Below, piece by piece: positions 1-64,000 of a stretch of DNA of 64,000 bases; positions within the stretch are counted from its first letter, which is position 1, and each line of letters opens with the position of its first letter. The notes below the pieces were generated by a model that saw only the letters and a program-made list of their open reading frames with translations, was not told the DNA's origin and ran no database searches. Both the position numbers and the translations under genes were made by a program. The stretch is from NCBI GenBank assembly GCA_947589425.1, contig CANQAV010000002.1, forward strand, positions 62,001 through 126,000, given 5' to 3'. The stretch is from Candidatus Gastranaerophilales bacterium (lineage in GTDB: Bacteria > Cyanobacteriota > Vampirovibrionia > Gastranaerophilales > Gastranaerophilaceae).

Positions 1-2412
1 ATAAAAATCAACAAGCTTTTAAAACAGATTTATGATTTTGAAGAAATATTTAAAAATTCCGTATCAAATTCGGCCCTCATAACCCAGCTTGAAAACACGA
101 TTATATCCGAAAACCCTCTTGAGGACGACGAAATCTTTGAAAACCAAATTATTGTTTCAACAGCTCAAAAAATTATTGACTATTCTTATAAAACAAAATA
201 TCAATTCCTGCTTGATGCTTCCTGTGATTTATGGATTAAACAGGATATCGGGCCTTTATATAACGCATGGGTTATGCAAAAGAAATGGAATAAAGAAAGT
301 TTTGAATTAGAAGATAACATAAGGCTGACAAAAGATAAAATTGCAAGAACGCTCTATAAGCTCTATCTTCTTTCTCAAAACATCACATTATATTCAAGCG
401 TTTATGACGAAGGGGGAATGGAAAACATTTTTGGAATAGACAAATATTATAAATACAAAAATGAAAATATAAACAAAACTCCTCAAAAACCGATTATTCC
501 AAGAGATGACCAAAAAAATGTTTTAAATTATAAAGGCGGGCTGATGTCCGTAAGCGCAACTGCGGGCTCGGGCAAAACAACAATTCTTCTTTTGCTTGTT
601 GAAAAAATTTTAAACGGCGAAATTATTGAAAAAATTGAGCCTAAAAATATTTTTGTTTTAACTTTTATGGAATCGGCGGCAAGAAATTTCAGAGAAAAAA
701 TTAAAGACAAATATCCAAACTTGTCCGAACTGCCCAACATTTCAACAATTCACGGACTTGCACTCAGAATTTTAAAAGAAAATAACAACTATTCAAGAAT
801 AGGATTTGATTTTGATTTTGAAATCATTGATGAAATAAAAAGAACATCAATTTTAAGCGAAATTCTTAATACTTTAGGAATTGACGGCACAAAACTTGAG
901 CTTTATAACAGTGCGATTTCATCTTATAAAAATGAATTGGCGCAGGATTATAACTTTATTTCATCAAACAGATTGTTCTTAAAAATTTATGAAGCTTATC
1001 AGGAAAAATTAAAAAGCCAAAATTTAATCGACTATGATGACCTTCTGTTTTTAAGTTTAAAACTGTTGAGAGAAAATGAAGATATTTTATCTTATTATCA
1101 AAATCTTGCTAAAATTATAATTGAAGATGAAGCTCAGGACTCAAGCGCCATACAGCAAAACCTTATTAAGCTTTTGGGTCAAAAATATAAAAACATAATA
1201 CGCTGCGGGGACATAAATCAAGCAATTACCTCGACCTTTACAAATTCGGATGTCAAAGGTTTCAGAGATTTTATGACTAAATCTCAAAATGTTGTAATGG
1301 ACAAATGTCAAAGGTGCGCAACGGGCGTTCTTGACTGTGCAAATAATACCGTTAAAATTGCAAAAGAAGATGAAATTAACGCTTTTTCTTCTCTTATTAT
1401 GAAACCTGTTGAAAATGTTAATATCGTTGATAAAAATGCCGTCACATTAAAAAACTTTGAAGAAGAAAAAGAAGAAACAGACTATATTATAAAAACAATA
1501 AAAAAAATTATAAAAGACGACCCTAAAGCAAGTTTTGCAATACTTTTAAGAAGTAATTTCGCAATCGGGAAATGGGATAATATTTTAAAAGAAAATTCAA
1601 TTAAAACCTATCGAAATTCAGACAGCTTGGTTAATAACCCCGTATATAAAACCGTTTTATTAATCCTTGAATTTATAAATAATCCTTATGATATAAAACA
1701 TTTAAAAGAAACCGCAAAACAACTATACGATTTGGGGCTTTATGATTACGGCACTTTAAAATATGCTCAAAACCTTAATGAGCCGATATTTTTAAGAGAT
1801 GATTACGACGAGCAGTTTTTCTGGGATATGAATTATTTTCTTTATAAAAATACTTTGAATATATATGAAATCTGCCACATTATAGCCTCATATTATTTTG
1901 AAAACACTCCGCAAAACCCGAACATTGCTCTTGTTTGCGCTATTGCTCAAAAAATTCAAAATACCCAAAAAACATTTGAAAACACCGTTTCAAGACTAAG
2001 AGAAATACAGTTTAAAAACAATTTTTCAAATATAAAATTTTTCTCTTGCGATGAAGATGATAAGAAAAATTCATCCGTTCAAATTATGACCCTTCATAAA
2101 TCCAAAGGGGATGAATTTGATTATGTCTTTATTCCGGAATTAACAAACGAAAATCTTTGTTTTAGCGAAGAAAATTTTAAACTTAAAGAAAATTCCAAAT
2201 TTATTCAAAAAGTAAAAAAATTTCCGAAATCCGATGACATTCTTAAGCGTGAAATAATTGAAGAAAACTACAGATTAATTTATGTCGGAATTACGAGAGC
2301 AAAGAAAAAACTGTTTTTAACCGTTTCAAATAAATATAAATATTTTGCAAAAATGAAAGAATATAAAAACTCCGAAATTTTTGAAAGATTGGAGGATTTA
2401 TGCCAAAAATAA
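1..2412 (+). CDS. UvrD/Rep-type (superfamily 1) DNA helicase, 5' end outside the window
   Basis: ATP-dependent DNA helicase, probably 3'-5' and acting in DNA repair with the nuclease encoded next. The reading frame is open from base 1 with no stop before an internal ATG at 274, so the gene begins upstream and at least 803 residues are present here. Counting from the first codon in the window: Walker A (ATAGSGKTT) near 186-194, motif Ia (LTFMESAA) near 220, STIHGLA near 248, Walker B DEAQD near 376-380, motif III GDINQAI, motif V (TLHKSKGDEFDYVFIPEL) and motif VI (IYVGITRAKKKL) near the C-terminus. The Walker B variant DEAQD replaces the commoner DEYQD. It overlaps the next gene by 13 bases, implying translational coupling. 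The family call is firm; a named role (AddA-like, for instance) is inference. Confidence 0.9.
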   Translation: MKINKLLKQIYDFEEIFKNSVSNSALITQLENTIISENPLEDDEIFENQIIVSTAQKIIDYSYKTKYQFLLDASCDLWIKQDIGPLYNAWVMQKKWNKESFELEDNIRLTKDKIARTLYKLYLLSQNITLYSSVYDEGGMENIFGIDKYYKYKNENINKTPQKPIIPRDDQKNVLNYKGGLMSVSATAGSGKTTILLLLVEKILNGEIIEKIEPKNIFVLTFMESAARNFREKIKDKYPNLSELPNISTIHGLALRILKENNNYSRIGFDFDFEIIDEIKRTSILSEILNTLGIDGTKLELYNSAISSYKNELAQDYNFISSNRLFLKIYEAYQEKLKSQNLIDYDDLLFLSLKLLRENEDILSYYQNLAKIIIEDEAQDSSAIQQNLIKLLGQKYKNIIRCGDINQAITSTFTNSDVKGFRDFMTKSQNVVMDKCQRCATGVLDCANNTVKIAKEDEINAFSSLIMKPVENVNIVDKNAVTLKNFEEEKEETDYIIKTIKKIIKDDPKASFAILLRSNFAIGKWDNILKENSIKTYRNSDSLVNNPVYKTVLLILEFINNPYDIKHLKETAKQLYDLGLYDYGTLKYAQNLNEPIFLRDDYDEQFFWDMNYFLYKNTLNIYEICHIIASYYFENTPQNPNIALVCAIAQKIQNTQKTFENTVSRLREIQFKNNFSNIKFFSCDEDDKKNSSVQIMTLHKSKGDEFDYVFIPELTNENLCFSEENFKLKENSKFIQKVKKFPKSDDILKREIIEENYRLIYVGITRAKKKLFLTVSNKYKYFAKMKEYKNSEIFERLEDLCQK

Positions 2413-2990
2413 ACACCTTTAGCGAAAATTCCCTTAAAATTTTGGATAAAGACCCGAATGAATTTAAAAACAGGTATGAATATTCTCTTTTCCTTTTAAA
2501 AAAAGATAAAAGAGCTCAACTGGGTCAAAAATTCCACAGCCTCATTTGTTCGTATATAAGAGGTTTTGATACGGATAAAATGAGCCTTGAATTAAACGAG
2601 AGGGAAAGGGAAATCTGGCAAAAATTAAAAACGGGGCTTTCGGCTAAAAAAAATAATTTTATTAAAACCGAATATTCCTTTTTAATTAAAGAAAAATTAA
2701 ATGACGATTTTTATTACCTTACGGGTAGATTTGATGCAATTTATCAGGATAAAAACGGGATAACGGTATATGATTGGAAAACTCTCAATACTCCAAAAGA
2801 CCCTGAAAATGACCTTCAAAGCGTTGTATATCTTTATTGTGCCAATAAAATATTTAAAAAAGAAAATATTAAACTGCGCTATCTTTCAATTGAAAAACTT
2901 AATTTTGCTGATGTTGAATTTAAAAATTCAGCAATATACAAAAAAAGAACGGATGAAATTGTAAAAAAATATTATGAACTATTTTTATAA
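2400..2990 (+). CDS. PD-(D/E)XK nuclease of the RecB/Cas4-like type
   Basis: A 196-residue single-domain nuclease. It shows the RecB-family order: a histidine motif (QKFHSLICSY, about 38-47), the catalytic GRFDAI aspartate followed by VYDWKT, and a downstream QSVVYLY motif matching the family's QxxxY signature. In AddB and RecB this fold cuts DNA ends after helicase unwinding; here it is a separate short protein. The start ATG overlaps the end of the helicase gene and is preceded by GGAGG (2391-2395). Its last 17 bases overlap the methyltransferase gene that follows. Helicase plus nuclease is therefore likely one functional unit. There is no CRISPR array or cas gene nearby, so a Cas4 role is not supported. 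Confidence 0.82.
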   Translation: MPKINTFSENSLKILDKDPNEFKNRYEYSLFLLKKDKRAQLGQKFHSLICSYIRGFDTDKMSLELNEREREIWQKLKTGLSAKKNNFIKTEYSFLIKEKLNDDFYYLTGRFDAIYQDKNGITVYDWKTLNTPKDPENDLQSVVYLYCANKIFKKENIKLRYLSIEKLNFADVEFKNSAIYKKRTDEIVKKYYELFL

Positions 2991-3432
2991 AAATACAAAA
3001 ATCGGCTGTCTTACAATAGTTGAAGAAAATTCTAAAATTATAAAAATTGATTTTGGAAAAAAAGAATATAAGGGGAATTTTATAAATTCAAAACCGATTG
3101 AAAAGGCTTTTTTTGAGCTTGAAGAATATTTCAGCGGAAAAAGAAAAACTTTTAATATAAATTATGAGCTTTTTGGAACTCCTTTTCAAAAGAAAGTTTG
3201 GGAAGAATTAAAAAATATTCCTTACGGAAAAACCGTATCTTATCAATATATAGCTCAAAAAATCGGAAATAAAAATGCTCAAAGAGCAATAGGCAGTGCA
3301 AACAATAAAAACCCTCTGCCTTTTATAATCCCCTGTCATCGTGTAATTAAATCAAACGGGGATATTGGCGGATATAGTGGCGCAGATGAAATTAAATCAA
3401 AACTTCTTTTGATTGAAAAATTAAATAAATGA
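2974..3432 (+). CDS. ogt: Methylated-DNA--protein-cysteine S-methyltransferase
   Basis: Suicide repair enzyme that moves an alkyl group from O6-alkylguanine (and O4-alkylthymine) in DNA to its own cysteine. At 152 residues it has the usual short single-domain Ogt/AGT length. The active-site PCHRV motif is at 120-124 (Cys121), preceded by the helix with RAIGSANNKNP, which carries the DNA-binding arginine finger (Arg104). The start overlaps the nuclease gene, so helicase, nuclease and methyltransferase look like one DNA-repair operon. Its last bases overlap the tail of the convergent small membrane-protein gene. Confidence 0.95.
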   Translation: MNYFYKNTKIGCLTIVEENSKIIKIDFGKKEYKGNFINSKPIEKAFFELEEYFSGKRKTFNINYELFGTPFQKKVWEELKNIPYGKTVSYQYIAQKIGNKNAQRAIGSANNKNPLPFIIPCHRVIKSNGDIGGYSGADEIKSKLLLIEKLNK

Positions 3433-3687
3433 ATAAAATCTCAAAAATAAAAAGTAACAGAGTATTCCTAAAAGCGCTGTTAAAATTTGATATTTATAAT
3501 ACTTTACGGATAAAGAATAAAAAATTGCCGCAATAAGAAAAAGAAAGAATTTGATTTCAAGATAAATATATCCTTCTATTATTATTTTAAAATATTTCCT
3601 TAAAACAACGGGGCAAACAGTCGCAATAAGCAGCCCCGATATAATAAACACTAATCCCAATATAAAATATTTTTTTTGATTATTCAC
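3421..3687 (-). CDS. Small membrane protein of unknown function
   Basis: An 88-residue protein that is almost entirely hydrophobic, with about three predicted membrane spans (near 8-28, 44-60 and 66-86) separated by short basic loops. I do not recognise the family. Its start overlaps the stop of the upstream WYL-type regulator gene by 4 bases, typical of a coupled third gene in that minus-strand operon, which is the main reason to believe it is real. It ends inside the 3' end of the convergent ogt gene. Confidence 0.6.
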   Translation of the reverse strand: MNNQKKYFILGLVFIISGLLIATVCPVVLRKYFKIIIEGYIYLEIKFFLFLIAAIFYSLSVKYYKYQILTALLGILCYFLFLRFYSFI

Positions 3688-4583
3688 TTTATACCTTCTA
3701 AAAATTCGCTGTTCTCAAGTTTTTCCAGATTATCAAGCGCAAGAGAAAGCAAGTCTTTAAACTTTTCTACATCACGTTTTGGAACTAATACTTTACATAA
3801 AACATCATATCTTAAAAGACGTTTAAATAAAAGTTCTTTATCTTCCTGGGCAGATGCCACAACAATTGTTTTTTTCGTAAAATCAACAACTCTTTCGTCA
3901 TCTCTTAACAGATAGGATTTAACAAGCCTTCCCATAAGCTCAAAAACGGTTTCTTTTTTATGTACAAATATTTTATTTTCCTCAAGCGGAGCAATCTTAT
4001 TAATTTTTTCAATCGGAACAGATATTTCTTTATCGGTTTGTTTGTTAAGAAAAATTATTTTTAAACCGTTGTCAGACCAATCAACTCTCAGGGGCATAAG
4101 AGCAATATCTTGTTTTTCTTTTAAAATTGAAACGGATAATAAGGTTTCGGTTTCAATATACTCTTGAATTGCGCTGATTTTGTCGCTGTATGTATTATAA
4201 GATGATATTTTTTTAAAATAGGAAGATTTATTGTAAACCGTATTTTTATTTTTTTCGTTTGAAAGCAATAAAATATCTTTTAGCGCAAATCCTACCTCTT
4301 TATTCCTTTTAAGAGACAAAAAAGAATTTGCCAGAAAAATTAAATAAGCCAGCGCCCCCGTTTCACAGTCAGTGTAATTTATAACTCTTTTATAGTTGTC
4401 AATATAATAAACACCTCTTTTTTTGCGAATTTTTATTCCGGATTTTTTTATAAAGAAAAGATGTTTTTGAAATGTTGCCGGCTGTATATTTAGGGTGCTC
4501 AAAATTTCCTGTTTTGTACAAGGATAGTTATAAATCATATCAATCATTTTAAGCGCATTTTTACGGATCGAGTTCTCTTTCAT
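3684..4583 (-). CDS. HTH/WYL-type transcriptional regulator, second of a tandem pair
   Basis: A 299-residue predicted regulator. The first ~60 residues form a winged helix-turn-helix (TKQEILSTLNIQPATFQKHL). The middle (about 150-205, ending ISVPIEKINKI) matches the WYL ligand-sensing fold but has lost the literal W-Y-L residues. The C-terminal ~80 residues resemble the WCX extension. WYL regulators sense nucleic acids or nucleotides; in PafBC-type pairs two WYL proteins act together after DNA damage. It overlaps the upstream WYL gene by 23 bases and is co-transcribed with it. The family call rests on domain order and is less certain than for its partner. Confidence 0.68.
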   Translation of the reverse strand: MKENSIRKNALKMIDMIYNYPCTKQEILSTLNIQPATFQKHLFFIKKSGIKIRKKRGVYYIDNYKRVINYTDCETGALAYLIFLANSFLSLKRNKEVGFALKDILLLSNEKNKNTVYNKSSYFKKISSYNTYSDKISAIQEYIETETLLSVSILKEKQDIALMPLRVDWSDNGLKIIFLNKQTDKEISVPIEKINKIAPLEENKIFVHKKETVFELMGRLVKSYLLRDDERVVDFTKKTIVVASAQEDKELLFKRLLRYDVLCKVLVPKRDVEKFKDLLSLALDNLEKLENSEFLEGIK

Positions 4584-5469
4584 ACATATCCTTCATAATT
4601 TCAAGCTTTTCTTTTACCTGATTTTTTATATTCAAATCTGAAATATAATATAAATCAGGACAAAAATACAAAAGTCTTTGAATTACATAAAAATTATCAT
4701 CTCTTAATCTTTGTATATAAGCATATTTATCATCAAGTTTAAGAAGGCTTTCGCTTTCATCAAGGGTGGTATTTTCGTATGCTTCCTTTGAAATAACATA
4801 GGTTAAAATATCCGCATTTACTTCAAACATAACTTTTCTTCTTATTACTTTTTTAATCATAAAAATTTTATCAACGGCAATGTGGGAGAAAAACATTCCG
4901 TTCCCCAAAATTCCATGCAGATATAATTTGTTTTTATGGGTTGCAACTTTTAAATAATCAACATGCATTTGAATAAGTTTAAAACCTTGTCCGGGAACAA
5001 AATATTCAAGCAATAAGATGTCTTTTGTCTTACAATGCTCCTCAAGCCTTTGCACAACATACCAATTAAGGGAAGAATAATAGCCAAAATCAAAAAGTCT
5101 TTCTTTAATATCCTTATCGGGCGCCAGAACGGAAAGTTTATAAAACAATCTCATAAATTGTCTTATCATATTATAATCTTTTTGAAGAAATAAAAGTCTT
5201 TTAACTTCGTCAAGTGCGCTAAGTTCTTCATCAGACAATCTTAAAAAACTTTTTTTGGGTCTTAAGGTATAAAGATTTTCTCCTTTTTGCTTTGTTATAT
5301 CAAAACTAAATCCGTTTTCTTCGAGTTTTTTAACGTATGAATTAATAGTGGGTCTGTTTATATCAAAGCCCAGGGAAGCATATTTTTCTACAATTTCCTT
5401 TTTTGTCAGGGGCTTCTTTAAAAGGAAACTTAAAAGCAATAAAATTTTATATGTACTTGTATAGTGCAT
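4561..5469 (-). CDS. HTH/WYL-type transcriptional regulator, first of a tandem pair
   Basis: A 302-residue regulator with an N-terminal winged HTH (about 8-55, KKEIVEKYASLGFDINRPTI) and a central WYL-like domain whose signature region reads KLYLHGILG, followed by FFSHIAVDKIFMI in place of the usual basic dRI strand. The C-terminus extends the fold as in YafY/PafB-type proteins. It heads a three-gene minus-strand operon and is divergent from the ribosomal protein S1 gene across 133 bases. A near-consensus promoter lies just upstream. What it senses and controls is not visible here. Adjacent repair genes (helicase, nuclease, ogt) make a DNA-damage role plausible but unproven. Confidence 0.75.
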   Translation of the reverse strand: MHYTSTYKILLLLSFLLKKPLTKKEIVEKYASLGFDINRPTINSYVKKLEENGFSFDITKQKGENLYTLRPKKSFLRLSDEELSALDEVKRLLFLQKDYNMIRQFMRLFYKLSVLAPDKDIKERLFDFGYYSSLNWYVVQRLEEHCKTKDILLLEYFVPGQGFKLIQMHVDYLKVATHKNKLYLHGILGNGMFFSHIAVDKIFMIKKVIRRKVMFEVNADILTYVISKEAYENTTLDESESLLKLDDKYAYIQRLRDDNFYVIQRLLYFCPDLYYISDLNIKNQVKEKLEIMKDMYERELDP

Positions 5470-5486
5470 GTCGATATCCCAAAAGA

Positions 5487-5515
5487 ATTATAACTTGAAA
5501 GCTTTATTCGTACAA
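5487..5515 (-). promoter_or_regulatory. Predicted sigma-70 promoter of the WYL operon
   Basis: On the minus strand TTGTAC (5515-5510) and TATAAT (5492-5487) are separated by exactly 17 bases. Transcription would start about 11 bases upstream of the ATG at 5469, giving a very short leader. Confidence 0.7.
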
Positions 5516-5540
5516 ATGTAGTAAATTATGGGGAAAATAA

Positions 5541-5567
5541 TTGAATTTATTGAAAAAATACTATAAT
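5541..5567 (+). promoter_or_regulatory. Possible promoter of the S1 gene
   Basis: TTGAAT (5541-5546) and a perfect TATAAT (5562-5567) on the plus strand, with a short 15-base spacer. It would give a leader of about 30 bases ahead of the chosen start at 5603. Confidence 0.45.
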
Positions 5568-5602
5568 TAAGATTATTGATACAATGTGCATTGGAGTTTT
5601 TA

Positions 5603-6646
5603 ATGGTAAGCGATACGGATTTTGAACAACTTTTGGAAGAACATTTCTATTCATACAAAACGGGCTCTCTTGTCCGAGGAACGGTTATAGGCTGGGAAGG
5701 AAATAATGTTTTAGTTGATATAAACACTAAAACATCCGCAATTTGCCCCGAATATGAAATTGTTTTAAATAAAGGTCAAAATCCCAAAGAACTTTTTGAA
5801 ATCGGCGAAACTTACGATTTTATCATAAACTCTCCTGAAAATGAGGACGGGGTTTTTTACCTCTCCCACAGAAAAGTTGCAATTTTAAAAAATCTTGAAA
5901 TTATAAAAGAAAAATTTCAAAATGATGAAATATTGGAAGGTACCGTAACAAACATCACTAAAGGCGGAATTTTGGTTAATGTCATGGGTATTAAAGGTTT
6001 TGTTCCCACAAGTCATCTTAAAGTTACGCAAATTGCACCTAAAGACAAAATTGAACTCAAAGTTTTATCAATTGATTTAGATAATAATAATTTTATTTTA
6101 TCCAATAAAAAAGTTTATTCGGATAGTATGGAAAATGTTAAAAAAGAAATTTTAGATAAAATTGAACTTAATATGGTGGTAAAAGGCAGGGTTGTAAGAA
6201 TAACAGACTTTGGCGCATTTGTTGATATAGGCGGAATTGACGGGCTTTTACCCTTATCTCAAATTTCTTGGAAATGGATTGATAACCCGTCTGATATATT
6301 AAAATTAGACGATAAAATTGATGTTGAAATAATCGGAATTGATAAAGATAAACAAAGAGTTTCTCTGAGTTTAAAATCATTGGAAGAAAACCCATGGTTA
6401 AAAGCGGAAGAATTTATTCAAGATAAAAAAATATTAAAAGGAAAAGTAACGGGAGTTAAAACTTTTGGTGCGTTTATTGAAATTTATCCAAAAGTGGAAG
6501 GACTTATAAATAAAGCCCAAATTTCACAATATACTTCAAAAACAAAAAAAGAATTAAAAGAAGATGATGAAATTGACGTTATAATTAAAAGATTTGATGC
6601 ACAAAATCAAAAAATTAATCTTGAAATTTCTTATGATGAAAATTAA
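5603..6646 (+). CDS. rpsA: 30S ribosomal protein S1 (four S1 domains)
   Basis: RNA-binding protein of the small ribosomal subunit that helps mRNA loading. Four S1 (OB-fold) repeats can be read in order, beginning GSLVRGTVIGW, DEILEGTVTNI, MVVKGRVVRIT and KILKGKVTGVK, with the best-conserved FGAFVDI/FGAFIEI cores in repeats 3 and 4. At 347 residues it is shorter than the six-domain enterobacterial S1. An in-frame TTG at 5576 would give a longer protein; I prefer ATG 5603 because GGAG (5593-5596) sits 6 bases before it. A few predicted genes in this region lack Shine-Dalgarno sites, where S1 may matter more. A non-ribosomal S1-domain protein is possible but less likely. Confidence 0.88.
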   Translation: MVSDTDFEQLLEEHFYSYKTGSLVRGTVIGWEGNNVLVDINTKTSAICPEYEIVLNKGQNPKELFEIGETYDFIINSPENEDGVFYLSHRKVAILKNLEIIKEKFQNDEILEGTVTNITKGGILVNVMGIKGFVPTSHLKVTQIAPKDKIELKVLSIDLDNNNFILSNKKVYSDSMENVKKEILDKIELNMVVKGRVVRITDFGAFVDIGGIDGLLPLSQISWKWIDNPSDILKLDDKIDVEIIGIDKDKQRVSLSLKSLEENPWLKAEEFIQDKKILKGKVTGVKTFGAFIEIYPKVEGLINKAQISQYTSKTKKELKEDDEIDVIIKRFDAQNQKINLEISYDEN

Positions 6647-6669
6647 ATAAATGTTATAATTCTTCTGTC

Positions 6670-7338
6670 ATGTTTATGGTTTTAAAAAATAGTCTCAGAG
6701 GACTTTATGAAAATTTTTTATCTTTGGTTTTTAAGAAAAAATGTCTTGTGTGCAAAAGTTCAAAAACCGACGAATTATTGTGTAAAAACTGTGCAAAAGA
6801 TATTCAATATTTATCCTGTTTTGCACATAAAATTTATTTAAATATTCCGATATATAGTGCGTGTTTATATCAAGGCGCAATTAAAAAATTAATTTGGGCT
6901 TTAAAATTTAACCACAAAAAACAAGCTTCAATTGTGCTTGCAGAAATACTTTTCAACTATTTTAAAAAGCTGAATATTAAAAATGATATTATAATCTCTT
7001 TTGTTCCGAGCTTCTGTTTTAAAATATATCAAAGAGGTTATAATCATATGTATTTAATCGCAAAAGAGTTTTCAAAACTCGGAAATTTTGAATTAATTAA
7101 TGATTTAATTTTAAAAACAAAGTATACAAAACCTCAGTATAAAGCAAGAAACAGAAGAAATAACATTAAAGACAGTTTTAAAATAAATTTAAATAAAATT
7201 AATAAATTAAAAGGTAAAACACTTATTATACTTGATGATATTACAACGTCGGGCTCAACCGCACAAGAAATAATTAATCTTTTTATAAATCAAAATATCG
7301 AAAATATAATATTTTTAACTTTGTCTAAAACTTTATAA
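6670..7338 (+). CDS. comF: ComF-family phosphoribosyltransferase-like protein
   Basis: A 222-residue protein with the ComF layout: an N-terminal four-cysteine zinc-binding motif (Cys25, Cys28, Cys38, Cys41) and a phosphoribosyltransferase domain whose PRPP loop IILDDITTSGSTA lies at about 186-198. The family motif ALKFNHKKQ and the YQRGYNH segment are present. ComF proteins are needed for DNA uptake in naturally competent bacteria, but the biochemical role is unsettled. No Shine-Dalgarno site precedes ATG 6670; instead an extended -10 (TGTTATAAT, 6652-6660) ends 9 bases before it, so the mRNA may have almost no leader. An alternative ATG is at 6676. Confidence 0.88.
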   Translation: MFMVLKNSLRGLYENFLSLVFKKKCLVCKSSKTDELLCKNCAKDIQYLSCFAHKIYLNIPIYSACLYQGAIKKLIWALKFNHKKQASIVLAEILFNYFKKLNIKNDIIISFVPSFCFKIYQRGYNHMYLIAKEFSKLGNFELINDLILKTKYTKPQYKARNRRNNIKDSFKINLNKINKLKGKTLIILDDITTSGSTAQEIINLFINQNIENIIFLTLSKTL

Positions 7339-7346
7339 AAACTTAT

Positions 7347-7410
7347 AAAAGTTTTGCACAAAACTTTTCTTAATATATCAGGGTTTTAAACAGTTTTGCA
7401 CAAAACTTTT
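7347..7410. repeat. Two copies of an AT-rich palindromic repeat
   Basis: Copy 1 (7347-7368) is a perfect 10-base inverted repeat, AAAAGTTTTG / CAAAACTTTT, around a central CA. Copy 2 (7392-7408) keeps the inner 7-8 base pairs. The 18 bases 7351-7368 recur exactly at 7393-7410. Copy 1 is followed by CTTAAT and could act as a weak terminator for comF. Confidence 0.85.
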
Positions 7411-7508
7411 GTCTTTATTATGTATTATTATAAATTTATATAAATATTCCATTTTATATATAATATATTTTACATTTTTTAAAAAATTCTTTTAAAAAGA
7501 TAATATTT

Positions 7509-7537
7509 TTGTATGTTTTTAATTTTTATACTATAAT
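7509..7537 (+). promoter_or_regulatory. Predicted dnaN promoter
   Basis: TTGTAT (7509-7514), 17-base spacer, TATAAT (7532-7537). The leader would be about 20 bases and includes AAGGA at 7551-7555, which fixes the GTG start at 7565. Confidence 0.75.
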
Positions 7538-7564
7538 TTTTGAGTAATATAAGGAAATAATAAA

Positions 7565-8686
7565 GTGGAAATTGTTTTAAACAAAGAAGATTTTTCAAAC
7601 GGAATTAAAATTGTTGAAAAGATTACTTCACAAAGAGCACTTCAGCCTGTTTTATCAAATATTTTAATTGAAACTGTATCAAGCGACAGAATTAAATTTT
7701 GTGCAACGGATTTAAATTTATCAATAAATTATAAAACATCCGCTCAAGTTGTAAAAGAAGGCGCAATTACATTGAGTGCCAAAAAAATATCGGAAATTGT
7801 TGCAAAACTTCAATCAACCGAAATAAGTCTTAAAACTGTTGAAGATACGAATAATGTTAAATTAAAAAGCGGTAAAACGGAATTTGATTTAATCGGAATT
7901 AGTGCAAGTGAATTTCCAAAAACCATGGAAAACGATGAAAAAGAAGAATTTCAAACATTCTCTATTGATAAAAACGAGTTTTCAAAAGCTATTAAACAGG
8001 TTATCTTTGCAGTATCTTTGCAGGAAACTCAAGCTGTTTTAACGGGTGTTTGTTTTAGTGTTTCTTCTTCAACTTTGGAACTTGCCGCAACTGACGGAAA
8101 CCGCCTTGCAAGAGTTCAAAAACAAATTGAACAGAAGTTTGATGAAACGGTTAATTTTGTTGTTCCTTCAAAAACTTTAATTGAAGTACAAAGAATTTCA
8201 TCTATTGTTGAAGATAAAAATATTACTTTAAAAGTTTACAAAAATAAAATAAGATTTGAATTTGAAAACCTTGCATTCCAATCAAGATTAATTGAAGGTA
8301 TTTATCCTAAATACCAACAGTTAATCCCTAATTCAAACGATAAAAAAATTGTTGTAGACAGAGCTGAATTAATTAATGCAATAGAAAGAGTTGCTATTAT
8401 GGCAAACGACAGAACAAATGTTGTAAAAATTAATTTTACTCAAGGACAATTGGAAATTATGGCAGATACTCCCGAAGCCGGACGTTCTAAAGATTATATC
8501 GATATTGAATATGATTTTGATGATATGTTGACTGCTTTTAACTATAAATATGTTTTAGACGGTTTAAAAAACATGGATTCCAAAAAAATTGAAATTGAAA
8601 TATCCGATGTTTTGGCTGCTTCAATATTTAAACCTCAAGAAGATGATTCAAATTATATTTGTTTGATTATGCCCGTCAAAGTTTAA
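7565..8686 (+). CDS. dnaN: DNA polymerase III sliding clamp (beta subunit)
   Basis: The ring-shaped clamp that tethers replicative polymerase to DNA. The 373-residue length and three consecutive clamp domains match the family; recognisable segments are QPVLSNILIET near the start, ATDGNRLARVQ in the middle, and a C-terminal YICLIMPVKV close to the standard IMPMR ending. The start is GTG, set by AAGGA 9 bases upstream. The gene has its own strong promoter. dnaA is not adjacent; dnaN apart from dnaA is also the arrangement in cyanobacteria. Confidence 0.97.
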   Translation: MEIVLNKEDFSNGIKIVEKITSQRALQPVLSNILIETVSSDRIKFCATDLNLSINYKTSAQVVKEGAITLSAKKISEIVAKLQSTEISLKTVEDTNNVKLKSGKTEFDLIGISASEFPKTMENDEKEEFQTFSIDKNEFSKAIKQVIFAVSLQETQAVLTGVCFSVSSSTLELAATDGNRLARVQKQIEQKFDETVNFVVPSKTLIEVQRISSIVEDKNITLKVYKNKIRFEFENLAFQSRLIEGIYPKYQQLIPNSNDKKIVVDRAELINAIERVAIMANDRTNVVKINFTQGQLEIMADTPEAGRSKDYIDIEYDFDDMLTAFNYKYVLDGLKNMDSKKIEIEISDVLAASIFKPQEDDSNYICLIMPVKV

Positions 8687-8697
8687 CAGGTAGTAAA

Positions 8698-9630
8698 ATG
8701 AAAGTCAGTGTTAAAACTCCAGCAACAATAGCAAACTTAGGTCCCGGATTTGATTCTTTCGGCTTGGCTCTGCCTTTATATAATATAATTTCGGTTGAAG
8801 AAACGGTATTACCGGGCTCCGGTATTGAAATTAATATTATTAATGAAAAAAATAACGAAAACGGTATAGGCGACGTTCCGACCGATAAGACAAATATTGT
8901 TTATAAAGCAATTGAACTTTTATATAATTTTATAGGTCAAGTACCTGCCGAACTAAAAATTACAATTAAAACGCAAATCCCGATAAGCAGAGGTTTAGGC
9001 TCATCTTCTTCCGTTATTGTAGGGGGGTTAATTGCGGCAAATGAATTACTCGGTCGTCCTGCTGATGAAAAAGTATTAATGTCAATTGCAACCGAAATTG
9101 AAGGACATCCCGATAATATTACACCTGCTTTTAAAGGCGGTATGACAATGGCATCTTGGGAAGATGACGGATCTGTTATATATAAAAAACTTCCATGGAA
9201 TGATGAATGGAAATTTATGGTATGTATTCCCGATTATGAACTGAATACCGAAATATCCCGTTCTGTTTTACCTAAAGAAGTACCTTTAAAAGATGCGGTT
9301 TTCAATCTTAAAAGGTCTGCAATGTTTATTGATGCTCTTTATACAAAAGATGAAAAAATGTTAAATTTTGCTCTTAAAGACAAGCTTCATCAACCCTACA
9401 GAGAAAAACTTGTACCCGGATTATCCGATATAATTAATAACCTAAAACACACAAACGGTGTAATAGGAACTGTTTTATGCGGTGCGGGACCTTCAATTTT
9501 AATTATATATAACGGTATCGGGGTTGGTGAGATTAAGGAAATAGTTACAAATACTTGGAATTATTTCAATGTAAAAACTAATTTTTTAAATCTTCCTCTT
9601 GAAAAAGAAGGAGCTTCCATAATAATTTAA
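8698..9630 (+). CDS. thrB: Homoserine kinase
   Basis: GHMP-family kinase that phosphorylates L-homoserine in threonine synthesis. The N-terminal KTPATIANLGPGFDSFG and the ATP-loop PISRGLGSSSS (about 95-105) are diagnostic, and the later LCGAGPS matches GHMP motif 3. The frame is open from an earlier ATG at 8659 inside dnaN, but homology begins at the ATG at 8698, just past the dnaN stop; 310 residues is the normal length. It probably reads through from dnaN with an 11-base gap. No thrC or hom is in the window. Confidence 0.95.
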   Translation: MKVSVKTPATIANLGPGFDSFGLALPLYNIISVEETVLPGSGIEINIINEKNNENGIGDVPTDKTNIVYKAIELLYNFIGQVPAELKITIKTQIPISRGLGSSSSVIVGGLIAANELLGRPADEKVLMSIATEIEGHPDNITPAFKGGMTMASWEDDGSVIYKKLPWNDEWKFMVCIPDYELNTEISRSVLPKEVPLKDAVFNLKRSAMFIDALYTKDEKMLNFALKDKLHQPYREKLVPGLSDIINNLKHTNGVIGTVLCGAGPSILIIYNGIGVGEIKEIVTNTWNYFNVKTNFLNLPLEKEGASIII

Positions 9631-9680
9631 AAATGTTTAATTATCTGTTATTCAAGAAAGTTTAGGACTGTTAAATAAAA

Positions 9681-11576
9681 ATGTTTAAATTTGATTGTAT
9701 TGTAGTCGGAGCGGGTCATGCGGGCATTGAAGCTTCGATAGCCGCTTCAAGACTTGGTTTAAAAGTATTGCTTACAACCTTAAATATTGAAAATATCGGC
9801 TTAATGCCCTGCAACCCTGCTGTCGGCGGACCTGCAAAATCCAATCTTGTAAGAGAAATTGATGCCTTAGGGGGCGTTATGGGTGAATTGGCGGATGGAA
9901 CATATTTACAGCTTAAAACTCTTAATTCTTCAAAAGGTCCTGCGGTAAGAGCATTGAGAGCGCAATCGGATAAAAGAGAATACAGGGCATTTGCAAGAAA
10001 ATATATTGAACGGGAAGAAAATATCACCTTAAAACAAACTCAAATTGTTGATTTAATTGTTGAAAATAATACGATTAAAGGCGCAATTGATGAACTCGGA
10101 ATTGAATATTATGCTCCTGTTGTAATTTTAACAACAGGCACAAGTTTGGACGGCAGAATATATGTCGGTTTAAAATCCTATCCTTCGGGAAGACTCGGCG
10201 AAAGAAGCGCAATAGGATTATCTGATGCTTTAAGAAAATTGGATTTAAAAATAAGAAAATTAAAAACGGGAACACCTGCCAGAGTTGACGGAAGAACAAT
10301 TGATTATTCAAAACTTGAACTTCATCCGGGGGATGAAATAGTTGATAATATGCCCCGCTTTTTCAGTTTTAAGCCAAACAGACCCATAAGAAAACAATAT
10401 CCCTGTTATTTAACAAAAACAAATGAATTAACTCATCAAATAATAAGAGAAAACCTCTGTTATTCCCCTTTATATCAAGGTTTAATTAAAGGAGTAGGTC
10501 CGAGATACTGTCCCAGTATTGAAGATAAAGTGGTAAGATTTTCACACAACCCTTCTCATCATATTTTTATTGAGCCCGAGGGAAAAGATACTTATGAAGT
10601 TTATATACAGGGCTTTTCTTCAAGTCTCCCTATCGAAGCACAGTTTAAAATGATACATTCTCTTCCTGGACTTGAGAGAGCTTCTGTTATAAAACCTGCT
10701 TATGCTGTTGAATATGATAGTGTCTGCGCTCTTGAAGCGGATTGCGGACTTATGACAAAAAAAGTTAAAGGATTATTTTTAGCGGGTCAAATAAACGGTA
10801 CTTCAGGTTACGAAGAAGCGGCAGCTCAAGGGCTTGTTGCCGGAATAAACGCAAAAAACTATTTAAATAATAAAGATTACATTGACCTAAACCGTTCAAA
10901 TTCTTATATCGGCACATTAATTGATGATTTGATTACAAAAGATATTGATGAGCCCTATAGAATGTTAACTTCAAGAAGTGAATACAGACTTATTTTAAGA
11001 CAGGATAATGCGGATTTAAGATTGTCCGAAATCGGCTACAGGGAAGGTCTTGTAAAAGAAAGCGACATTTTAAGAAAAAGGTTTAAAGAAGAAAAAATTG
11101 AAGAAGAACTTTTAAAATTAAAAAACTTTAAAATACAGCCCACAAAAGAAAATACCGAAATTTTATCAAAATATAATCAAAATATTGATACTGCAATCAA
11201 CGCTCTTAATTTCTTAAAACGTCCCAATACAAATTATTCAATCTTAAAGGAACTCGGCTATTCAAGTAATATTGATACGCAAGATACATATATGATAAGG
11301 GATATTCAAGAAGCAGCCGAAATTAAAATTAAATATGAAGGTTATATCAAGCGCCAGAGCGATTTAATTGAAAATCAATCAAAAACCGATAATATTAAAA
11401 TTCCGGATGATATAGATTATGAAAAGATAAAACAAATTTCAACCGAATCAAAAGAAAAATTAATTAAAATCCGCCCTAAAACAATCGGACAGGCTTTAAG
11501 AATAGGGGGAGTCAAACCTGCGGATGTTTCAGTGTTAATGGTTTTAATCGAACAACACAGAGCTGTTTTAAAATAA
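9681..11576 (+). CDS. mnmG: tRNA U34 carboxymethylaminomethyl-modification enzyme MnmG (GidA)
   Basis: FAD-dependent subunit that with MnmE installs the cmnm5 modification on wobble uridine of several tRNAs. The 631-residue length is standard. The dinucleotide-binding motif VGAGHAGIEA is at 8-17. Family signatures include CNPAVGGPAKSNLVREIDALGG, RALRAQSDK and PARVDGRTIDYSKLE, and the C-terminal helical MnmE-binding region is intact. It follows thrB by 50 bases. MnmE is not in the window. mnmG lies beside the origin in many bacteria, as does dnaN. Confidence 0.97.
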   Translation: MFKFDCIVVGAGHAGIEASIAASRLGLKVLLTTLNIENIGLMPCNPAVGGPAKSNLVREIDALGGVMGELADGTYLQLKTLNSSKGPAVRALRAQSDKREYRAFARKYIEREENITLKQTQIVDLIVENNTIKGAIDELGIEYYAPVVILTTGTSLDGRIYVGLKSYPSGRLGERSAIGLSDALRKLDLKIRKLKTGTPARVDGRTIDYSKLELHPGDEIVDNMPRFFSFKPNRPIRKQYPCYLTKTNELTHQIIRENLCYSPLYQGLIKGVGPRYCPSIEDKVVRFSHNPSHHIFIEPEGKDTYEVYIQGFSSSLPIEAQFKMIHSLPGLERASVIKPAYAVEYDSVCALEADCGLMTKKVKGLFLAGQINGTSGYEEAAAQGLVAGINAKNYLNNKDYIDLNRSNSYIGTLIDDLITKDIDEPYRMLTSRSEYRLILRQDNADLRLSEIGYREGLVKESDILRKRFKEEKIEEELLKLKNFKIQPTKENTEILSKYNQNIDTAINALNFLKRPNTNYSILKELGYSSNIDTQDTYMIRDIQEAAEIKIKYEGYIKRQSDLIENQSKTDNIKIPDDIDYEKIKQISTESKEKLIKIRPKTIGQALRIGGVKPADVSVLMVLIEQHRAVLK

Positions 11577-11671
11577 TTTGTTAACTTTTGTAACGAAATA
11601 TATAAAGTTTGAAATTTCATATCTTATATATACTTTATATATATGTAAGCAGTTACTAAAGGGCACAAGAG

Positions 11672-11845
11672 ATGAAATTAGAAATCACTGAAAACTTTGA
11701 TAAAAAACTCGCAGAACTTTATTCATCTAAAGTAACTGTTAACTTAGAAGCAAAATCAACACTTAACCCTAATGAATTTTGGAATTCAATGGAATTAATC
11801 GCAGTTAACCACAAAGCAATGATTAACTTCAGAATAGCAAGATAA
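11672..11845 (+). CDS. Unknown 57-residue protein
   Basis: A short ORF (start MKLEITENFDKKLAELY, end INFRIAR) followed by a tandem double stop (TAATAA) and then a strong terminator at 11881, so the unit looks like a real gene with its own end. No strong Shine-Dalgarno site is seen; GGGCACAAGAG lies just before the ATG. The peptide is charged at the N-terminus and has no membrane span, signal or cysteine. I do not recognise it. It is separated from mnmG by 95 bases of AT-rich sequence. Confidence 0.65.
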   Translation: MKLEITENFDKKLAELYSSKVTVNLEAKSTLNPNEFWNSMELIAVNHKAMINFRIAR

Positions 11846-11880
11846 TAACTATAAGTTATATAAGTAGAGGAAGAAGATTT

Positions 11881-11910
11881 AAAAACCGCCTTATTTAAAG
11901 GCGGTTTTTT
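11881..11910 (+). terminator. Bidirectional intrinsic terminator
   Basis: Stem AAACCGCCTT (11883-11892) with AAGGCGGTTT (11898-11907), 5-base loop, flanked by an A run on the left and a T run on the right. It can serve the 57-residue gene on plus and the TSCPD gene on minus. Confidence 0.92.
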
Positions 11911-11914
11911 GAAT

Positions 11915-12187
11915 TTATACCATTTGTTTTTCTTTATTTTTAATATATTGTTCAAGGCAAACCGCCAGTTGGTCAGGACAGCTTGTCGGTTTTGAATTAC
12001 AGAGAATTCCTTTTAATTTTTTTACAACTTCATTGATATTCATTCCGATAATAAGGTTTCTTATACCTTGAAGATTGCCGTTGCATCCTCCGAAAAATTC
12101 AACATTTTTAATTGTATTGTTATCTATTTCAATTCTTATTTGATTACAGCATGTGCCCTGTGTTATATAATTTATAATTTCGCTCAT
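11915..12187 (-). CDS. TSCPD-domain protein
   Basis: A 90-residue protein matching the small stand-alone TSCPD-domain family, whose name comes from the Thr-Ser-Cys-Pro-Asp motif visible near residue 68 (PTSCPDQLAVCL). The same domain is found at the C-terminus of adenosylcobalamin-dependent ribonucleotide reductases, where it binds zinc; other conserved cysteines here are in QGTCCNQI and GGCNGNLQG. The biochemical role of the free-standing version is unknown to me. It is transcribed toward the shared terminator at 11881. Confidence 0.8.
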   Translation of the reverse strand: MSEIINYITQGTCCNQIRIEIDNNTIKNVEFFGGCNGNLQGIRNLIIGMNINEVVKKLKGILCNSKPTSCPDQLAVCLEQYIKNKEKQMV

Positions 12188-12283
12188 ATTGCCCTCAACT
12201 TTTTTAACAATATTTTATCATTATAAAATTAAAAAAGGTATAATAAAATATACCTTTTTTAATTATTATATTTTATATTAATT

Positions 12284-13483
12284 TTAGTCATCCAATGCAT
12301 CAACACCGGGAAGAATTTTTCCTTCGATAAATTCTAATGAAGCTCCGCCTCCTGTTGAAACATGAGTGAAATCTTCAGCATTGGCAAATTTCTTAGCGGC
12401 ACTTACGGAATCTCCGCCGCCGATAACGGAAACCGCACCTTTTTTTGTTGCTCTTACCACCGCTTCCAATACGGCTTTTGTTCCGTTTGCAAATGCGGGA
12501 TTTTCAAAAGCGCCTACGGGACCGTTCATAAGAATTGTTTTTGATTTTTCAATTATTTCAGAGAAGGCTTCCTGTGTTTTAGGACCTGCATCAACCCCTT
12601 CAAAACCATCCGGAATGTTGTTTACATCAACAACTTTATTTTCGCCGTTTCCTGAGAAATCGTTTGTTACAAGTACATCTTGAGCTAAAACCAGATTAAC
12701 ATTTTTTTCTTTAGCCTTTTTTTCAATTGCTTTTGCGGTTTCAAGCTGGTCATCTTCACAAATTGAATTTCCTATTTTTCCGCCGTTAGCTTTAACAAAA
12801 GTATATGCCATACCCCCGCCGATAATTAAATTATCAACTTTATCAATTAAATTTTCCAAAACCCCGATTTTAGTTGAAACTTTTGCACCGCCGACAATAG
12901 CAGTAAAAGGATGTTCGGGATTATCAAGAGCAGAGCCTAAACATCTCAATTCTTTTTCCATTAAAAGTCCCGAAACTGCGGGTTTTAAAATTTTCGCAAG
13001 TTTAGCCGTTGAAGTATGATTTCGATGAGCTGCTCCGAAAGCATCATTTACATAAAAATCGCCTAATTGAGCAAGTTCTTGCGCAAATGTCATATCGTCA
13101 TCTTTAGCTTCTTCCGCTTTATAAAATCTTATGTTTTCCAAAAGCGCAACCTGACCTTCATTTAAGCCGATTAATTCTTTTTCGGCTCCTTGACCTACTA
13201 AAGATTTAACAAATAGTACACTTTTGTTTAAAACTTTTGCTAAATGTTTTGCAACGGGCTCTAAGCTGAATTCGGGTTTAACTTCGCCTTTGGGACGTCC
13301 TAAGTGCGCCATTAAAATTACTTTTGCACCTTTTTCGCATAAATAATTAACAGTCGGGATAATTGCTCTTATTCTTGTGTCATCCGAAACGTTGTTGTTT
13401 TCATCCAAAGGTACGTTAATATCAACTCTTACGAGAGCTCTTTTACCTTTAATGTCTCCTAAATCTTTAATAGATTTTTTCAT
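12284..13483 (-). CDS. pgk: Phosphoglycerate kinase
   Basis: Glycolytic enzyme that converts 1,3-bisphosphoglycerate and ADP to 3-phosphoglycerate and ATP. The 399-residue length is typical. Signatures: GKRALVRVDINVPLD at the N-terminus, HLGRPKGE, FYVNDAFGAAHR, VGGAKVSTKIGVLENL, the ATP-binding GPVGAFE and VIGGGDSVSA near the C-terminus. AAGGAG lies before the ATG. It stands alone with its own promoter rather than with gap or tpi. Confidence 0.98.
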   Translation of the reverse strand: MKKSIKDLGDIKGKRALVRVDINVPLDENNNVSDDTRIRAIIPTVNYLCEKGAKVILMAHLGRPKGEVKPEFSLEPVAKHLAKVLNKSVLFVKSLVGQGAEKELIGLNEGQVALLENIRFYKAEEAKDDDMTFAQELAQLGDFYVNDAFGAAHRNHTSTAKLAKILKPAVSGLLMEKELRCLGSALDNPEHPFTAIVGGAKVSTKIGVLENLIDKVDNLIIGGGMAYTFVKANGGKIGNSICEDDQLETAKAIEKKAKEKNVNLVLAQDVLVTNDFSGNGENKVVDVNNIPDGFEGVDAGPKTQEAFSEIIEKSKTILMNGPVGAFENPAFANGTKAVLEAVVRATKKGAVSVIGGGDSVSAAKKFANAEDFTHVSTGGGASLEFIEGKILPGVDALDD

Positions 13484-13520
13484 ATTAAAACTCCTTATAT
13501 AATGGCATAGTTATAAGGTA

Positions 13521-13549
13521 ATTTTAAAATAAATAAAATTAATATACAA
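13521..13549 (-). promoter_or_regulatory. Predicted pgk promoter
   Basis: Minus strand TTGTAT (13549-13544) and TAAAAT (13526-13521), 17-base spacer. Start of transcription would be about 30 bases before the pgk ATG and just downstream of the stop codon of the preceding small gene. Confidence 0.6.
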
Positions 13550-13550
13550 A

Positions 13551-13826
13551 CTATTTTGTGAAAAATTTTTTGATATTATCAATTAAATCAAAAAAGAAAT
13601 TTATTAATAAAGAAATAAAACTTTCCTGATCGGCATTATCGCCGGAATTTGATTTCTCAAAAGTATCTTGTTTTGAATCTTTATTTGAGAATTCTAATTT
13701 ATCCGTATTATCTTCTTCATCATCACGCCTGAAATAACCGGTGTTTCCCGCTCCGCCGGAGCATGATTTTGCGCTTGCTTGTACGTTAGATAAATTTCTG
13801 TTAGGCGGATTTATATCAAATGACAT
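13551..13826 (-). CDS. Unknown 91-residue acidic protein with a hydrophobic C-terminal helix
   Basis: I choose the internal ATG at 13826 (MSFDINPPN); an earlier in-frame ATG at 13883 overlaps the promoter elements and has no ribosome site. The N-terminal two thirds is polar and low-complexity (runs of D, E, N, S, and a CSGGAGNTGYF segment). The last ~25 residues (ISLLINFFFDLIDNIKKFF) form an amphipathic or membrane-associating helix. No family recognised. It lies upstream of pgk on the same strand but has its own promoter. Confidence 0.6.
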   Translation of the reverse strand: MSFDINPPNRNLSNVQASAKSCSGGAGNTGYFRRDDEEDNTDKLEFSNKDSKQDTFEKSNSGDNADQESFISLLINFFFDLIDNIKKFFTK

Positions 13827-13856
13827 AAAATTTCTTTCTTTGTTATTACTACTATA

Positions 13857-13885
13857 ATTATAGCATGTTTTTGAACTATACACAA
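13857..13885 (-). promoter_or_regulatory. Predicted promoter of the 91-residue protein gene
   Basis: Minus strand TTGTGT (13885-13880), 17-base spacer, TATAAT (13862-13857). It supports the downstream start at 13826 over 13883, which would lie upstream of the transcription start. Confidence 0.68.
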
Positions 13886-14006
13886 TATTAAGTTATTTGC
13901 GAAAAAATATTTTTTTTAATAAAATAAATATTAATAAATTAACGGGCAAAAAAAATAATTCAGCGTATTTAAATAAATAAGTGTTGTTTTAAAAAAGGGT
14001 GATGAT

Positions 14007-16370
14007 ATGAAAATTAATGCTGTTGGTGTACTTGGGAATAACCGTACTATTATTCCTTTTAAAAATAAATTAAATGCGGATTTTGTTCAAAATCCAAACG
14101 ATTTTAAAGCTTCCGACCCTATATCGCAGGAAAGTATGTGGTCAATGCTTTTGGCATTATCGGGAATTCACCCTTCCACTCTTACAAGCGAAAACAGAAT
14201 TAAACTTTTAAATACCCTGACAAGCACTAATGAATTATTTAACAATGTTCAAAGTCTTGATAGAATTCAAACAAACACTCTCATCAGAAAATATTTAAAA
14301 CAATACCGTGATATCCCGCTTCTATATGAAAACAATATGCTAAATCGAAACGGTGCAAAATATGACAGAGCAATTGAACACATAAGAAATACAGGGTTTG
14401 AAAAACTGACTTCAAATGAACCTATAAAACCCCTTAATCCAAATCCTTCAATATGGTCTGTTACAAGCGAATTTGCTCCGATTAAAGAAGGCGGATTGGG
14501 CTCTGTTCCACCCGAAATCAGAAACAATATCATCAAAAAAGGTATTGATATGCCTACCTTTGTACCTATGTATTTAGGCTCGGGTTCAAGCCTTACTAAA
14601 AACGGCGATAAATATACATACAGATATAAAAATTCATCATTTGAAAACCTTGAAAAAGCTGTTACGTTTAAAATGGATGTATACCGCTCGGGTGAAGTAA
14701 AAACAATACCTGTTGAAATATATCTGGATAAACATCTTGATGAAGAAGGAAACACAAGAAAACTCTTCTTTATTAAAACAGACGGCTATTTTGACGGCTC
14801 AATATATGAAGAAAACGCCAAAACGGAAGAACAGGAAAAATTTGCCGTTATGTCAAAAGCGGTTTATGAGCTCGCAAAAGCAAAAATTGAAGGTTTGAGA
14901 GCATTTAAAGAATGTGAAATAAATAATCAAGATGCATATGATGAATTAAGCTCACCTGATGCCATGATGCTTAACGATTGGCATGCAAGCCCTATTGCCG
15001 CTTTAATGAGATATAAAGCGGGTATGGAAAATGCCCACGGTCAAATAAGCGACGATACAAAAGAAAAGCTTGAAAACATGACAATTAATACTATCGGTCA
15101 TAATGCAATGTATCAGGGAGATACAAAAGCTCATAACGACGACAGACAAAGAATTGCATCAACTTCAAACGTATTAAATACTCTCTTTGATAAATATGCT
15201 TATGATATCGTATCAAACGCTCAATCAGGCTCCGCCAAACTTGACCCTGATAATCCAAAAGCACAAAATCTTGATAATGTACTGCTTGTAAGAGATGCAA
15301 AAACGGGTAAATACAGTACTAATTTCTTAAATATGGGCATCATTTTAAGTGATTTCTTTCACCCCGTAAGTAAAAATTATGCAGATGAATTAATTCGTCC
15401 TCAAAATGCGCACTTATCAAAACAGCTTCAGTGGGTAATTGAGCGCAAAACTAAAGCAGGCAAAGTTCAAGGTGTAATTAACGGCAATGACTATAACAAC
15501 ATCTCGCTTCCCGCTAAGGAAAAAAATATTAAACAATTCACGGGTCTTGATTTTGAAATTTATGATAAAAATTCACCCCTTGATGAAGTTTTGGAAAAAA
15601 GGAGAGAAAATAAAATTAATCTCTATAAAAATTTCATAATGCCTTTTACTCAATCAGAAGGTGTTTCCGAGGATAAAATTGAAAGCTTAAAACCATATAT
15701 TTCAAGACTTGAATTTGTTGAAGGCGAACAAGGTACAAATATTCCCTTGTTAAGTGATGAAGAAATTCTTGAAACTCCGATATTTATGTCAGGAGGCAGA
15801 CTGGTTGATCAAAAAGGTATTGACGTGTTATGCGGTGCCGTTAAAATGCTTTTTGATAATTGGGATAAAGATTTTAAAGGCAAACCCAAACCCATATTCT
15901 ATATTGCGGGCGGGGACGGCGAAAACGGAAAACAAAGAGCAATAATCGAAAATTTAAAGAACAATGAATTACAAAAAGAAGATAATGACAGGGTAATTTT
16001 TGGACACGGATTTACTTCCCTTTCGGGCTTTATGGCAGCATCCGATTATTTCTTGATGCCAAGTAAATTTGAGCCCTGCGGATTAACTCAATCAGAAACA
16101 TTTGCGGTAGGTACTCCGCCCATTGCTTCTTATGTCGGCGGTCTTGTTGATACGGTTAATCGAGATGGCAGAGAAAACGGAATTTTAACAACTCCGGATA
16201 AACCTTTGAGTGCAGAAGAATTTTATCAGGCAATAAAGAAGGGTCTTAAAATATTCTACGACGATAAAGAAAGATATCAGGGAATGGTTAAAGACTCTTA
16301 CACGGAAGACCTAAGCTGGTCTTTAGAGGGCGGCCCGATATATGAATATATGAAATATTTTGGGTCATAA
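14007..16370 (+). CDS. glgA: Glycogen/starch synthase-like GT5 glycosyltransferase, enlarged
   Basis: Predicted ADP-glucose (or UDP-glucose) alpha-1,4-glucan synthase. The GT5 domain starts near residue 149 (IWSVTSEFAPIKEGGLGSV), where KEGGLG replaces the usual KTGGL nucleotide-sugar loop. Later motifs are LNDWHAS, MSGGRLVDQKG (glycosyltransferase domain 2) and the catalytic-loop region MPSKFEPCGLTQSE. At 787 residues it is much longer than the ~480-residue GlgA: about 148 extra N-terminal residues and added segments around 330-420 and 480-560. A purine-rich ribosome site (AAGGGTGATG) precedes the ATG. No other glycogen genes are adjacent. GT5 family assignment is firm; donor and product are inferred. 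Confidence 0.85.
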   Translation: MKINAVGVLGNNRTIIPFKNKLNADFVQNPNDFKASDPISQESMWSMLLALSGIHPSTLTSENRIKLLNTLTSTNELFNNVQSLDRIQTNTLIRKYLKQYRDIPLLYENNMLNRNGAKYDRAIEHIRNTGFEKLTSNEPIKPLNPNPSIWSVTSEFAPIKEGGLGSVPPEIRNNIIKKGIDMPTFVPMYLGSGSSLTKNGDKYTYRYKNSSFENLEKAVTFKMDVYRSGEVKTIPVEIYLDKHLDEEGNTRKLFFIKTDGYFDGSIYEENAKTEEQEKFAVMSKAVYELAKAKIEGLRAFKECEINNQDAYDELSSPDAMMLNDWHASPIAALMRYKAGMENAHGQISDDTKEKLENMTINTIGHNAMYQGDTKAHNDDRQRIASTSNVLNTLFDKYAYDIVSNAQSGSAKLDPDNPKAQNLDNVLLVRDAKTGKYSTNFLNMGIILSDFFHPVSKNYADELIRPQNAHLSKQLQWVIERKTKAGKVQGVINGNDYNNISLPAKEKNIKQFTGLDFEIYDKNSPLDEVLEKRRENKINLYKNFIMPFTQSEGVSEDKIESLKPYISRLEFVEGEQGTNIPLLSDEEILETPIFMSGGRLVDQKGIDVLCGAVKMLFDNWDKDFKGKPKPIFYIAGGDGENGKQRAIIENLKNNELQKEDNDRVIFGHGFTSLSGFMAASDYFLMPSKFEPCGLTQSETFAVGTPPIASYVGGLVDTVNRDGRENGILTTPDKPLSAEEFYQAIKKGLKIFYDDKERYQGMVKDSYTEDLSWSLEGGPIYEYMKYFGS

Positions 16371-16390
16371 AGAGAGAACATTAAAGAGTA

Positions 16391-16420
16391 AAAAGCACTG
16401 TATAATTACAGTGCTTTTTT
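16391..16420. terminator. Bidirectional terminator between glgA and the efflux operon
   Basis: Perfect 12-base stem (16391-16402 with 16407-16418), 4-base loop TAAT, A run on one side and T run on the other, placed exactly between two convergent stop codons. Confidence 0.95.
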
Positions 16421-17975
16421 ATATATCTTGAGAATCGTCAATTAATTCCGAAGTTTCTGATTTTAAGGTCTGTCCGATTGCTTTTTCAAGCTTTGCTCTT
16501 GCGCTGTTATAGTCATATATTGTTTTATAATAGTTTAATTTTGCCTGAGCAAGCGCAGATTGAGAATCTTTTAATTCGATTGCATCACCATATCCTACGG
16601 AATATCTTCCCGAGGTGAGCTCAAAATTTTCCTGTGCCCTGTCCATTGCGGTTTTCATTACGGGAATACGGGCTTTTGCATCTTTAAGTGCGGTATAAAC
16701 ACTTTGAATTTCATAATAGATGTCGTTTAATCTTGCTTTTGTATCAAACTGCACTTGTTCATATGCGGCTTTTGCTTCTTTGTATTGATTTCTGACTAAA
16801 ACGGGGTTAACTGTAGGGAAGGTTAAAAATCCGCCGTAATTATACCATTCTCTGTCCGTCCAATCATCAATACCGCCTCTTGCATATGCCGCTTGAAATT
16901 CAAGAGAAGGCATCATTGTTTTCCATACCAATTTAACGCTTTGATTTGCGCTATCCACATCAAGCATTGCGCCTTTTAAATCTGGACGGTTTTCGTTTGC
17001 AATTTCAACCGCTTCTTTCATTGTAATTTTAACGGGCTCATATCTTAAAGCCGTATCTATTGTATAAGGGTCAACAAAAGGAAGTCCTATTGCATTATTT
17101 AATTGTGAATATGCTATATCGACGTTATTTTGAGCCGAGATAAGCTCTGCTCTTGCATCTTCCATGTTTGTCTGGGCAAACAATACATCTACTTTTGTTT
17201 TAGTACCGACTTCCCAAAAAGCCAGCGCTTGCTGATATGTTTTTGTATAGCTTTCAAGCGTTTCTGTGGCAACTTTTTTCCTGTCAAAAGCATAAAGAAG
17301 ATTGTAATATGCATCTTTAACGGCGCAAACAACTTCGTTTACGGTTGTATCAATGTCGGTTTTTGCTTTTTCATAAGCTATTTTATCAATAGTGTATTTG
17401 TTTTGGGTATAACCAAAGTCCCAAACCAGCTGTTTAATGCCGATTGAGCCTGCGGTATATTTATTAAAAGCGCTCGCTTTAATATTTTTAATCATAGATA
17501 AATCGGGCATGTTGTGGTTGATTGATGTTGACCAGTCAAGACGGGGTGTGTAGCCCGAGAGGGTTTCATATTTTTGATATTTTGCAATTTCCGTTTTTGC
17601 ATAAGCTGATTTAATTTTAGGATTATTAATTAAAGCAAGCTCAAGACAATCGGACAAATTTAATTCAACCGATTTTGAAATTCCCCCTTCAAGCTTAATT
17701 GCTTTATCCGAGGCTTCTCCCACATTCATATATACATCTGTCGGGATAGAATATTCTTCTTTTACTTTTGGGGTAATTTTATACTGTTTTTTTGGTTTTT
17801 CGGCTTTAACTTTAATTTTCTTTTCTTTCTTCGGCTTTTTAAATATAGTTTTACCTACATCCAAATCTTTTTGAGATGTTTCATTTTCAACATCGGAAAT
17901 TTCTTCTTGAGCTAAAGCAGTGCAAGAAAACAACAGACATAAAACAATAAATGAAGTTTTCAGTTTTCTATCCAT
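16419..17975 (-). CDS. TolC-family outer-membrane efflux channel
   Basis: A 518-residue outer-membrane factor. An N-terminal signal peptide (about 1-22, ending CTALAQ) is followed by a basic, lysine-rich linker to ~residue 70, then two outer-membrane-efflux repeats (ELALINNPKIKSAYAKTE... and EIANENRPDLKGAMLDVD...) with long coiled-coil helices. It would carry substrates across the outer membrane from the RND pump encoded immediately upstream: the pump's stop TAG directly abuts this ATG. The lysine-rich linker after the signal peptide is longer than in enteric TolC. Confidence 0.93.
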   Translation of the reverse strand: MDRKLKTSFIVLCLLFSCTALAQEEISDVENETSQKDLDVGKTIFKKPKKEKKIKVKAEKPKKQYKITPKVKEEYSIPTDVYMNVGEASDKAIKLEGGISKSVELNLSDCLELALINNPKIKSAYAKTEIAKYQKYETLSGYTPRLDWSTSINHNMPDLSMIKNIKASAFNKYTAGSIGIKQLVWDFGYTQNKYTIDKIAYEKAKTDIDTTVNEVVCAVKDAYYNLLYAFDRKKVATETLESYTKTYQQALAFWEVGTKTKVDVLFAQTNMEDARAELISAQNNVDIAYSQLNNAIGLPFVDPYTIDTALRYEPVKITMKEAVEIANENRPDLKGAMLDVDSANQSVKLVWKTMMPSLEFQAAYARGGIDDWTDREWYNYGGFLTFPTVNPVLVRNQYKEAKAAYEQVQFDTKARLNDIYYEIQSVYTALKDAKARIPVMKTAMDRAQENFELTSGRYSVGYGDAIELKDSQSALAQAKLNYYKTIYDYNSARAKLEKAIGQTLKSETSELIDDSQDI

Positions 17976-20900
17976 CTATTTTTTGTTTTCTCCTTCTGCT
18001 TTATTATCATTATGACATTTCTTTTTGGAATTTTCTCTTAACTGCTGAATTATTACATAAAACGCAGGTACTAAAATTGTACCTATAATTGCAGCTGCGC
18101 TCATTCCGCCAAAAACAGTAACACCGAGTGATTTTCTTGATTGAGAGCCCGGACCTACCGCAAATACCAGAGGAAGAATACCGAATATGAAGGCTAATAC
18201 CGTCATCATAACAGCTCTAAACCTTGTTGTCGCAGCTTTAATTGCGGCATTAATAATTCCCAAACCGTTTTCATCGTGTTCGGTTTTTGCAAATTCTATA
18301 ATCAAAATAGCCTGTTTTGCGGCAAGACCGATTAACATTATAAGCCCGATTTGAGCGTATAAATCAAGAGATTGCCCCCATAAATATTGGAATAAGATTG
18401 CTCCTAACATCGCAATAGGTGCAATTAACATAACTCCGACCGGAAGCATCCAGCTTTCATAAAGCGCTACAAGGAACAGATATACAAATATTAAAGACAT
18501 CAAAAGTACAATAGCAGTCTGCCCTTGTGATTCAATTTCCTGTAGCGACGTACCCGACCAAGCAAAACCTATGTCGGAAGGAAGGTTTTCTCTTGATAAT
18601 TTTTCCATTTCCTTGATTGCATCTCCGCTTGATTGACCTTTTGCGGGGTTTCCCTGAATTTGAATTGATTTATACATATTAAATCTTGTAATATCATAAG
18701 GACCCGTTGTGGGCTCAATTCTTACGATTGAAGATAAAGGTGCGGATGCGCCCGAGGCTGTTTTTACATATACTTTATCAATTGAATTTATGGTTGAGCG
18801 GTATTCTTCCATAGCAGACATCATAACCCTGAAAACACGTCCGTATAAGTTAAAGTCATTTACGTAATAAGTACCGAACTGGCTTGATAGAGCCGTGTAA
18901 ACATCGTTAATATTAATACCCTGTGCAAGTATTTTTTCATAATCAATATTAACCATTAACTGCGGAGTTTGCGAGTTATATTGAGTAAATACGCTTGTTA
19001 ATTTCGGGTCTTGATTTGCTTTTAAGATAAGTTTTTTAGCTTCGTTATGAAGTTCTTGAGGAGTTCTTTCACCTTTATCCAAAAGCTGATATTCAAAACC
19101 TCCGAACATACTTAAACCCGTAATTGCGGGGGGAATAAATGAAAACATGCTTGTGTTGGGATATTTAGAGCTTAGCGCATTTGCCTGAGCAATGATATCT
19201 TCAACCTGTTGATGAGATTTAGCTTTCTTTTCTTTCGACATGAAAATATATTTCAAAAAGCTCGGATTAAGCCTTTTGTGCCAATCGTCAAGGTGTAAAA
19301 TCATAATTGATGTGTTTTGTCCGTTAAAGCCGTTTAAGGTTAAAACAGAAGTAATTCCGGGGATTTTCAGGTATTCATTTGTTAACTCTGTTGTTAAATC
19401 GTTTGTTTTAGAAAGTGATGAGCCGTCTTTTAATTGAATACTTGTAAAAATAGCGCCAGAATCTTCGGAAGGAAGAAAACCCGAAGGTATTAATTTAAAC
19501 ATTCCGATTAAAGAAAGTATTAAAATAATATATGTGATAATTGTTCTTTTCGGAGCTTCAATAAAGTATCTTGAGCCTTCCATGTAGTTTGTTTTTGTTC
19601 TTTCAAATGCTCTGTCGAATTTTTTAAGGGATACATCCCATCCGTATGCAATAAATTCTCCCCAGGCTTTAAGCTGTTCTAAGCCTTTTAAATCTTTTTT
19701 ATCTGCCCAATAATCGTTATATAATTCCCTGTATTTTTCATAATAGCTTCTTTTGGGCATATCTTCTTTACTTCTTAAGAAAATAGCACATAAAGCGGGA
19801 GCCAATGTCAGCGCCATAATTGTTGAAATACCAACTGAAACGGCGATTGTAATTGCAAATTGCTGATACATTTTTCCCGTAATTCCGGGGATAAAAGCAA
19901 CCGGAACAAATACCGCCATTAATACCAAAGATGTTGCAATTACGGCGCTTGAAACTTCTTCCATTGATATAATTGAGGCTTCTTTGGGTTTTAATCCTCT
20001 TTCTATGTGCCTTTGTACGTTCTCGACCACAACTATTGCGTCGTCGACGACCGTACCTACCGCAAGCACAAGCCCGAACAATGTCAGAGTGTTAATTGAA
20101 AAACCAAAAGCGCTGAATGCGGCAAATGTTCCGATTAAAGAAACCGGAATTGCACAGAAAGGCACAATACTTGCTCTCCAGTCCCCCAAGAACAGATATA
20201 CCGTTGCAACAACGATAAATATGGCAAGAACAATTGCTTTTACAACTTCCGCAAGAGAATCTTTGATATAATCCGTTGAATCTCTGAATACATAATAGCT
20301 TATTCCTTCGGGGAAGGATTTAGAGAGTTCTTCCATTTTTTTGTTGCATTTTTGAGCAACATCAATAGCATTAGCATATGATAATTGGTTAACGGACATA
20401 ACGGCAACTGATTTGTTATCAATTCGACCGTCGGTGATATAGTTTTCGCCCATTAATTGAACTTGAGCAATGTCTTTCAATCTTATGGTCTGACCGTTTG
20501 TACCTGCTCTTACAATGATGTTTTCAAATTCTTCCTGTGTTTTAAGACGTCCGGGAGTCCTTAAAGTAAGCGCCATATCGGTTTTTTCGACTAAAGGCTC
20601 GTTACCCAGAGCACCTGCCGATACTTGAGCATTTTGCGCCGTTATGGCATTTGAAACCTCGTTTGGCGAAACATTAAGAGCCGCCATTTTTTGGCTGTCA
20701 AGCCAAACTCTCATTGAATAATCTTTTCCGCCGAATACCTGAACTTCCGCAACACCGTATATACGGGCGAGTTCATCTTTTAAATAGATTGCGGCATAGT
20801 TTGAAAGAGTTATAAGGTCAACGGAATTGTCGGGAGAATAAATTCCGTAATATAAAAGTCCGCCGCCGCCCGTGTTTTGCTTAACGGTTAAGCCGTATCT

Positions 20901-21269
20901 CGATACATCCGAGGGCAGACGAGAGGTCACAAGGGATACTTTATTTTGTACGTTAACAACGTTCATATCGGGGTTTGAGCCTACTTCAAAATATATCGTA
21001 AGGCGGTATTGACCGTCTTCTGAATCAGAGGTCATATAAAGCATTCTTTCAACCCCGTTAACGGCCGATTCAATGGGGGCAGCAACGGTTGATTCTATAA
21101 CGTCTGAGGATGCGCCCGTGTAGGTTGCGCTGACAGTTACCTGAGGCGGGGTTATTGTCGGGTATTCCTCTAAAGGCAGACTTTTCATTGCAATAAAACC
21201 CACAAGCATTATTACAATAGATATTACAAATGCAAATCTAGGACGTTCTATGAAAAATTTTGAAAACAT
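17976..21269 (-). CDS. RND-family multidrug efflux pump (AcrB-like, HAE1 type)
   Basis: Inner-membrane proton/drug antiporter, 1,097 residues, with the [21 protein letters not shown] first transmembrane helix, two large periplasmic loops, and the TM4 proton-relay [19 protein letters not shown] (two aspartates), matched by the second-half relay region ([16 protein letters not shown], with the family lysine). The extra length over AcrB comes mainly from a ~60-residue charged insertion around 500-560 between the two halves. It lies between adaptor and TolC genes in the usual order, with a 21-base gap to the adaptor. Substrates cannot be predicted. Confidence 0.96.
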
Positions 21270-21290
21270 TTATCTCCCCGTTGTTATTGC

Positions 21291-22433
21291 TTAATTTTGT
21301 TCGGATTTCTCCTGAACTTTTACTTTCATTTTTGGCATTAATTTTGTTAAATTGGTTGAAATATACTTATCCCCTTTGTTTAAACCTTCTTTTATAATCC
21401 AATAGTTTTCATATTGACCGCCGTCTTTAAAATATTTCTGACCGACAAGCCCTTCATCATTTACGGTATAAATAAATTTGCCTTTTGAATCCTGCATTGT
21501 TAAATCCTGCGGGATTACAAGAGCATTAATTTTTTTGTTTGAATAAACTTTTACTTTTACAAAATCTCCGGGGATTAAGATATTTTCATCATTTTTAAAT
21601 GTTGCCCGAAAATCAAGCGTACCTGTTGTACTTGATATTTGATTATCCCAAAAATCCTGTACGCCTTTTTCGGAATATACTTTTCCGCTTGGTAAAATTA
21701 TATCCGCTTTAATTGCTTCCCCGCCTTTTTTGGGGATAAATTCCGAACTTCTTAATTTATCAAACTGTTTTGAATCAACCGAATATTTAACATATATCGG
21801 GTTTGTTTTTGTAACGGTTGCTAAAGTTCCCGAAGATATATTTACATAGTTTCCTTCTTGAATTTGAAGAGAGCCGATTTTTCCGTCAACGGGAGATTTA
21901 ACGGATGTATAGCCGTAATTTCTTTGTGCTTCCGCAAGTTGTGCCTGAGCCGATTTAACCGCAGCGGCTGCGGATTTTTTATCGGCTAAAAGTCCGTCAT
22001 AAGTTGATTTTGATATGAAATCTTTTTTAACAAGCTCTTCTCCTCTGGCATAATCTCTTTCGGCTTTATAGAGTGCCGCTTTTGCATTTTCAAGATTTGC
22101 TTTTGCCTGATTTAAATTATTCAAATACTGAGCGGGCTCAATTGTAAATAAAAGCTGTCCTTTTTTTACAAAATCCCCTTCTTTAAAATATTTTTTCTGT
22201 AAATAGCCGTCAATTCTTGCAACTAAATCCACTTTATCCATGGATTGAACTCTTCCCGGGATTTCAATTGAATCCGAAATTTCCGTTTCGCCGATTTCGC
22301 TGAGTTCAACCGTTGGAGTGCTTGTCAGTTTTAATTGCTTCGCTCTTTGGTATTCTCCTGTTTTGGTGATTGTAAACCTTATTGCTATTAATATAAGTAT
22401 GACTATTGATGAAATTATCAATATTTTTTTCAT
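21291..22433 (-). CDS. Periplasmic adaptor (membrane fusion) protein of the RND efflux system
   Basis: A 380-residue adaptor linking pump and channel. N-terminal membrane anchor (about 4-22), biotinyl-lipoyl half-motifs (VARIDGYLQKKYFKEGDFVKKGQLLF and SPVDGKIGSLQIQEGNYV), a central alpha-helical hairpin (about 95-165) and a beta-barrel/membrane-proximal C-terminus. It is the first gene of the operon adaptor-pump-channel. No TetR or other local repressor gene adjoins it, so control is either from elsewhere or constitutive. Confidence 0.95.
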   Translation of the reverse strand: MKKILIISSIVILILIAIRFTITKTGEYQRAKQLKLTSTPTVELSEIGETEISDSIEIPGRVQSMDKVDLVARIDGYLQKKYFKEGDFVKKGQLLFTIEPAQYLNNLNQAKANLENAKAALYKAERDYARGEELVKKDFISKSTYDGLLADKKSAAAAVKSAQAQLAEAQRNYGYTSVKSPVDGKIGSLQIQEGNYVNISSGTLATVTKTNPIYVKYSVDSKQFDKLRSSEFIPKKGGEAIKADIILPSGKVYSEKGVQDFWDNQISSTTGTLDFRATFKNDENILIPGDFVKVKVYSNKKINALVIPQDLTMQDSKGKFIYTVNDEGLVGQKYFKDGGQYENYWIIKEGLNKGDKYISTNLTKLMPKMKVKVQEKSEQN

Positions 22434-22656
22434 AGAAAAATTGTATTCTCCCCTGTGTGACTGTTATTATCATAAATCATTTATATACAAGAATGCAAAT
22501 CCTACATATTGCGTATTTTTTCAAATTGTAAATAAAAAAATAATTTTTTAAGCTCCCCTGTTTTGTTAATTTTCGTTTTATACTATCGGGCAATTTAAAA
22601 AAAATAAAAATTGAGATAATAAGATTATCCCCTTAGATTTAAGGAAGGAGGAAAGT

Positions 22657-22812
22657 ATGTTTAAGAATAAATATTTAGAAGATATTTTAGAAAAAGTCAA
22701 AAAATATGATGAAAAAGCAACAAATCCTTTTTTAAGCAGTGAAATTGAATATAATCCTTTTAAATCAATTTATGAACAAACTTATATTTGGGTTGAAAAA
22801 ATAAAAGAATAA
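22657..22812 (+). CDS. Unknown 51-residue protein
   Basis: Short ORF starting MFKNKYLEDILEKVKKYDEK and ending WVEKIKE. An extended Shine-Dalgarno sequence (AAGGAAGGAGG, 22641-22651) lies 5 bases before the ATG, the strongest in the window, which makes translation likely. The peptide is charged and predicted helical at both ends with a central NPF...YNPF stretch; no membrane span. It stops 2 bases before the stop codon of the convergent TPR gene. Family unknown. Confidence 0.72.
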   Translation: MFKNKYLEDILEKVKKYDEKATNPFLSSEIEYNPFKSIYEQTYIWVEKIKE

Positions 22813-22813
22813 T

Positions 22814-24526
22814 TTATAAGTTTATCTCATAATCTTGCGCTATATATTCCTTTCTGTCTTTTAGAGCTTCTTGGGCATTTACATCATTTGAGTTTTCGGC
22901 CAACAGAAGCTCTAAATTGTGTTTAGCTTCTTTGTGGTTTTCATTTTTTGAAAGAGCTTTTCCGTAATATTCGATTGCGCCGTTTTTATCTTTCAGTAAT
23001 TCATATATAAAGCCGATGTTAAAAAGAATGTCGGCATTGTCGGGATAGAATTTTAATACTTGTTCAAATTGCTCTATTGCCTGCGGAAATTCCGATTCTT
23101 TAATAAGCGAAACGGCATATGCAACTTTTAACTTTGCATCATTCGGGTTTGTATCAACGGCTTTGCGGAAAGCCTCTTTTGCATCTTTTTGCATTCCTTC
23201 TTTATCAAGCGCAAAACCAATGCCAAAATAATATTCGGAGTTTTTGGGGTTAATATTTATGGCTTTTCTGTAGTTTATAATTGCTTCGGGGTAATTTTTT
23301 GATATGTAATTACATCTTGCCAGCTGGAAATATATTTCTTCGTTATCCTGACAATATTCAAGCGCTTCATCAAATTTATTGAAAGCTTCCGTGAAGTCGC
23401 CTTTTTTGTAAGTGTTAACCGCCCAAGCGCAAAGTATATTTGAGAGGTATTTGCTTACGGTTTCTTTTTTGTTTCTCGGAATGCAATCAAGCAATTCTTT
23501 GTATAATTTTACTCCTGCTTCAAATTGTGGGAATGTTGTGTAATCTTCCGCCAAATTTAAATTCAAAACAGATTCTTTCGGGTTTTGCTCTAATATTTTC
23601 TTTAAAATTTCAATTGCTTCATCGGTCTGCTTGTTTTTGATAAGCGCATTACATAAAGACTTTTGGCATTGAATGTATTCTTCACCTTTTGAAGGTATGA
23701 TTGAAACTATTTTTTTATAGGTTTCAATTGCTTCTTTTTGATAGTTTAAAATTGAGTATACTTGTGCAATTCTTTTTAGGATTTCAATGTCGTTTCCTTT
23801 TAGGAAAATTGTTTTATGACAATATTTTAAACAATCTTCCCAGAATTGATTTTTAAAAGCTAAATCTGCAAGCAGGGAAAGAATGTTTGTGTTGTTCGGA
23901 TCTTTTTCAATGATATTTTCATATTCAAGATATGCTGTTTTAAAATCTCCGGTTTTTTCATTTAATTCGGCTAATTTATAGTGCAGCTCATAAATTTTAG
24001 TTCCATCTGTTTCTTGTTCCAAAATATTTTTATACAATTCAATTGCTTTGGTGAAATTTTGTTCGGCTTCATATAATGAAGATAAGTCATACAGCTGTTT
24101 TAAGTTTTGGGAGTTTAGGGTTAATTGTTCATACAGCTCTATTGCTCTTGATTTAGGACCGTTTTTAAAATAATAAGAAGCAAGAAATTTTTGAGCTTCA
24201 TTATCATCTTTATTAACGGATAAAATTGCTTCATATTCAATTTGTGCTTTATGTTCATTATTTTCCCGCAAAAACGCCCCGGCAAGAATTTTTCTTAATT
24301 CAATATTGTTGAAATTTTTTTCAAGCTCTCTTTGCGCATATTTTTCAAGCTGAGAAAACTGTCCTTCTTCAAACATTTTTCTGCATTTTTCAATGCTGTC
24401 CGAGCTTATGTTTTCCGCTTCTTTCTTTTTTATGTTTTTGTTAACGGAAATTGTTGCAAAAAGAATATAGCATACAATTATTGCACTTGCGAATATAGTT
24501 AATCCGATAACAAAAAATATGTTCAT
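22814..24526 (-). CDS. Membrane-anchored TPR repeat protein
   Basis: About 570 residues: an N-terminal transmembrane helix (IFFVIGLTIFASAIIVCYIL) followed by some 13-14 tetratricopeptide repeats, many with the AIELYKNIL/AIEYYGKALSKN pattern, probably on the cytoplasmic side. TPR arrays are protein-binding scaffolds; the partner is unknown. An ATG at 24535 is in frame, but a -35/TATAAT promoter ends 7 bases before the ATG at 24526 and itself overlaps 24535, so I favour a leaderless start at 24526. Divergent from the MCE gene. Confidence 0.85.
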   Translation of the reverse strand: MNIFFVIGLTIFASAIIVCYILFATISVNKNIKKKEAENISSDSIEKCRKMFEEGQFSQLEKYAQRELEKNFNNIELRKILAGAFLRENNEHKAQIEYEAILSVNKDDNEAQKFLASYYFKNGPKSRAIELYEQLTLNSQNLKQLYDLSSLYEAEQNFTKAIELYKNILEQETDGTKIYELHYKLAELNEKTGDFKTAYLEYENIIEKDPNNTNILSLLADLAFKNQFWEDCLKYCHKTIFLKGNDIEILKRIAQVYSILNYQKEAIETYKKIVSIIPSKGEEYIQCQKSLCNALIKNKQTDEAIEILKKILEQNPKESVLNLNLAEDYTTFPQFEAGVKLYKELLDCIPRNKKETVSKYLSNILCAWAVNTYKKGDFTEAFNKFDEALEYCQDNEEIYFQLARCNYISKNYPEAIINYRKAININPKNSEYYFGIGFALDKEGMQKDAKEAFRKAVDTNPNDAKLKVAYAVSLIKESEFPQAIEQFEQVLKFYPDNADILFNIGFIYELLKDKNGAIEYYGKALSKNENHKEAKHNLELLLAENSNDVNAQEALKDRKEYIAQDYEINL

Positions 24527-24533
24527 ATTTGAC

Positions 24534-24562
24534 ATTATACTATTTGTAATATAAATAGTAAA
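24534..24562 (-). promoter_or_regulatory. Predicted promoter giving a leaderless TPR-gene mRNA
   Basis: Minus strand TTTACT (24562-24557), 17-base spacer, perfect TATAAT (24539-24534). The box ends 7 bases before ATG 24526, so transcription should start at or next to that A. No Shine-Dalgarno site is present. Confidence 0.65.
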
Positions 24563-24617
24563 TAATTTATCCGATGGGCTAATTTATTTTATTCATTTGA
24601 ATTTTAATATGATTTTT

Positions 24618-25439
24618 ATGAAAAATTTATTAATTATTCTGTTTATTGCTCTTTTAATTTTTTCGGGCATAAAAATATACAGACACTATACCTATCTTCA
24701 AATCGGTGTGCAATTCAGGGAAATTGCTCCTATACACGGAAAATTTCCCGTATATTATAAAGGAATTATAATAGGCAGGACAAAAGGCTCTAAACATTCG
24801 CCCAACCTTGAACATACAATAGTTAACCTTATTTTGTTTCATAAGGGTATAAAAGTTCCGAAAAATACCTCGGTTTTATTGAAAAAAGAACGAATAAACA
24901 ACAGGGACAGAGCTTTCCTTGAATTTATATATCCAAAAAATCCTTCAAAAGAGATGATTAAACAAGGCTCAATTTTAGAAGGGGTTGCCTGCGTTGATAC
25001 AAACACGTTTATATCAAACCAAAATCCTAATGAGCTCGAAGATATTAAAGAAAATATTGTATATTCCACAAAAAATTTGAACGATTCTTTGGCTGAATTA
25101 AACAGGCTTTTGATTAATATGAACAAAATGTTAAAACAAAATGAAAGCAATATATACCAAACAACAAAAAATATTGAGCTCATGACGAGAAAAATTGAAA
25201 AATCGCTTGACGAAAATCAATTAAACAGTGTTTTTTCTTCTCTTTCCAGCACGACGGTTAATTTTTCTCAACTGACCGAAGAAACAAATGATACGATAGC
25301 TTCCACGGTAGATGAAGTTGAAGGTATTTCAAAAAATGTTAATGCGATAACCTGCGGGATAAGAAAGACATTGAGGAAAAAAGGAGGAGGTTTAAGGCTT
25401 TTATTCGGTCAGGTCATTGATGAGTGCAATGAAGAATAG
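24618..25439 (+). CDS. MCE (MlaD-like) domain protein
   Basis: About 273 residues: N-terminal membrane anchor (LLIILFIALLIFSGIKIY), one MCE domain (about 25-120; YYKGIIIGRTKG is the strand that in MlaD reads ...GV.VG.V...) and a long helical, coiled-coil-like C-terminus (about 130-250). MCE proteins form periplasmic rings that move lipids between membranes, normally with MlaE and MlaF partners; none is adjacent. The start is uncertain: TTG 24597, ATG 24609 and ATG 24618 are all in frame and none has a ribosome site. The MCE domain is diverged, and the C-terminus ends with a basic patch. Confidence 0.75.
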   Translation: MKNLLIILFIALLIFSGIKIYRHYTYLQIGVQFREIAPIHGKFPVYYKGIIIGRTKGSKHSPNLEHTIVNLILFHKGIKVPKNTSVLLKKERINNRDRAFLEFIYPKNPSKEMIKQGSILEGVACVDTNTFISNQNPNELEDIKENIVYSTKNLNDSLAELNRLLINMNKMLKQNESNIYQTTKNIELMTRKIEKSLDENQLNSVFSSLSSTTVNFSQLTEETNDTIASTVDEVEGISKNVNAITCGIRKTLRKKGGGLRLLFGQVIDECNEE

Positions 25440-26501
25440 TTATAATATTTGATTTTCCATACTCCAAGCTTTTTTAGGGCATACGGCGGCACAAATTGAA
25501 CAGCCGATACAAAGATTATCCTCGGAGTAATATTTTTTACCTTCTTTTTTGATTGCTTTTTGAGGACAGTTATTTAAACACAAAGAGCAATTAATACAAA
25601 GCTTTTTATCCCATTTGGGTATTCTTAATCTTCTTTCATTGCACTGTGCAAGGGAATATACTTCACCGTCATCTTCAACCAAATCTCCAAAGAGTCCTCC
25701 TTTAAACCATTCTTTTTGAACAAATTCCTGAAGGGATATTTTTTTGTCTTTCTCTTTGTTTGTGTTGGGTACAATTTTTTTCCATTGAGAAAATTTTGTA
25801 AGCTTTGAATATAAATCTTCTCTTTCAATATGTTTTAGAAAATCTTTCATTCCTTCTTTTAAAAATTCCATATCTTTTTTGTTGAGTTTTACAATCTCAA
25901 CACAAGATGCAAGTCCCGAAACATTTCCTCTAAAATATATTGTTCCCCCGACCATTCCCACACAGGAGCGGTTTCCCAATACGGAATTTAAATTTTCACA
26001 TTCATATCCGCATATAATTGCGCTTCCGCCTCCCATAAATTCAAAGGAGAATGAGCCCGTGTTTTTTAATACCCAAAATTCAGGCGGCTCAAATTTGGGG
26101 TCGTGTTTCATTAATGCGCCCGAGCGTGTTCCGACACGTCCGCCTATATATATTTTTCCTCCTGCGGCACAGTGGGAAGCCGTATCGCCGGCATCTTTTT
26201 TAACGGTAATCGTTGCACCGGAATTAAGCCAGCCGACATCAGCAGGTGCCGAGCCTTCAACAACTATATTTGTTCCGTCAAGCGCCATAGCGCCCACTCT
26301 TTGACCGGGGTTTGTGATTTTAAAATTAAGATTTTTTTTCTGATTTTTTGTAAAAACGGCTCCCGCTATATCATGCTGACCCAAGGCTTCAATTTCAAAA
26401 TCTGTATAGCCTTTGTCAATTTTTGCATAAATTGTTTGAAGAAGTTCCTGTGTGGACATTCTTTCATTTTTATTGAGAGCTTTTATTTTACATAATTTCA
26501 T
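25440..26501 (-). CDS. Glutamate synthase, GXGXG-domain subunit with C-terminal ferredoxin domain
   Basis: About 353 residues: the structural beta-helix domain that ends GltB (GAMALDGTNIVVEGSAPADVG, then GGKIYIGGRVGTRSG and GGTIYFRGNVSG repeats), followed after ~residue 285 by two 4Fe-4S motifs (CINCSLCLNNCP and CIGCSICAAVCP). An upstream in-frame ATG at 26558 lies inside the preceding gene; I prefer ATG 26501 because GGGAG sits 5-8 bases ahead of it (ATG 26504 is equally possible). Third gene of a three-gene glutamate synthase operon. The fused ferredoxin domain suggests electrons come from ferredoxin rather than from a GltD/NADPH subunit, which is absent here. Confidence 0.88.
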   Translation of the reverse strand: MKLCKIKALNKNERMSTQELLQTIYAKIDKGYTDFEIEALGQHDIAGAVFTKNQKKNLNFKITNPGQRVGAMALDGTNIVVEGSAPADVGWLNSGATITVKKDAGDTASHCAAGGKIYIGGRVGTRSGALMKHDPKFEPPEFWVLKNTGSFSFEFMGGGSAIICGYECENLNSVLGNRSCVGMVGGTIYFRGNVSGLASCVEIVKLNKKDMEFLKEGMKDFLKHIEREDLYSKLTKFSQWKKIVPNTNKEKDKKISLQEFVQKEWFKGGLFGDLVEDDGEVYSLAQCNERRLRIPKWDKKLCINCSLCLNNCPQKAIKKEGKKYYSEDNLCIGCSICAAVCPKKAWSMENQIL

Positions 26502-26511
26502 CATATCTCCC

Positions 26512-28137
26512 TTAGCAGGCATATTGTATATCAAGCCTGTTTGAAATGTGTTTATCAACGGTAATTAACGCATCTGACCTTCCCGTAGGCAGAGTTGAAC
26601 ATCCCACGGGCGCCATTAATTTTTTAAGTTCAATGTCGGTTGCAAGAATGTAGTTTACAAGATTTTGCGCAACTTTATCTATATCAAGTCTTTTTACAAG
26701 ACAGCTGTTTTGAGTTGCAATGCCTGCGGGGCATTTTCCCGTGTTGCATGAGTTGCATTTTCCCGTGTCATTACCTATACAGCCCGCTATTTCAAGAAGA
26801 AGCCTTCCCGTAAATACGCCGTTTGCCCCAAGACAGATTAATTTAAATGCATCTGCAGCAAAGCTTCCCGTTTGCCCCAAACCGCCTCCGGCAAAAAGCG
26901 GTATTTCGCCTTGCCGTCCTTGTCTTACCGCTGTTAAATAGCAGTCACGGAGTTTTGAGGTTATGGGATGACCCGTGTGATTAAGGGATATTTCATGAGC
27001 TGCTCCCGTTCCGGCTGCCAAGCCGTCTATAAAGAAACCGCCAACTATATTATAGGGGTCTCTTAAGAGATTGTTATATACGGAAACGCTTGTAGCCGAA
27101 GCCGCAACTTTAATTGCAACCGGCACTTTAAATTTAAATGCCGCATTCATTGAAAGAAACATTTTTTGAACGCTTTCTTCAATGGAATAAAGTCCTTGAT
27201 GAGTAGGGGGCGATAAAAGGTCTGCTTGTGGAACACCTCTTATTTCCTGAACATATCTTGTTACTTTGCTTGCCATTAAAAGTCCGCCGTCACCGGGTTT
27301 TGCACCTTGACCTATTTTGATTAAAATTCCCGCAGGGTCATAATCCATTTTAGGAAGGGATTTAACAATTCTGTTCCAGCCGAAATGACCCGAAGCAATT
27401 TGTAAAATCATATATTTTACATATCTTGATTTTAAAAGTCTTGTGGGTATTCCGCCTTCGCCTGTGCACATACGTATGGGAATGCCGTGGACTTCGTTTA
27501 AATATGCAACCGCCATTGCCATTGCTTCCCACATTCTCCACGATACCGCACCGATTGACATATCCCCGAATATAACGGGATAAATCCAATTATTGGGCGG
27601 AAGGGCAGTGGTTTGGGTAATTTTTCCGTTTTTTGTTTCAAAATTTAATTTATCTGCACTTAAAACCCTGCCGAAAGGCGTTCTTAGTTCAAAAGTGTGT
27701 CTTTGAGCATCCAAAGACGGGTCTGTCATTTGTGAAATTCTGCCGATTTTAATTTTATCGAGGGTTCTTCCTTCGGTGTTAAGGTTTGACCTTCCCCCTT
27801 TTTTCAGGGAATCCGCTTTTTTTGCTCTGTAGGCAACGCTGTATTTATCGTCTTTGTTTCTTATCGCTTTTATTGCTCCGTTCGGGCAAATATTGGCGCA
27901 CATTCCGCATCCTCTGCAGTGGTTTTCCAGAGATATATTCTGTTTTATTACAAGAACTTTCTGAACTTTATTTTTTTCCAAAATTGAATTTGTTTTTCTT
28001 AATTCAATTGCAGGCGAAATTGCCCCGAAAGAGCATGCTGCTGTGCATTTACCGCATTGAATACATTTTGTTTCGTCATATTCTATAATCCAGGGCAGGT
28101 CTGATTTATGTAATTCGTTTATTTTTACTGTTGCCAT
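26512..28137 (-). CDS. Glutamate synthase, FMN-binding catalytic subunit with N-terminal ferredoxin domain
   Basis: A 541-residue archaeal-type GltB core. Two 4Fe-4S motifs at the N-terminus (CIQCGKCTAACSFGAI, CRGCGMCANICPNGAI; residues about 20-75) precede the FMN-binding TIM barrel, with KIGQGAKPGDGGLLMASKV, DGLAAGTGAAHE and FAGGGLGQTGSFAADAF. The cluster-binding CNSCNTGKCPAGIATQ lies near residue 460. This domain makes glutamate from 2-oxoglutarate and ammonia delivered by the glutaminase subunit. The start overlaps the upstream glutaminase gene by 13 bases and the downstream gene follows after 10 bases, so all three are one operon. Confidence 0.94.
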   Translation of the reverse strand: MATVKINELHKSDLPWIIEYDETKCIQCGKCTAACSFGAISPAIELRKTNSILEKNKVQKVLVIKQNISLENHCRGCGMCANICPNGAIKAIRNKDDKYSVAYRAKKADSLKKGGRSNLNTEGRTLDKIKIGRISQMTDPSLDAQRHTFELRTPFGRVLSADKLNFETKNGKITQTTALPPNNWIYPVIFGDMSIGAVSWRMWEAMAMAVAYLNEVHGIPIRMCTGEGGIPTRLLKSRYVKYMILQIASGHFGWNRIVKSLPKMDYDPAGILIKIGQGAKPGDGGLLMASKVTRYVQEIRGVPQADLLSPPTHQGLYSIEESVQKMFLSMNAAFKFKVPVAIKVAASATSVSVYNNLLRDPYNIVGGFFIDGLAAGTGAAHEISLNHTGHPITSKLRDCYLTAVRQGRQGEIPLFAGGGLGQTGSFAADAFKLICLGANGVFTGRLLLEIAGCIGNDTGKCNSCNTGKCPAGIATQNSCLVKRLDIDKVAQNLVNYILATDIELKKLMAPVGCSTLPTGRSDALITVDKHISNRLDIQYAC

Positions 28138-29231
28138 CTTTCTACCGTCAAATCGTCTTTTACAATTATTGTTTCTCTTTCGTTGGGATAAATGTCTTTT
28201 GTTGTGTCACGTTCGGGCATTAAGTCATTTATTCCGACAACTTCGGATGTCATAATAACTGTATCGTCATTTTTTCCGATAACAATCGGTCTTAATTTTT
28301 TGCTGTCGCATACACACAGAAGCTCTTTTTGCGGAGTTACCGCCAAAAGTGTGTTAGGGCCGTTTATTTCAAGATGCGACAGAGATGCTTTTATCCTTAA
28401 TAAAATGTCTTTATCTTTTCTTTTTAAAATGCTGTCATAGCTTAAAGGGGTGATTGTGTGTTTAAAATATTGAATAGGCCATTTCAAAATTTTATGCACA
28501 TAATGAAGTGTGTATAAAAGACATTGAGAATCCGATTCAAAACCGCTGTAGCCTTTGTAAAGCTTTGTTTGATAGTATTTATTCTTTTCATAGAAAGTGT
28601 TTTCGCCGTTAACAAGAGCGCTGTATCCTTCAAGGAAAAAAGGATGAGCAGCATAGCGGACTATGTCATAGTTGGTGTTTTGTCTGCATTGAGCGGTGAT
28701 TATGCTTGATAAAAGGTCTTTATTACCTTCCCATAAATTAAAATAAGTACCTATATCTTTAGGGCTTCCTATTTCTTTAAGGGTAAGAGTATCGGGCCAA
28801 AAAGAATAAATATATCCGGAATTTGTTTCATCAAGCGCTTTTCTTATTCTCATGGAAGTATCTATTAAAAGCTCTTCTTTTTCTTCTTTTGTGGCATATT
28901 TATAGCTTTTGGGGTATTGTACAACTTCAAAAGTATAGTTAGGCATTGCCTGAATTTTAAGATTTTTTTTGTTGTTTATGTCAGGCGACCACTGCATTAC
29001 CCTGCTGAAGCCGATTTCCTGAAGTATATCTTCGGTAATTCTTGTACCTTCAACCGTTGATGCCATTGACAAAAGAGGCAAATCTTTGTAACTTTCAAAA
29101 ATTCCGCCTAAATCCTGCATTATAAATGCAAAACCCGAATCGTCATGACCTTCCTGCTGGCTTCTCATGAGCTTTAGGGCAAGTGAAGGATGAACTTTAT
29201 TTTTTGATTTTATTGCTCCTATTCTGCACAT
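28125..29231 (-). CDS. Glutamate synthase, class-II glutamine amidotransferase subunit
   Basis: A 368-residue stand-alone glutaminase domain. It begins Met-Cys-Arg-Ile-Gly: Cys2 is the Ntn nucleophile after Met removal, which fixes the start codon. Further signatures are RSQQEGHDDSGFA, FQ-less substrate loop VMQWSPDIN and the later NGENTFYEKN / FESDSQCLLY segment typical of GltB N-terminal domains. It would release ammonia from glutamine for the FMN subunit encoded downstream. The -10 box ends only 6 bases before the ATG and there is no ribosome site, so the operon mRNA is probably leaderless. Confidence 0.9.
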   Translation of the reverse strand: MCRIGAIKSKNKVHPSLALKLMRSQQEGHDDSGFAFIMQDLGGIFESYKDLPLLSMASTVEGTRITEDILQEIGFSRVMQWSPDINNKKNLKIQAMPNYTFEVVQYPKSYKYATKEEKEELLIDTSMRIRKALDETNSGYIYSFWPDTLTLKEIGSPKDIGTYFNLWEGNKDLLSSIITAQCRQNTNYDIVRYAAHPFFLEGYSALVNGENTFYEKNKYYQTKLYKGYSGFESDSQCLLYTLHYVHKILKWPIQYFKHTITPLSYDSILKRKDKDILLRIKASLSHLEINGPNTLLAVTPQKELLCVCDSKKLRPIVIGKNDDTVIMTSEVVGINDLMPERDTTKDIYPNERETIIVKDDLTVERWQQ

Positions 29232-29237
29232 TCCAAC

Positions 29238-29266
29238 ATTCTACATATATTTTATTTTGCGGTCAA
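29238..29266 (-). promoter_or_regulatory. Glutamate synthase operon promoter, predicted leaderless
   Basis: Minus strand TTGACC (29266-29261), 17-base spacer, TAGAAT (29243-29238), then 6 bases and ATG 29231. This is one of the best -35/-10 pairs in the window and places the transcript start on the start codon. Confidence 0.75.
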
Positions 29267-29398
29267 GTTTTAAACAAATGTTCACTACCCTTGTGTCCTT
29301 TATATATTGCCCTTCTGTCCGATTGTTTCCGTTTTAACTTAATTGTTATATATAATTAATCTTTTTCATACTTCCAGCTATTCTTAATTTCAGACAGT

Positions 29399-29423
29399 TT
29401 GGGGCTTTTGCCCCAATTTTTTT
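29399..29423 (+). terminator. Intrinsic terminator with no plus-strand gene upstream
   Basis: TTGGGGC (29399-29405), loop TTTT, GCCCCAA (29410-29416), then a run of seven Ts. There is no plus-strand ORF between 25439 and here, so it either ends a small RNA or blocks antisense read-through. Confidence 0.85.
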
Positions 29424-29426
29424 ATG

Positions 29427-29435
29427 TGTTAAAAT
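29427..29435 (+). promoter_or_regulatory. Extended -10 promoter of the GNAT gene
   Basis: TGTTAAAAT immediately after the terminator; six Ts then separate it from ATG 29442, so a leaderless mRNA is predicted. No matching -35 box is obvious. Confidence 0.45.
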
Positions 29436-29441
29436 TTTTTT

Positions 29442-29918
29442 ATGACTGAATTAGTGCTTGTTAAAACAAATTCCAAAAAAAAGCTTTTAAGCCTCAAAGG
29501 TTTAATTGAAGATGTATTGAAGGAAAATTTTTCTTCGCTTTTTCCGCAAACTTATGAATATATGCTTTCTTTTATTGATGAGGATGCAATTAAAGAAGAT
29601 ATTAAACTCGGCGGATTTTTATATTATTTTATTCAAGATAACGGCAAAAACACAGGCTATTTAAGATATAAAATCGGAAAAACTCAAATTTATATTTCAT
29701 CAATTTATATTTTAAAAGAATTTCAAAACAAAGGATACGGAAAATTTGCTCTTGAAAAAATAAAAGAGCACAATATGAAAATAGTTTTATATCCCCCGAA
29801 AGACTTTAACAATGATGAATTTTTTATTAAAGAAGGGTTTAAAAAAATTAAACCGACCGTTTTATATTTAGGCTCAAATCATAAGATTAACTGTACTGTT
29901 ATGGAATATAATCCGTAA
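29442..29918 (+). CDS. GNAT-family N-acetyltransferase
   Basis: A 158-residue acetyltransferase. The acetyl-CoA binding core is clear: strand YISSIYILKEFQNKGYGKFALEKI (about 84-107), with the QNKGYG pyrophosphate loop (Q/R-x-x-G-x-G/A), then the beta-5 region and FFIKEGFKKI near 128-137. The substrate cannot be told from sequence. The gene stands alone between the glutamate synthase operon (divergent) and a dehydrogenase gene (convergent, stop codons adjacent). Confidence 0.88.
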   Translation: MTELVLVKTNSKKKLLSLKGLIEDVLKENFSSLFPQTYEYMLSFIDEDAIKEDIKLGGFLYYFIQDNGKNTGYLRYKIGKTQIYISSIYILKEFQNKGYGKFALEKIKEHNMKIVLYPPKDFNNDEFFIKEGFKKIKPTVLYLGSNHKINCTVMEYNP

Positions 29919-30911
29919 TTATTTTGAGCGTGAAAGTTTAAATTCGTGGTTGTCTAATATTTTTTTATTTCCTCCGAGCAGCATTTCTTCGGCACTTTCA
30001 AGGATTTTTACAATCATATATCCGTTTTCGCCGTCCGAGCGTGGAGTTTTGTTGTGTTCTATGCAGTTTAAAAAATGCTGGCATTCAAGTTTTAAAGGCT
30101 CGATTTCCAAATAATCAAACACTTCGATATCTTTTTGGGCATTTTTCTTATTGTCGTAAACTTTTAATTTGCCTTCCGTTAAAGTATCATCCAAAATTGC
30201 GGTTGCTTTAGTTCCCCTTACAAGAAGAGTAACTCTTTTTTGAGGATGTATCCAGCTGTCCGAAACATGAGCAATTAAGCCGTCCTCGAATTCAATTGTA
30301 AGATGAGTTATATCAAATATATTTTCAAATTCACTGCAAGCTCCGGTTGCACTCAGTACTTTTTTGGGAGCTTTTCCGCTTACATGTGCAATCATTGAAA
30401 CATCATGGGGCGCTAAATCCCACATAACGCTTCTGTCGTTTTTAAAATAGTTTATATTCAATCTGTCTGATTGAATGTATTTTAATTCTCCCAAAACACC
30501 CTGCGCAATAAGCATTTTAAGTCTGTTTACGGCGGGATGATACAAAAGGAGGTGTCCTACAAGAAGCTTTACCCCCATTTTATCGGCTAATTCTTTTAAT
30601 TGCCCCGCTTCTTCGGATGAAGTTGAAATCGGTTTTTCAACATATACGTGTTTACCTGCAAGAAGTGCTTTTTTAACTATGTTAAAATGTGTATGGCTCG
30701 GTGTTACAACGACAATAGCTTTAACCTCGGGATTTAAAAGAAATTCATCAAAATTGCTTGTGGTATAAACATCCCGATATAATTCGTTTATCATTTTAAG
30801 GTTTTCTTTATCCAAATCACATACGCCGAAAAGAGCCCCCAAATTATAGAAATTGCGGACAATGTTTCTTCCCCAGATTCCGCACCCGATAACCGCTGTA
30901 CACTTTTGCAT
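29919..30911 (-). CDS. Gfo/Idh/MocA-family oxidoreductase, probably a nucleotide-sugar dehydrogenase
   Basis: A 330-residue NAD(P)-dependent enzyme. The N-terminal Rossmann motif is AVIGCGIWGRNIVR (about 5-18); the family EKPIS motif (KHVYVEKPIS, about 88-97) and the GHLLLYHPAV segment follow, with the active-site region WDLAPHDVSMI. ATG 30911 is preferred over 30929 because AAGGA lies 6 bases before it. Its resemblance to WlbA/WbpB-type UDP-sugar 3-dehydrogenases and the divergent TagA/WecG glycosyltransferase suggest a role in surface polysaccharide, but substrate is inference. Confidence 0.85.
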   Translation of the reverse strand: MQKCTAVIGCGIWGRNIVRNFYNLGALFGVCDLDKENLKMINELYRDVYTTSNFDEFLLNPEVKAIVVVTPSHTHFNIVKKALLAGKHVYVEKPISTSSEEAGQLKELADKMGVKLLVGHLLLYHPAVNRLKMLIAQGVLGELKYIQSDRLNINYFKNDRSVMWDLAPHDVSMIAHVSGKAPKKVLSATGACSEFENIFDITHLTIEFEDGLIAHVSDSWIHPQKRVTLLVRGTKATAILDDTLTEGKLKVYDNKKNAQKDIEVFDYLEIEPLKLECQHFLNCIEHNKTPRSDGENGYMIVKILESAEEMLLGGNKKILDNHEFKLSRSK

Positions 30912-31017
30912 TCTTATTCCTTTAAACAAATATTTGTAATATTTAAATTTTAATAGACAAACATTCCCGAGTCAAACTTAATTTTTAAATTTTGAGGGTT
31001 TATGTTAGGATTATTAT

Positions 31018-31749
31018 ATGAACAAACGTGCTCTTGTATTAAATTGTCCGTGTGATATATGTGATATGGATTATGCGCTTTTATGCGCAGAGAGTGCGAT
31101 TGAAGAAAAAAGAAATTTCCATATCGTAACGATTAATCCCGAAATGATTATGTATGCTCAAGAAAATAAAGACTTTTTTGAGATAATTAATAATTCAAAT
31201 TTAAATATAATTGACGGTATAGGAATTAAGATTGCTCTTAAATTTCAAAATATTAATGCCGAAAATATAAGAGGGGTTGATTTTTCAAGAGAGCTTCTGA
31301 AGCTTGCCGAAAAAAATAATTATCCCGCTGCGCTTTTAGGCGCTAAAGAAGAAGTAATTCAACATGCCGTGGAAAATTTCCTTTCGGAATATAAAAATTT
31401 AAACATTGTTTATTCAAGAAACGGCTATTTTGAAAATGATGATGAAATTATAGAAGAAATCAAAGCGAAACAGCCTTCCGTTGTGCTTGTCGGGCTAGGC
31501 TCTCCGAAACAGGAAGAGATGATTGTAAAATTAAAACAAGTGCTTAATGGCGCTGTTATGGTTGGTGTCGGGGGAAGTTTTGACGTATTTTCGGGGCTTA
31601 CCAAAGAATCGCCGAAAATATTTCAAAAATTAGGGCTTGAATGGCTTTATCGAACAATTTGCGAGCCAAAAAGGCTAAAAAGGATATTTCCCGCTTTGCC
31701 ATTATTTCTTTTAAAGTGTATAATTGATGTAAGAAAAAAGAAGGATTGA
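31018..31749 (+). CDS. WecG/TagA/CpsF-family glycosyltransferase
   Basis: A 243-residue GT26 enzyme, which in relatives adds N-acetylmannosamine or its uronic acid to a lipid-linked GlcNAc during teichoic acid, enterobacterial common antigen or secondary wall polymer synthesis. Signatures: NIIDGIGI, RGVDFSRELL, AALLGAKEEV, VVLVGLGSPKQE and GVGGSFDVFSG, plus the C-terminal GLEWLYRTICEPKR, including the membrane-associating tail. An extended -10 (TGTTAGGAT, 31003-31011) ends 6 bases before ATG, so it may be leaderless, although AGGA within it could weakly serve as a ribosome site. It starts a run of plus-strand genes to trmD. Confidence 0.92.
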   Translation: MNKRALVLNCPCDICDMDYALLCAESAIEEKRNFHIVTINPEMIMYAQENKDFFEIINNSNLNIIDGIGIKIALKFQNINAENIRGVDFSRELLKLAEKNNYPAALLGAKEEVIQHAVENFLSEYKNLNIVYSRNGYFENDDEIIEEIKAKQPSVVLVGLGSPKQEEMIVKLKQVLNGAVMVGVGGSFDVFSGLTKESPKIFQKLGLEWLYRTICEPKRLKRIFPALPLFLLKCIIDVRKKKD

Positions 31750-31753
31750 CATA

Positions 31754-32557
31754 TTGGAAACATTCACCAAGGAAGTGCGAAAAGACGTACTTAAAATGAT
31801 ACATAACGCAAAATCCGGACATCCGGGCGGTGCTCTGTCATGTATTGATATTTTAGCAGTTCTGTATAAAAAGATTTTAAATGTTCCTCTTGAGTGGGAT
31901 AAATCAATTGATTTTAAACAAAGGGACAGATTTGTTTTGTCAAAAGGGCATGCTTCAACAGCTCTTTATGCTACGTTAGCTCATCTGGGCTATTTTTCAA
32001 AAGACCTTTTGAGCGGTTTTCGTATTTTAGGCTCAAAACTTCAAGGGCATCCGTCGTCCCGTGTTAATCTTGCGGGAATTGAAGTTTCAACAGGCTCATT
32101 AGGACAGGGGCTTTCAATTGCTGTGGGCATGGCGCTTGCAATGAGGCTTGATAATATTAATTCAAAAGTATATGTTCTTTTAGGCGACGGCGAAATGCAG
32201 GAAGGAAGCGTTTGGGAAAGCCTTATGAACGCCAACAGCCAGAAATTAAACAACCTTGTTGTAATAGTTGATAAAAATAATCTTCAAATAGACGGCTCTG
32301 TGGATGAAATTAAATCGCTTGAGCCTTTGGATGAAAAATTAAAAGCTTTCGGTTTTGAAGTTTCTCAAATAGACGGACATAATTATGAAGAAATTGAAAA
32401 AGCTTTAATCGAAGCTAAAAAATCGGATAAATTATGTGCAATCATTGCAAATACCATAAAAGGAAAGGGAGTTTCCTTTATGGAAAATAATGTGTCATGG
32501 CATGGAAAAGCACCAAACGATGAACAGCTTAAAAAAGCTCTGGAGGAATTATGCTGA
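31754..32557 (+). CDS. Transketolase, N-terminal (thiamine diphosphate-binding) subunit
   Basis: A 267-residue half of transketolase, which transfers two-carbon units in the pentose phosphate pathway. HNAKSGHPGGALSCIDIL and the thiamine-diphosphate motif LGDGEMQEGSVWESLMNANSQKLNNLVVIVD (GDG...N) are intact, as is FVLSKGHAS. The start is TTG with AAGGA (31741-31745) eight bases upstream; later ATGs would cut the conserved N-terminus. It begins 4 bases after the glycosyltransferase stop and overlaps the C-terminal subunit gene by 7 bases. Split transketolases occur in archaea and many anaerobes. Confidence 0.95.
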   Translation: METFTKEVRKDVLKMIHNAKSGHPGGALSCIDILAVLYKKILNVPLEWDKSIDFKQRDRFVLSKGHASTALYATLAHLGYFSKDLLSGFRILGSKLQGHPSSRVNLAGIEVSTGSLGQGLSIAVGMALAMRLDNINSKVYVLLGDGEMQEGSVWESLMNANSQKLNNLVVIVDKNNLQIDGSVDEIKSLEPLDEKLKAFGFEVSQIDGHNYEEIEKALIEAKKSDKLCAIIANTIKGKGVSFMENNVSWHGKAPNDEQLKKALEELC

Positions 32558-33504
32558 TAAAAAACCCCGAAACTAAATCTCCGAGAAATACCTACGGCGA
32601 AACTTTAGTCGAATTAGGTGCAAAAAATCCGAATATTGTCGTTTTGGATGCCGACCTTTCGTGTTCTACTCAAACCTGTAAATTCAGACAAGCATACCCC
32701 GAAAGGTTTTTTAACTGCGGTATAGCGGAACAAGACATGATGGGAACCGCAGCAGGGCTTGCATACAGCGGTAAAGTAGTATTTGCTTCCACTTTTGCAA
32801 TGTTTGCAACGGCAAGATGTTTAGACCAGATAAGAAATACGATTTGTTATTCAAAGCTTAACGTAAAAATAGTTGCAACCCACGGCGGAGTAACGGTCGG
32901 CGAGGACGGCGCAAGCCATCAGGCGCTTGAAGATGTGTCTTTTATGCGCTCTATTCCCGATATGAAGGTTTTTGTTCCGGCAGATTGCGAAGAAGTGCGC
33001 CAGATTATAAAATATGCCGCTGAAACCGAAGGACCTATGTATATCAGAATTCCAAGGACAAATTTAAAATCGGTTTTTGACCCGCAAAAATATAAATTTA
33101 ACCCCCGTGCGGGAGTTAAACTTGTTGAAGGCAAAGATATAACCATTGTTACAAACGGTGAAACATTGTTTGAAGTTTTGGAAGCGGCAAAAAATTTAAA
33201 ACAAATCGGCATTGAAGCGGAAGTTCTTCATTATCCCGTTGTAAAACCTTTTCACCATATTGTTTTAAAAGAAAGCGCTCTCAAAACAAAAAAAGTTGTT
33301 GTTGTGGAAAACCACAGCATAATCGGAGGTTTAGGCTCTGCGGTATGCGAAAGTATCTGCCAGAGCGCACCATGCACTGTTCATCGAATAGGAACAAGAG
33401 ATACCTTCGGTCAATCCGGCGAACAAAGACAGTTAATGGAATTTTACGGATTAACCGACAAAAAAATATATGAAAAAATAATAGAATTTATGGACGTAAA
33501 ATGA
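32551..33504 (+). CDS. Transketolase, C-terminal subunit
   Basis: A 317-residue partner of the preceding subunit, carrying the pyrimidine-binding domain (VVLDADLSCSTQT, FFNCGIAEQDMMGTAAGLA with the catalytic glutamate, THGGVTVGEDGASHQ) and the C-terminal domain. Together the two subunits make one ~585-residue transketolase, shorter than the single-chain enzyme as usual for split forms. The stop overlaps the ftsE start by 4 bases, so metabolism and division genes are translationally linked here. Confidence 0.95.
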   Translation: MLIKNPETKSPRNTYGETLVELGAKNPNIVVLDADLSCSTQTCKFRQAYPERFFNCGIAEQDMMGTAAGLAYSGKVVFASTFAMFATARCLDQIRNTICYSKLNVKIVATHGGVTVGEDGASHQALEDVSFMRSIPDMKVFVPADCEEVRQIIKYAAETEGPMYIRIPRTNLKSVFDPQKYKFNPRAGVKLVEGKDITIVTNGETLFEVLEAAKNLKQIGIEAEVLHYPVVKPFHHIVLKESALKTKKVVVVENHSIIGGLGSAVCESICQSAPCTVHRIGTRDTFGQSGEQRQLMEFYGLTDKKIYEKIIEFMDVK

Positions 33505-34175
33505 TAGTTTTAAAAGATGTTGTAAAACAATATAAAAATAAATATGCGCTAAGGGGTGTAAACCTGCATATTCAGCCCGGCGAATTTGTTTTTCTCGTGG
33601 GCTCATCCGGTGCGGGTAAATCTACCCTGATGAAGATGCTTTACCTTGAAGAAAGACCAACAAGGGGTAATGTTTATGTTGCGGGAATAGATATCGGAAA
33701 TCTTGCCCCCGGAAAAATCCCGAGCTTAAGGCGCTGTATGGGTATTGTTTTTCAGGATTATAAACTTCTTCAAAACCATACAATTTATGACAATATTGCA
33801 TACGTTATAAGAACAATGGGAATTTCATCCCGTGAGATAGAAACACGTGTTATGGGCGCACTCAAGGTTGTAGGACTTGAAGATAAATATAAATATCGTC
33901 CTACCGAGCTTTCGGGGGGCGAACAGCAGAGAGTTTCAATTGCACGTGCAATTGTAAACGGACCTCCTTTATTAATTGCGGACGAGCCGACGGGTAATCT
34001 TGACCCTAAGAATTCTCTTGAAGTTATGCAGATATTAGAGCAGGTTAATCAAAGAGGAATAACGATACTTGTTTCAACTCATGATCAGGCAATGGTTAAC
34101 TATTTCAGAAAAAGAGTCGTTACATTGGACAACGGACAAATTATAAGAGATATACAAGCGGGAACTTATGATTAG
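33501..34175 (+). CDS. ftsE: Cell-division ABC transporter ATPase FtsE
   Basis: A 224-residue ABC ATPase with Walker [15 protein letters not shown], signature [15 protein letters not shown] and Walker [13 protein letters not shown], and the FtsE-typical opening [22 protein letters not shown]. With FtsX it transmits divisome state across the inner membrane to activate peptidoglycan hydrolases. It overlaps ftsX by 8 bases. No EnvC- or PcsB-like partner is adjacent. Confidence 0.95.
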
Positions 34176-35082
34176 AAGGACAAAAAATCAAAACCTTAAA
34201 CAAAAAGTTAAATCGCATATTCCAAAAGACTGGATGAGCGAATTTAGAATAACATACAGAATTATTATGGAAACGGTAAAAGGTCTTATTCAAACAGGAC
34301 TTGTTAATATTGCCATAATCACAACAATTGCGGCAATTTTAACAATTTTCGGCTCTATTTTTAGAGTTACTCTTGCCGTTAATTCTTTTGTAAGCTCCAT
34401 GGGCTCTGCTCTTGAAGTAAGCGCTTATCTTGCTCCGGATGCAGATATTGACGGTACAATATCAAAGATAAGAGGCTTGGAACATGTTGAGAAAGTAACA
34501 TATATTTCAAAAGATACTTCTTGGGCAAAGCTCAAGAAAGATATTGATGTTCCGGATATTTCAAACCCTCTGCCGGACACTTTGCATGTAAAATTGGATG
34601 ATACAAAAAATCTGGGTGTCGTTATGGGCGAACTTAAAAAAATCGACGGCATAAACGATACAAGTTATGCTAAAGATTTAGTTGAAAAATTTGAAATGAT
34701 AAATAGGATAATTAATACCGCAACCCTTGTTTTTGTTGTAATTGTATGCATTTTGACAATTGCAATAATTAATAACACAATTGAATTGGTAATCCAATCA
34801 AGAAAAGAAGAAATAGAAATTATGCGGTTAATGGGTGTATCAAATTGGTATATTAAGACCCCTCTTGTGCTTCAAGGCGCCGTATACGGATTTTTGGGAG
34901 CGCTTGTTGCAATAATTCCCATTGATATAGTTCAAAACTATATTATAAAAATGCATGAATTTTTCATGATAGCAATTGACCCCATGGCCCAATTCACGGT
35001 ACTTTTCAGCGTTTTAACAATGGGTGTTGCTTTCAGTTCGGTAGGAAGTTTCCTGAGTATTAAAAAACATCTTCAGGTCTAA
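34168..35082 (+). CDS. ftsX: Cell-division protein FtsX
   Basis: A 304-residue permease-like membrane protein with the FtsX plan: cytoplasmic N-terminus, TM1 (about 46-68), an extracytoplasmic domain to ~165, then three helices including LVFVVIVCILTIAIINNTI and the conserved SRKEEIEIMRLMGVSNWYI cytoplasmic loop. It pairs with FtsE encoded just before it. The extracytoplasmic segment ends in the typical EKFEMINRI amphipathic region. Last gene of the tagA-tkt-ftsEX run. Confidence 0.94.
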   Translation: MIRRTKNQNLKQKVKSHIPKDWMSEFRITYRIIMETVKGLIQTGLVNIAIITTIAAILTIFGSIFRVTLAVNSFVSSMGSALEVSAYLAPDADIDGTISKIRGLEHVEKVTYISKDTSWAKLKKDIDVPDISNPLPDTLHVKLDDTKNLGVVMGELKKIDGINDTSYAKDLVEKFEMINRIINTATLVFVVIVCILTIAIINNTIELVIQSRKEEIEIMRLMGVSNWYIKTPLVLQGAVYGFLGALVAIIPIDIVQNYIIKMHEFFMIAIDPMAQFTVLFSVLTMGVAFSSVGSFLSIKKHLQV

Positions 35083-35216
35083 AAACCCTATGTCGCTTAT
35101 TGTTTGAAATTTAATTGTAAAATATCTTTACAAAGGTTTAAAAATCATTAAAGTCTTATTAACATATTGCCGTAAATAAGAATATAAAGTCAAACAATAA
35201 AGGAGTTTTCCTCAAG

Positions 35217-35489
35217 ATGTCACAAGACTATAATTTAGGTTCAACGTTCGGTTTTAACGTTTCTTCAAAGGGAACGGCTTTTCAGGGTGCAAAAGAACTT
35301 GTATCCGAGCTAAATAACAGTGCTGGAAACCTTTTTGAGTCTATGACCGACTATGTGGCTAAATATGAAGATGTTTTTAACGGCAATGTTGCAAATGAAA
35401 TTAATATGTATTCCCGTCAGGCTATGATTGTGGGGATGAATTTAAAGGCTGCAGACGGAAAAATCAGAAATTTTGATATGAATATATAG
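35217..35489 (+). CDS. Unknown 90-residue protein
   Basis: Starts MSQDYNLGSTFGFNVSSKG and is preceded by AAAGGAG (35199-35205). It is soluble, helical in the middle (AKELVSELNNSAGNLFESMTDYVAKYEDVF) and ends with a well-formed amphipathic segment (INMYSRQAMIVGMNLKAADGKI). No cysteine, signal or membrane span. I do not recognise a family. A 134-base gap separates it from ftsX and rimM has its own -10 right after it, so it is probably a single-gene transcript. Confidence 0.72.
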   Translation: MSQDYNLGSTFGFNVSSKGTAFQGAKELVSELNNSAGNLFESMTDYVAKYEDVFNGNVANEINMYSRQAMIVGMNLKAADGKIRNFDMNI

Positions 35490-35497
35490 CCTTTTTT

Positions 35498-35506
35498 TGT
35501 TATAAT
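35498..35506 (+). promoter_or_regulatory. Extended -10 promoter of rimM, predicted leaderless
   Basis: TGTTATAAT, with the -10 box ending 7 bases (TTTTCTT) before ATG 35514. No Shine-Dalgarno site and no clear -35 box, as expected for an extended -10 promoter. Confidence 0.55.
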
Positions 35507-35513
35507 TTTTCTT

Positions 35514-36020
35514 ATGGAAAACTATATTTCTATAGGTAAAATTGTTAATTTTTTCGGTATTAAAGGCGAAGCAAAAATCGGCTTTTCCAATGCCAATCAA
35601 ATTAAAAATGCTAAAGTCGTTCATCTTTTGGATGACCCTCAAAAGAGCAAATTAACAATAAAAAATATCCGCTTTCAAAAAAACTTTGCAATTGTTAAGT
35701 TTGAAGAAATTGATGATATTAATGAACTTCTTCCATATAAAGGGCAGAGGCTTTTTGTTTTAAAAGAAGATGCGGTTAAAAAGCTTGAGAAAAATGAATT
35801 TTTAATAAATGATTTAATAGGATGTGCGGTTTTTGATAAGGAAGGCTCTAAGTTAGGCATTGTAGCGAGCGTTTCATCAAATTTATCGCAGGATTTGTTA
35901 AATATTAAAGATGCAATCGGGAAAATATATTCCGTTCCTTTTGTGGACGAGTTTTTCCCCGAGGTTGACATTAAAAATAAAAAAATCATAATAAGCCCGA
36001 TAGAAGGATTACTGTCTTGA
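35514..36020 (+). CDS. rimM: 16S rRNA processing/ribosome maturation factor RimM
   Basis: A 168-residue RimM: N-terminal beta-barrel (YISIGKIVNFFGIKGEAKI), linker and PRC-barrel C-terminal domain (LIGCAVFDKEGSKLGIV ... VPFVDEFFPEVDIKNKKI). It binds ribosomal protein S19 during 30S assembly. Its stop overlaps the trmD TTG start (TTGA). The usual neighbours rpsP and rplS are missing on both sides. Confidence 0.95.
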   Translation: MENYISIGKIVNFFGIKGEAKIGFSNANQIKNAKVVHLLDDPQKSKLTIKNIRFQKNFAIVKFEEIDDINELLPYKGQRLFVLKEDAVKKLEKNEFLINDLIGCAVFDKEGSKLGIVASVSSNLSQDLLNIKDAIGKIYSVPFVDEFFPEVDIKNKKIIISPIEGLLS

Positions 36021-36694
36021 TATATGATGTTATGACTCTTTTTCCTGAAATTATTGAAGGATATTGCAGTTACTCAATTATAAAAAGAGCGATAGAAAAT
36101 AAAATCATAGATGTAAAAACTCATAATATAAGAGATTTTTCTCTTGATAAACATAAAAAAGTTGATGATACTCCCTATGGCGGGGGCGGGGGCATGGTTA
36201 TGATGTGCCAGCCGGTTTTCGATTGTTTTAATTCAATTGAAAAGAAAAATGATTTTGAATTTATTATGCTTACTCCTCAAGGTGAAAAATTTAATCAAAA
36301 TCTTGCAAAAGAATTATCTCAAAAAGACCAAATTATCCTTCTTTGCGGACATTATGAGGGATATGACGAAAGAATAAGACTGGGTTTGAAACCCAGAGAA
36401 ATTTCAATCGGGGATTATGTTTTAACGGGCGGAGAGCTTCCGGCTTTAATTTTAATTGATGCGATTTCAAGGAACATCCCGAACTTTTTGGGATTTGATA
36501 AGTGCGCGCATAACGACAGTTTTTCTCAAGGACTGGAAGGATATCTGGAATATCCTCACTACACAAAACCGAGAGAATATAACGGAATGATTGTTCCGGA
36601 TGTATTATTGAACGGCAATCATCAGGAAATAGAGAACTTTAGAAAAGATGAAAGTGTTAAAAGAACAAAAACAAGGCGCCCTGATTTGTTTTAG
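36017..36694 (+). CDS. trmD: tRNA (guanine37-N1) methyltransferase TrmD
   Basis: SAM-dependent knotted (SPOUT) enzyme that makes m1G37 in tRNAs and prevents frameshifting. The 225-residue protein has DVMTLFPEIIEGY, DDTPYGGGGGMVMMCQPV, LLCGHYEGYDERI and SIGDYVLTGGELPAL in order. The start is TTG (overlapping the rimM stop), with GAAGGA about 9 bases upstream; it preserves the family N-terminus. Ends a run of plus-strand genes before a 500-base gap. Confidence 0.97.
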   Translation: MIYDVMTLFPEIIEGYCSYSIIKRAIENKIIDVKTHNIRDFSLDKHKKVDDTPYGGGGGMVMMCQPVFDCFNSIEKKNDFEFIMLTPQGEKFNQNLAKELSQKDQIILLCGHYEGYDERIRLGLKPREISIGDYVLTGGELPALILIDAISRNIPNFLGFDKCAHNDSFSQGLEGYLEYPHYTKPREYNGMIVPDVLLNGNHQEIENFRKDESVKRTKTRRPDLF

Positions 36695-36790
36695 TTTTTA
36701 GTTTACTTCACCATCACTCCTTCTGATTTTATGGGGTATTATTTTACAGTATAACATTGCTTTTTGCTTTTTGAAGTCCTAAAGCCCTTA

Positions 36791-36835
36791 TATAAAGCGA
36801 TTATTTTTTTATATATTGAACTTAAACGCTTTATA
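36791..36835. repeat. 9-base inverted repeat
   Basis: TATAAAGCG (36791-36799) and CGCTTTATA (36827-36835) around a 27-base AT-rich loop, about 100 bases downstream of trmD. Confidence 0.7.
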
Positions 36836-36867
36836 GTTGATTGTTTTAATCAAATTTAAAATGAGAA

Positions 36868-36903
36868 TTAAAAATTCCATGCCTTGAGGCATGGGCTTTT
36901 AAT
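36868..36903. repeat. Strong hairpin resembling an IS200/IS605-type end
   Basis: Inner stem CCATGCCT / AGGCATGG (36877-36894) and outer stem ATTAAAA / TTTTAAT (36868-36874, 36897-36903), with a two-base mismatch on each side. The compact GC stem followed by AT resembles the subterminal palindromes of IS200/IS605 and derived small elements, but no transposase is present. A poor terminator for trmD is the alternative. Confidence 0.6.
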
Positions 36904-36961
36904 GTAATTTTTACAATTGTTTACACAAGTATGATTAATAAAAAATCTCATATCATGCTCT

Positions 36962-37003
36962 GCACATGGGTTTTAGGATTTAAAAAGATTGAAAACCATG
37001 TGC
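36962..37003. repeat. Hairpin with 8-base GC-containing stem
   Basis: GCACATGG (36962-36969) pairs with CCATGTGC (36996-37003), extended inward by TTTT (36971-36974) with AAAA (36992-36995). The loop is AT-rich. Confidence 0.75.
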
Positions 37004-37200
37004 TTCCATGCATCTTGCCACTTGCCAACCCTTGAAATATAAGCCCAAAGGGGGATACCATGATTGTAAAATGTCGTAATAATTGCCTTTTAATTGCTTG
37101 ATAATTGCATGTGAGGTAATATAATTATAATTAAAGTTAAGAGGCACAAGGGTTATCACCGCCTGTCTCATGAAAACTAGATTTTTTGGAGAGTTTATAA

Positions 37201-37422
37201 GTGTTAAAAAGTAGAGATTTCGGACGTGCTACTGCAGTTAGAAGATGGACTCAAACTGCTATTGATTGCTACAAAAGAGGCTGTAATTGTGAAGGATGTT
37301 TTTATACTGATTTCTTTAATAATTCAAGTCAAAAATGCCAGATGAAAGCTTCCGTATTGGAACTTGTAAGAGTCTTAGGCAAACCCGATATTGAACTTAA
37401 ACAAATTTTGCAGGACGACTAA
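37201..37422 (+). CDS. Unknown 73-residue cysteine-rich protein
   Basis: GTG start set by GGAGAG (37188-37193). The protein opens with a basic segment (LKSRDFGRATAVRRW), then a cysteine cluster (CYKRGCNCEGCFY, four cysteines in 11 residues) and a fifth cysteine in SSQKCQMK; a helical LELVRVLGKPDIELKQIL ends it. The spacing suggests a zinc or iron-sulfur site and the charge suggests nucleic-acid binding, both inferences. I do not recognise the family. It has the longest upstream gap in the window, and its stop overlaps the convergent cdd stop. Confidence 0.78.
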   Translation: MLKSRDFGRATAVRRWTQTAIDCYKRGCNCEGCFYTDFFNNSSQKCQMKASVLELVRVLGKPDIELKQILQDD

Positions 37423-37826
37423 TCTTCGTCAAATTTGAAGCCGTAAGGGAAAATTTCTTCTAATGATAAAACAAGAGTTTCCCCGTCCTTGTTCTCTAAA
37501 ATTACTTTAGCGGTTTTATTATCAAGTGCAAATTCGGAAAGCCATTGTCTGCAAGCTCCGCAAGGCATACACATTTTTTGCTTTGGTGAGTATATTGCAA
37601 CAGCTTTTATTTTTGTTTTTTCTCCCTGCGCAATTGCATTTGATACGGCGTTTCTTTCCGCACACAAAGCAAGCCCGTAACTTGCGTTTTCAACGTTGCA
37701 GCCTGTATATATTTTATCGCTTTCATATAATACCGCCGCACCTACGGGAAAATTTGAATAGGGCGAATAGGCGTATTTACTTGCAGATTTTGCTTCTTCT
37801 AAAAGTTTGTTGTAAATATCTGACAT
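37419..37826 (-). CDS. cdd: Cytidine deaminase
   Basis: A 135-residue zinc enzyme that converts cytidine and deoxycytidine to uridine and deoxyuridine in pyrimidine salvage. Zinc/catalytic motifs are CAERNAVSNAI (Cys-Ala-Glu) and PCGACRQWLSEF, with the substrate motif GCNVENASYG. Length is that of the short tetrameric class. Single gene, convergent with the 73-residue protein. Confidence 0.97.
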   Translation of the reverse strand: MSDIYNKLLEEAKSASKYAYSPYSNFPVGAAVLYESDKIYTGCNVENASYGLALCAERNAVSNAIAQGEKTKIKAVAIYSPKQKMCMPCGACRQWLSEFALDNKTAKVILENKDGETLVLSLEEIFPYGFKFDED

Positions 37827-37950
37827 CGGTTTTCTCTAATATTCTCGTTTATCTTATTATAACCCAAAATTTCGGCATAGAGTGTGAATTATTGTTAAAT
37901 TCATGTTTTTGGGGGAATTTAATAATTGTCAAGATAAAGAGTATACAACT

Positions 37951-38436
37951 ATGTCTATAAATGCGATAAGTAGTGTTTCTATTTATGAATACTACTACAA
38001 AATAAACAAAGACGAAGAAAAAAATAAATCCCCCATAGAGCGGGAAATGGAAGAATACGGTTTAACCCCGACCGACAGTGAAGCTCTTAATATTGCAATG
38101 TTAAAAAAAGCAAAAGAAATTGATACTGATAACTCTCAAACACAAGTCCAACAAAGCCCTTCCGAGCGTCCTTGGGCTGATTTAATGTATCAATTGGGAA
38201 TTGCTTTTAATGATAATCCGAAAGATGATATTGAAGACATAAAAGAAGAGCTCGATAAATTGATATTGGGAATTAAAGACGATGAACTCACCAAAGAGGT
38301 TGATGATTTAAAAAAATACGTTGAAAATCTCTATTTGAATTTTGAAAAACATAATTCAGGCAATGTTGATATGTCTTTAATGCTCGGAATTCAACTGGAA
38401 AATATGTCAATGTTAAACAGAGCCAATATGCTCTAA
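37951..38436 (+). CDS. Unknown 161-residue acidic, helical protein
   Basis: I start at ATG 37951 (MSINAISSVSIYEYYYK); an earlier in-frame ATG at 37903 has no ribosome site, whereas AAAGAG lies 9 bases before 37951. The protein is very acidic, largely helical, with no cysteine, membrane span or signal. A short hydrophobic C-terminal segment (MSLMLGIQLENMSMLNRANM) resembles ends of rod or filament proteins only loosely. Family unknown. Its last 24 bases overlap the convergent radical SAM gene. Confidence 0.7.
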   Translation: MSINAISSVSIYEYYYKINKDEEKNKSPIEREMEEYGLTPTDSEALNIAMLKKAKEIDTDNSQTQVQQSPSERPWADLMYQLGIAFNDNPKDDIEDIKEELDKLILGIKDDELTKEVDDLKKYVENLYLNFEKHNSGNVDMSLMLGIQLENMSMLNRANML

Positions 38437-39999
38437 ATCCGATACAAGAATATCAAGGCGCTTTTTGATTAATTGATTAGCGCCAGTATCAATAAAATTC
38501 CAAGAATGAACTTTAGTGTCATTGAAAGGGGCTTTTTGATGAAGAACGGTTTCATCTAAAAGCCCTCTTTTTATATATTCACGAAGTGTTTTTTTAAACG
38601 CTCCCAAATTAGCGCCGTTTTTTACGGTATCAATTAAAAAATCAGATAAATCTTCTTCACATATAGATAAAATTGCTTGAAAATTATCCCATTCTATACT
38701 TGAAACCCTGAAATTAATTCCTTCTTTGTGAAGATTTTTTTTAAGGAAGTTAATCCTTTTCTCAAGTGTTTTGTTATCAAATCTTTTAAAATTCTCAAAA
38801 GGCGTATGAGCTTTGGGGATATATGTTGAAGCGGATAAAGTTATCTCAAAATGTTTATTTGAGCTCTTTTTTGCAAGCTCTTTAATTTTTGATTTCATTT
38901 TTTTTGCAAGCTCATATAATTCTTCGATATCATTATCTCCTTCTGTCGGAAGCCCAATCATAACATAAATTTTAAGCCCTTTGAGCCCGCCTTTAAATGC
39001 GGTTTCTATAGTTTTTAAGATTTGTTCTTCGCTTAAATCTTTTTTAATAAAGTCCCTTAGCCTTTGGCTTCCCGCTTCAAGAGCTATTGTTGCCGTTTTT
39101 TGATTACATTTTACAAGGGTTTCAATAAGCCCGATATCAGCCAAATCTGCCCTAAGAGAAGATATTGAAAGCTCTATATCTTCTTTTTCACATCTTTTTG
39201 CAATATATTTTATGATATCATCAAACCTCGGGTGTCCTTGAACATATGCCCCCAAAAGCGCAATTTTATTTGTATATTTAAGTCCTTTTTCAAGCGCTTC
39301 AATAATTTTTTCATAAGGAGGATAGCGCCAAGGTATATTAAGCCAGCTTGCAAGGCAGAAGTTGCACATTTTCGGGCATCCCCGCCCGATTTCAACTATA
39401 AAAGTGTTTTGAAAGAAGCTTTTATCGGATAAAATTGTCGTATAAATTATTTCCTCGTTTAAATCATCCCTTGCTATTTTTATTTTTTCTTTTTTATATT
39501 TCGGTACATATACGCCTTCAATTTCGCTCAAAAGCTTCAGGATTTCATCTCTTTTTTTTGTTCTTTTGTCTTTCAAAACATTGGAAATTTCTTTTTGGGC
39601 AATTTTTTCCCCGATTGTTATAAAATCAAAAAATTCTTCATAAGGCTTTGGATTTGACATCATAACAGGCCCGCCCGCATAGATTATGGGGTCATCTTCC
39701 TTTCTGTTTGAAGCTTTTTTTTCAATATTATATTTATCAAATATTTTGATAATATTAAAAATATCCATTTCAAAACTGACTGAAAAAGCAATAGCATCAA
39801 CATCCCTTGGGTTTAAAAGAGTGGTTTTTGTATCGGTATAAACTCTTTCAACAAATATATCAGGGTTTAAATCCAAATCCTTATATATTGCAAGATACCC
39901 TAAAGATGCCATAGCGAAACTTTCAATTGCAGGATAAATAAACCACATGTTAATTTTAGGGTTTTTTTCATCAAGCCTTTGATATAAGAATTTTTCCAT
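38413..39999 (-). CDS. B12-binding-type radical SAM protein
   Basis: A 528-residue radical SAM enzyme. The N-terminal ~150 residues have the cobalamin-binding-domain fold (SLGYLAIYKD...DAIAFSVSFEMD...IYAGGPVMMSNPKPYEEFFDFITIGE) but I see no DxHxxG cobalamin ligand. The 4Fe-4S motif is CxxxCxxC at Cys208, Cys212 and Cys215 (RGCPKMCNFC), followed by a TIM barrel (IALLGAYVQGHPRF, IALEAGSQRLRD, IYVMIGLPTEGDNDI). It resembles the radical SAM family known as TIGR03960, function uncharacterised. It sits 2 bases after the permease gene, as its operon partner. Confidence 0.88.
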   Translation of the reverse strand: MEKFLYQRLDEKNPKINMWFIYPAIESFAMASLGYLAIYKDLDLNPDIFVERVYTDTKTTLLNPRDVDAIAFSVSFEMDIFNIIKIFDKYNIEKKASNRKEDDPIIYAGGPVMMSNPKPYEEFFDFITIGEKIAQKEISNVLKDKRTKKRDEILKLLSEIEGVYVPKYKKEKIKIARDDLNEEIIYTTILSDKSFFQNTFIVEIGRGCPKMCNFCLASWLNIPWRYPPYEKIIEALEKGLKYTNKIALLGAYVQGHPRFDDIIKYIAKRCEKEDIELSISSLRADLADIGLIETLVKCNQKTATIALEAGSQRLRDFIKKDLSEEQILKTIETAFKGGLKGLKIYVMIGLPTEGDNDIEELYELAKKMKSKIKELAKKSSNKHFEITLSASTYIPKAHTPFENFKRFDNKTLEKRINFLKKNLHKEGINFRVSSIEWDNFQAILSICEEDLSDFLIDTVKNGANLGAFKKTLREYIKRGLLDETVLHQKAPFNDTKVHSWNFIDTGANQLIKKRLDILVSDLEHIGSV

Positions 40000-40001
40000 A
40001 T

Positions 40002-41021
40002 TTATTTGTTGTTTATTCTTTCTAAATAAAGTTCGTCAACAAGAACGCATATAACGGAAGCAATCGCCGGAGATAAAACAACTCCCCAGAAGCCGAGAAA
40101 TCTTGCGCTTATCAAAAGGGCTACGATTATCATTAAAGGATGCATATTAAGAAGCTTTCCGAAGATTATAGGTCTTAAAAGCTGATTTTGCGCCCATTGA
40201 GCAAGCATGTACACAATGAATGTTAAAATAACATAAACAAATCCGCCTGAAGCGCTTGTCACAAGACCGATTGCAACGGCGATTGTAGGGCCGATTACAG
40301 GGATTATATCAAGCACGCAAGTGATAAAACCGAGCAAAAATGCGTGTGAATTGTGTAAAATTAAAAGTCCTAAAGTCGTAATTGCACCTATAAAAGCCAT
40401 TGCGATTGCCTGAGCAAAAACGTAATTTCCGACTTTAGAGGAGATATTATCAAGTATATTGAGGGCTTTTTCTTTTTGTTCGGGCGGGAAAAATTCAATG
40501 AATTTATCTTTGATTCTTTTTTCATCATAAGATAAATAAAATACCATAATTGCGATTGCAAAAGTAGTGGTTAAAAAATTTGCCGCCCATTTCCCTGCTG
40601 TTATAGAGTTTTCAATTATACCTTGAGCGCCTTGAGAAAGGGCATCTTTAATCGAATCAAAAGTTATAAGAGATGAAATTGTATGGTCAAATATTTTGAT
40701 ATCAAGGAATTTATCAATTGTATTAAGTGCATTGGGGAAATTATCCGCAAGGTTTATTGCTTCTCTTACGCTTATTGAAATTAGGGGCACCAAAATTAAA
40801 AAACTTCCGAAAATTAAAGTAAGAAGCAGTATGGTTACAGCCCATATTCTGGGCATGCGTTTTTCCATTTTATTGATAATCGGGTTGATAGCGCATGTTA
40901 TAACAAAAGATGCAAATAGCATCATTAAAATATCAAGTGAAAAAATCGAAAGAGTGACTATTGCTATTATTAAGAGAAATACAATAACATTTTTTATGGA
41001 AAGTACTTTTATATTTTGCAT
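40002..41021 (-). CDS. AI-2E family (PerM-like) membrane protein
   Basis: A 339-residue protein with about eight transmembrane helices in the AI-2E arrangement: two pairs flank a soluble loop (about 75-150), and the C-terminal half has GFITCVLDIIPVIGPTIAVAIG and the conserved GKLLNMHPLMIIVALLISARFLGFWGVVLSPAIA. Some members export autoinducer-2 or act as sodium/proton antiporters, so transport substrate here is unknown. AAGGAG precedes the ATG. First gene of a two-gene operon with the radical SAM protein. Confidence 0.9.
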   Translation of the reverse strand: MQNIKVLSIKNVIVFLLIIAIVTLSIFSLDILMMLFASFVITCAINPIINKMEKRMPRIWAVTILLLTLIFGSFLILVPLISISVREAINLADNFPNALNTIDKFLDIKIFDHTISSLITFDSIKDALSQGAQGIIENSITAGKWAANFLTTTFAIAIMVFYLSYDEKRIKDKFIEFFPPEQKEKALNILDNISSKVGNYVFAQAIAMAFIGAITTLGLLILHNSHAFLLGFITCVLDIIPVIGPTIAVAIGLVTSASGGFVYVILTFIVYMLAQWAQNQLLRPIIFGKLLNMHPLMIIVALLISARFLGFWGVVLSPAIASVICVLVDELYLERINNK

Positions 41022-41058
41022 TTATTGCTCCTTATTTTCTTTTTGAGAGATATATTTA

Positions 41059-41067
41059 TGTTATAAT
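41059..41067 (+). promoter_or_regulatory. Extended -10 promoter of the lysA-cdaA operon
   Basis: TGTTATAAT, identical to the comF and rimM boxes. Transcription would start near 41074, giving a ~34-base leader with a weak purine-rich ribosome site (AGAAGAAAG). Confidence 0.55.
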
Positions 41068-41107
41068 TTTTTAGGAATTTAGGCAAGAAGAAAGCGAATT
41101 AACTTTA

Positions 41108-42436
41108 ATGACCGATAAAAAATATATAAATCAAAATATAGAGCCCCTTAATACAAAAAGAAACGACAAAGGAAACCTTGAAATTTCAGGATGCGACCTT
41201 GTCGAATTGGCTCAAAAATATTCAACCCCATTGTATGTCATGGATGAAGTTACCATAAGAGAAAATGCAAAAGATTATATTAAAGCATTTTCAAAATATG
41301 AAAAAACTCATCTCACCTTTGCTGCAAAAGCTCTTATGACGGGCTCTATAGCAAAAATTTTTGACAGCATGGGTTTTGGTTTTGATGTAGTTTCCAAAGG
41401 GGAAATTTATACTCTTCTAAATGCAAAAATAGATTTATCAAAAACCACGTTCAACGGAAGCAACAAAACTCAAGAAGAAATTGAATTTGCGCTTGAAAAC
41501 AATATTGCAAGAGTAAGCGTTGATAATTTTTTAGAGCTTGAATTGCTGAACAAAATTGCTTTAAAAATGAATAAAATCCAAAAAATTCATTTGAGAATTA
41601 CCCCCGGAATTGAATGTCATACACACGAATATATTCAAACGGGTCAGATAGATTCAAAATTCGGTTTTGACCTTCATACCCTTGATTGCGCAATTGAATT
41701 AATTAAAAATAAATATAAAAATCTTGATTTAAGAGGTCTTCATGCCCACGTAGGCTCTCAAATTTTTGAAACCCAAGTATTTTATGATGAAATTGAAGTC
41801 TTATTAAGGCAGATGAAGCGCATTAAGGACAAATTTAATATTGAGCTTGATGAAATGAATATCGGCGGAGGACTCGGAATTACGTACACAAAAGAAGACA
41901 GACCCCCCTCAATATTCGAAACAGCCGATATTATAATGAAATCTCTTGAAGAAAATACCAAAAAATACGGCTTAAATAAGCCTTCACTTTATATTGAGCC
42001 GGGGCGCTCTTTGGTTTGTACCGCAGGTTTCAGCCTCTATACCATAGGAAGCGAAAAAAAAGTTGAAGGAATAAGAAAATATATTGCGCTTGACGGCGGA
42101 ATGGCGGATAATCCCCGTCCTTCAATGTACGGGGCAAAATATTGCGCAGTGATTGCAAATAAAAAAGAAGAAGCCCCCGAGCTTGTAACAGTTGCCGGAA
42201 GATACTGCGAATCGGGGGATATTTTAATTAAAGACATTGAATTAAATTCTCCGAAAGCGGGCGATATCCTTTGCGTGTTTTCAACCGGGGCATATTGCTA
42301 TTCAATGTCATCTAATTATAACAGAGTATTAAAACCGAGCATGGTATTAATAAATAACGGAAAATCGGATATAATAGTTAAAAGACAAACTCTTGAACAG
42401 TTAGTTCAAAACGATGTTATTTTAGAGAGATTATAA
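41108..42436 (+). CDS. lysA: Diaminopimelate decarboxylase
   Basis: PLP enzyme for the last step of lysine synthesis. A 442-residue fold-type III decarboxylase: PLP lysine in FAAKALMTG (near residue 70), HAHVGSQIFE, EMNIGGGLGI, YIEPGRSLV and the active-site RYCESGDIL. It is 11 bases upstream of cdaA. Diaminopimelate is also a peptidoglycan precursor, which may be why it is linked to a c-di-AMP enzyme, since c-di-AMP affects wall homeostasis. Confidence 0.96.
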   Translation: MTDKKYINQNIEPLNTKRNDKGNLEISGCDLVELAQKYSTPLYVMDEVTIRENAKDYIKAFSKYEKTHLTFAAKALMTGSIAKIFDSMGFGFDVVSKGEIYTLLNAKIDLSKTTFNGSNKTQEEIEFALENNIARVSVDNFLELELLNKIALKMNKIQKIHLRITPGIECHTHEYIQTGQIDSKFGFDLHTLDCAIELIKNKYKNLDLRGLHAHVGSQIFETQVFYDEIEVLLRQMKRIKDKFNIELDEMNIGGGLGITYTKEDRPPSIFETADIIMKSLEENTKKYGLNKPSLYIEPGRSLVCTAGFSLYTIGSEKKVEGIRKYIALDGGMADNPRPSMYGAKYCAVIANKKEEAPELVTVAGRYCESGDILIKDIELNSPKAGDILCVFSTGAYCYSMSSNYNRVLKPSMVLINNGKSDIIVKRQTLEQLVQNDVILERL

Positions 42437-42447
42437 AAGAGGAAAAT

Positions 42448-43359
42448 ATGCATTTTACTAATTTTGATGTGGTTTTAATATCTCAAATTCAAAATTTCTT
42501 CAAGGGAATGGATAGAGTTGCTCTATCTGTTAATATCATTGAAATACTGGTACTTGCATTTATTCTTTATTATCTTTATCGAAGATTTATTAAAGGCACT
42601 CAAAGCGAAAACCTTGTAAGAGGCTCGCTTGTGCTTGTTGTGGGTTGGGGAATATCCGAGCTTTTAATTAGAATTAATTTGAATATTTTCGGTGTTTTCT
42701 TAAAAACCCTTGTTTCAATAGTATCTTTTGCACTTATAGTTATTTTCCAGCCTGAATTAAGAAGGTTTTTAGGCTATATCGGGCAGGGAAATCTTTTTGA
42801 AAAGCTTTTTATGAATACAAATGATGAATTTGCAAACCAGCAGAAAAAAGATATTGCAAAAGAGCTGATTGAAGCAATAAAATATATGTCAAAATCTAAA
42901 ACCGGCGGTTTGATTGTTCTTCAAAAAGATTCCACATCTCTTGCTCAATCGGATGTTGGGGTTAAATTAAATGCCGACATTACTCAAGAGCTTCTTCTTA
43001 CGATATTTTTCCCGAAAACCCCTCTCCATGACGGAGCTGTTGTTATAAGGGATGATAAAATTATATCCGCAGGAGTATTATTGCCCCTGACGGAAGATCC
43101 TAAGCTTTCTTGGCGCTACGGTACACGTCATCGGGCTGCTATCGGTGTATCTGAAGCATATCCTGATTGCGCATGTATTGTAATATCCGAAGAAACAGGG
43201 GATGTAAGTGTTGCTATCGACGGTATTTTGAAAAAATATGAAGATTTAGGTAAATTAAAAGCTGATTTGATAAGAATTTTGGGCTATCAACAGGAAGAAA
43301 AAATTCCGAGTGAAAAAAGTTTTATCAAATTCGATAATATTTTCGGTAAAAATCATTAG
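42448..43359 (+). CDS. cdaA: Diadenylate cyclase CdaA (c-di-AMP synthase)
   Basis: A 303-residue CdaA: three N-terminal membrane helices (about 25-110) and a DAC catalytic domain with LHDGAVVIRDDKI (DGA) and YGTRHRAAIGVSE (RHR), the two signature motifs. It makes c-di-AMP from two ATP; c-di-AMP controls potassium and osmolyte uptake and wall homeostasis. Its usual partner gene cdaR is not adjacent, which is normal in cyanobacterial relatives. GAGG ribosome site at 42441-42444. Confidence 0.96.
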   Translation: MHFTNFDVVLISQIQNFFKGMDRVALSVNIIEILVLAFILYYLYRRFIKGTQSENLVRGSLVLVVGWGISELLIRINLNIFGVFLKTLVSIVSFALIVIFQPELRRFLGYIGQGNLFEKLFMNTNDEFANQQKKDIAKELIEAIKYMSKSKTGGLIVLQKDSTSLAQSDVGVKLNADITQELLLTIFFPKTPLHDGAVVIRDDKIISAGVLLPLTEDPKLSWRYGTRHRAAIGVSEAYPDCACIVISEETGDVSVAIDGILKKYEDLGKLKADLIRILGYQQEEKIPSEKSFIKFDNIFGKNH

Positions 43360-43371
43360 ATAAGTGTTAAT

Positions 43372-45345
43372 ATGACTAACAGCACAAATATTGAGCAGGT
43401 TAAAAAAATTGTTCTGAAAAAAAGGAGTTTATCCGCCCTTAATTATCGGGTTGATTATGAAGGGGAATTAAACCCCGCTCAACTGGAAGCGGTTAAAATC
43501 AAAGAAGGGGCAATCCTTGTTGTTGCGGGTGCCGGAACGGGAAAAACAAAAACTCTTACATATCGTGTTGCAAGGCTTATAGAAGACGGAGTTCAAGCGC
43601 AAAATATACTTCTTTTAACATTTACCAAAAAAGCAAGCAGGGAGATGTTGAATCGTGCATCAATGATTTTGGATGACAGATGCGAAAAAATACAAGGCGG
43701 CACATTTCACAGCTTTTCCAACATGATTTTAAGAAAATACAGTTCTTATCTCGGGTTGAAAAATAATTTTACAATTTTAGACGGTGCAGACTGCGAAGAC
43801 ATTATTCAGCATATAACAAACACCCTCTATCCCAAAAAAGAAAAAAGATTTCCCAAAAAAAGTACAATTTTGGAAACCTATTCAAAAAGCGTGAATAAAG
43901 AAACGCCAACCAAAAAAATTATTGAAGAAGAATATTACAATTTTTTTGAATTGAGCGATAAAATCATTGAAATACATAAGGCATACGTAAATTATAAACG
44001 TGAAAATTCAATTCTTGATTATGATGACCTTTTGCTTTATTTAAAATTTTTGCTCAATGATAACGAAGATATAAGGAAAAAATTATCAAATACATATCGC
44101 TATATTATGATAGACGAATATCAGGATACAAACACTCTTCAAGCCGATATCGTAAAACTTTTGGCGAGTGAGCATAATAACGTCATGGCTGTGGGAGATG
44201 ATAAACAAAGCATATATTCCTTTAGAGGTGCAAACTATCAAAATATTCTTGATTTTCCGAATATTTTTCCGAATACAAAAATTATAAAATTAACAAAAAA
44301 CTACAGATCAAGCCAAAATATTTTAAACCTTTCAAATGCAACGATTAAAAAAGCAAAGACCGGTTATGAAAAAGAATTATATTCCGATATTGTCTGTTAT
44401 AAAAAGCCTGCTTTAATAAAAGCAAAAAATTCTCAAACGGAAGCGCAGTTCGTTTGTCAAAAGGTGCTTGAGCTTTTGGATGAAGGGATAGAGTTAAATG
44501 ATATTGCGGTGCTTATAAGAAATGCAAGAATGAGTTTTAATCTTGAAATTGAACTCAATAAATGCAATATTCCCTATCAGAAATTCGGCGGTCCGAAATT
44601 TATGGAAACAGCTCATATCAAAGATATAATTGCTCATTTGAGAGTTATTTTAAATCCCGATGACAGAATAAGCCTGAATAGGATTTTACTTCTTTTAAAA
44701 GGGATTGGTCTAAAAGCGGTAAATGAGATAGCTCCCGTTATTCAAAGTAAAAATTATGATATAAAATTTCTTCCTCCGAAATATAATTCAAGTCTTAAGC
44801 CTCTTTTTAAAATTTTAGAACAAGGAGAAAATTTTTCGCTTGAGGAGCTTGTTGATAACATTATTGAATATTACCGACCGATTTTAAAAGAAAAATATGA
44901 TGATTATAAAAAAAGAGAAAAAGACCTTGAACATTTTTCATATCTTGCGAAGGGTTATAAAAAACTTGAGAGCTTTTTGTCAGATTTAGCGCTTGAGCCT
45001 CCCGAAGCTTCAGTTGAAGGAATGTATAAAAATAATATTAAAGATGATTGTTTAACTATTTCCACAATTCATAGCGCAAAAGGGCTCGAATGGAGCGCTG
45101 TTTTTATAATCGGAGCTGTGGACGGAAGATTTCCGAGCGCATATTCATTTAATTTTGAAGAAGATTTGGAAGAAGAACTCAGGCTTATGTATGTTGCTCA
45201 AACAAGGGCAAAAACAGACCTTTATATCAGCTATCCGATTGATATGTATGATTATTCAAGCGGTATGATTTTATCTAAACCTTCAAGATTTCTTGATGAT
45301 TTGGATGAAAGTCTTTTTGAAGTTTGGGAAATTGAAGAAGAATAG
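43372..45345 (+). CDS. UvrD/PcrA-like superfamily 1 helicase
   Basis: A 657-residue 3'-5' DNA helicase, smaller than PcrA/UvrD (~720). Motifs: Walker A VVAGAGTGKTKTL (about 51-63), TFTKKASREM, GTFHSFSNMILRKY, Walker B IMIDEYQDTN, AVGDDKQSIYSFRGA, LTKNYRSSQNIL, TISTIHSAKGLEWSAVFIIG and RLMYVAQTRAKTDLYI. The C-terminal RNA-polymerase-binding Tudor tail of PcrA/UvrD seems absent. 12 bases after cdaA. It is a different lineage from the helicase at the left edge. Confidence 0.93.
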   Translation: MTNSTNIEQVKKIVLKKRSLSALNYRVDYEGELNPAQLEAVKIKEGAILVVAGAGTGKTKTLTYRVARLIEDGVQAQNILLLTFTKKASREMLNRASMILDDRCEKIQGGTFHSFSNMILRKYSSYLGLKNNFTILDGADCEDIIQHITNTLYPKKEKRFPKKSTILETYSKSVNKETPTKKIIEEEYYNFFELSDKIIEIHKAYVNYKRENSILDYDDLLLYLKFLLNDNEDIRKKLSNTYRYIMIDEYQDTNTLQADIVKLLASEHNNVMAVGDDKQSIYSFRGANYQNILDFPNIFPNTKIIKLTKNYRSSQNILNLSNATIKKAKTGYEKELYSDIVCYKKPALIKAKNSQTEAQFVCQKVLELLDEGIELNDIAVLIRNARMSFNLEIELNKCNIPYQKFGGPKFMETAHIKDIIAHLRVILNPDDRISLNRILLLLKGIGLKAVNEIAPVIQSKNYDIKFLPPKYNSSLKPLFKILEQGENFSLEELVDNIIEYYRPILKEKYDDYKKREKDLEHFSYLAKGYKKLESFLSDLALEPPEASVEGMYKNNIKDDCLTISTIHSAKGLEWSAVFIIGAVDGRFPSAYSFNFEEDLEEELRLMYVAQTRAKTDLYISYPIDMYDYSSGMILSKPSRFLDDLDESLFEVWEIEEE

Positions 45346-45388
45346 ATTTTATTTGTCAAAAAACTGAAAAAGTAGTATTATTGCATTA

Positions 45389-46048
45389 ATGAAGCTTAAT
45401 TTTAGATTTTTTAATATTATTTTATTGTTTGTCTTTGCCTTTTTAATCGGCGGATGCGCAACATCTGTATATGTAGGCGAAGACTATGCTTCAGAAAATG
45501 TTCAAACAATTAAAACTTCCGAGGATTTCGTATACAGCGTTTTCAAAAAAAGTTTGGGCGATGTTAATGTCAAAATGGGTATTTCAAGAACTCCGATAAA
45601 CGAGGTTTTATCTTTATATGTTCAAATAGAAAATTTATCTTATGCCACTCCTTATGAATTTAAAGTTGATGATTTAAGGCTTTATGATGCGGATAGTGAA
45701 CTTCAATTTATTACATCAAATAATTATTTAAGTATTTTCCAAAATCAGGAAGCAAGTTCCATGGCGGCATTAAGCTCAATGTCATCCACACTTACAACAA
45801 TGACGGGCATGAATGCAAATTATAATGAATTTTCTCAATCCATGGTGCAAAATTCCGCACAGGAAACAAATAAATCGGCATTTTCTCAAATGGAAGAATT
45901 GGGAAATCGAATTTTAAAACATACGGTTAAATATTCTTCAACAATTTCGCCCAGAAGAAGCCAATATTACTATTTCTTCTTTGAAGATAAGGGAAAATAT
46001 CCTATAAGAGTGCTCTATAAGGGACTTGATTATCAATTTAAGCTTTAG
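45389..46048 (+). CDS. Predicted lipoprotein of unknown function
   Basis: A 219-residue protein whose N-terminus has a hydrophobic signal and a lipobox (FLIGGCATS, cysteine near residue 24), so it should be lipid-anchored. The rest is beta-rich with a Met/Ser-rich low-complexity stretch (SSMAALSSMSSTLTTMTGM) in the middle. Family unknown. The -10-like TATTAT (45376-45381) ends 7 bases before the ATG and there is no ribosome site, so it may be leaderless. Confidence 0.85.
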   Translation: MKLNFRFFNIILLFVFAFLIGGCATSVYVGEDYASENVQTIKTSEDFVYSVFKKSLGDVNVKMGISRTPINEVLSLYVQIENLSYATPYEFKVDDLRLYDADSELQFITSNNYLSIFQNQEASSMAALSSMSSTLTTMTGMNANYNEFSQSMVQNSAQETNKSAFSQMEELGNRILKHTVKYSSTISPRRSQYYYFFFEDKGKYPIRVLYKGLDYQFKL

Positions 46049-46072
46049 ATTTTTTTGTGATATCATTTTTTT

Positions 46073-47446
46073 ATGTCCGAATTAAAAAGAACACTTTCCC
46101 TAAAAGATGCAATTTCAATTGTTGCAGGCTCTATGATTGGAAGCGGTATTTTTATTGTTTCTTCTCATATCGCACGGGACGTTAATTCTTCCGTACTTTT
46201 AATTTTTGTGTGGATATTGGCGGGTTTAATTACTTTTTTGGGAGCATTAAGCTACGGGGAATTATCTTCGGCAATTCCCGACGAAGGCGGGCAGTATGTC
46301 TATTTAAAGAAGATATTTTCCGAAAAAATTGCATTTATATACGGCTGGACTCTTTTTCTTGTTATACAAACAGGCACTCTTGCCGCCGTTAATATTGCAT
46401 TTGCCAAGTTTTTGGGATTAATTTTCCCCTATTTGAGCTCATCCAATATAATTTTTTCTTTCGGTCAATATCATCTGTCTTTTCAGCAGATTTTTGCTAT
46501 TTTTACGGTTTTAACGATAACTTATATAAATTCAAGAGGAATAAAAGCAGGCGTTTTAACGCAGAATATTTTCACTTTAACAAAAGTGTTGTCCATTGTT
46601 TTAATTATTGTCTGCGGGATTTGTTTCGGAGCGAATTTTGATGTTATAAGGGAAAATTTTTCTCTTTCAAATAATCATTTCATATTTAATATAAATTCGA
46701 TTAAATTAATCGGTATGAGTATAGTCGGTGCATTATTTTCTTCAATCACATGGAATAATGTTACATTTATCACATCTGAAATAAAAAAGCCCGAAAAGAA
46801 TATTAAAAAAGCACTTTTAATAGGCACGGGGCTTGTGATTTCTCTTTATTTTCTTTTAAATATGATATATTTAACAACTCTTCCCCTTGATTTAATAAAA
46901 ACTTCCCCCGAAGATATAGTTGTTGCACAGTTAATGCTTAAAATATTCGGAAAGAAAGCACTCTACATTATTGCTTTAATAATTGCAATTTCGGCTTTCG
47001 GATGTGCAAACGGAATGATTTTAACGGGCTCAAGAATATATTACAAAATGGCGAAAGATAAGGTTTTTTTCCGCTCTCTTGCATATATTGAAAGACACAC
47101 AAGAGTTCCTCAAAATTCTCTTTGGCTTCAATGTTTCTGGATTTGCGTTCTTATTTTGTGGGGAAATTATGCACAGCTTCTGGATTATGTTATCTATTCT
47201 TCCGTTATTTTTTATGCCCTTACAATAGGGGGAATTTACAGAATGAGAAAATTATATCCCGAAAACAAAGGAGGATATAAAGTTCCCGATTTTGTTCCCG
47301 TTTTGTTTATAATATTAGCTTCATTTATTATAATTTCGCTTACGATTTTTAAACCGGGATATACCGTTCCGGGGCTTGTTATAACTCTTTTGGGATTTCC
47401 GGTTTATGAATTTTGGAGAAGAAAAAACAAAAATGGCAATAAATAG
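46073..47446 (+). CDS. APC-superfamily amino-acid permease
   Basis: A 457-residue transporter with about 12 membrane helices. The N-terminal SLKDAISIVAGSMIGSGIFIV is the APC substrate-binding unwound helix with GSGIF; TM3 region YGELSSAIPDEGGQYVYLKKIF and TM6 ALFSSITWNNVTFITSEIKKPEKNI match. Substrate (which amino acid, or antiport) is unknown. The box TATCAT (46061-46066) preceded by TGA ends 6 bases before ATG and no ribosome site exists, so a leaderless mRNA is likely, though weak read-through from the lipoprotein gene is possible. Confidence 0.93.
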   Translation: MSELKRTLSLKDAISIVAGSMIGSGIFIVSSHIARDVNSSVLLIFVWILAGLITFLGALSYGELSSAIPDEGGQYVYLKKIFSEKIAFIYGWTLFLVIQTGTLAAVNIAFAKFLGLIFPYLSSSNIIFSFGQYHLSFQQIFAIFTVLTITYINSRGIKAGVLTQNIFTLTKVLSIVLIIVCGICFGANFDVIRENFSLSNNHFIFNINSIKLIGMSIVGALFSSITWNNVTFITSEIKKPEKNIKKALLIGTGLVISLYFLLNMIYLTTLPLDLIKTSPEDIVVAQLMLKIFGKKALYIIALIIAISAFGCANGMILTGSRIYYKMAKDKVFFRSLAYIERHTRVPQNSLWLQCFWICVLILWGNYAQLLDYVIYSSVIFYALTIGGIYRMRKLYPENKGGYKVPDFVPVLFIILASFIIISLTIFKPGYTVPGLVITLLGFPVYEFWRRKNKNGNK

Positions 47447-47469
47447 CTCTTTTTTGTTTTTATTAATAT

Positions 47470-47790
47470 ATGAATTCTCTAACAACTTCAGTGAATAATT
47501 ATATAAAACAGCCTTCTCCCGATGTTGCAAATGGCGATATTCGGGATATTCAAGATATTAAAAGAGAGTTTAACACTCCAAAAGTAGGGGTTGTTGATGT
47601 TCCGCCAATTTCTAAAACTCCAATGGCAGATACATTGGCGCTTAAAAAAGAAGAAAATCCGAGAAAAAAATATCTTTTGACAGATAAAAAGCCGAATATT
47701 AAATTTAATAATTTTGCTTCAATTACGATAGGGGCGCTTGGTATAACGGCATTAACGGTTGAAATTGCAAAATTATTTAAGAAAAAATAA
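47470..47790 (+). CDS. Unknown tail-anchored 106-residue protein
   Basis: Polar, proline/asparagine-rich N-terminal ~80 residues with no recognisable fold, then one membrane helix at the C-terminus (FASITIGALGITALTVEIAKLF) and a basic tail (KKK), the layout of a tail-anchored protein. No ribosome site is obvious before ATG 47470; it may ride on the permease transcript (23-base gap). Followed by a strong terminator. Confidence 0.68.
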   Translation: MNSLTTSVNNYIKQPSPDVANGDIRDIQDIKREFNTPKVGVVDVPPISKTPMADTLALKKEENPRKKYLLTDKKPNIKFNNFASITIGALGITALTVEIAKLFKKK

Positions 47791-47820
47791 ACAATATAGG
47801 AAAAGAAGGAAAAAGGAAAG

Positions 47821-47852
47821 AAAAAGCCTCAAGATTAGACTTGAGGCTTTTT
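47821..47852. terminator. Bidirectional terminator
   Basis: 13-base stem AAAAAGCCTCAAG / CTTGAGGCTTTTT with 6-base loop ATTAGA, T run beyond on plus and A run on the other side. It lies between the tail-anchored gene (plus) and the SLH gene (minus). Confidence 0.95.
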
Positions 47853-47866
47853 TATATATTTATAAT

Positions 47867-49066
47867 TTAAATATCATCTCTTAAGATTTTAACTCTTATT
47901 GGCTCTAACAGAACAAAATTAACTCTTTGACCTTTGTGAATGTACATATTTTGACCGTGGATTACGTTATATCTTGTTCTTGTTAAATAAGGGTCATTTC
48001 TTATTATTCTCATATCGGCATCACGTTCACCCAATGTTGCATTAATTTTTAATTCTGGTATGCCTTTTGCATCTATAACATTTGTGGTTGTGAGTGCCAT
48101 ATATCCGTTTTTAACAAATCTTAGAGGACGTTTTACTTTATGAACTCTGCCTTCCGTTTGAACTCCGACAGGGATTAAAATATATTTTTCTCTTGTTACA
48201 AAGTTGAAAGGTGTTCTTGCGATAAAGGTTTCACCTTCTTTTGCTGTTTTTGCATTTAAACATCTGTCAACAGTCATCGGAAGAACTGTTCCTTCTGGGA
48301 TTACGGCATATTCTTCATCATAATATACGTTATCTAAGATATATCCGTCAGCTTTTCTGGGGCTTGCCGGAGGCGCAACTTCAACTTCGCTTTTCAGTTT
48401 GTCGCTTGGTATTCTTTTTACGGCATCTGCCATATTAAAGAGGAATTTTGCAAGTTCGCCTCTCAGCGCATATCTCATAGGCTCAAGCGTTGTTTCATGA
48501 CCGGGTGTATTATAAACAAGACCGAGCATTTGGCATTGACCTGCTGCAATCAGAGCCCAATTGGGAATTTCAGAGTAGTCCTGATATATTGAAACGAAAT
48601 GTTTTGCCTGCTCCGTATCTATGTTTTGGGGAGAAAGCGCATTTAATACAACATTAAGAGCTTCCATTCTTGTTACGTAATCATTAGGTTTAAAATATCC
48701 GCCGGGATATCCCTTAACAAGTCCGTAGTATGAGGCTACCTGAATATTTCTGTCTGCCCAGTGATTTTTTGTATCTTTATAGTCAAAAATCAAAGGAACA
48801 TCTTTTTCGTATAAACCGAGGGTTTTAATTACCATTGTTGCAAATTCGCCTCTGGTAACTTTTTGGTCGGGTCTGTATAAACCGTCAGGATATCCTACTA
48901 CAACTTTTTTATCGGTTAAAAAAGTAACCGCATCATAAGCCCAGTGGCTTGGCGGAAGGTCGGGATAGCTTGCGGGTCCTTGTTCTAATTGGTACGATGC
49001 CAATACAGCGCTTGGAACAAGAGCCAGACTCAAAACAGTGATGATGTTAAGTAATAATTTTTTCAT
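47867..49066 (-). CDS. SLH-domain protein with beta-rich C-terminal domain
   Basis: A 399-residue exported protein: signal peptide (about 1-23), then three surface-layer-homology domains (around 33-85, 95-150 and 155-215), each with the W-A/ITR pattern (e.g. SHWAYDAVTFLTDKKVVVGY, GYFKPNDYVTRMEAL). SLH domains bind pyruvylated cell-wall polymer and in cyanobacteria tether the outer membrane. The C-terminal ~170 residues (VIPEGTVLPMTVDRCLNAK ... GEDFIAR-like, IPVGVQTEGRV) resemble the beta-barrel of VirB10/TrbI-like and related exported domains, a loose similarity only. No porin barrel is fused. Confidence 0.9.
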   Translation of the reverse strand: MKKLLLNIITVLSLALVPSAVLASYQLEQGPASYPDLPPSHWAYDAVTFLTDKKVVVGYPDGLYRPDQKVTRGEFATMVIKTLGLYEKDVPLIFDYKDTKNHWADRNIQVASYYGLVKGYPGGYFKPNDYVTRMEALNVVLNALSPQNIDTEQAKHFVSIYQDYSEIPNWALIAAGQCQMLGLVYNTPGHETTLEPMRYALRGELAKFLFNMADAVKRIPSDKLKSEVEVAPPASPRKADGYILDNVYYDEEYAVIPEGTVLPMTVDRCLNAKTAKEGETFIARTPFNFVTREKYILIPVGVQTEGRVHKVKRPLRFVKNGYMALTTTNVIDAKGIPELKINATLGERDADMRIIRNDPYLTRTRYNVIHGQNMYIHKGQRVNFVLLEPIRVKILRDDI

Positions 49067-49094
49067 TTACAATTGCTCCATTCTTAATATCATA

Positions 49095-49123
49095 ATTCTA
49101 CATGCAAAAACTTCTACATGCAA
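49095..49123 (-). promoter_or_regulatory. SLH-gene promoter within a 12-base tandem duplication
   Basis: Minus strand TTGCAT (49123-49118), 17-base spacer, TAGAAT (49100-49095). The 12-base unit TTGCATGTAGAA occurs twice (49123-49112 and 49107-49096), 16 bases apart, so the -35 of one copy pairs with the -10 of the next. Confidence 0.6.
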
Positions 49124-49156
49124 GAAACTAATTAAATTTTCCTCTATACAAAGCAT

Positions 49157-49184
49157 AAAAAATTAATCAAATAATTAATTTTTT
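49157..49184. repeat. 11-base inverted repeat upstream of groES
   Basis: AAAAAATTAAT (49157-49167) and ATTAATTTTTT (49174-49184) around CAAATA. The right arm abuts and overlaps the -35 of the groES promoter by two bases, so it could be an operator. It is not a CIRCE element. Confidence 0.65.
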
Positions 49185-49211
49185 GTTAAATTAATCGTGA
49201 AAAATTAATAT
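49183..49211 (+). promoter_or_regulatory. Predicted groES-groEL promoter
   Basis: TTGTTA (49183-49188), 17-base spacer, TAATAT (49206-49211). A leader of about 50 bases would follow. No CIRCE (TTAGCACTC-N9-GAGTGCTAA) was found. Confidence 0.6.
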
Positions 49212-49269
49212 TGCTTATATTATAGTAATGTAAAGATTGATAAAAAGTAATCAGTAAATGGAGGATATT

Positions 49270-49557
49270 ATGATTAAACCTTTAGCAGACAGAATTGTCA
49301 TTAAAGTTATTGACGATGTTCAACAAACATCAGGCGGAATTTTTATTCCCGACAGTGCAAAAGAAAAACCTCAAAAAGGCGAAGTAGTAGCGATAGGCTC
49401 GGGTAAAACACTGGACAACGGCGAAAAAGAGCCCATGGAAGTTAAAGTCGGAGATGTTGTTCTTTTTGCAAAATATTCGGGAACAGACGTAAAAATCAAC
49501 GATGTTGAATATAAAATTATAAGCGTAAAAGATGCACTCGCCGTTCTTGAAGCTTAA
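49270..49557 (+). CDS. groS: Co-chaperonin GroES
   Basis: The 10-kDa lid of the GroEL folding cage. [43 protein letters not shown] is a complete GroES start; the mobile loop and roof loop are present. An earlier in-frame ATG at 49258 contains the Shine-Dalgarno GGAGG (49260-49264), so ATG 49270 is the real start (95 residues). Transcribed with groEL 45 bases downstream. Confidence 0.98.
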
Positions 49558-49572
49558 AAAGTTAAAATGTAA

Positions 49573-51255
<1,683 letters not shown>

Positions 51256-51565
51256 TTTTCTAACAGCGTTTATACGCAGTCCGTTCCAAAGCGACGCGGA
51301 AATCTTTGATTTCCCCGGGAGCAAAAAGCGCAAGCCAGCGTAAAATACCGGTGCTCATTGCACCGGTATTTTTATTGATAGACGACGCAGGATAATTGAG
51401 CCTTGTGAGGGCAATTTGCCCGAACACAGGCTCACAAGGCTCGTACCTTGCATGTTCGCTTTGTAGAGCTCGGCATGACAGAGTAAAAAGAAAGCGAAGC
51501 CGGTGTTCCCAAAGGAGTTTGCATTACGGCGTTTGAATGACAAAGAAAGAAAAATGAAGATTAAC
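51256..51565. repeat. GC-richer hairpin-dense segment, probable dispersed repeat element
   Basis: The gap between groEL and purH is visibly richer in G+C than anything around it. Besides the terminator it holds short hairpins at 51267-51278 and 51298-51314, and a 12-base perfect inverted repeat GAGCCTTGTGAG / CTCACAAGGCTC (51398-51409, 51431-51442) enclosing a second palindrome, GGGCA...TGCCC. Two ATGACA motifs (51475-51480, 51537-51542) read TGTCAT on the other strand, as at the borders of known TGTCAT-type intergenic repeats. No ORF. Confidence 0.6.
51342..51373 (+). terminator. groESL terminator
   Basis: 13-base stem AAAATACCGGTGC (51342-51354) with GCACCGGTATTTT (51360-51372), loop TCATT, then Ts. 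One of the most stable hairpins in the window. Confidence 0.95.
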
Positions 51566-51579
51566 ATATCTTTTTTTTA

Positions 51580-51588
51580 TGTTAAAAT
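51580..51588 (+). promoter_or_regulatory. Extended -10 promoter of purH
   Basis: TGTTAAAAT inside the right arm of an 8-base inverted repeat TTAACATA (51561-51568) / TATGTTAA (51578-51585). The start of transcription would be near 51595, with ribosome site AAAGGGA before ATG 51618. The overlapping palindrome could bind a repressor such as a purine regulator. Confidence 0.5.
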
Positions 51589-51617
51589 TTTCCTGCAAAT
51601 TAAAATAAAGGGAAATT

Positions 51618-53102
51618 ATGAGAGCATATTTAAGCGCATCGGATAAAGAAAATCTTGAAATACTTGCCAATAATTTGGTTAAAAAAGGATATGAAATTTA
51701 CGCAACGGGTAATACTTTTAAATATCTTTCATCCTGCGGTATAAAAGCAGTTGAAAGTTCGGAGATTACCGGTTTTAGCGAACTTTTAGGCGGTAAAGTG
51801 AAATCTTTACATCCCGATATCTTTGCGGGTATTCTTGCGGATGAAAAAGAGCGCTCTGACAAAGCAATTAAAGCATTTGACCTTGTGGCAATTGACCTTT
51901 ATCCTTTTGAAAAGTATATGAATGTCGACTGCGAACTTTCTACTTTAATAAGCAATATTGATATAGGCGGAGTTGCTTTATTGAGGGCTGCTGCGAAGAA
52001 TTACCAAAATGTAATCGTAATTTCATCAAAAGACGATTATACAATCGACCTTGACAGCATAGATGATGCCTTAAGGCAAAAGCTTGCACTGCGTGCGTTT
52101 GAAAAAACTTCTAAATATGATTATTTAATTTTAAAAAAGCTTTCAAGCGAATTTAAGCTTGAAGAAAACATCAAAACATATTATTTTGATAAAATCCAAG
52201 ATTTGCGCTACGGAGAAAATCCTCATCAGGAAGCTTCCTTATACAGTTATGGCAGACAAATTGACTGGTGCCGATTAAACGGCAAGGAAATGTCTTATAA
52301 CAATATTCTTGATTCAACAGCAGCGATTGAAATTACTGCAGAATTTTTTGATGTCTGCGCATGCGTTATAATTAAACACACAAATCCTGCCTGTGTTGCT
52401 CTTGCGCCGAATATTGAACAAAGCTTTGTAAGAGCTCTTGATTCCGACCCGATAAGTCCCTTTGGCGGAGTTGTTGCTTTTAGCAAGGAAGTGGATTTAT
52501 CTTTGGCAAAAAGATTAACCGCAATGTTTTTAGAAGTCATCATTGCTCCTTCATACAGCGAAGATGCTCTTTGCGAACTTAAAAAGAAAAAAAATTTAAG
52601 GGTAATTAAAATTAATACTCCATACAGCGAAATTTTCAAATTCTGCGATGAAGAAATTAAACTTACTCCTTTCGGAGCTTTAATTCAGAAAAAAGATACA
52701 AAAGACCTTGATGTATCAACTTTTAAAGTTGTTACAAAAAGAAAACCCGAACAAAGCGAAGTTGAAGATATGATTTTTGCTTTTAAAGTGGTTAAACACG
52801 CAAAATCAAATGCAATTGTTGTTGCAAAAGATTTAAGAACTATCGGTATATGTGCAGGACAAACAAGTAGGGTAGGCGCGGTTGAAATAGCGGTTAATAA
52901 AGTTTGTGATTCTCCAAAAGGGGCTGTTATTGCAAGCGACGGATTTTTCCCCGCAACCGATAACATTCTTGTTGCGGGACAAAACAGAATAAGCGCCATA
53001 ATACAGCCTTCGGGAAGCATTAAAGATAAAGAAGTTATTGAAACTGCAGATAAATACAACATTGCAATGATAGCAACGGGAATAAGGCATTTTAAACACT
53101 GA
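51618..53102 (+). CDS. purH: Bifunctional AICAR formyltransferase/IMP cyclohydrolase
   Basis: Catalyses the last two steps of purine synthesis, AICAR to IMP. N-terminal cyclohydrolase (about 1-185) with ATGNTFKYL, GGKVKSLHPDIFAGIL and [15 protein letters not shown]-terminal formyltransferase with LRYGENPHQEASLY, IIKHTNPACVAL and GGVVAFSKEV. 494 residues is slightly short for the family (~510-525), the loss being in loops of the second domain. It overlaps the transporter start by one base. Confidence 0.97.
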   Translation: MRAYLSASDKENLEILANNLVKKGYEIYATGNTFKYLSSCGIKAVESSEITGFSELLGGKVKSLHPDIFAGILADEKERSDKAIKAFDLVAIDLYPFEKYMNVDCELSTLISNIDIGGVALLRAAAKNYQNVIVISSKDDYTIDLDSIDDALRQKLALRAFEKTSKYDYLILKKLSSEFKLEENIKTYYFDKIQDLRYGENPHQEASLYSYGRQIDWCRLNGKEMSYNNILDSTAAIEITAEFFDVCACVIIKHTNPACVALAPNIEQSFVRALDSDPISPFGGVVAFSKEVDLSLAKRLTAMFLEVIIAPSYSEDALCELKKKKNLRVIKINTPYSEIFKFCDEEIKLTPFGALIQKKDTKDLDVSTFKVVTKRKPEQSEVEDMIFAFKVVKHAKSNAIVVAKDLRTIGICAGQTSRVGAVEIAVNKVCDSPKGAVIASDGFFPATDNILVAGQNRISAIIQPSGSIKDKEVIETADKYNIAMIATGIRHFKH

Positions 53103-54283
53103 TGAAAATATTTACAAAAGAATTAAGAGCTCTTTTCGGCTTGAGTTTGGGACATTTTAACATAGATTTATATGCTGCCCTTTTAACTCCTTTATATCCT
53201 TTAATTACAACAAAGCTCGGAATAAGCCTTGCTTATGTAAGTTCTGTTATTGCTCTCGGGCATCTGGTTTCATCCATGCTCCAGCCTGTTTTCGGTTTCA
53301 TTTCGGACAAACTGCGCCACAGATTTTTTATGGTCTGGGGATTGGTTTTATCTTCAATTTTTATTCCTTTAACAATTAAAACAAATACCGTTCGGGTTTT
53401 CATGGCTTTTTTAATGCTCGGGATGATTGGGAACGCTTTTTTTCATCCTCAAGTAAGCGCTTTAATAAAAGATTTTAATAAAAACAATCCCGACCTATCC
53501 CGTGTTATGGGGATATTTTTGGGTCTTGGCACAATAGGTTATGCAATAGGTCCTTATCTTGCAACATTTCTTGTGGATAATTACGGTCAAAACAGCCTTT
53601 TGTATCTTGCTTTTTTGGGTTTATTTTCAGCTTTATTCTTATATTTTTTTGTTCCGAAAAAATCCGAAGAGTCCCCTGTTGCAAAGGAAAATTTCTTTGA
53701 AATTATGAAAGAAATTTTAAAAGACAAAACTTCAGTGTTTTTAACTTTTATATCAACGATTAAATCCGCAGTCAGCATAAGCTTCGGGACTTTTGTGCCA
53801 TTTTTGCTTAAAGAAAGCGGCTTCAGCCTAAAAGCAATCGGACTTATTGTGACCCTCTTTTTTATTGCGGGCGGAAGCGCTACAATTATAAGTTCAAAAA
53901 TAGAAAAATATTTTAAGGCAAACGGCACGGTTGTTCTTTCGTTTATTGGCATTTTGCCTTCAATACTTTTGTTTTTATATCTTATAAACAAAAATAATTT
54001 TTATTTGAGGGGGCTTGCAATTATCTGTTTTATATTAAGCGGATTTTTTATTATGTTGTCTGTCGGAATTATTCTTGTTCAGGCGCAGAAAGCAATTCCT
54101 AAATATACGGGGGTTATAAGCGGTGTAATGCAGGGCTTCAGCTGGGGTTTAGGCGCTTTGTTTTTATCTCCTCTGGGCATGGTTGCTCAAAATTTCGGAA
54201 TTGAAAAAGTATACATTTTAATGGGAATTGTGACATTTTTTGTCGGAATTTATGCTTATAAATTAAACTTATTAAAAGATTAA
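53102..54283 (+). CDS. Major facilitator transporter, fosmidomycin-resistance (Fsr) type
   Basis: A 393-residue MFS protein with 12 predicted helices. The opening LSLGHFNIDLYAALLTPLYPLITTKLGISLAYVS and the HLVSSMLQPVFGFISDK loop match the Fsr group of drug exporters, and the signature loop after TM2 (GFISDKLRHR) is present. Actual substrate unknown. Its ATG overlaps the purH stop codon (TGATG), so it is co-translated with purH, an unusual pairing. A hairpin terminator follows. Confidence 0.88.
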   Translation: MKIFTKELRALFGLSLGHFNIDLYAALLTPLYPLITTKLGISLAYVSSVIALGHLVSSMLQPVFGFISDKLRHRFFMVWGLVLSSIFIPLTIKTNTVRVFMAFLMLGMIGNAFFHPQVSALIKDFNKNNPDLSRVMGIFLGLGTIGYAIGPYLATFLVDNYGQNSLLYLAFLGLFSALFLYFFVPKKSEESPVAKENFFEIMKEILKDKTSVFLTFISTIKSAVSISFGTFVPFLLKESGFSLKAIGLIVTLFFIAGGSATIISSKIEKYFKANGTVVLSFIGILPSILLFLYLINKNNFYLRGLAIICFILSGFFIMLSVGIILVQAQKAIPKYTGVISGVMQGFSWGLGALFLSPLGMVAQNFGIEKVYILMGIVTFFVGIYAYKLNLLKD

Positions 54284-54308
54284 AACCCCCGAACAATTTC
54301 GGGGGTTT
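54283..54308. terminator. Bidirectional GC-rich terminator
   Basis: AAACCCCCGAA (54283-54293) with TTCGGGGGTTT (54298-54308), loop CAAT, only short T runs on each side. Between the transporter and the convergent fabF gene. Confidence 0.85.
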
Positions 54309-54335
54309 ATAAGTTAAAGTTATGAGTCATAAATT

Positions 54336-55601
54336 TTAGTCTTGATATTTTTTAAATAGTACCGAAGCGTTTTGTCCGCCAAATCCGAATGAATTGGTTA
54401 AAGCGTAAGTAACATCTTCTTTTATTGCTTTATTTGGTACATAATTTAAGTTTGCAACTTCTTCATCCTGATTTTCAAGATTTATTGTCGGGGGGATAAT
54501 TCCTTCCGTTAATACTTTTGTGCAGACAATTGATTCGGCGGCGCCCGTTGCTCCTATCATGTGTCCGTGCATTGATTTTGTTGAAGAAACTTTTAATTTT
54601 TTGTTTGTGCTTAAATCTCCAAAAATCTTTGCAATTGCTTGAGATTCCGCTATGTCGCCCAGGTGGGTTGATGTACCGTGAGCATTGATATAGCCCACTT
54701 CTTCCGGTTTAATACCTGCGTTTTGAACGGCTAATTCCATAGCTTTAGCAGCTCCCGCTCCGCTCGGGTCGGGCGCTACCATATCATAAGCATCACCTGT
54801 TTGACCATAGCCTACAATTTCGGCATATATTTTTGCGCCTCTTTTTTTGGCATGTTCAAGTTCTTCTAATATAAGGCATGCTCCGCCTTCTCCCATAACG
54901 AAACCGTCCCTGTCTTTATCATAAGGGCGTGAAGCACGTTCAGGCTCGTCGTTTCTTCTTGAAAGAGTTCTTGCAGTTGTAAATGCGCCTATTCCGATAT
55001 GTGTCATAACTGCTTCCGCACCGCCTGCGATAATAACATCCGCATCGTTATATTGAATTGAGCGAAAAGCATCACCAACGCAATGTGCGCTTGTTGCACA
55101 GGCTGTTACAATAGATTTATTAACTCCTTTTGCGCCATGGCGCATTGAAACCCTTCCTGCCGCCATATTGGCAATCAGCATGGGTATTGTAAAAGGAGAA
55201 CATTTGGTAGGACCTCTGTTAATTATTGCGATATGCTGTTTTTCAAAGGTGTCAAAACCGCCTGCACCCGAGCCTACGATAACCCCAACTCTATAGGGGT
55301 CTTCTTTTGTTATATCAAGCCCCGAATCTTTAACCGCTTCGTCGGAAGCCACACAGGCAAATTGTGTGTATCTGTCCATACGTTTCATTTCTTTGGGGTC
55401 CAGGAGACCTTTTTCATTTACTTCATTTTCAAAATCGGTCGCTTCTCCCCCTATTGTAACAAGATGACCTTCAAGAGGCATTCTCGTAAGAGTTTTAATT
55501 CCTGATTTTCCTTTAATTAAGGAATTCCAGAATTTTTCAACTCCGCATCCGAAAGGACTTACAATACCCAAGCCGGTGATTACTACACGTCTTTTATTCA
55601 T
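54336..55601 (-). CDS. fabF: 3-oxoacyl-[acyl-carrier-protein] synthase II
   Basis: Condensing enzyme of fatty-acid elongation (KAS II), about 421 residues. The active-site cysteine lies in VTACATSAHCVGDAF, with the two catalytic histidines in YINAHGTSTHLGD and KSMHGHMIGATGA. I prefer ATG 55601 to an earlier one at 55613 because AGGAG lies just before it and the family begins MNKRRVVITGLG. It follows acpP by about 90 bases on the same strand. No other fab genes adjoin. Confidence 0.97.
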   Translation of the reverse strand: MNKRRVVITGLGIVSPFGCGVEKFWNSLIKGKSGIKTLTRMPLEGHLVTIGGEATDFENEVNEKGLLDPKEMKRMDRYTQFACVASDEAVKDSGLDITKEDPYRVGVIVGSGAGGFDTFEKQHIAIINRGPTKCSPFTIPMLIANMAAGRVSMRHGAKGVNKSIVTACATSAHCVGDAFRSIQYNDADVIIAGGAEAVMTHIGIGAFTTARTLSRRNDEPERASRPYDKDRDGFVMGEGGACLILEELEHAKKRGAKIYAEIVGYGQTGDAYDMVAPDPSGAGAAKAMELAVQNAGIKPEEVGYINAHGTSTHLGDIAESQAIAKIFGDLSTNKKLKVSSTKSMHGHMIGATGAAESIVCTKVLTEGIIPPTINLENQDEEVANLNYVPNKAIKEDVTYALTNSFGFGGQNASVLFKKYQD

Positions 55602-55638
55602 ATCTCTCCTCAAATTTTTTAATGGTCATAATCTAAAA

Positions 55639-55669
55639 AAGACTGCACATAATAAATTAAGGCAGTCTT
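55639..55669 (-). terminator. Hairpin with T run between acpP and fabF
   Basis: On the minus strand AAGACTGC (55669-55662), a 15-base loop, GCAGTCTT (55646-55639) then TTTT. A partial terminator here would give more acpP than fabF mRNA, as expected for the very abundant carrier protein. Confidence 0.65.
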
Positions 55670-55692
55670 GAAATCTATTTTCTAATTAAAGC

Positions 55693-55929
55693 CTATTGGT
55701 GAGCTTCAATATAGTTAACTGCATCTTGAACAGTAGCAATTTTTTCAGCATCTTCATCAGGTATTTCACATCCGAATGCTTCTTCAAAAGCCATAACCAA
55801 TTCAACGGTATCAAGTGAATCTGCGCCTAAATCAGCAGTGAAAGAAGCTGAAGGTGTAACAAGGCTTTCATCAACACTTAACTGGTCTATAACTACTTTT
55901 TTAACTTTTTCTAGGATTTCTGTACTCAT
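55693..55929 (-). CDS. acpP: Acyl carrier protein
   Basis: A 78-residue carrier for fatty-acid intermediates. The phosphopantetheine serine is in [19 protein letters not shown] (DSL). GAGG ribosome site before the ATG, and a strong promoter upstream. Directly upstream of fabF. Confidence 0.98.
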
Positions 55930-55969
55930 TTTTACCTCAATTAAATAATACTATCTATTTACATGCTCA

Positions 55970-55998
55970 ATTATATAAGCCTCAAGATATTTTTGCAA
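55970..55998 (-). promoter_or_regulatory. Predicted acpP promoter
   Basis: Minus strand TTGCAA (55998-55993), 17-base spacer, TATAAT (55975-55970). Leader of about 35 bases. Confidence 0.75.
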
Positions 55999-56079
55999 AT
56001 CTATTTGTCATATTTGATGAGTATATGGCTCAATAGTGCAATTAGTGAGGTTTTTAATATGTACTTTTGTAAATAACGT

Positions 56080-56571
56080 TTAGCTCGGATTATCGCCTGA
56101 AATTTTTACACCTTTAACAATATAGTTTGCGCTGTCTTTTCTTATAAGTTTATTGTTCGCATCATATCTTTCAACAATAAAATTGTCCCTTCCCGAAAAA
56201 TTGTTTCCTTCAAGAACAAATTCCACCGTTTCTTTATAGATTATTTTTTTATTTCCTTCTTTAACGGTTTTTTCTCTTGAAAATTTTAAGGTTTTTCCGT
56301 CTTTATTTTTATCTTTTATTTGAATTTGAGAAACAGCTCCGCTTTCAATATTTTCTAAGGTAAGAATATTCCCGTATCCCGAGAGAGTCCAAACATCCCT
56401 GCTTTCAAAGTTAAAGACTTCGGGGTTATTAGTATCGGACAATTTTGAAATTACACCCCATGAGCCAAAAAAGCCGTTTGGAATATAATCTTCGCTGATT
56501 GTCCCTTTTAATACCTGTGAATTTGCGAATAAACTCAAAAAACAGATTAAAATTAATATAATTTTTTTCAT
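56080..56571 (-). CDS. Exported protein of unknown function
   Basis: A 163-residue protein with an N-terminal signal peptide (MKKIILILICFLSLFANSQ). The mature part is beta-strand rich, about 140 residues, with aromatic GSWGVIS and DVWTLSGYGN segments suggesting a small barrel or lipocalin-like sandwich, an inference only. No lipobox cysteine. It lies 150 bases beyond acpP on the same strand, with its own start and no visible terminator between. Family unknown. Confidence 0.72.
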   Translation of the reverse strand: MKKIILILICFLSLFANSQVLKGTISEDYIPNGFFGSWGVISKLSDTNNPEVFNFESRDVWTLSGYGNILTLENIESGAVSQIQIKDKNKDGKTLKFSREKTVKEGNKKIIYKETVEFVLEGNNFSGRDNFIVERYDANNKLIRKDSANYIVKGVKISGDNPS

Positions 56572-56626
56572 ATCTCATTTTTAATAATATTTTTAAAAAT
56601 TTCAATCTCAAAAAAGATATATTTTG

Positions 56627-56794
56627 TGTTAAAATAGTCTAAAATTGAATAAACAGGAAATCAAAGTGAAATTCTTTGGCTGGAGCGCAACCGTATAGTC
56701 GGAATACTGTATTTGTCTTTTAAAACGAATTCTTTTAAAAGGCTCTTTATGTATTTATGCGTCTTTTAAGCCGAAGTACATAAAGGATAAAAGA
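56627..56794 (+). promoter_or_regulatory. Structured 5' leader with 10-residue uORF and ribosome-site hairpin
   Basis: An extended -10 (TGTTAAAAT, 56627-56635) predicts transcription from about 56642. A short reading frame, GTG 56666 to TAG 56698, has AGGAAA upstream and would encode ten residues (start read as Met: MKFFGWSATV). Hairpin 1 is CTTTTAAAA / TTTTAAAAG (56717-56725, 56733-56741). Hairpin 2, CTTTATGTA / TACATAAAG (56745-56753, 56777-56785), buries the ribosome site AAAGGA (56782-56786) of the next gene. TTAAAAG (56735-56741) can instead pair with CTTTTAA (56763-56769), so the folds compete. Interpretation as a switch is inference. Confidence 0.55.
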
Positions 56795-57475
56795 TTGTCG
56801 GCTCCGATTTTTCAAAATGTTCAAAATGCCAACAAATGCCCCCATGGTTTTCCCGTTGGAGCATGCCCCATTTGTAATTCCGTAGGCGGTGTTTCAAGGG
56901 ATAAAAATAAACCCAGAGTTAAAGGGGAGATGAGCTATAATGAATGCATGGCTGTTTGGCTTAAAATGCAGGCTCAAAAAGAAGCAAAGCTTCAAGCCCA
57001 AAAAGACAGGCTTGAGAAGATGCACCAAAGCATCCTTGAAAATCGTGTGCTTTTGAGTTTTGAAAAAATTAAGAAAAATATTGTTGAATTTAATCAAAAA
57101 ATAAATCAGCTTCCCCTTTTTATAAAAATCCCCGTAAAAATAGTTTTTTCAATAGTTTTAGCTCCGATAAATTTAATTTTAAACACTTTTTATGCAACAA
57201 AAAATATTCAGCAGTTTTTTCAAAACATAACTAAATTTATTGCCTCAATCAGCGAAAAAATGGCAATGGTTTTAGGGGAAATCAAGAATTTTATTGATAG
57301 TTTTGTTATAAAAAAATCCAAAAAAATTCTTAAAACCCTGCTCAATTTGTTTTTGGAAAACAACGAAAACAATGACGAACAACAAGAAAACAAAACTTTT
57401 ACAGAGAAAAAATTAAAAAATATTTTAAGAAAAATTCAAATGCTGCTTGAAAAAAATAGCAAGGAAGATGAATAA
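56795..57475 (+). CDS. Unknown protein with N-terminal Cys/His metal motif and helical C-terminus
   Basis: 226 residues from a TTG start, chosen because AAAGGA lies about 9 bases upstream and the cysteine motif begins soon after. CPHGFPVGACPICNSVGG (Cys15, His17, Cys24, Cys27) looks like a small zinc knuckle. The rest is lysine/glutamine-rich and helical; a hydrophobic stretch (PLFIKIPVKIVFSIVLAPINLIL, near 105-127) could be a re-entrant or single membrane helix. The C-terminal ~50 residues are a charged coiled coil. Not recognised. Its stop overlaps the next start (TAATG), so the two are co-translated. Confidence 0.78.
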   Translation: MSAPIFQNVQNANKCPHGFPVGACPICNSVGGVSRDKNKPRVKGEMSYNECMAVWLKMQAQKEAKLQAQKDRLEKMHQSILENRVLLSFEKIKKNIVEFNQKINQLPLFIKIPVKIVFSIVLAPINLILNTFYATKNIQQFFQNITKFIASISEKMAMVLGEIKNFIDSFVIKKSKKILKTLLNLFLENNENNDEQQENKTFTEKKLKNILRKIQMLLEKNSKEDE

Positions 57476-58983
57476 TGACCTCATTCGAGTTATTCAGAAA
57501 AAAAACAAATCCTTATGTCCAATCCGGTATAAATCCTTATAATACCTCTTTAAAGAACAAACAAAACAATGAAAACAATACATTAAAAGGGGTTTTATTA
57601 AATGCCCATATTAAAAAACAGCCTCAAGAAGAAAACCTTGATGATTTTGATAAAATTTCACAGGGGCTTTTAATACCTCAAAATCCCCAAGAAAATGTTT
57701 CAAATTTAACACCCCTAAAAGATGATTTCGATTATAAAAAAATTTTAAAACCCGCAGTAATTTTGACATCTTTCATCGTTGCAATGACGGCGGGAATAAG
57801 TATTGCAATGAAAAAATATTCAAATGTTTTAGCTTCAAAAAATGACCTTGTACGCCCCGGAGATTTGGCAAGAAACATAAATATCCTTGAAGAGCCCCAT
57901 TTTGCAATGTATCGTGCCCTAAGAAATCCTAATGCGAAAAATGTTCTCGGGCTTTTGGGCGTTGCCTTGATGAGCGCTTTTACTTTGACTGCGAAAAATT
58001 TTGTCGACGGTATAAAAGAAATATGGATTAAAAAGCGAAATTGCGATATAGAGCATGATCTTCAACAAAATTTAATTCAAGTTGAAACAGATGTATTTTC
58101 GGGCAAATTAAAAATCGTAAATACCCTTCTTAAAGACAGTTCAAACTATTTTAAATCCTCTCTTAAAGAAGATACAAAAGATATAGATTTTAAAAATTTT
58201 CTCTCTTTTAAAGGAGAGGAGAAAGAGGATGAGAAAGATAAAAAAAATAACAAAATACCGTATATAATCGGGGGAGTCGGAGCTTTTTGCGCAATCGGCT
58301 TTATGCTGTTTAAAAATTATCAAAAAACCGTGAAAAATCTTGATACATTTACAAAAAAATTTCAAGACAGCGAAATCAGGGCAAAAATGGAAAATGCTCT
58401 CAATGAAACCGACAAAGCGAAAGCAATTAAAGAACTTGTTGATTTATTAAAAGTAATTAACGCAAAAGAAGATACCATGAGAGAAAAACTATCTTCAATT
58501 AAAGGAATTGAACCCGATGAAATTGAAAGCGCAATAAAAGCAATTAAAGAAGCTCAAATTTATGTTTCCGCTCCCGAGGCTCTGGGAGGTATAAGCGAAA
58601 AAATTCAATATTATTGTTATATAAACGAAGAAAGAGGACATCTTTATAACTGGATTTTAAATCCGGAAAATAAATTTAATAAATATCTTTTCTTGTGCTT
58701 CAGTGCAATAAGTTCAATAGGCTATCTTTCAAAAACTGCCGTTGATGCTTTTAAAACGACTGCGGTTAACAGGGAAAACTCAAAAAGCGAGCTTAATTTA
58801 AGAAAAAGGCTTGTCCAAGTTGAATTGAATAATTTTAAAACAAAGAAACTAAGCGCAATTAACCCTCTAATTGATAACTTTAATTATCAAAAACAAAAAG
58901 GAGCTTCTAAGAGCGAGTTAAAATCGCTGGCGGAAAATATTTTAATTGAAATTAAAAACGGTCCGCCGTATATTTATTCTTAA
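57475..58983 (+). CDS. Unknown membrane protein built from an internal duplication
   Basis: 502 residues. Polar N-terminus (1-88), then two related halves. Each has a membrane helix (about 90-112; 262-278), an EE-H-Y-L-NP motif (about 139-153; 384-398), a second helix (about 156-172; 403-419) and a conserved K-F/V-D-IK...LVQVE-coil (174-219; 420-466). Residues 139-219 align with 384-466. I do not recognise the family. The start overlaps the previous stop by one base; the two encoded proteins probably act together. The N-terminal segment has several Asn-Pro-Tyr repeats. Confidence 0.8.
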   Translation: MTSFELFRKKTNPYVQSGINPYNTSLKNKQNNENNTLKGVLLNAHIKKQPQEENLDDFDKISQGLLIPQNPQENVSNLTPLKDDFDYKKILKPAVILTSFIVAMTAGISIAMKKYSNVLASKNDLVRPGDLARNINILEEPHFAMYRALRNPNAKNVLGLLGVALMSAFTLTAKNFVDGIKEIWIKKRNCDIEHDLQQNLIQVETDVFSGKLKIVNTLLKDSSNYFKSSLKEDTKDIDFKNFLSFKGEEKEDEKDKKNNKIPYIIGGVGAFCAIGFMLFKNYQKTVKNLDTFTKKFQDSEIRAKMENALNETDKAKAIKELVDLLKVINAKEDTMREKLSSIKGIEPDEIESAIKAIKEAQIYVSAPEALGGISEKIQYYCYINEERGHLYNWILNPENKFNKYLFLCFSAISSIGYLSKTAVDAFKTTAVNRENSKSELNLRKRLVQVELNNFKTKKLSAINPLIDNFNYQKQKGASKSELKSLAENILIEIKNGPPYIYS

Positions 58984-59084
58984 ATACATACTCTTTTCAT
59001 CTATACGTAGTATTTAAAAAATTAACGAGTGCTTTTTGGATATTTAAGTTTTATAATGTATTATAGTAAGTTAACAGATTTATT

Positions 59085-60680
59085 ATGACAGACCAAGAAA
59101 ATACAATAGCATTAGAAAATGACGTACATCATCTTAGCATGATGTTTAAAATAAGCACCATTGCCAATCAAATTGATGATGTTTATGAGCTTTTGGAAAA
59201 ACTAAAAGAACATTGCTCAAAAATGATAAACTCAGAGGATATAACATTTTATCTTCTGGAAAAACAATATTTTAAATGTATGTCATCAGATATTACAAGA
59301 AATAATGAATTTTTTGAATATGAAGAAGGCAATGCACCTTTTTGGGAGCTTCTTCACAGTAAAAAATTAATTAAAGTTAATGAAGAATTTAATCAAAATA
59401 TTTTTAAAAATTTTCTCGGCGCCAACAAACTGACAGGACTTGACCCTACACATTTAAGAGTATTCTTTAACAATCAAGCGCCCGTTTGTTTCTGTTTTAT
59501 CAGGGAAAATTCTTCAAATCCGATTGATGATTCGACTTACAGAAATCTTAATTTTATTTTTGATTATATTGAGCCCATAATTGTAAAACTTCAAAAGAAA
59601 ATTAAGAAAGATGAAGAAATAGCTCAGCTTCAAAAGTCATTGCATAATATTTCAATTTTATACAATATTTCTCAAGCAGTTAATTTTATAGATGACCTTA
59701 AAAGGCTCTTGCAGGTTATAATGCAAAAAGCGCTTGGTACGCTTGATGCCGAAAAAGGGTCAATTATGCTATACGATTATGCCGATAATGCCCTGCAAGT
59801 TAGAATTGTATCAGGTTTACAGGATAAGAAACTTGAAGATGCAATAAATAACGGCGGAGTACAATGTGCTAAAATCGGAGTCGGAGAAGGCATAGCAGGC
59901 ACGGTATTTTTGGAGAAAAAGCCTATTATTACAAATTTAGGCTCAGCTGACCCCCGTTTTATTGTTAAAGAAGTATTGTCCAATACAAATTCGCTCCTTT
60001 GTGTTCCCTTGATTGTTAAAGGCGAAGTAATAGGAGTTATCAATATTACAAACAAAAAGAACAATAAGTTGTTCAATCAAAAAGATTTGGAATTTATTAC
60101 GTCTTTAGCTAATCAGGTTGCAATTGCAATTGATAACGCTAAATTATACGAATTTGCAACAAAAGACGGCATGACAAAATTATATATCTATCGTCATTTT
60201 ATAACCTTGTTGGAAAATGAAATAAGACGTTGTCAAAGATATAACAGAAATATGTCGTTAATTATGATGGATATTGATAACTTTAAAAGAATTAATGACA
60301 CATACGGACACTTAACAGGTGATGCAATTTTGAAGAACTTTGCCTCAGTTCTTCAAGAAACAATCAGAACAATTGATGTACCCGCAAGATACGGCGGTGA
60401 AGAATTTGTTGTAATTTTGCCCGAAACAAACAAAAATGATGCTGTTGCAATTGCGGAACGTATAAGAAAAAATATAGAAAAAATAGTGGTTAAAGTCGGA
60501 AATAACGACGAAATTTCTCCCACTGTGTCTGTCGGTATTGCACAATACGCAACTGACGGACAAGAAGCAAAAGAGCTTATTAACGCCGCTGATACCGCCT
60601 TATATTTTTCAAAACATAACGGAAAAAATATGACTGCAATTTATGAAGCGGAAGGATGCCGCAAGGTTGAAAAACAATAA
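59085..60680 (+). CDS. GAF-domain diguanylate cyclase
   Basis: 531 residues: a degenerate GAF-like N-terminal domain (about 10-175), a clear GAF domain (about 190-355; GVGEGIAGTVFLEKKPIITNLG, NLANQVAIAIDNAKLYEFA) and a C-terminal GGDEF domain. The active-site motif is GGEEF (about 437-441), with a product-inhibition I-site RTID five residues upstream and the DxxxxGH DNFKRINDTYGH core. It should make c-di-GMP and be feedback-inhibited, with GAF sensing of an unknown ligand. With CdaA it is the second cyclic-dinucleotide synthase in the window. No membrane helix, so cytoplasmic. Confidence 0.95.
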   Translation: MTDQENTIALENDVHHLSMMFKISTIANQIDDVYELLEKLKEHCSKMINSEDITFYLLEKQYFKCMSSDITRNNEFFEYEEGNAPFWELLHSKKLIKVNEEFNQNIFKNFLGANKLTGLDPTHLRVFFNNQAPVCFCFIRENSSNPIDDSTYRNLNFIFDYIEPIIVKLQKKIKKDEEIAQLQKSLHNISILYNISQAVNFIDDLKRLLQVIMQKALGTLDAEKGSIMLYDYADNALQVRIVSGLQDKKLEDAINNGGVQCAKIGVGEGIAGTVFLEKKPIITNLGSADPRFIVKEVLSNTNSLLCVPLIVKGEVIGVINITNKKNNKLFNQKDLEFITSLANQVAIAIDNAKLYEFATKDGMTKLYIYRHFITLLENEIRRCQRYNRNMSLIMMDIDNFKRINDTYGHLTGDAILKNFASVLQETIRTIDVPARYGGEEFVVILPETNKNDAVAIAERIRKNIEKIVVKVGNNDEISPTVSVGIAQYATDGQEAKELINAADTALYFSKHNGKNMTAIYEAEGCRKVEKQ

Positions 60681-60682
60681 AA

Positions 60683-61618
60683 TTATTTATTGTTTTTATC
60701 GGGTTTTACAATGGAAAATGATTTGTTTTCGTTGATTTCAATTCTTGCCGATTTAATTTTATCTTTTACTTCGTCTGAAATACCTGAGCCTGCTACTAAT
60801 CTGTCTATAAAGGCATTATTTAATTTGCATGCTTTGGTAAGTGCTCCTATTTCATCAAGTGTTTCTTTAATTTGAGCAAAATCATAAGTAAAAGTTTTTT
60901 TGTGATTGTATGTTAACAATTCACCGGAATTAGAGCGGATTTCTTTTCCCCCTCTTTCAAAATATATTTTAAATATTGATTTTAAGTCCTGAATTTCAGA
61001 CTGCATTGTGTTAATTGCACTTTGAAGTCTTAAATATCTTTCAAATAAATATTCCACATGTTCAATTTGGGATAATTGCCAGTTATATTTTTGATAATAC
61101 AAAGCTTTTAATTTAGGATAGCATTGAGCAAGAGCATAAGCATCTCCCATTGCTCTGTGGCGCTTTTTGTTGCTTGCCCTAAATACGCTTACAAGGCAAT
61201 CAAGCCCGCACGATTCAAACTGCGGATAAACTTCTTTGAACATCATTTGAGTATCAATGTAATTATTTTCAAGAGGTTTATTGTAGAGCCTTTTTGATAC
61301 TTTATTCAAAAAACTGAAATCAAAAATTGCATTATGCGCAACAATAGGTGCATCTCCTATAAATTCAAATATTTTAGGATAAATTTCTTCTTCTTCGGGT
61401 GCGCCTTCCAAATCTTCTTCCGAAATTCCGTGGATTGCCTGTGAAGATTTTCTTATGTGTTGATGAGGGTTAACAAGAGTTTCAAATTTTTCTTTAATTT
61501 TGCCGTTAACAAGCTTAACTCCGGCAAATTCTATAATTTTTTCTCTTGTATAATCAAGACCCGTTGTTTCAACGTCAATTACAACTTCTGTTTCTTTAGG
61601 CTCTTTTGTTTTTGGCAT
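60683..61618 (-). CDS. DnaQ-like 3'-5' exonuclease
   Basis: A 311-residue DEDDh exonuclease. Exo I is IDVETTGLD, exo II HNAIFDFSFLNK, and exo III RHRAMGDAYALA supplies the histidine and last aspartate, all in the first ~175 residues. The remaining C-terminal ~135 residues are helical and unlike the proofreading subunit of E. coli, possibly a partner-binding domain. Candidates are the epsilon proofreading subunit or a repair exonuclease. Stands alone; convergent with the cyclase gene (stops 2 bases apart). Confidence 0.9.
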   Translation of the reverse strand: MPKTKEPKETEVVIDVETTGLDYTREKIIEFAGVKLVNGKIKEKFETLVNPHQHIRKSSQAIHGISEEDLEGAPEEEEIYPKIFEFIGDAPIVAHNAIFDFSFLNKVSKRLYNKPLENNYIDTQMMFKEVYPQFESCGLDCLVSVFRASNKKRHRAMGDAYALAQCYPKLKALYYQKYNWQLSQIEHVEYLFERYLRLQSAINTMQSEIQDLKSIFKIYFERGGKEIRSNSGELLTYNHKKTFTYDFAQIKETLDEIGALTKACKLNNAFIDRLVAGSGISDEVKDKIKSARIEINENKSFSIVKPDKNNK

Positions 61619-61658
61619 TTTTTTCCATACTTCCCTTTAGAATAATCATAACATAAAA

Positions 61659-62315
61659 TTATTTTTTTATAAATTTGTTAATTTTTTCAACAATGCCGTC
61701 TATATCTTTAATTTTTTCTTTGTTTTCGTTTTGTTTCTGCCTTATTGTATCAATTTCTTTAGTAATATTTTGACCCATATTATCAAAATTATTCCCTGTT
61801 GTTTTTAAGGTTTCATCTTTAATTTCATATATTGATTGAAGCATTTTTTGAGCTTTTGAATGGTTTATTCCTTTAACATATTTTTCAATCATTTCAATAA
61901 ATGCAACAATGCTTTGGCTTTCTCTTACAACATCATCAATTCTTATTGTATCGCCCGATAAAATTCCAACATCACATGACCCGTCCGGAGGCATCAGTTC
62001 AATTGATTTTGAGCCTCCGAGCCCGTAAAACTCTACCCTTGCAGCAGTGCCGTTTGGGATTTTCATATCTTTTTTTGTGATTAAAATTTGTACATTTATA
62101 TATTTATCTTTTGATTTTAGGGAGCGCACATAGCCGACATTAATCCCCATAAACCTTACGGGAGAGCCTTCCGTGATTCCGTCTATATCTTTAAATTTGA
62201 TTGTATATATATTAGGCTCAACAAAAAACTTTGAATAACCGAATATTAAAGCGCAAAAAATTGCGGTTAAAATTGCCGTCCATATAATAATTTCAATAAC
62301 TATCGGTTTTTTCAT
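61659..62315 (-). CDS. MCE (MlaD-like) domain protein
   Basis: 218 residues: one N-terminal membrane helix (about 8-30), an MCE domain with the canonical FKDIDGITEGSPVRFMGINVGYVRSLK (about 41-66) and the ring-loop VEFYGLGGSKSIELMP, and a coiled-coil C-terminus (about 145-218). The canonical form is closer to MlaD than the other MCE protein in the window. It follows ilvD by 6 bases. MlaE/MlaF-type permease and ATPase genes are not adjacent. Confidence 0.92.
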   Translation of the reverse strand: MKKPIVIEIIIWTAILTAIFCALIFGYSKFFVEPNIYTIKFKDIDGITEGSPVRFMGINVGYVRSLKSKDKYINVQILITKKDMKIPNGTAARVEFYGLGGSKSIELMPPDGSCDVGILSGDTIRIDDVVRESQSIVAFIEMIEKYVKGINHSKAQKMLQSIYEIKDETLKTTGNNFDNMGQNITKEIDTIRQKQNENKEKIKDIDGIVEKINKFIKK

Positions 62316-62321
62316 AAGTTT

Positions 62322-63980
62322 TTATTGGGCAATTGCCCCCAGATTAGCTTGAGATACGCTTTTTTGATATTTGGACAAATATCCTTTCGGAACTTCATTT
62401 TGATAGGGTTTAAAGTTTTTTCTTCTTTCTTCAAGTTCGCAATCATCAACAAGAAGATTAATTTCCCTTTTATTTATATCAATTTTAATTTTATCTCCGT
62501 CTTGAATAAGACCGATTGTTCCTCCTAAAGAAGCTTCGGGGCATATATGTCCGATACACAAACCCCTTGTTCCGCCCGAAAACCTTCCGTCCGTAATAAG
62601 AGCACATTTTTTACCCAATCCTTTTCCTACAAGAAGGCTTGTCGGAGCAAGCATTTCTCTCATGCCCGGGCCGCCTTTCGGTCCTTCATATCTAATAACA
62701 ACAACATCTCCCGCCTTGACTTCATCATCAACGATTGCTTTCATGGCATCTTCTTCGTGGTTAAATACTTTTGCAGTTCCCAAAAATTCAAATACATCTT
62801 TATCAACTCCCGAAATTTTAACAACTGCGCCGTCGGGTGCGATGTTGCCGTGGAGTATTGCAAGTCCGGGGTTATTTGTAATCGGGTCATTAAAGGGTTT
62901 AATAACCGAATTATCAGCCCATGCTTGAGAAGCTATTTCTTCAACCGTTAAACCGATAATATTTTTTGTATTTTTCATTTCATCCGCAGCGCCCCGGAGG
63001 GTTTTTAATACACCCGGAATTCCGCCCGCATTATCTAAATCCGTCATTGTAAGAGTGCTTGAAGGGTCAAGTTTAATTATTTGAGGAATTTTTTTGCTTA
63101 ATTCTTCAAAATCAGCTAAAGATAATTCAATTTCAGCACTTTGAGCAATTGCAAGAAGGTGAAGAATTGAATTTGTTGAGCCCCCTAAAGCTAAATCGAC
63201 AATAATTGCGTTTTTAATTGCTTCTTTTGTTACTATATCTCTTGGCAGAATATTATTTTTAACCAAATCACAAATAACCGTTCCCGATTCAAACGCAAGT
63301 CGTCTTTTTTTGGATGAAACAGCTGCGGCGGTTGCGCAATATGGTAAACTCATACCCATTACTTCAGTAAGACATGCCAGAGTATTTGCCGTATATAAAC
63401 CTTGGCATGAGCCTATTGTAGGGCATGCAAAATGCTCCATTTCATGGAGTTTTTCTTCCGTAATTTCACCCGCTCTATATCTGCCTACGGCTTCTGACGA
63501 GCCTCTTATAAAAGTCAGGGTTTCACCCTTGCAGTGACCTTCCAAAGAAGGACCCGCCGTTACAATAATTGAGGGTATATTTAATCTTAAAGCGGCAATT
63601 AACATTCCTGGAGTGATTTTGTCGCAATTGGTTAACAATACAAGTCCGTCCAGCTGATGTGCGCTTGCAACCGTTTCAACACAGTCTGCAATTAAATCAC
63701 GGCTCGGAAGAGAGTAGCGCATTCCGCAGTGACCCATTGCAATCCCGTCGCATACGGCAGGTACGCCGAATATAAAAGCCTGCCCCCCTCCGGAGTGTAT
63801 TCCTTTTTCAATTTGACGTTCTAAATCTCTCATTCCGGCATGTCCGGGTACTAAATCAGAAAATGAACTTGCAATACCTATAAAAGGTTTTTTTATATTT
63901 TTATCGGATAATCCGCCCGCATATAAAAGCGCTCTGTGAGGTGCGTGTTCAATTCCTTCTTTAATATTGTCACTTTTCAT
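62322..63980 (-). CDS. ilvD: Dihydroxy-acid dehydratase
   Basis: Iron-sulfur enzyme in valine, leucine and isoleucine synthesis. The 552-residue length is standard. Cluster and catalytic cysteines are in [12 protein letters not shown] (near residue 115-126) and [17 protein letters not shown] (near 186-202), and the C-terminal [23 protein letters not shown] is intact. AGGGG ribosome site before ATG 63980. First gene of a two-gene operon with an MCE protein. Only 20 bases lie between its start and the window edge, so its upstream partner is not visible. Confidence 0.98.
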
Positions 63981-64000
63981 TATCAGCCCCTTTTATTAGT

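Follow-up and report, generated by a model that had tools for sequence, protein, structure and literature searches.

A cobalamin-riboswitch operon of undescribed genes in Gastranaerophilales and its possible part in corrinoid acquisition

The window analyzed here, a stretch of 64,000 nucleotides from a Candidatus Gastranaerophilales bacterium (contig CANQAV010000002.1), contains two genes, termed A and B, behind a structured leader. Gene A (56795-57475, + strand, 226 AA) starts with a TTG codon at 56795, preceded by the Shine-Dalgarno sequence AAAGGA at 56782-56787, and gene B (57475-58983, + strand, 502 AA) starts with ATG at 57475. The overlapping stop and start noted in a preliminary description of this DNA were found as described; in the junction TAATG the gene A stop and the gene B start codon have one base in common.

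The N-terminal part of the gene A product carries a zinc-knuckle-like motif, CPHGFPVGACPIC (56837-56875, + strand). It follows the pattern C15-x-H17-x6-C24-x2-C27 exactly, and a scan of all six frames revealed no other CxHx6CxxC in the 64-kb window. Residues C15, P16, H17, G18, C24, P25 and C27 were unchanged in 24 of 24 diverse sequences. The arrangement is that of a zinc knuckle, with metal binding putative. The tail of the protein, described earlier as a coiled coil, is indeed built of long helices in the predicted structure (mean pLDDT 68.6) and has one moderate hydrophobic stretch near residue 116.

Gene B had been described as encoding a multi-pass membrane protein, and its sequence agrees: four hydropathy peaks, near residues 103, 163, 270 and 414, indicate that it is a membrane protein. 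The protein consists of two homologous halves. Profiles of the N-terminal and C-terminal half aligned over 83 columns with an hhalign probability of 97.5 and an E-value of 7e-12, vs. E-values of 0.018 or worse for reversed and permuted controls. The AlphaFold model (pLDDT 63.7) shows a helix, a short helix and a helix of about 75 residues, and this layout occurs twice. We found no known transporter or ATPase signature in gene B, which has only four hydrophobic segments.

The leader, already noted as structured in the preliminary description, is composed of an AdoCbl-II (RF01689) cobalamin riboswitch aptamer (56637-56717, + strand) and two predicted hairpins. The aptamer scored 47.3 bits in Rfam (gathering score 36.5) and is the one RF01689 match in the source genome, where RF00174 gave 0 matches. 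Hairpin 1 (56715-56743, + strand; 11 pairs in RNA folding) lies 3′ of the aptamer. Hairpin 2 (56745-56785, + strand), likewise predicted by RNA folding, masks the AAAG of AAAGGA and is the presumed translation-level expression platform. The fold of 56715-56800 gave a z-score of -4.58, and none of 200 shuffles was equally stable. As hairpin 2 overlaps part of the Shine-Dalgarno sequence, control at the level of translation is likely. A scan for promoter and terminator patterns around the operon gave no excess over shuffled sequences. A weak match to the leader model elsewhere in the window (5509-5573, + strand; 22.7 bits, E 0.029, GC 0.2) is probably due to chance.

For a comparative analysis of the leader, a sequence pattern caught 49 of 62 A loci and missed 13. 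The covariation alignment comprised 43 of these 49 leaders, with four (L101, L083, L126, L131) left out owing to insertions or length and two (L115, L124) because the list was shortened. Across the alignment the P4 helix was 98.3% paired, and three of its four pairs vary on both sides; in the P5 helix this is true of one of three pairs, and the outermost aptamer helix was poorly paired (56%). Covariation over the whole structure was 0.323, vs. a mean of 0.164 for shuffled alignments (0/500) and a maximum of 0.205 for slid ones. By its score, its helix covariation and the position of its other copies 5′ of B12-related genes, the leader belongs to RF01689, and cobamide binding by it is putative. 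At four loci (L029, L030, L027 and L101, the last in genome G061) the aptamer carries an inserted hairpin after CCGT. Pairing of L5 with the downstream leader scored 12.29 for a leader's own L5 and 12.02 for swapped ones, and 64 of 500 permutations were as good (47 of the 49 leaders, L083 and L130 having been dropped by the pattern). Perfect L5 complements do lie downstream in several leaders (L109, L121, L084), yet we do not claim this pairing, as a leader's own L5 was not clearly better than a swapped one. The established direction of control by riboswitches of the AdoCbl-II type is repression by B12, which is the direction we expect here. Activation by a corrinoid riboswitch has also been reported (PMC10653944).

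Other copies of the riboswitch point to the physiology in which the operon takes part. Twenty more RF01689 copies in relatives stand before nrdD-nrdG (12), btu genes (5), metE (1), the gene of a B12-binding radical SAM protein (1) and a porin-like gene (1). The genes behind four copies (L049, L051, L055, L063) were HMM-checked, which identified NrdD and NrdG, MetE, the radical SAM protein, and BtuC- and BtuF-like proteins alongside a TonB receptor and an ABC ATPase, the btu proteins being under NCBIfam equivalog cut-offs; the remaining genes were named by eye. The porin-like gene, of 473 AA (copy at about 419-514 of L064, genome G004), is possibly another B12-regulated outer-membrane gene. In genomes G164, G043 and G021 the operon, which there includes a third gene, C, is divergent from an aptamer and nrdD (NrdD HMM-checked in one of the three). 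With nrdD, btuBCDF and metE under RF01689 copies in the order, a B12 economy is indicated. The stress- or envelope-linked module that the preliminary description had suggested is not supported, the leader being a B12 riboswitch whose other copies control these genes.

We examined 192 genomes of the order and found A in 175, B in 174, both in 173 and neither in 16, almost always with one match each per genome; such co-occurrence is far beyond chance and upholds the linkage of the two genes. A match to RF01689 was present in 177 of the 192 genomes, and in 145 of them it exceeded the gathering score. The 43 leaders were also used to build an aptamer model, which placed the aptamer upstream of A and in its orientation in 66 of the 68 sources searched, many of them part of its training set, and gave no match upstream of A in the other two (L103, L127). 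This model also recovered the switch in G061, G123 and G006 (L101, L102, L096), where Rfam's fast search had missed it. Named relatives are Candidatus Gastranaerophilales MAGs and one Cyanobacteria SIG27. When a sample of the phylum was searched, gene B matched in 124 of 292 genomes; among the matches listed all were within the order except G228, and this one is marginal (E 7e-4, profile positions 227-328).

The proposal of an undescribed two-gene system held for A and B as a linked pair, but it missed gene C, which is present in most of the order. C encodes about 150-190 AA and lies directly 3′ of B in most genera. Clustering of neighbors found it at 33 of 42 loci, and it occurs in 157 of the 192 genomes but in 0 of the 11 of the source genome's genus. 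Its strongest conserved blocks are around LAGIYRK, PDAFGPL and EEIGGAI. At one locus (L100, genome G186), which has no B match, two C copies stand side by side after A (3901-5000, in A orientation); this genome has three gene C matches in total. Upstream of A in the window, a divergent gene (56080-56571, - strand) encodes 163 AA that begin like a signal peptide; the protein has no Pfam or NCBIfam match and, among the 42 loci, was found near A-B only at the three of the source genus. The GAF-GGDEF diguanylate cyclase gene immediately 3′ of B (59085-60680, + strand) is a non-recurrent neighbor among the 42 loci.

The statement that the proteins match no known family was borne out, and it extends to C. 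Searches of A, B and C against Pfam, NCBIfam, PHROGs and PADLOC returned no convincing match, and none that passed a curated cut-off in those libraries that define one. FecCD, ABC ATPase, periplasmic-binding and TonB domains were found neither in A, B and C of the window and the examples nor in 24 A and 24 B sequences. Eight of the 24 A sequences touched Baculo_PEP_C (best E 1.8e-5), which we read as a chance helical match, and PADLOC gave no support for a defense system. Profiles of PDB sequences yielded nothing convincing, the best for A being a designed helical protein (E 0.007). The A and B models, of low confidence (pLDDT 68.6 and 63.7), had no Foldseek match at E 0.001 or better, and the best VIA-align Z for gene B, 8.8, is inside the range which that tool expects for long helices. 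In the open papers on Gastranaerophilales, Vampirovibrionia or Melainabacteria with riboswitch, cobalamin or B12, including PMC4040986, PMC3787301 and PMC4914512, we found no account of the operon in the portions of text consulted.

The occurrence of A and B was compared with markers of B12 need, synthesis and uptake. The B12-dependent ribonucleotide reductase NrdJ requires adenosylcobalamin, and CbiC is a marker for corrin synthesis. NrdJ was scored present in 139 of the 192 genomes, with 136 over the cut-off and split or partial genes below it accepted in G014, G017 and G136; eleven weak matches (ten of the source genus and G117) were scored absent. A 448-AA frame with an NrdJ-like match in the source genus (best E 5e-21, G097) was too short for NrdJ and also scored absent. 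QueG was rejected as a B12 client, with no match over the cut-off in the 192 genomes. CbiC was found in three of 163 genomes, a subset taken to be G000-G162, and all three (G002, G004, G019) are without A and B. Strong BtuC was present in 15 of 192 genomes; weak matches in G002, G015 and G026 were scored absent, that in G015 being just over the Pfam cut-off.

Of 128 genomes with NrdJ and neither CbiC nor BtuC, 127 have A/B, and the exception is G101. NrdJ occurs without A and B in six genomes, three with CbiC, two with BtuC and one, again G101, with neither. Among the 16 genomes that have neither A nor B, three have CbiC, three have BtuC, and nine of the other ten are without NrdJ. In two genera, g17 and g13, the genomes that have lost A/B are also without NrdJ. 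As the genomes share ancestry, none of these counts are independent trials. BtuC and A/B are found together in 12 genomes, so A/B is no simple substitute for BtuCDF. A total of 53 genomes are without NrdJ, and 43 of these retain A/B, including the source genome and its entire genus. In the source genome we looked for NrdJ, QueG and PF02310 and found no clear B12-dependent enzyme, the PF02310 match being weak (E 4.7e-5). Published accounts do not list Melainabacteria among B12 makers, as far as the consulted parts go: the main text of PMC3787301 (eLife 2013, on Melainabacteria) lists pathways for B2, B3, B7, B9 and B5 and is silent on B12 or cobalamin, and in a table of PMC4914512 on gut MAGs, whose columns are without labels, B12 is absent in every column, one of them queried.

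Taken together, the locus is almost certainly a B12-riboswitch operon of undescribed genes, and B12 control of the operon is well supported. The best explanation of the data is that riboswitch-A-B, or A-B-C in most of the order, constitutes the main B12-regulated operon of Gastranaerophilales. Its job probably concerns corrinoids, whether by acquisition or by intracellular handling. As A/B is kept by nearly all members that apparently need B12 and do not make it, it may be an undescribed route of B12 acquisition; we give roughly even chances to riboswitch-A-B(-C) being a lineage-specific, B12-regulated membrane module for corrinoid acquisition. In such a module, low intracellular B12 would let the leader permit translation of A and B. 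B, with its duplicated two-segment module, would be the membrane part, in the inner membrane, and its partner subunits would be A, which has a metal-type knuckle and amphipathic helices, and C, which is helical and at most HEAT-like. At sufficient B12 the aptamer would fold and turn translation of A and B off. More tentatively, A-B-C could be an importer of a new kind, unrelated to BtuFCD, ECF or BtuM and arisen in Gastranaerophilales, with B as the carrier and the knuckle of A engaged in ligand or subunit binding.

The regulon and the phyletic evidence would also fit if A-B(-C) were a factor for intracellular handling or salvage of corrinoids (a chaperone, a remodeling factor or a membrane-tethered store) and uptake went via an unrecognized general transporter. 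The presence of A/B beside BtuC, the metal-type knuckle of A, and a B protein with few hydrophobic segments and long helices agree with such a role. No enzyme or corrinoid-binding domain was recognized in A, B or C, however, and a conserved membrane protein is central to the operon; we regard a handling factor as somewhat unlikely. That riboswitch copies also govern the B12-independent isoenzymes nrdD and metE, and that A/B persists in the 43 NrdJ-less genomes, would fit an operon that served a response to B12 limitation not about B12 itself. It might alter the envelope, for instance, or stand in for a B12-dependent process, a reading in keeping with the preliminary description. Yet no catalytic domain was recognized, and the corrin-synthesis genomes found are without A/B (3/3), a pattern not especially expected of a stand-in; we hold such a response to be improbable.

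The aptamer ligand might also have been lost or changed in the source genus, with A-B fulfilling an unrelated housekeeping function. Apart from this aptamer, the source genome has neither an RF01689 nor an RF00174 match; it also has no clear B12-dependent enzyme, and its L5 (GAGCGCA) was seen once among the 47 leaders. Against this, G000 has an aptamer with an intact core that scores above the gathering threshold, and all 11 genomes of the genus retain an RF01689 match; we hold a changed ligand to be very improbable.

The module for corrinoid acquisition that we favor can be set against known B12 systems. BtuB-BtuFCD, an ABC importer, is likewise a membrane system under B12-riboswitch control in the order, and in G189 and G157 btuBCDF adjoins A-B-C divergently, with a second aptamer before btuB (E 0.0026 and 0.013). 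It differs in its FecCD, ABC ATPase, periplasmic-binding and TonB domains, which A, B and C do not have, and most A/B genomes are without BtuC. BtuM and ECF-CbrT, which are small and have about six segments, are B12 routes across the inner membrane besides BtuCD; gene B, with 502 AA, four segments and an internal duplication, is set apart from them as they are generally described. The leader itself is over the gathering threshold of the AdoCbl-II family, whereas the target genes here are undescribed and its ligand and direction of control are putative. A precedent for additional proteins of B12 loci in gut bacteria that had no known function at first and proved to bind B12 directly comes, in the sections consulted, from gut Bacteroides with BtuG and BtuH (PMC6143338, PMC8941943) and from the DUF4465 family (PMC13398666). 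BtuG proteins are surface lipoproteins, in contrast to the multi-segment membrane protein, knuckle protein and C described here, which have no recognized relatives.

Gut bacteria compete for B12, and the B12 source of most Gastranaerophilales is unexplained by the CbiC and BtuC markers searched. The riboswitch marks three undescribed protein families as candidates for B12 acquisition. If A-B-C is indeed a new importer, the B12 auxotrophs of Gastranaerophilales in animal guts would take up cobamides through it.
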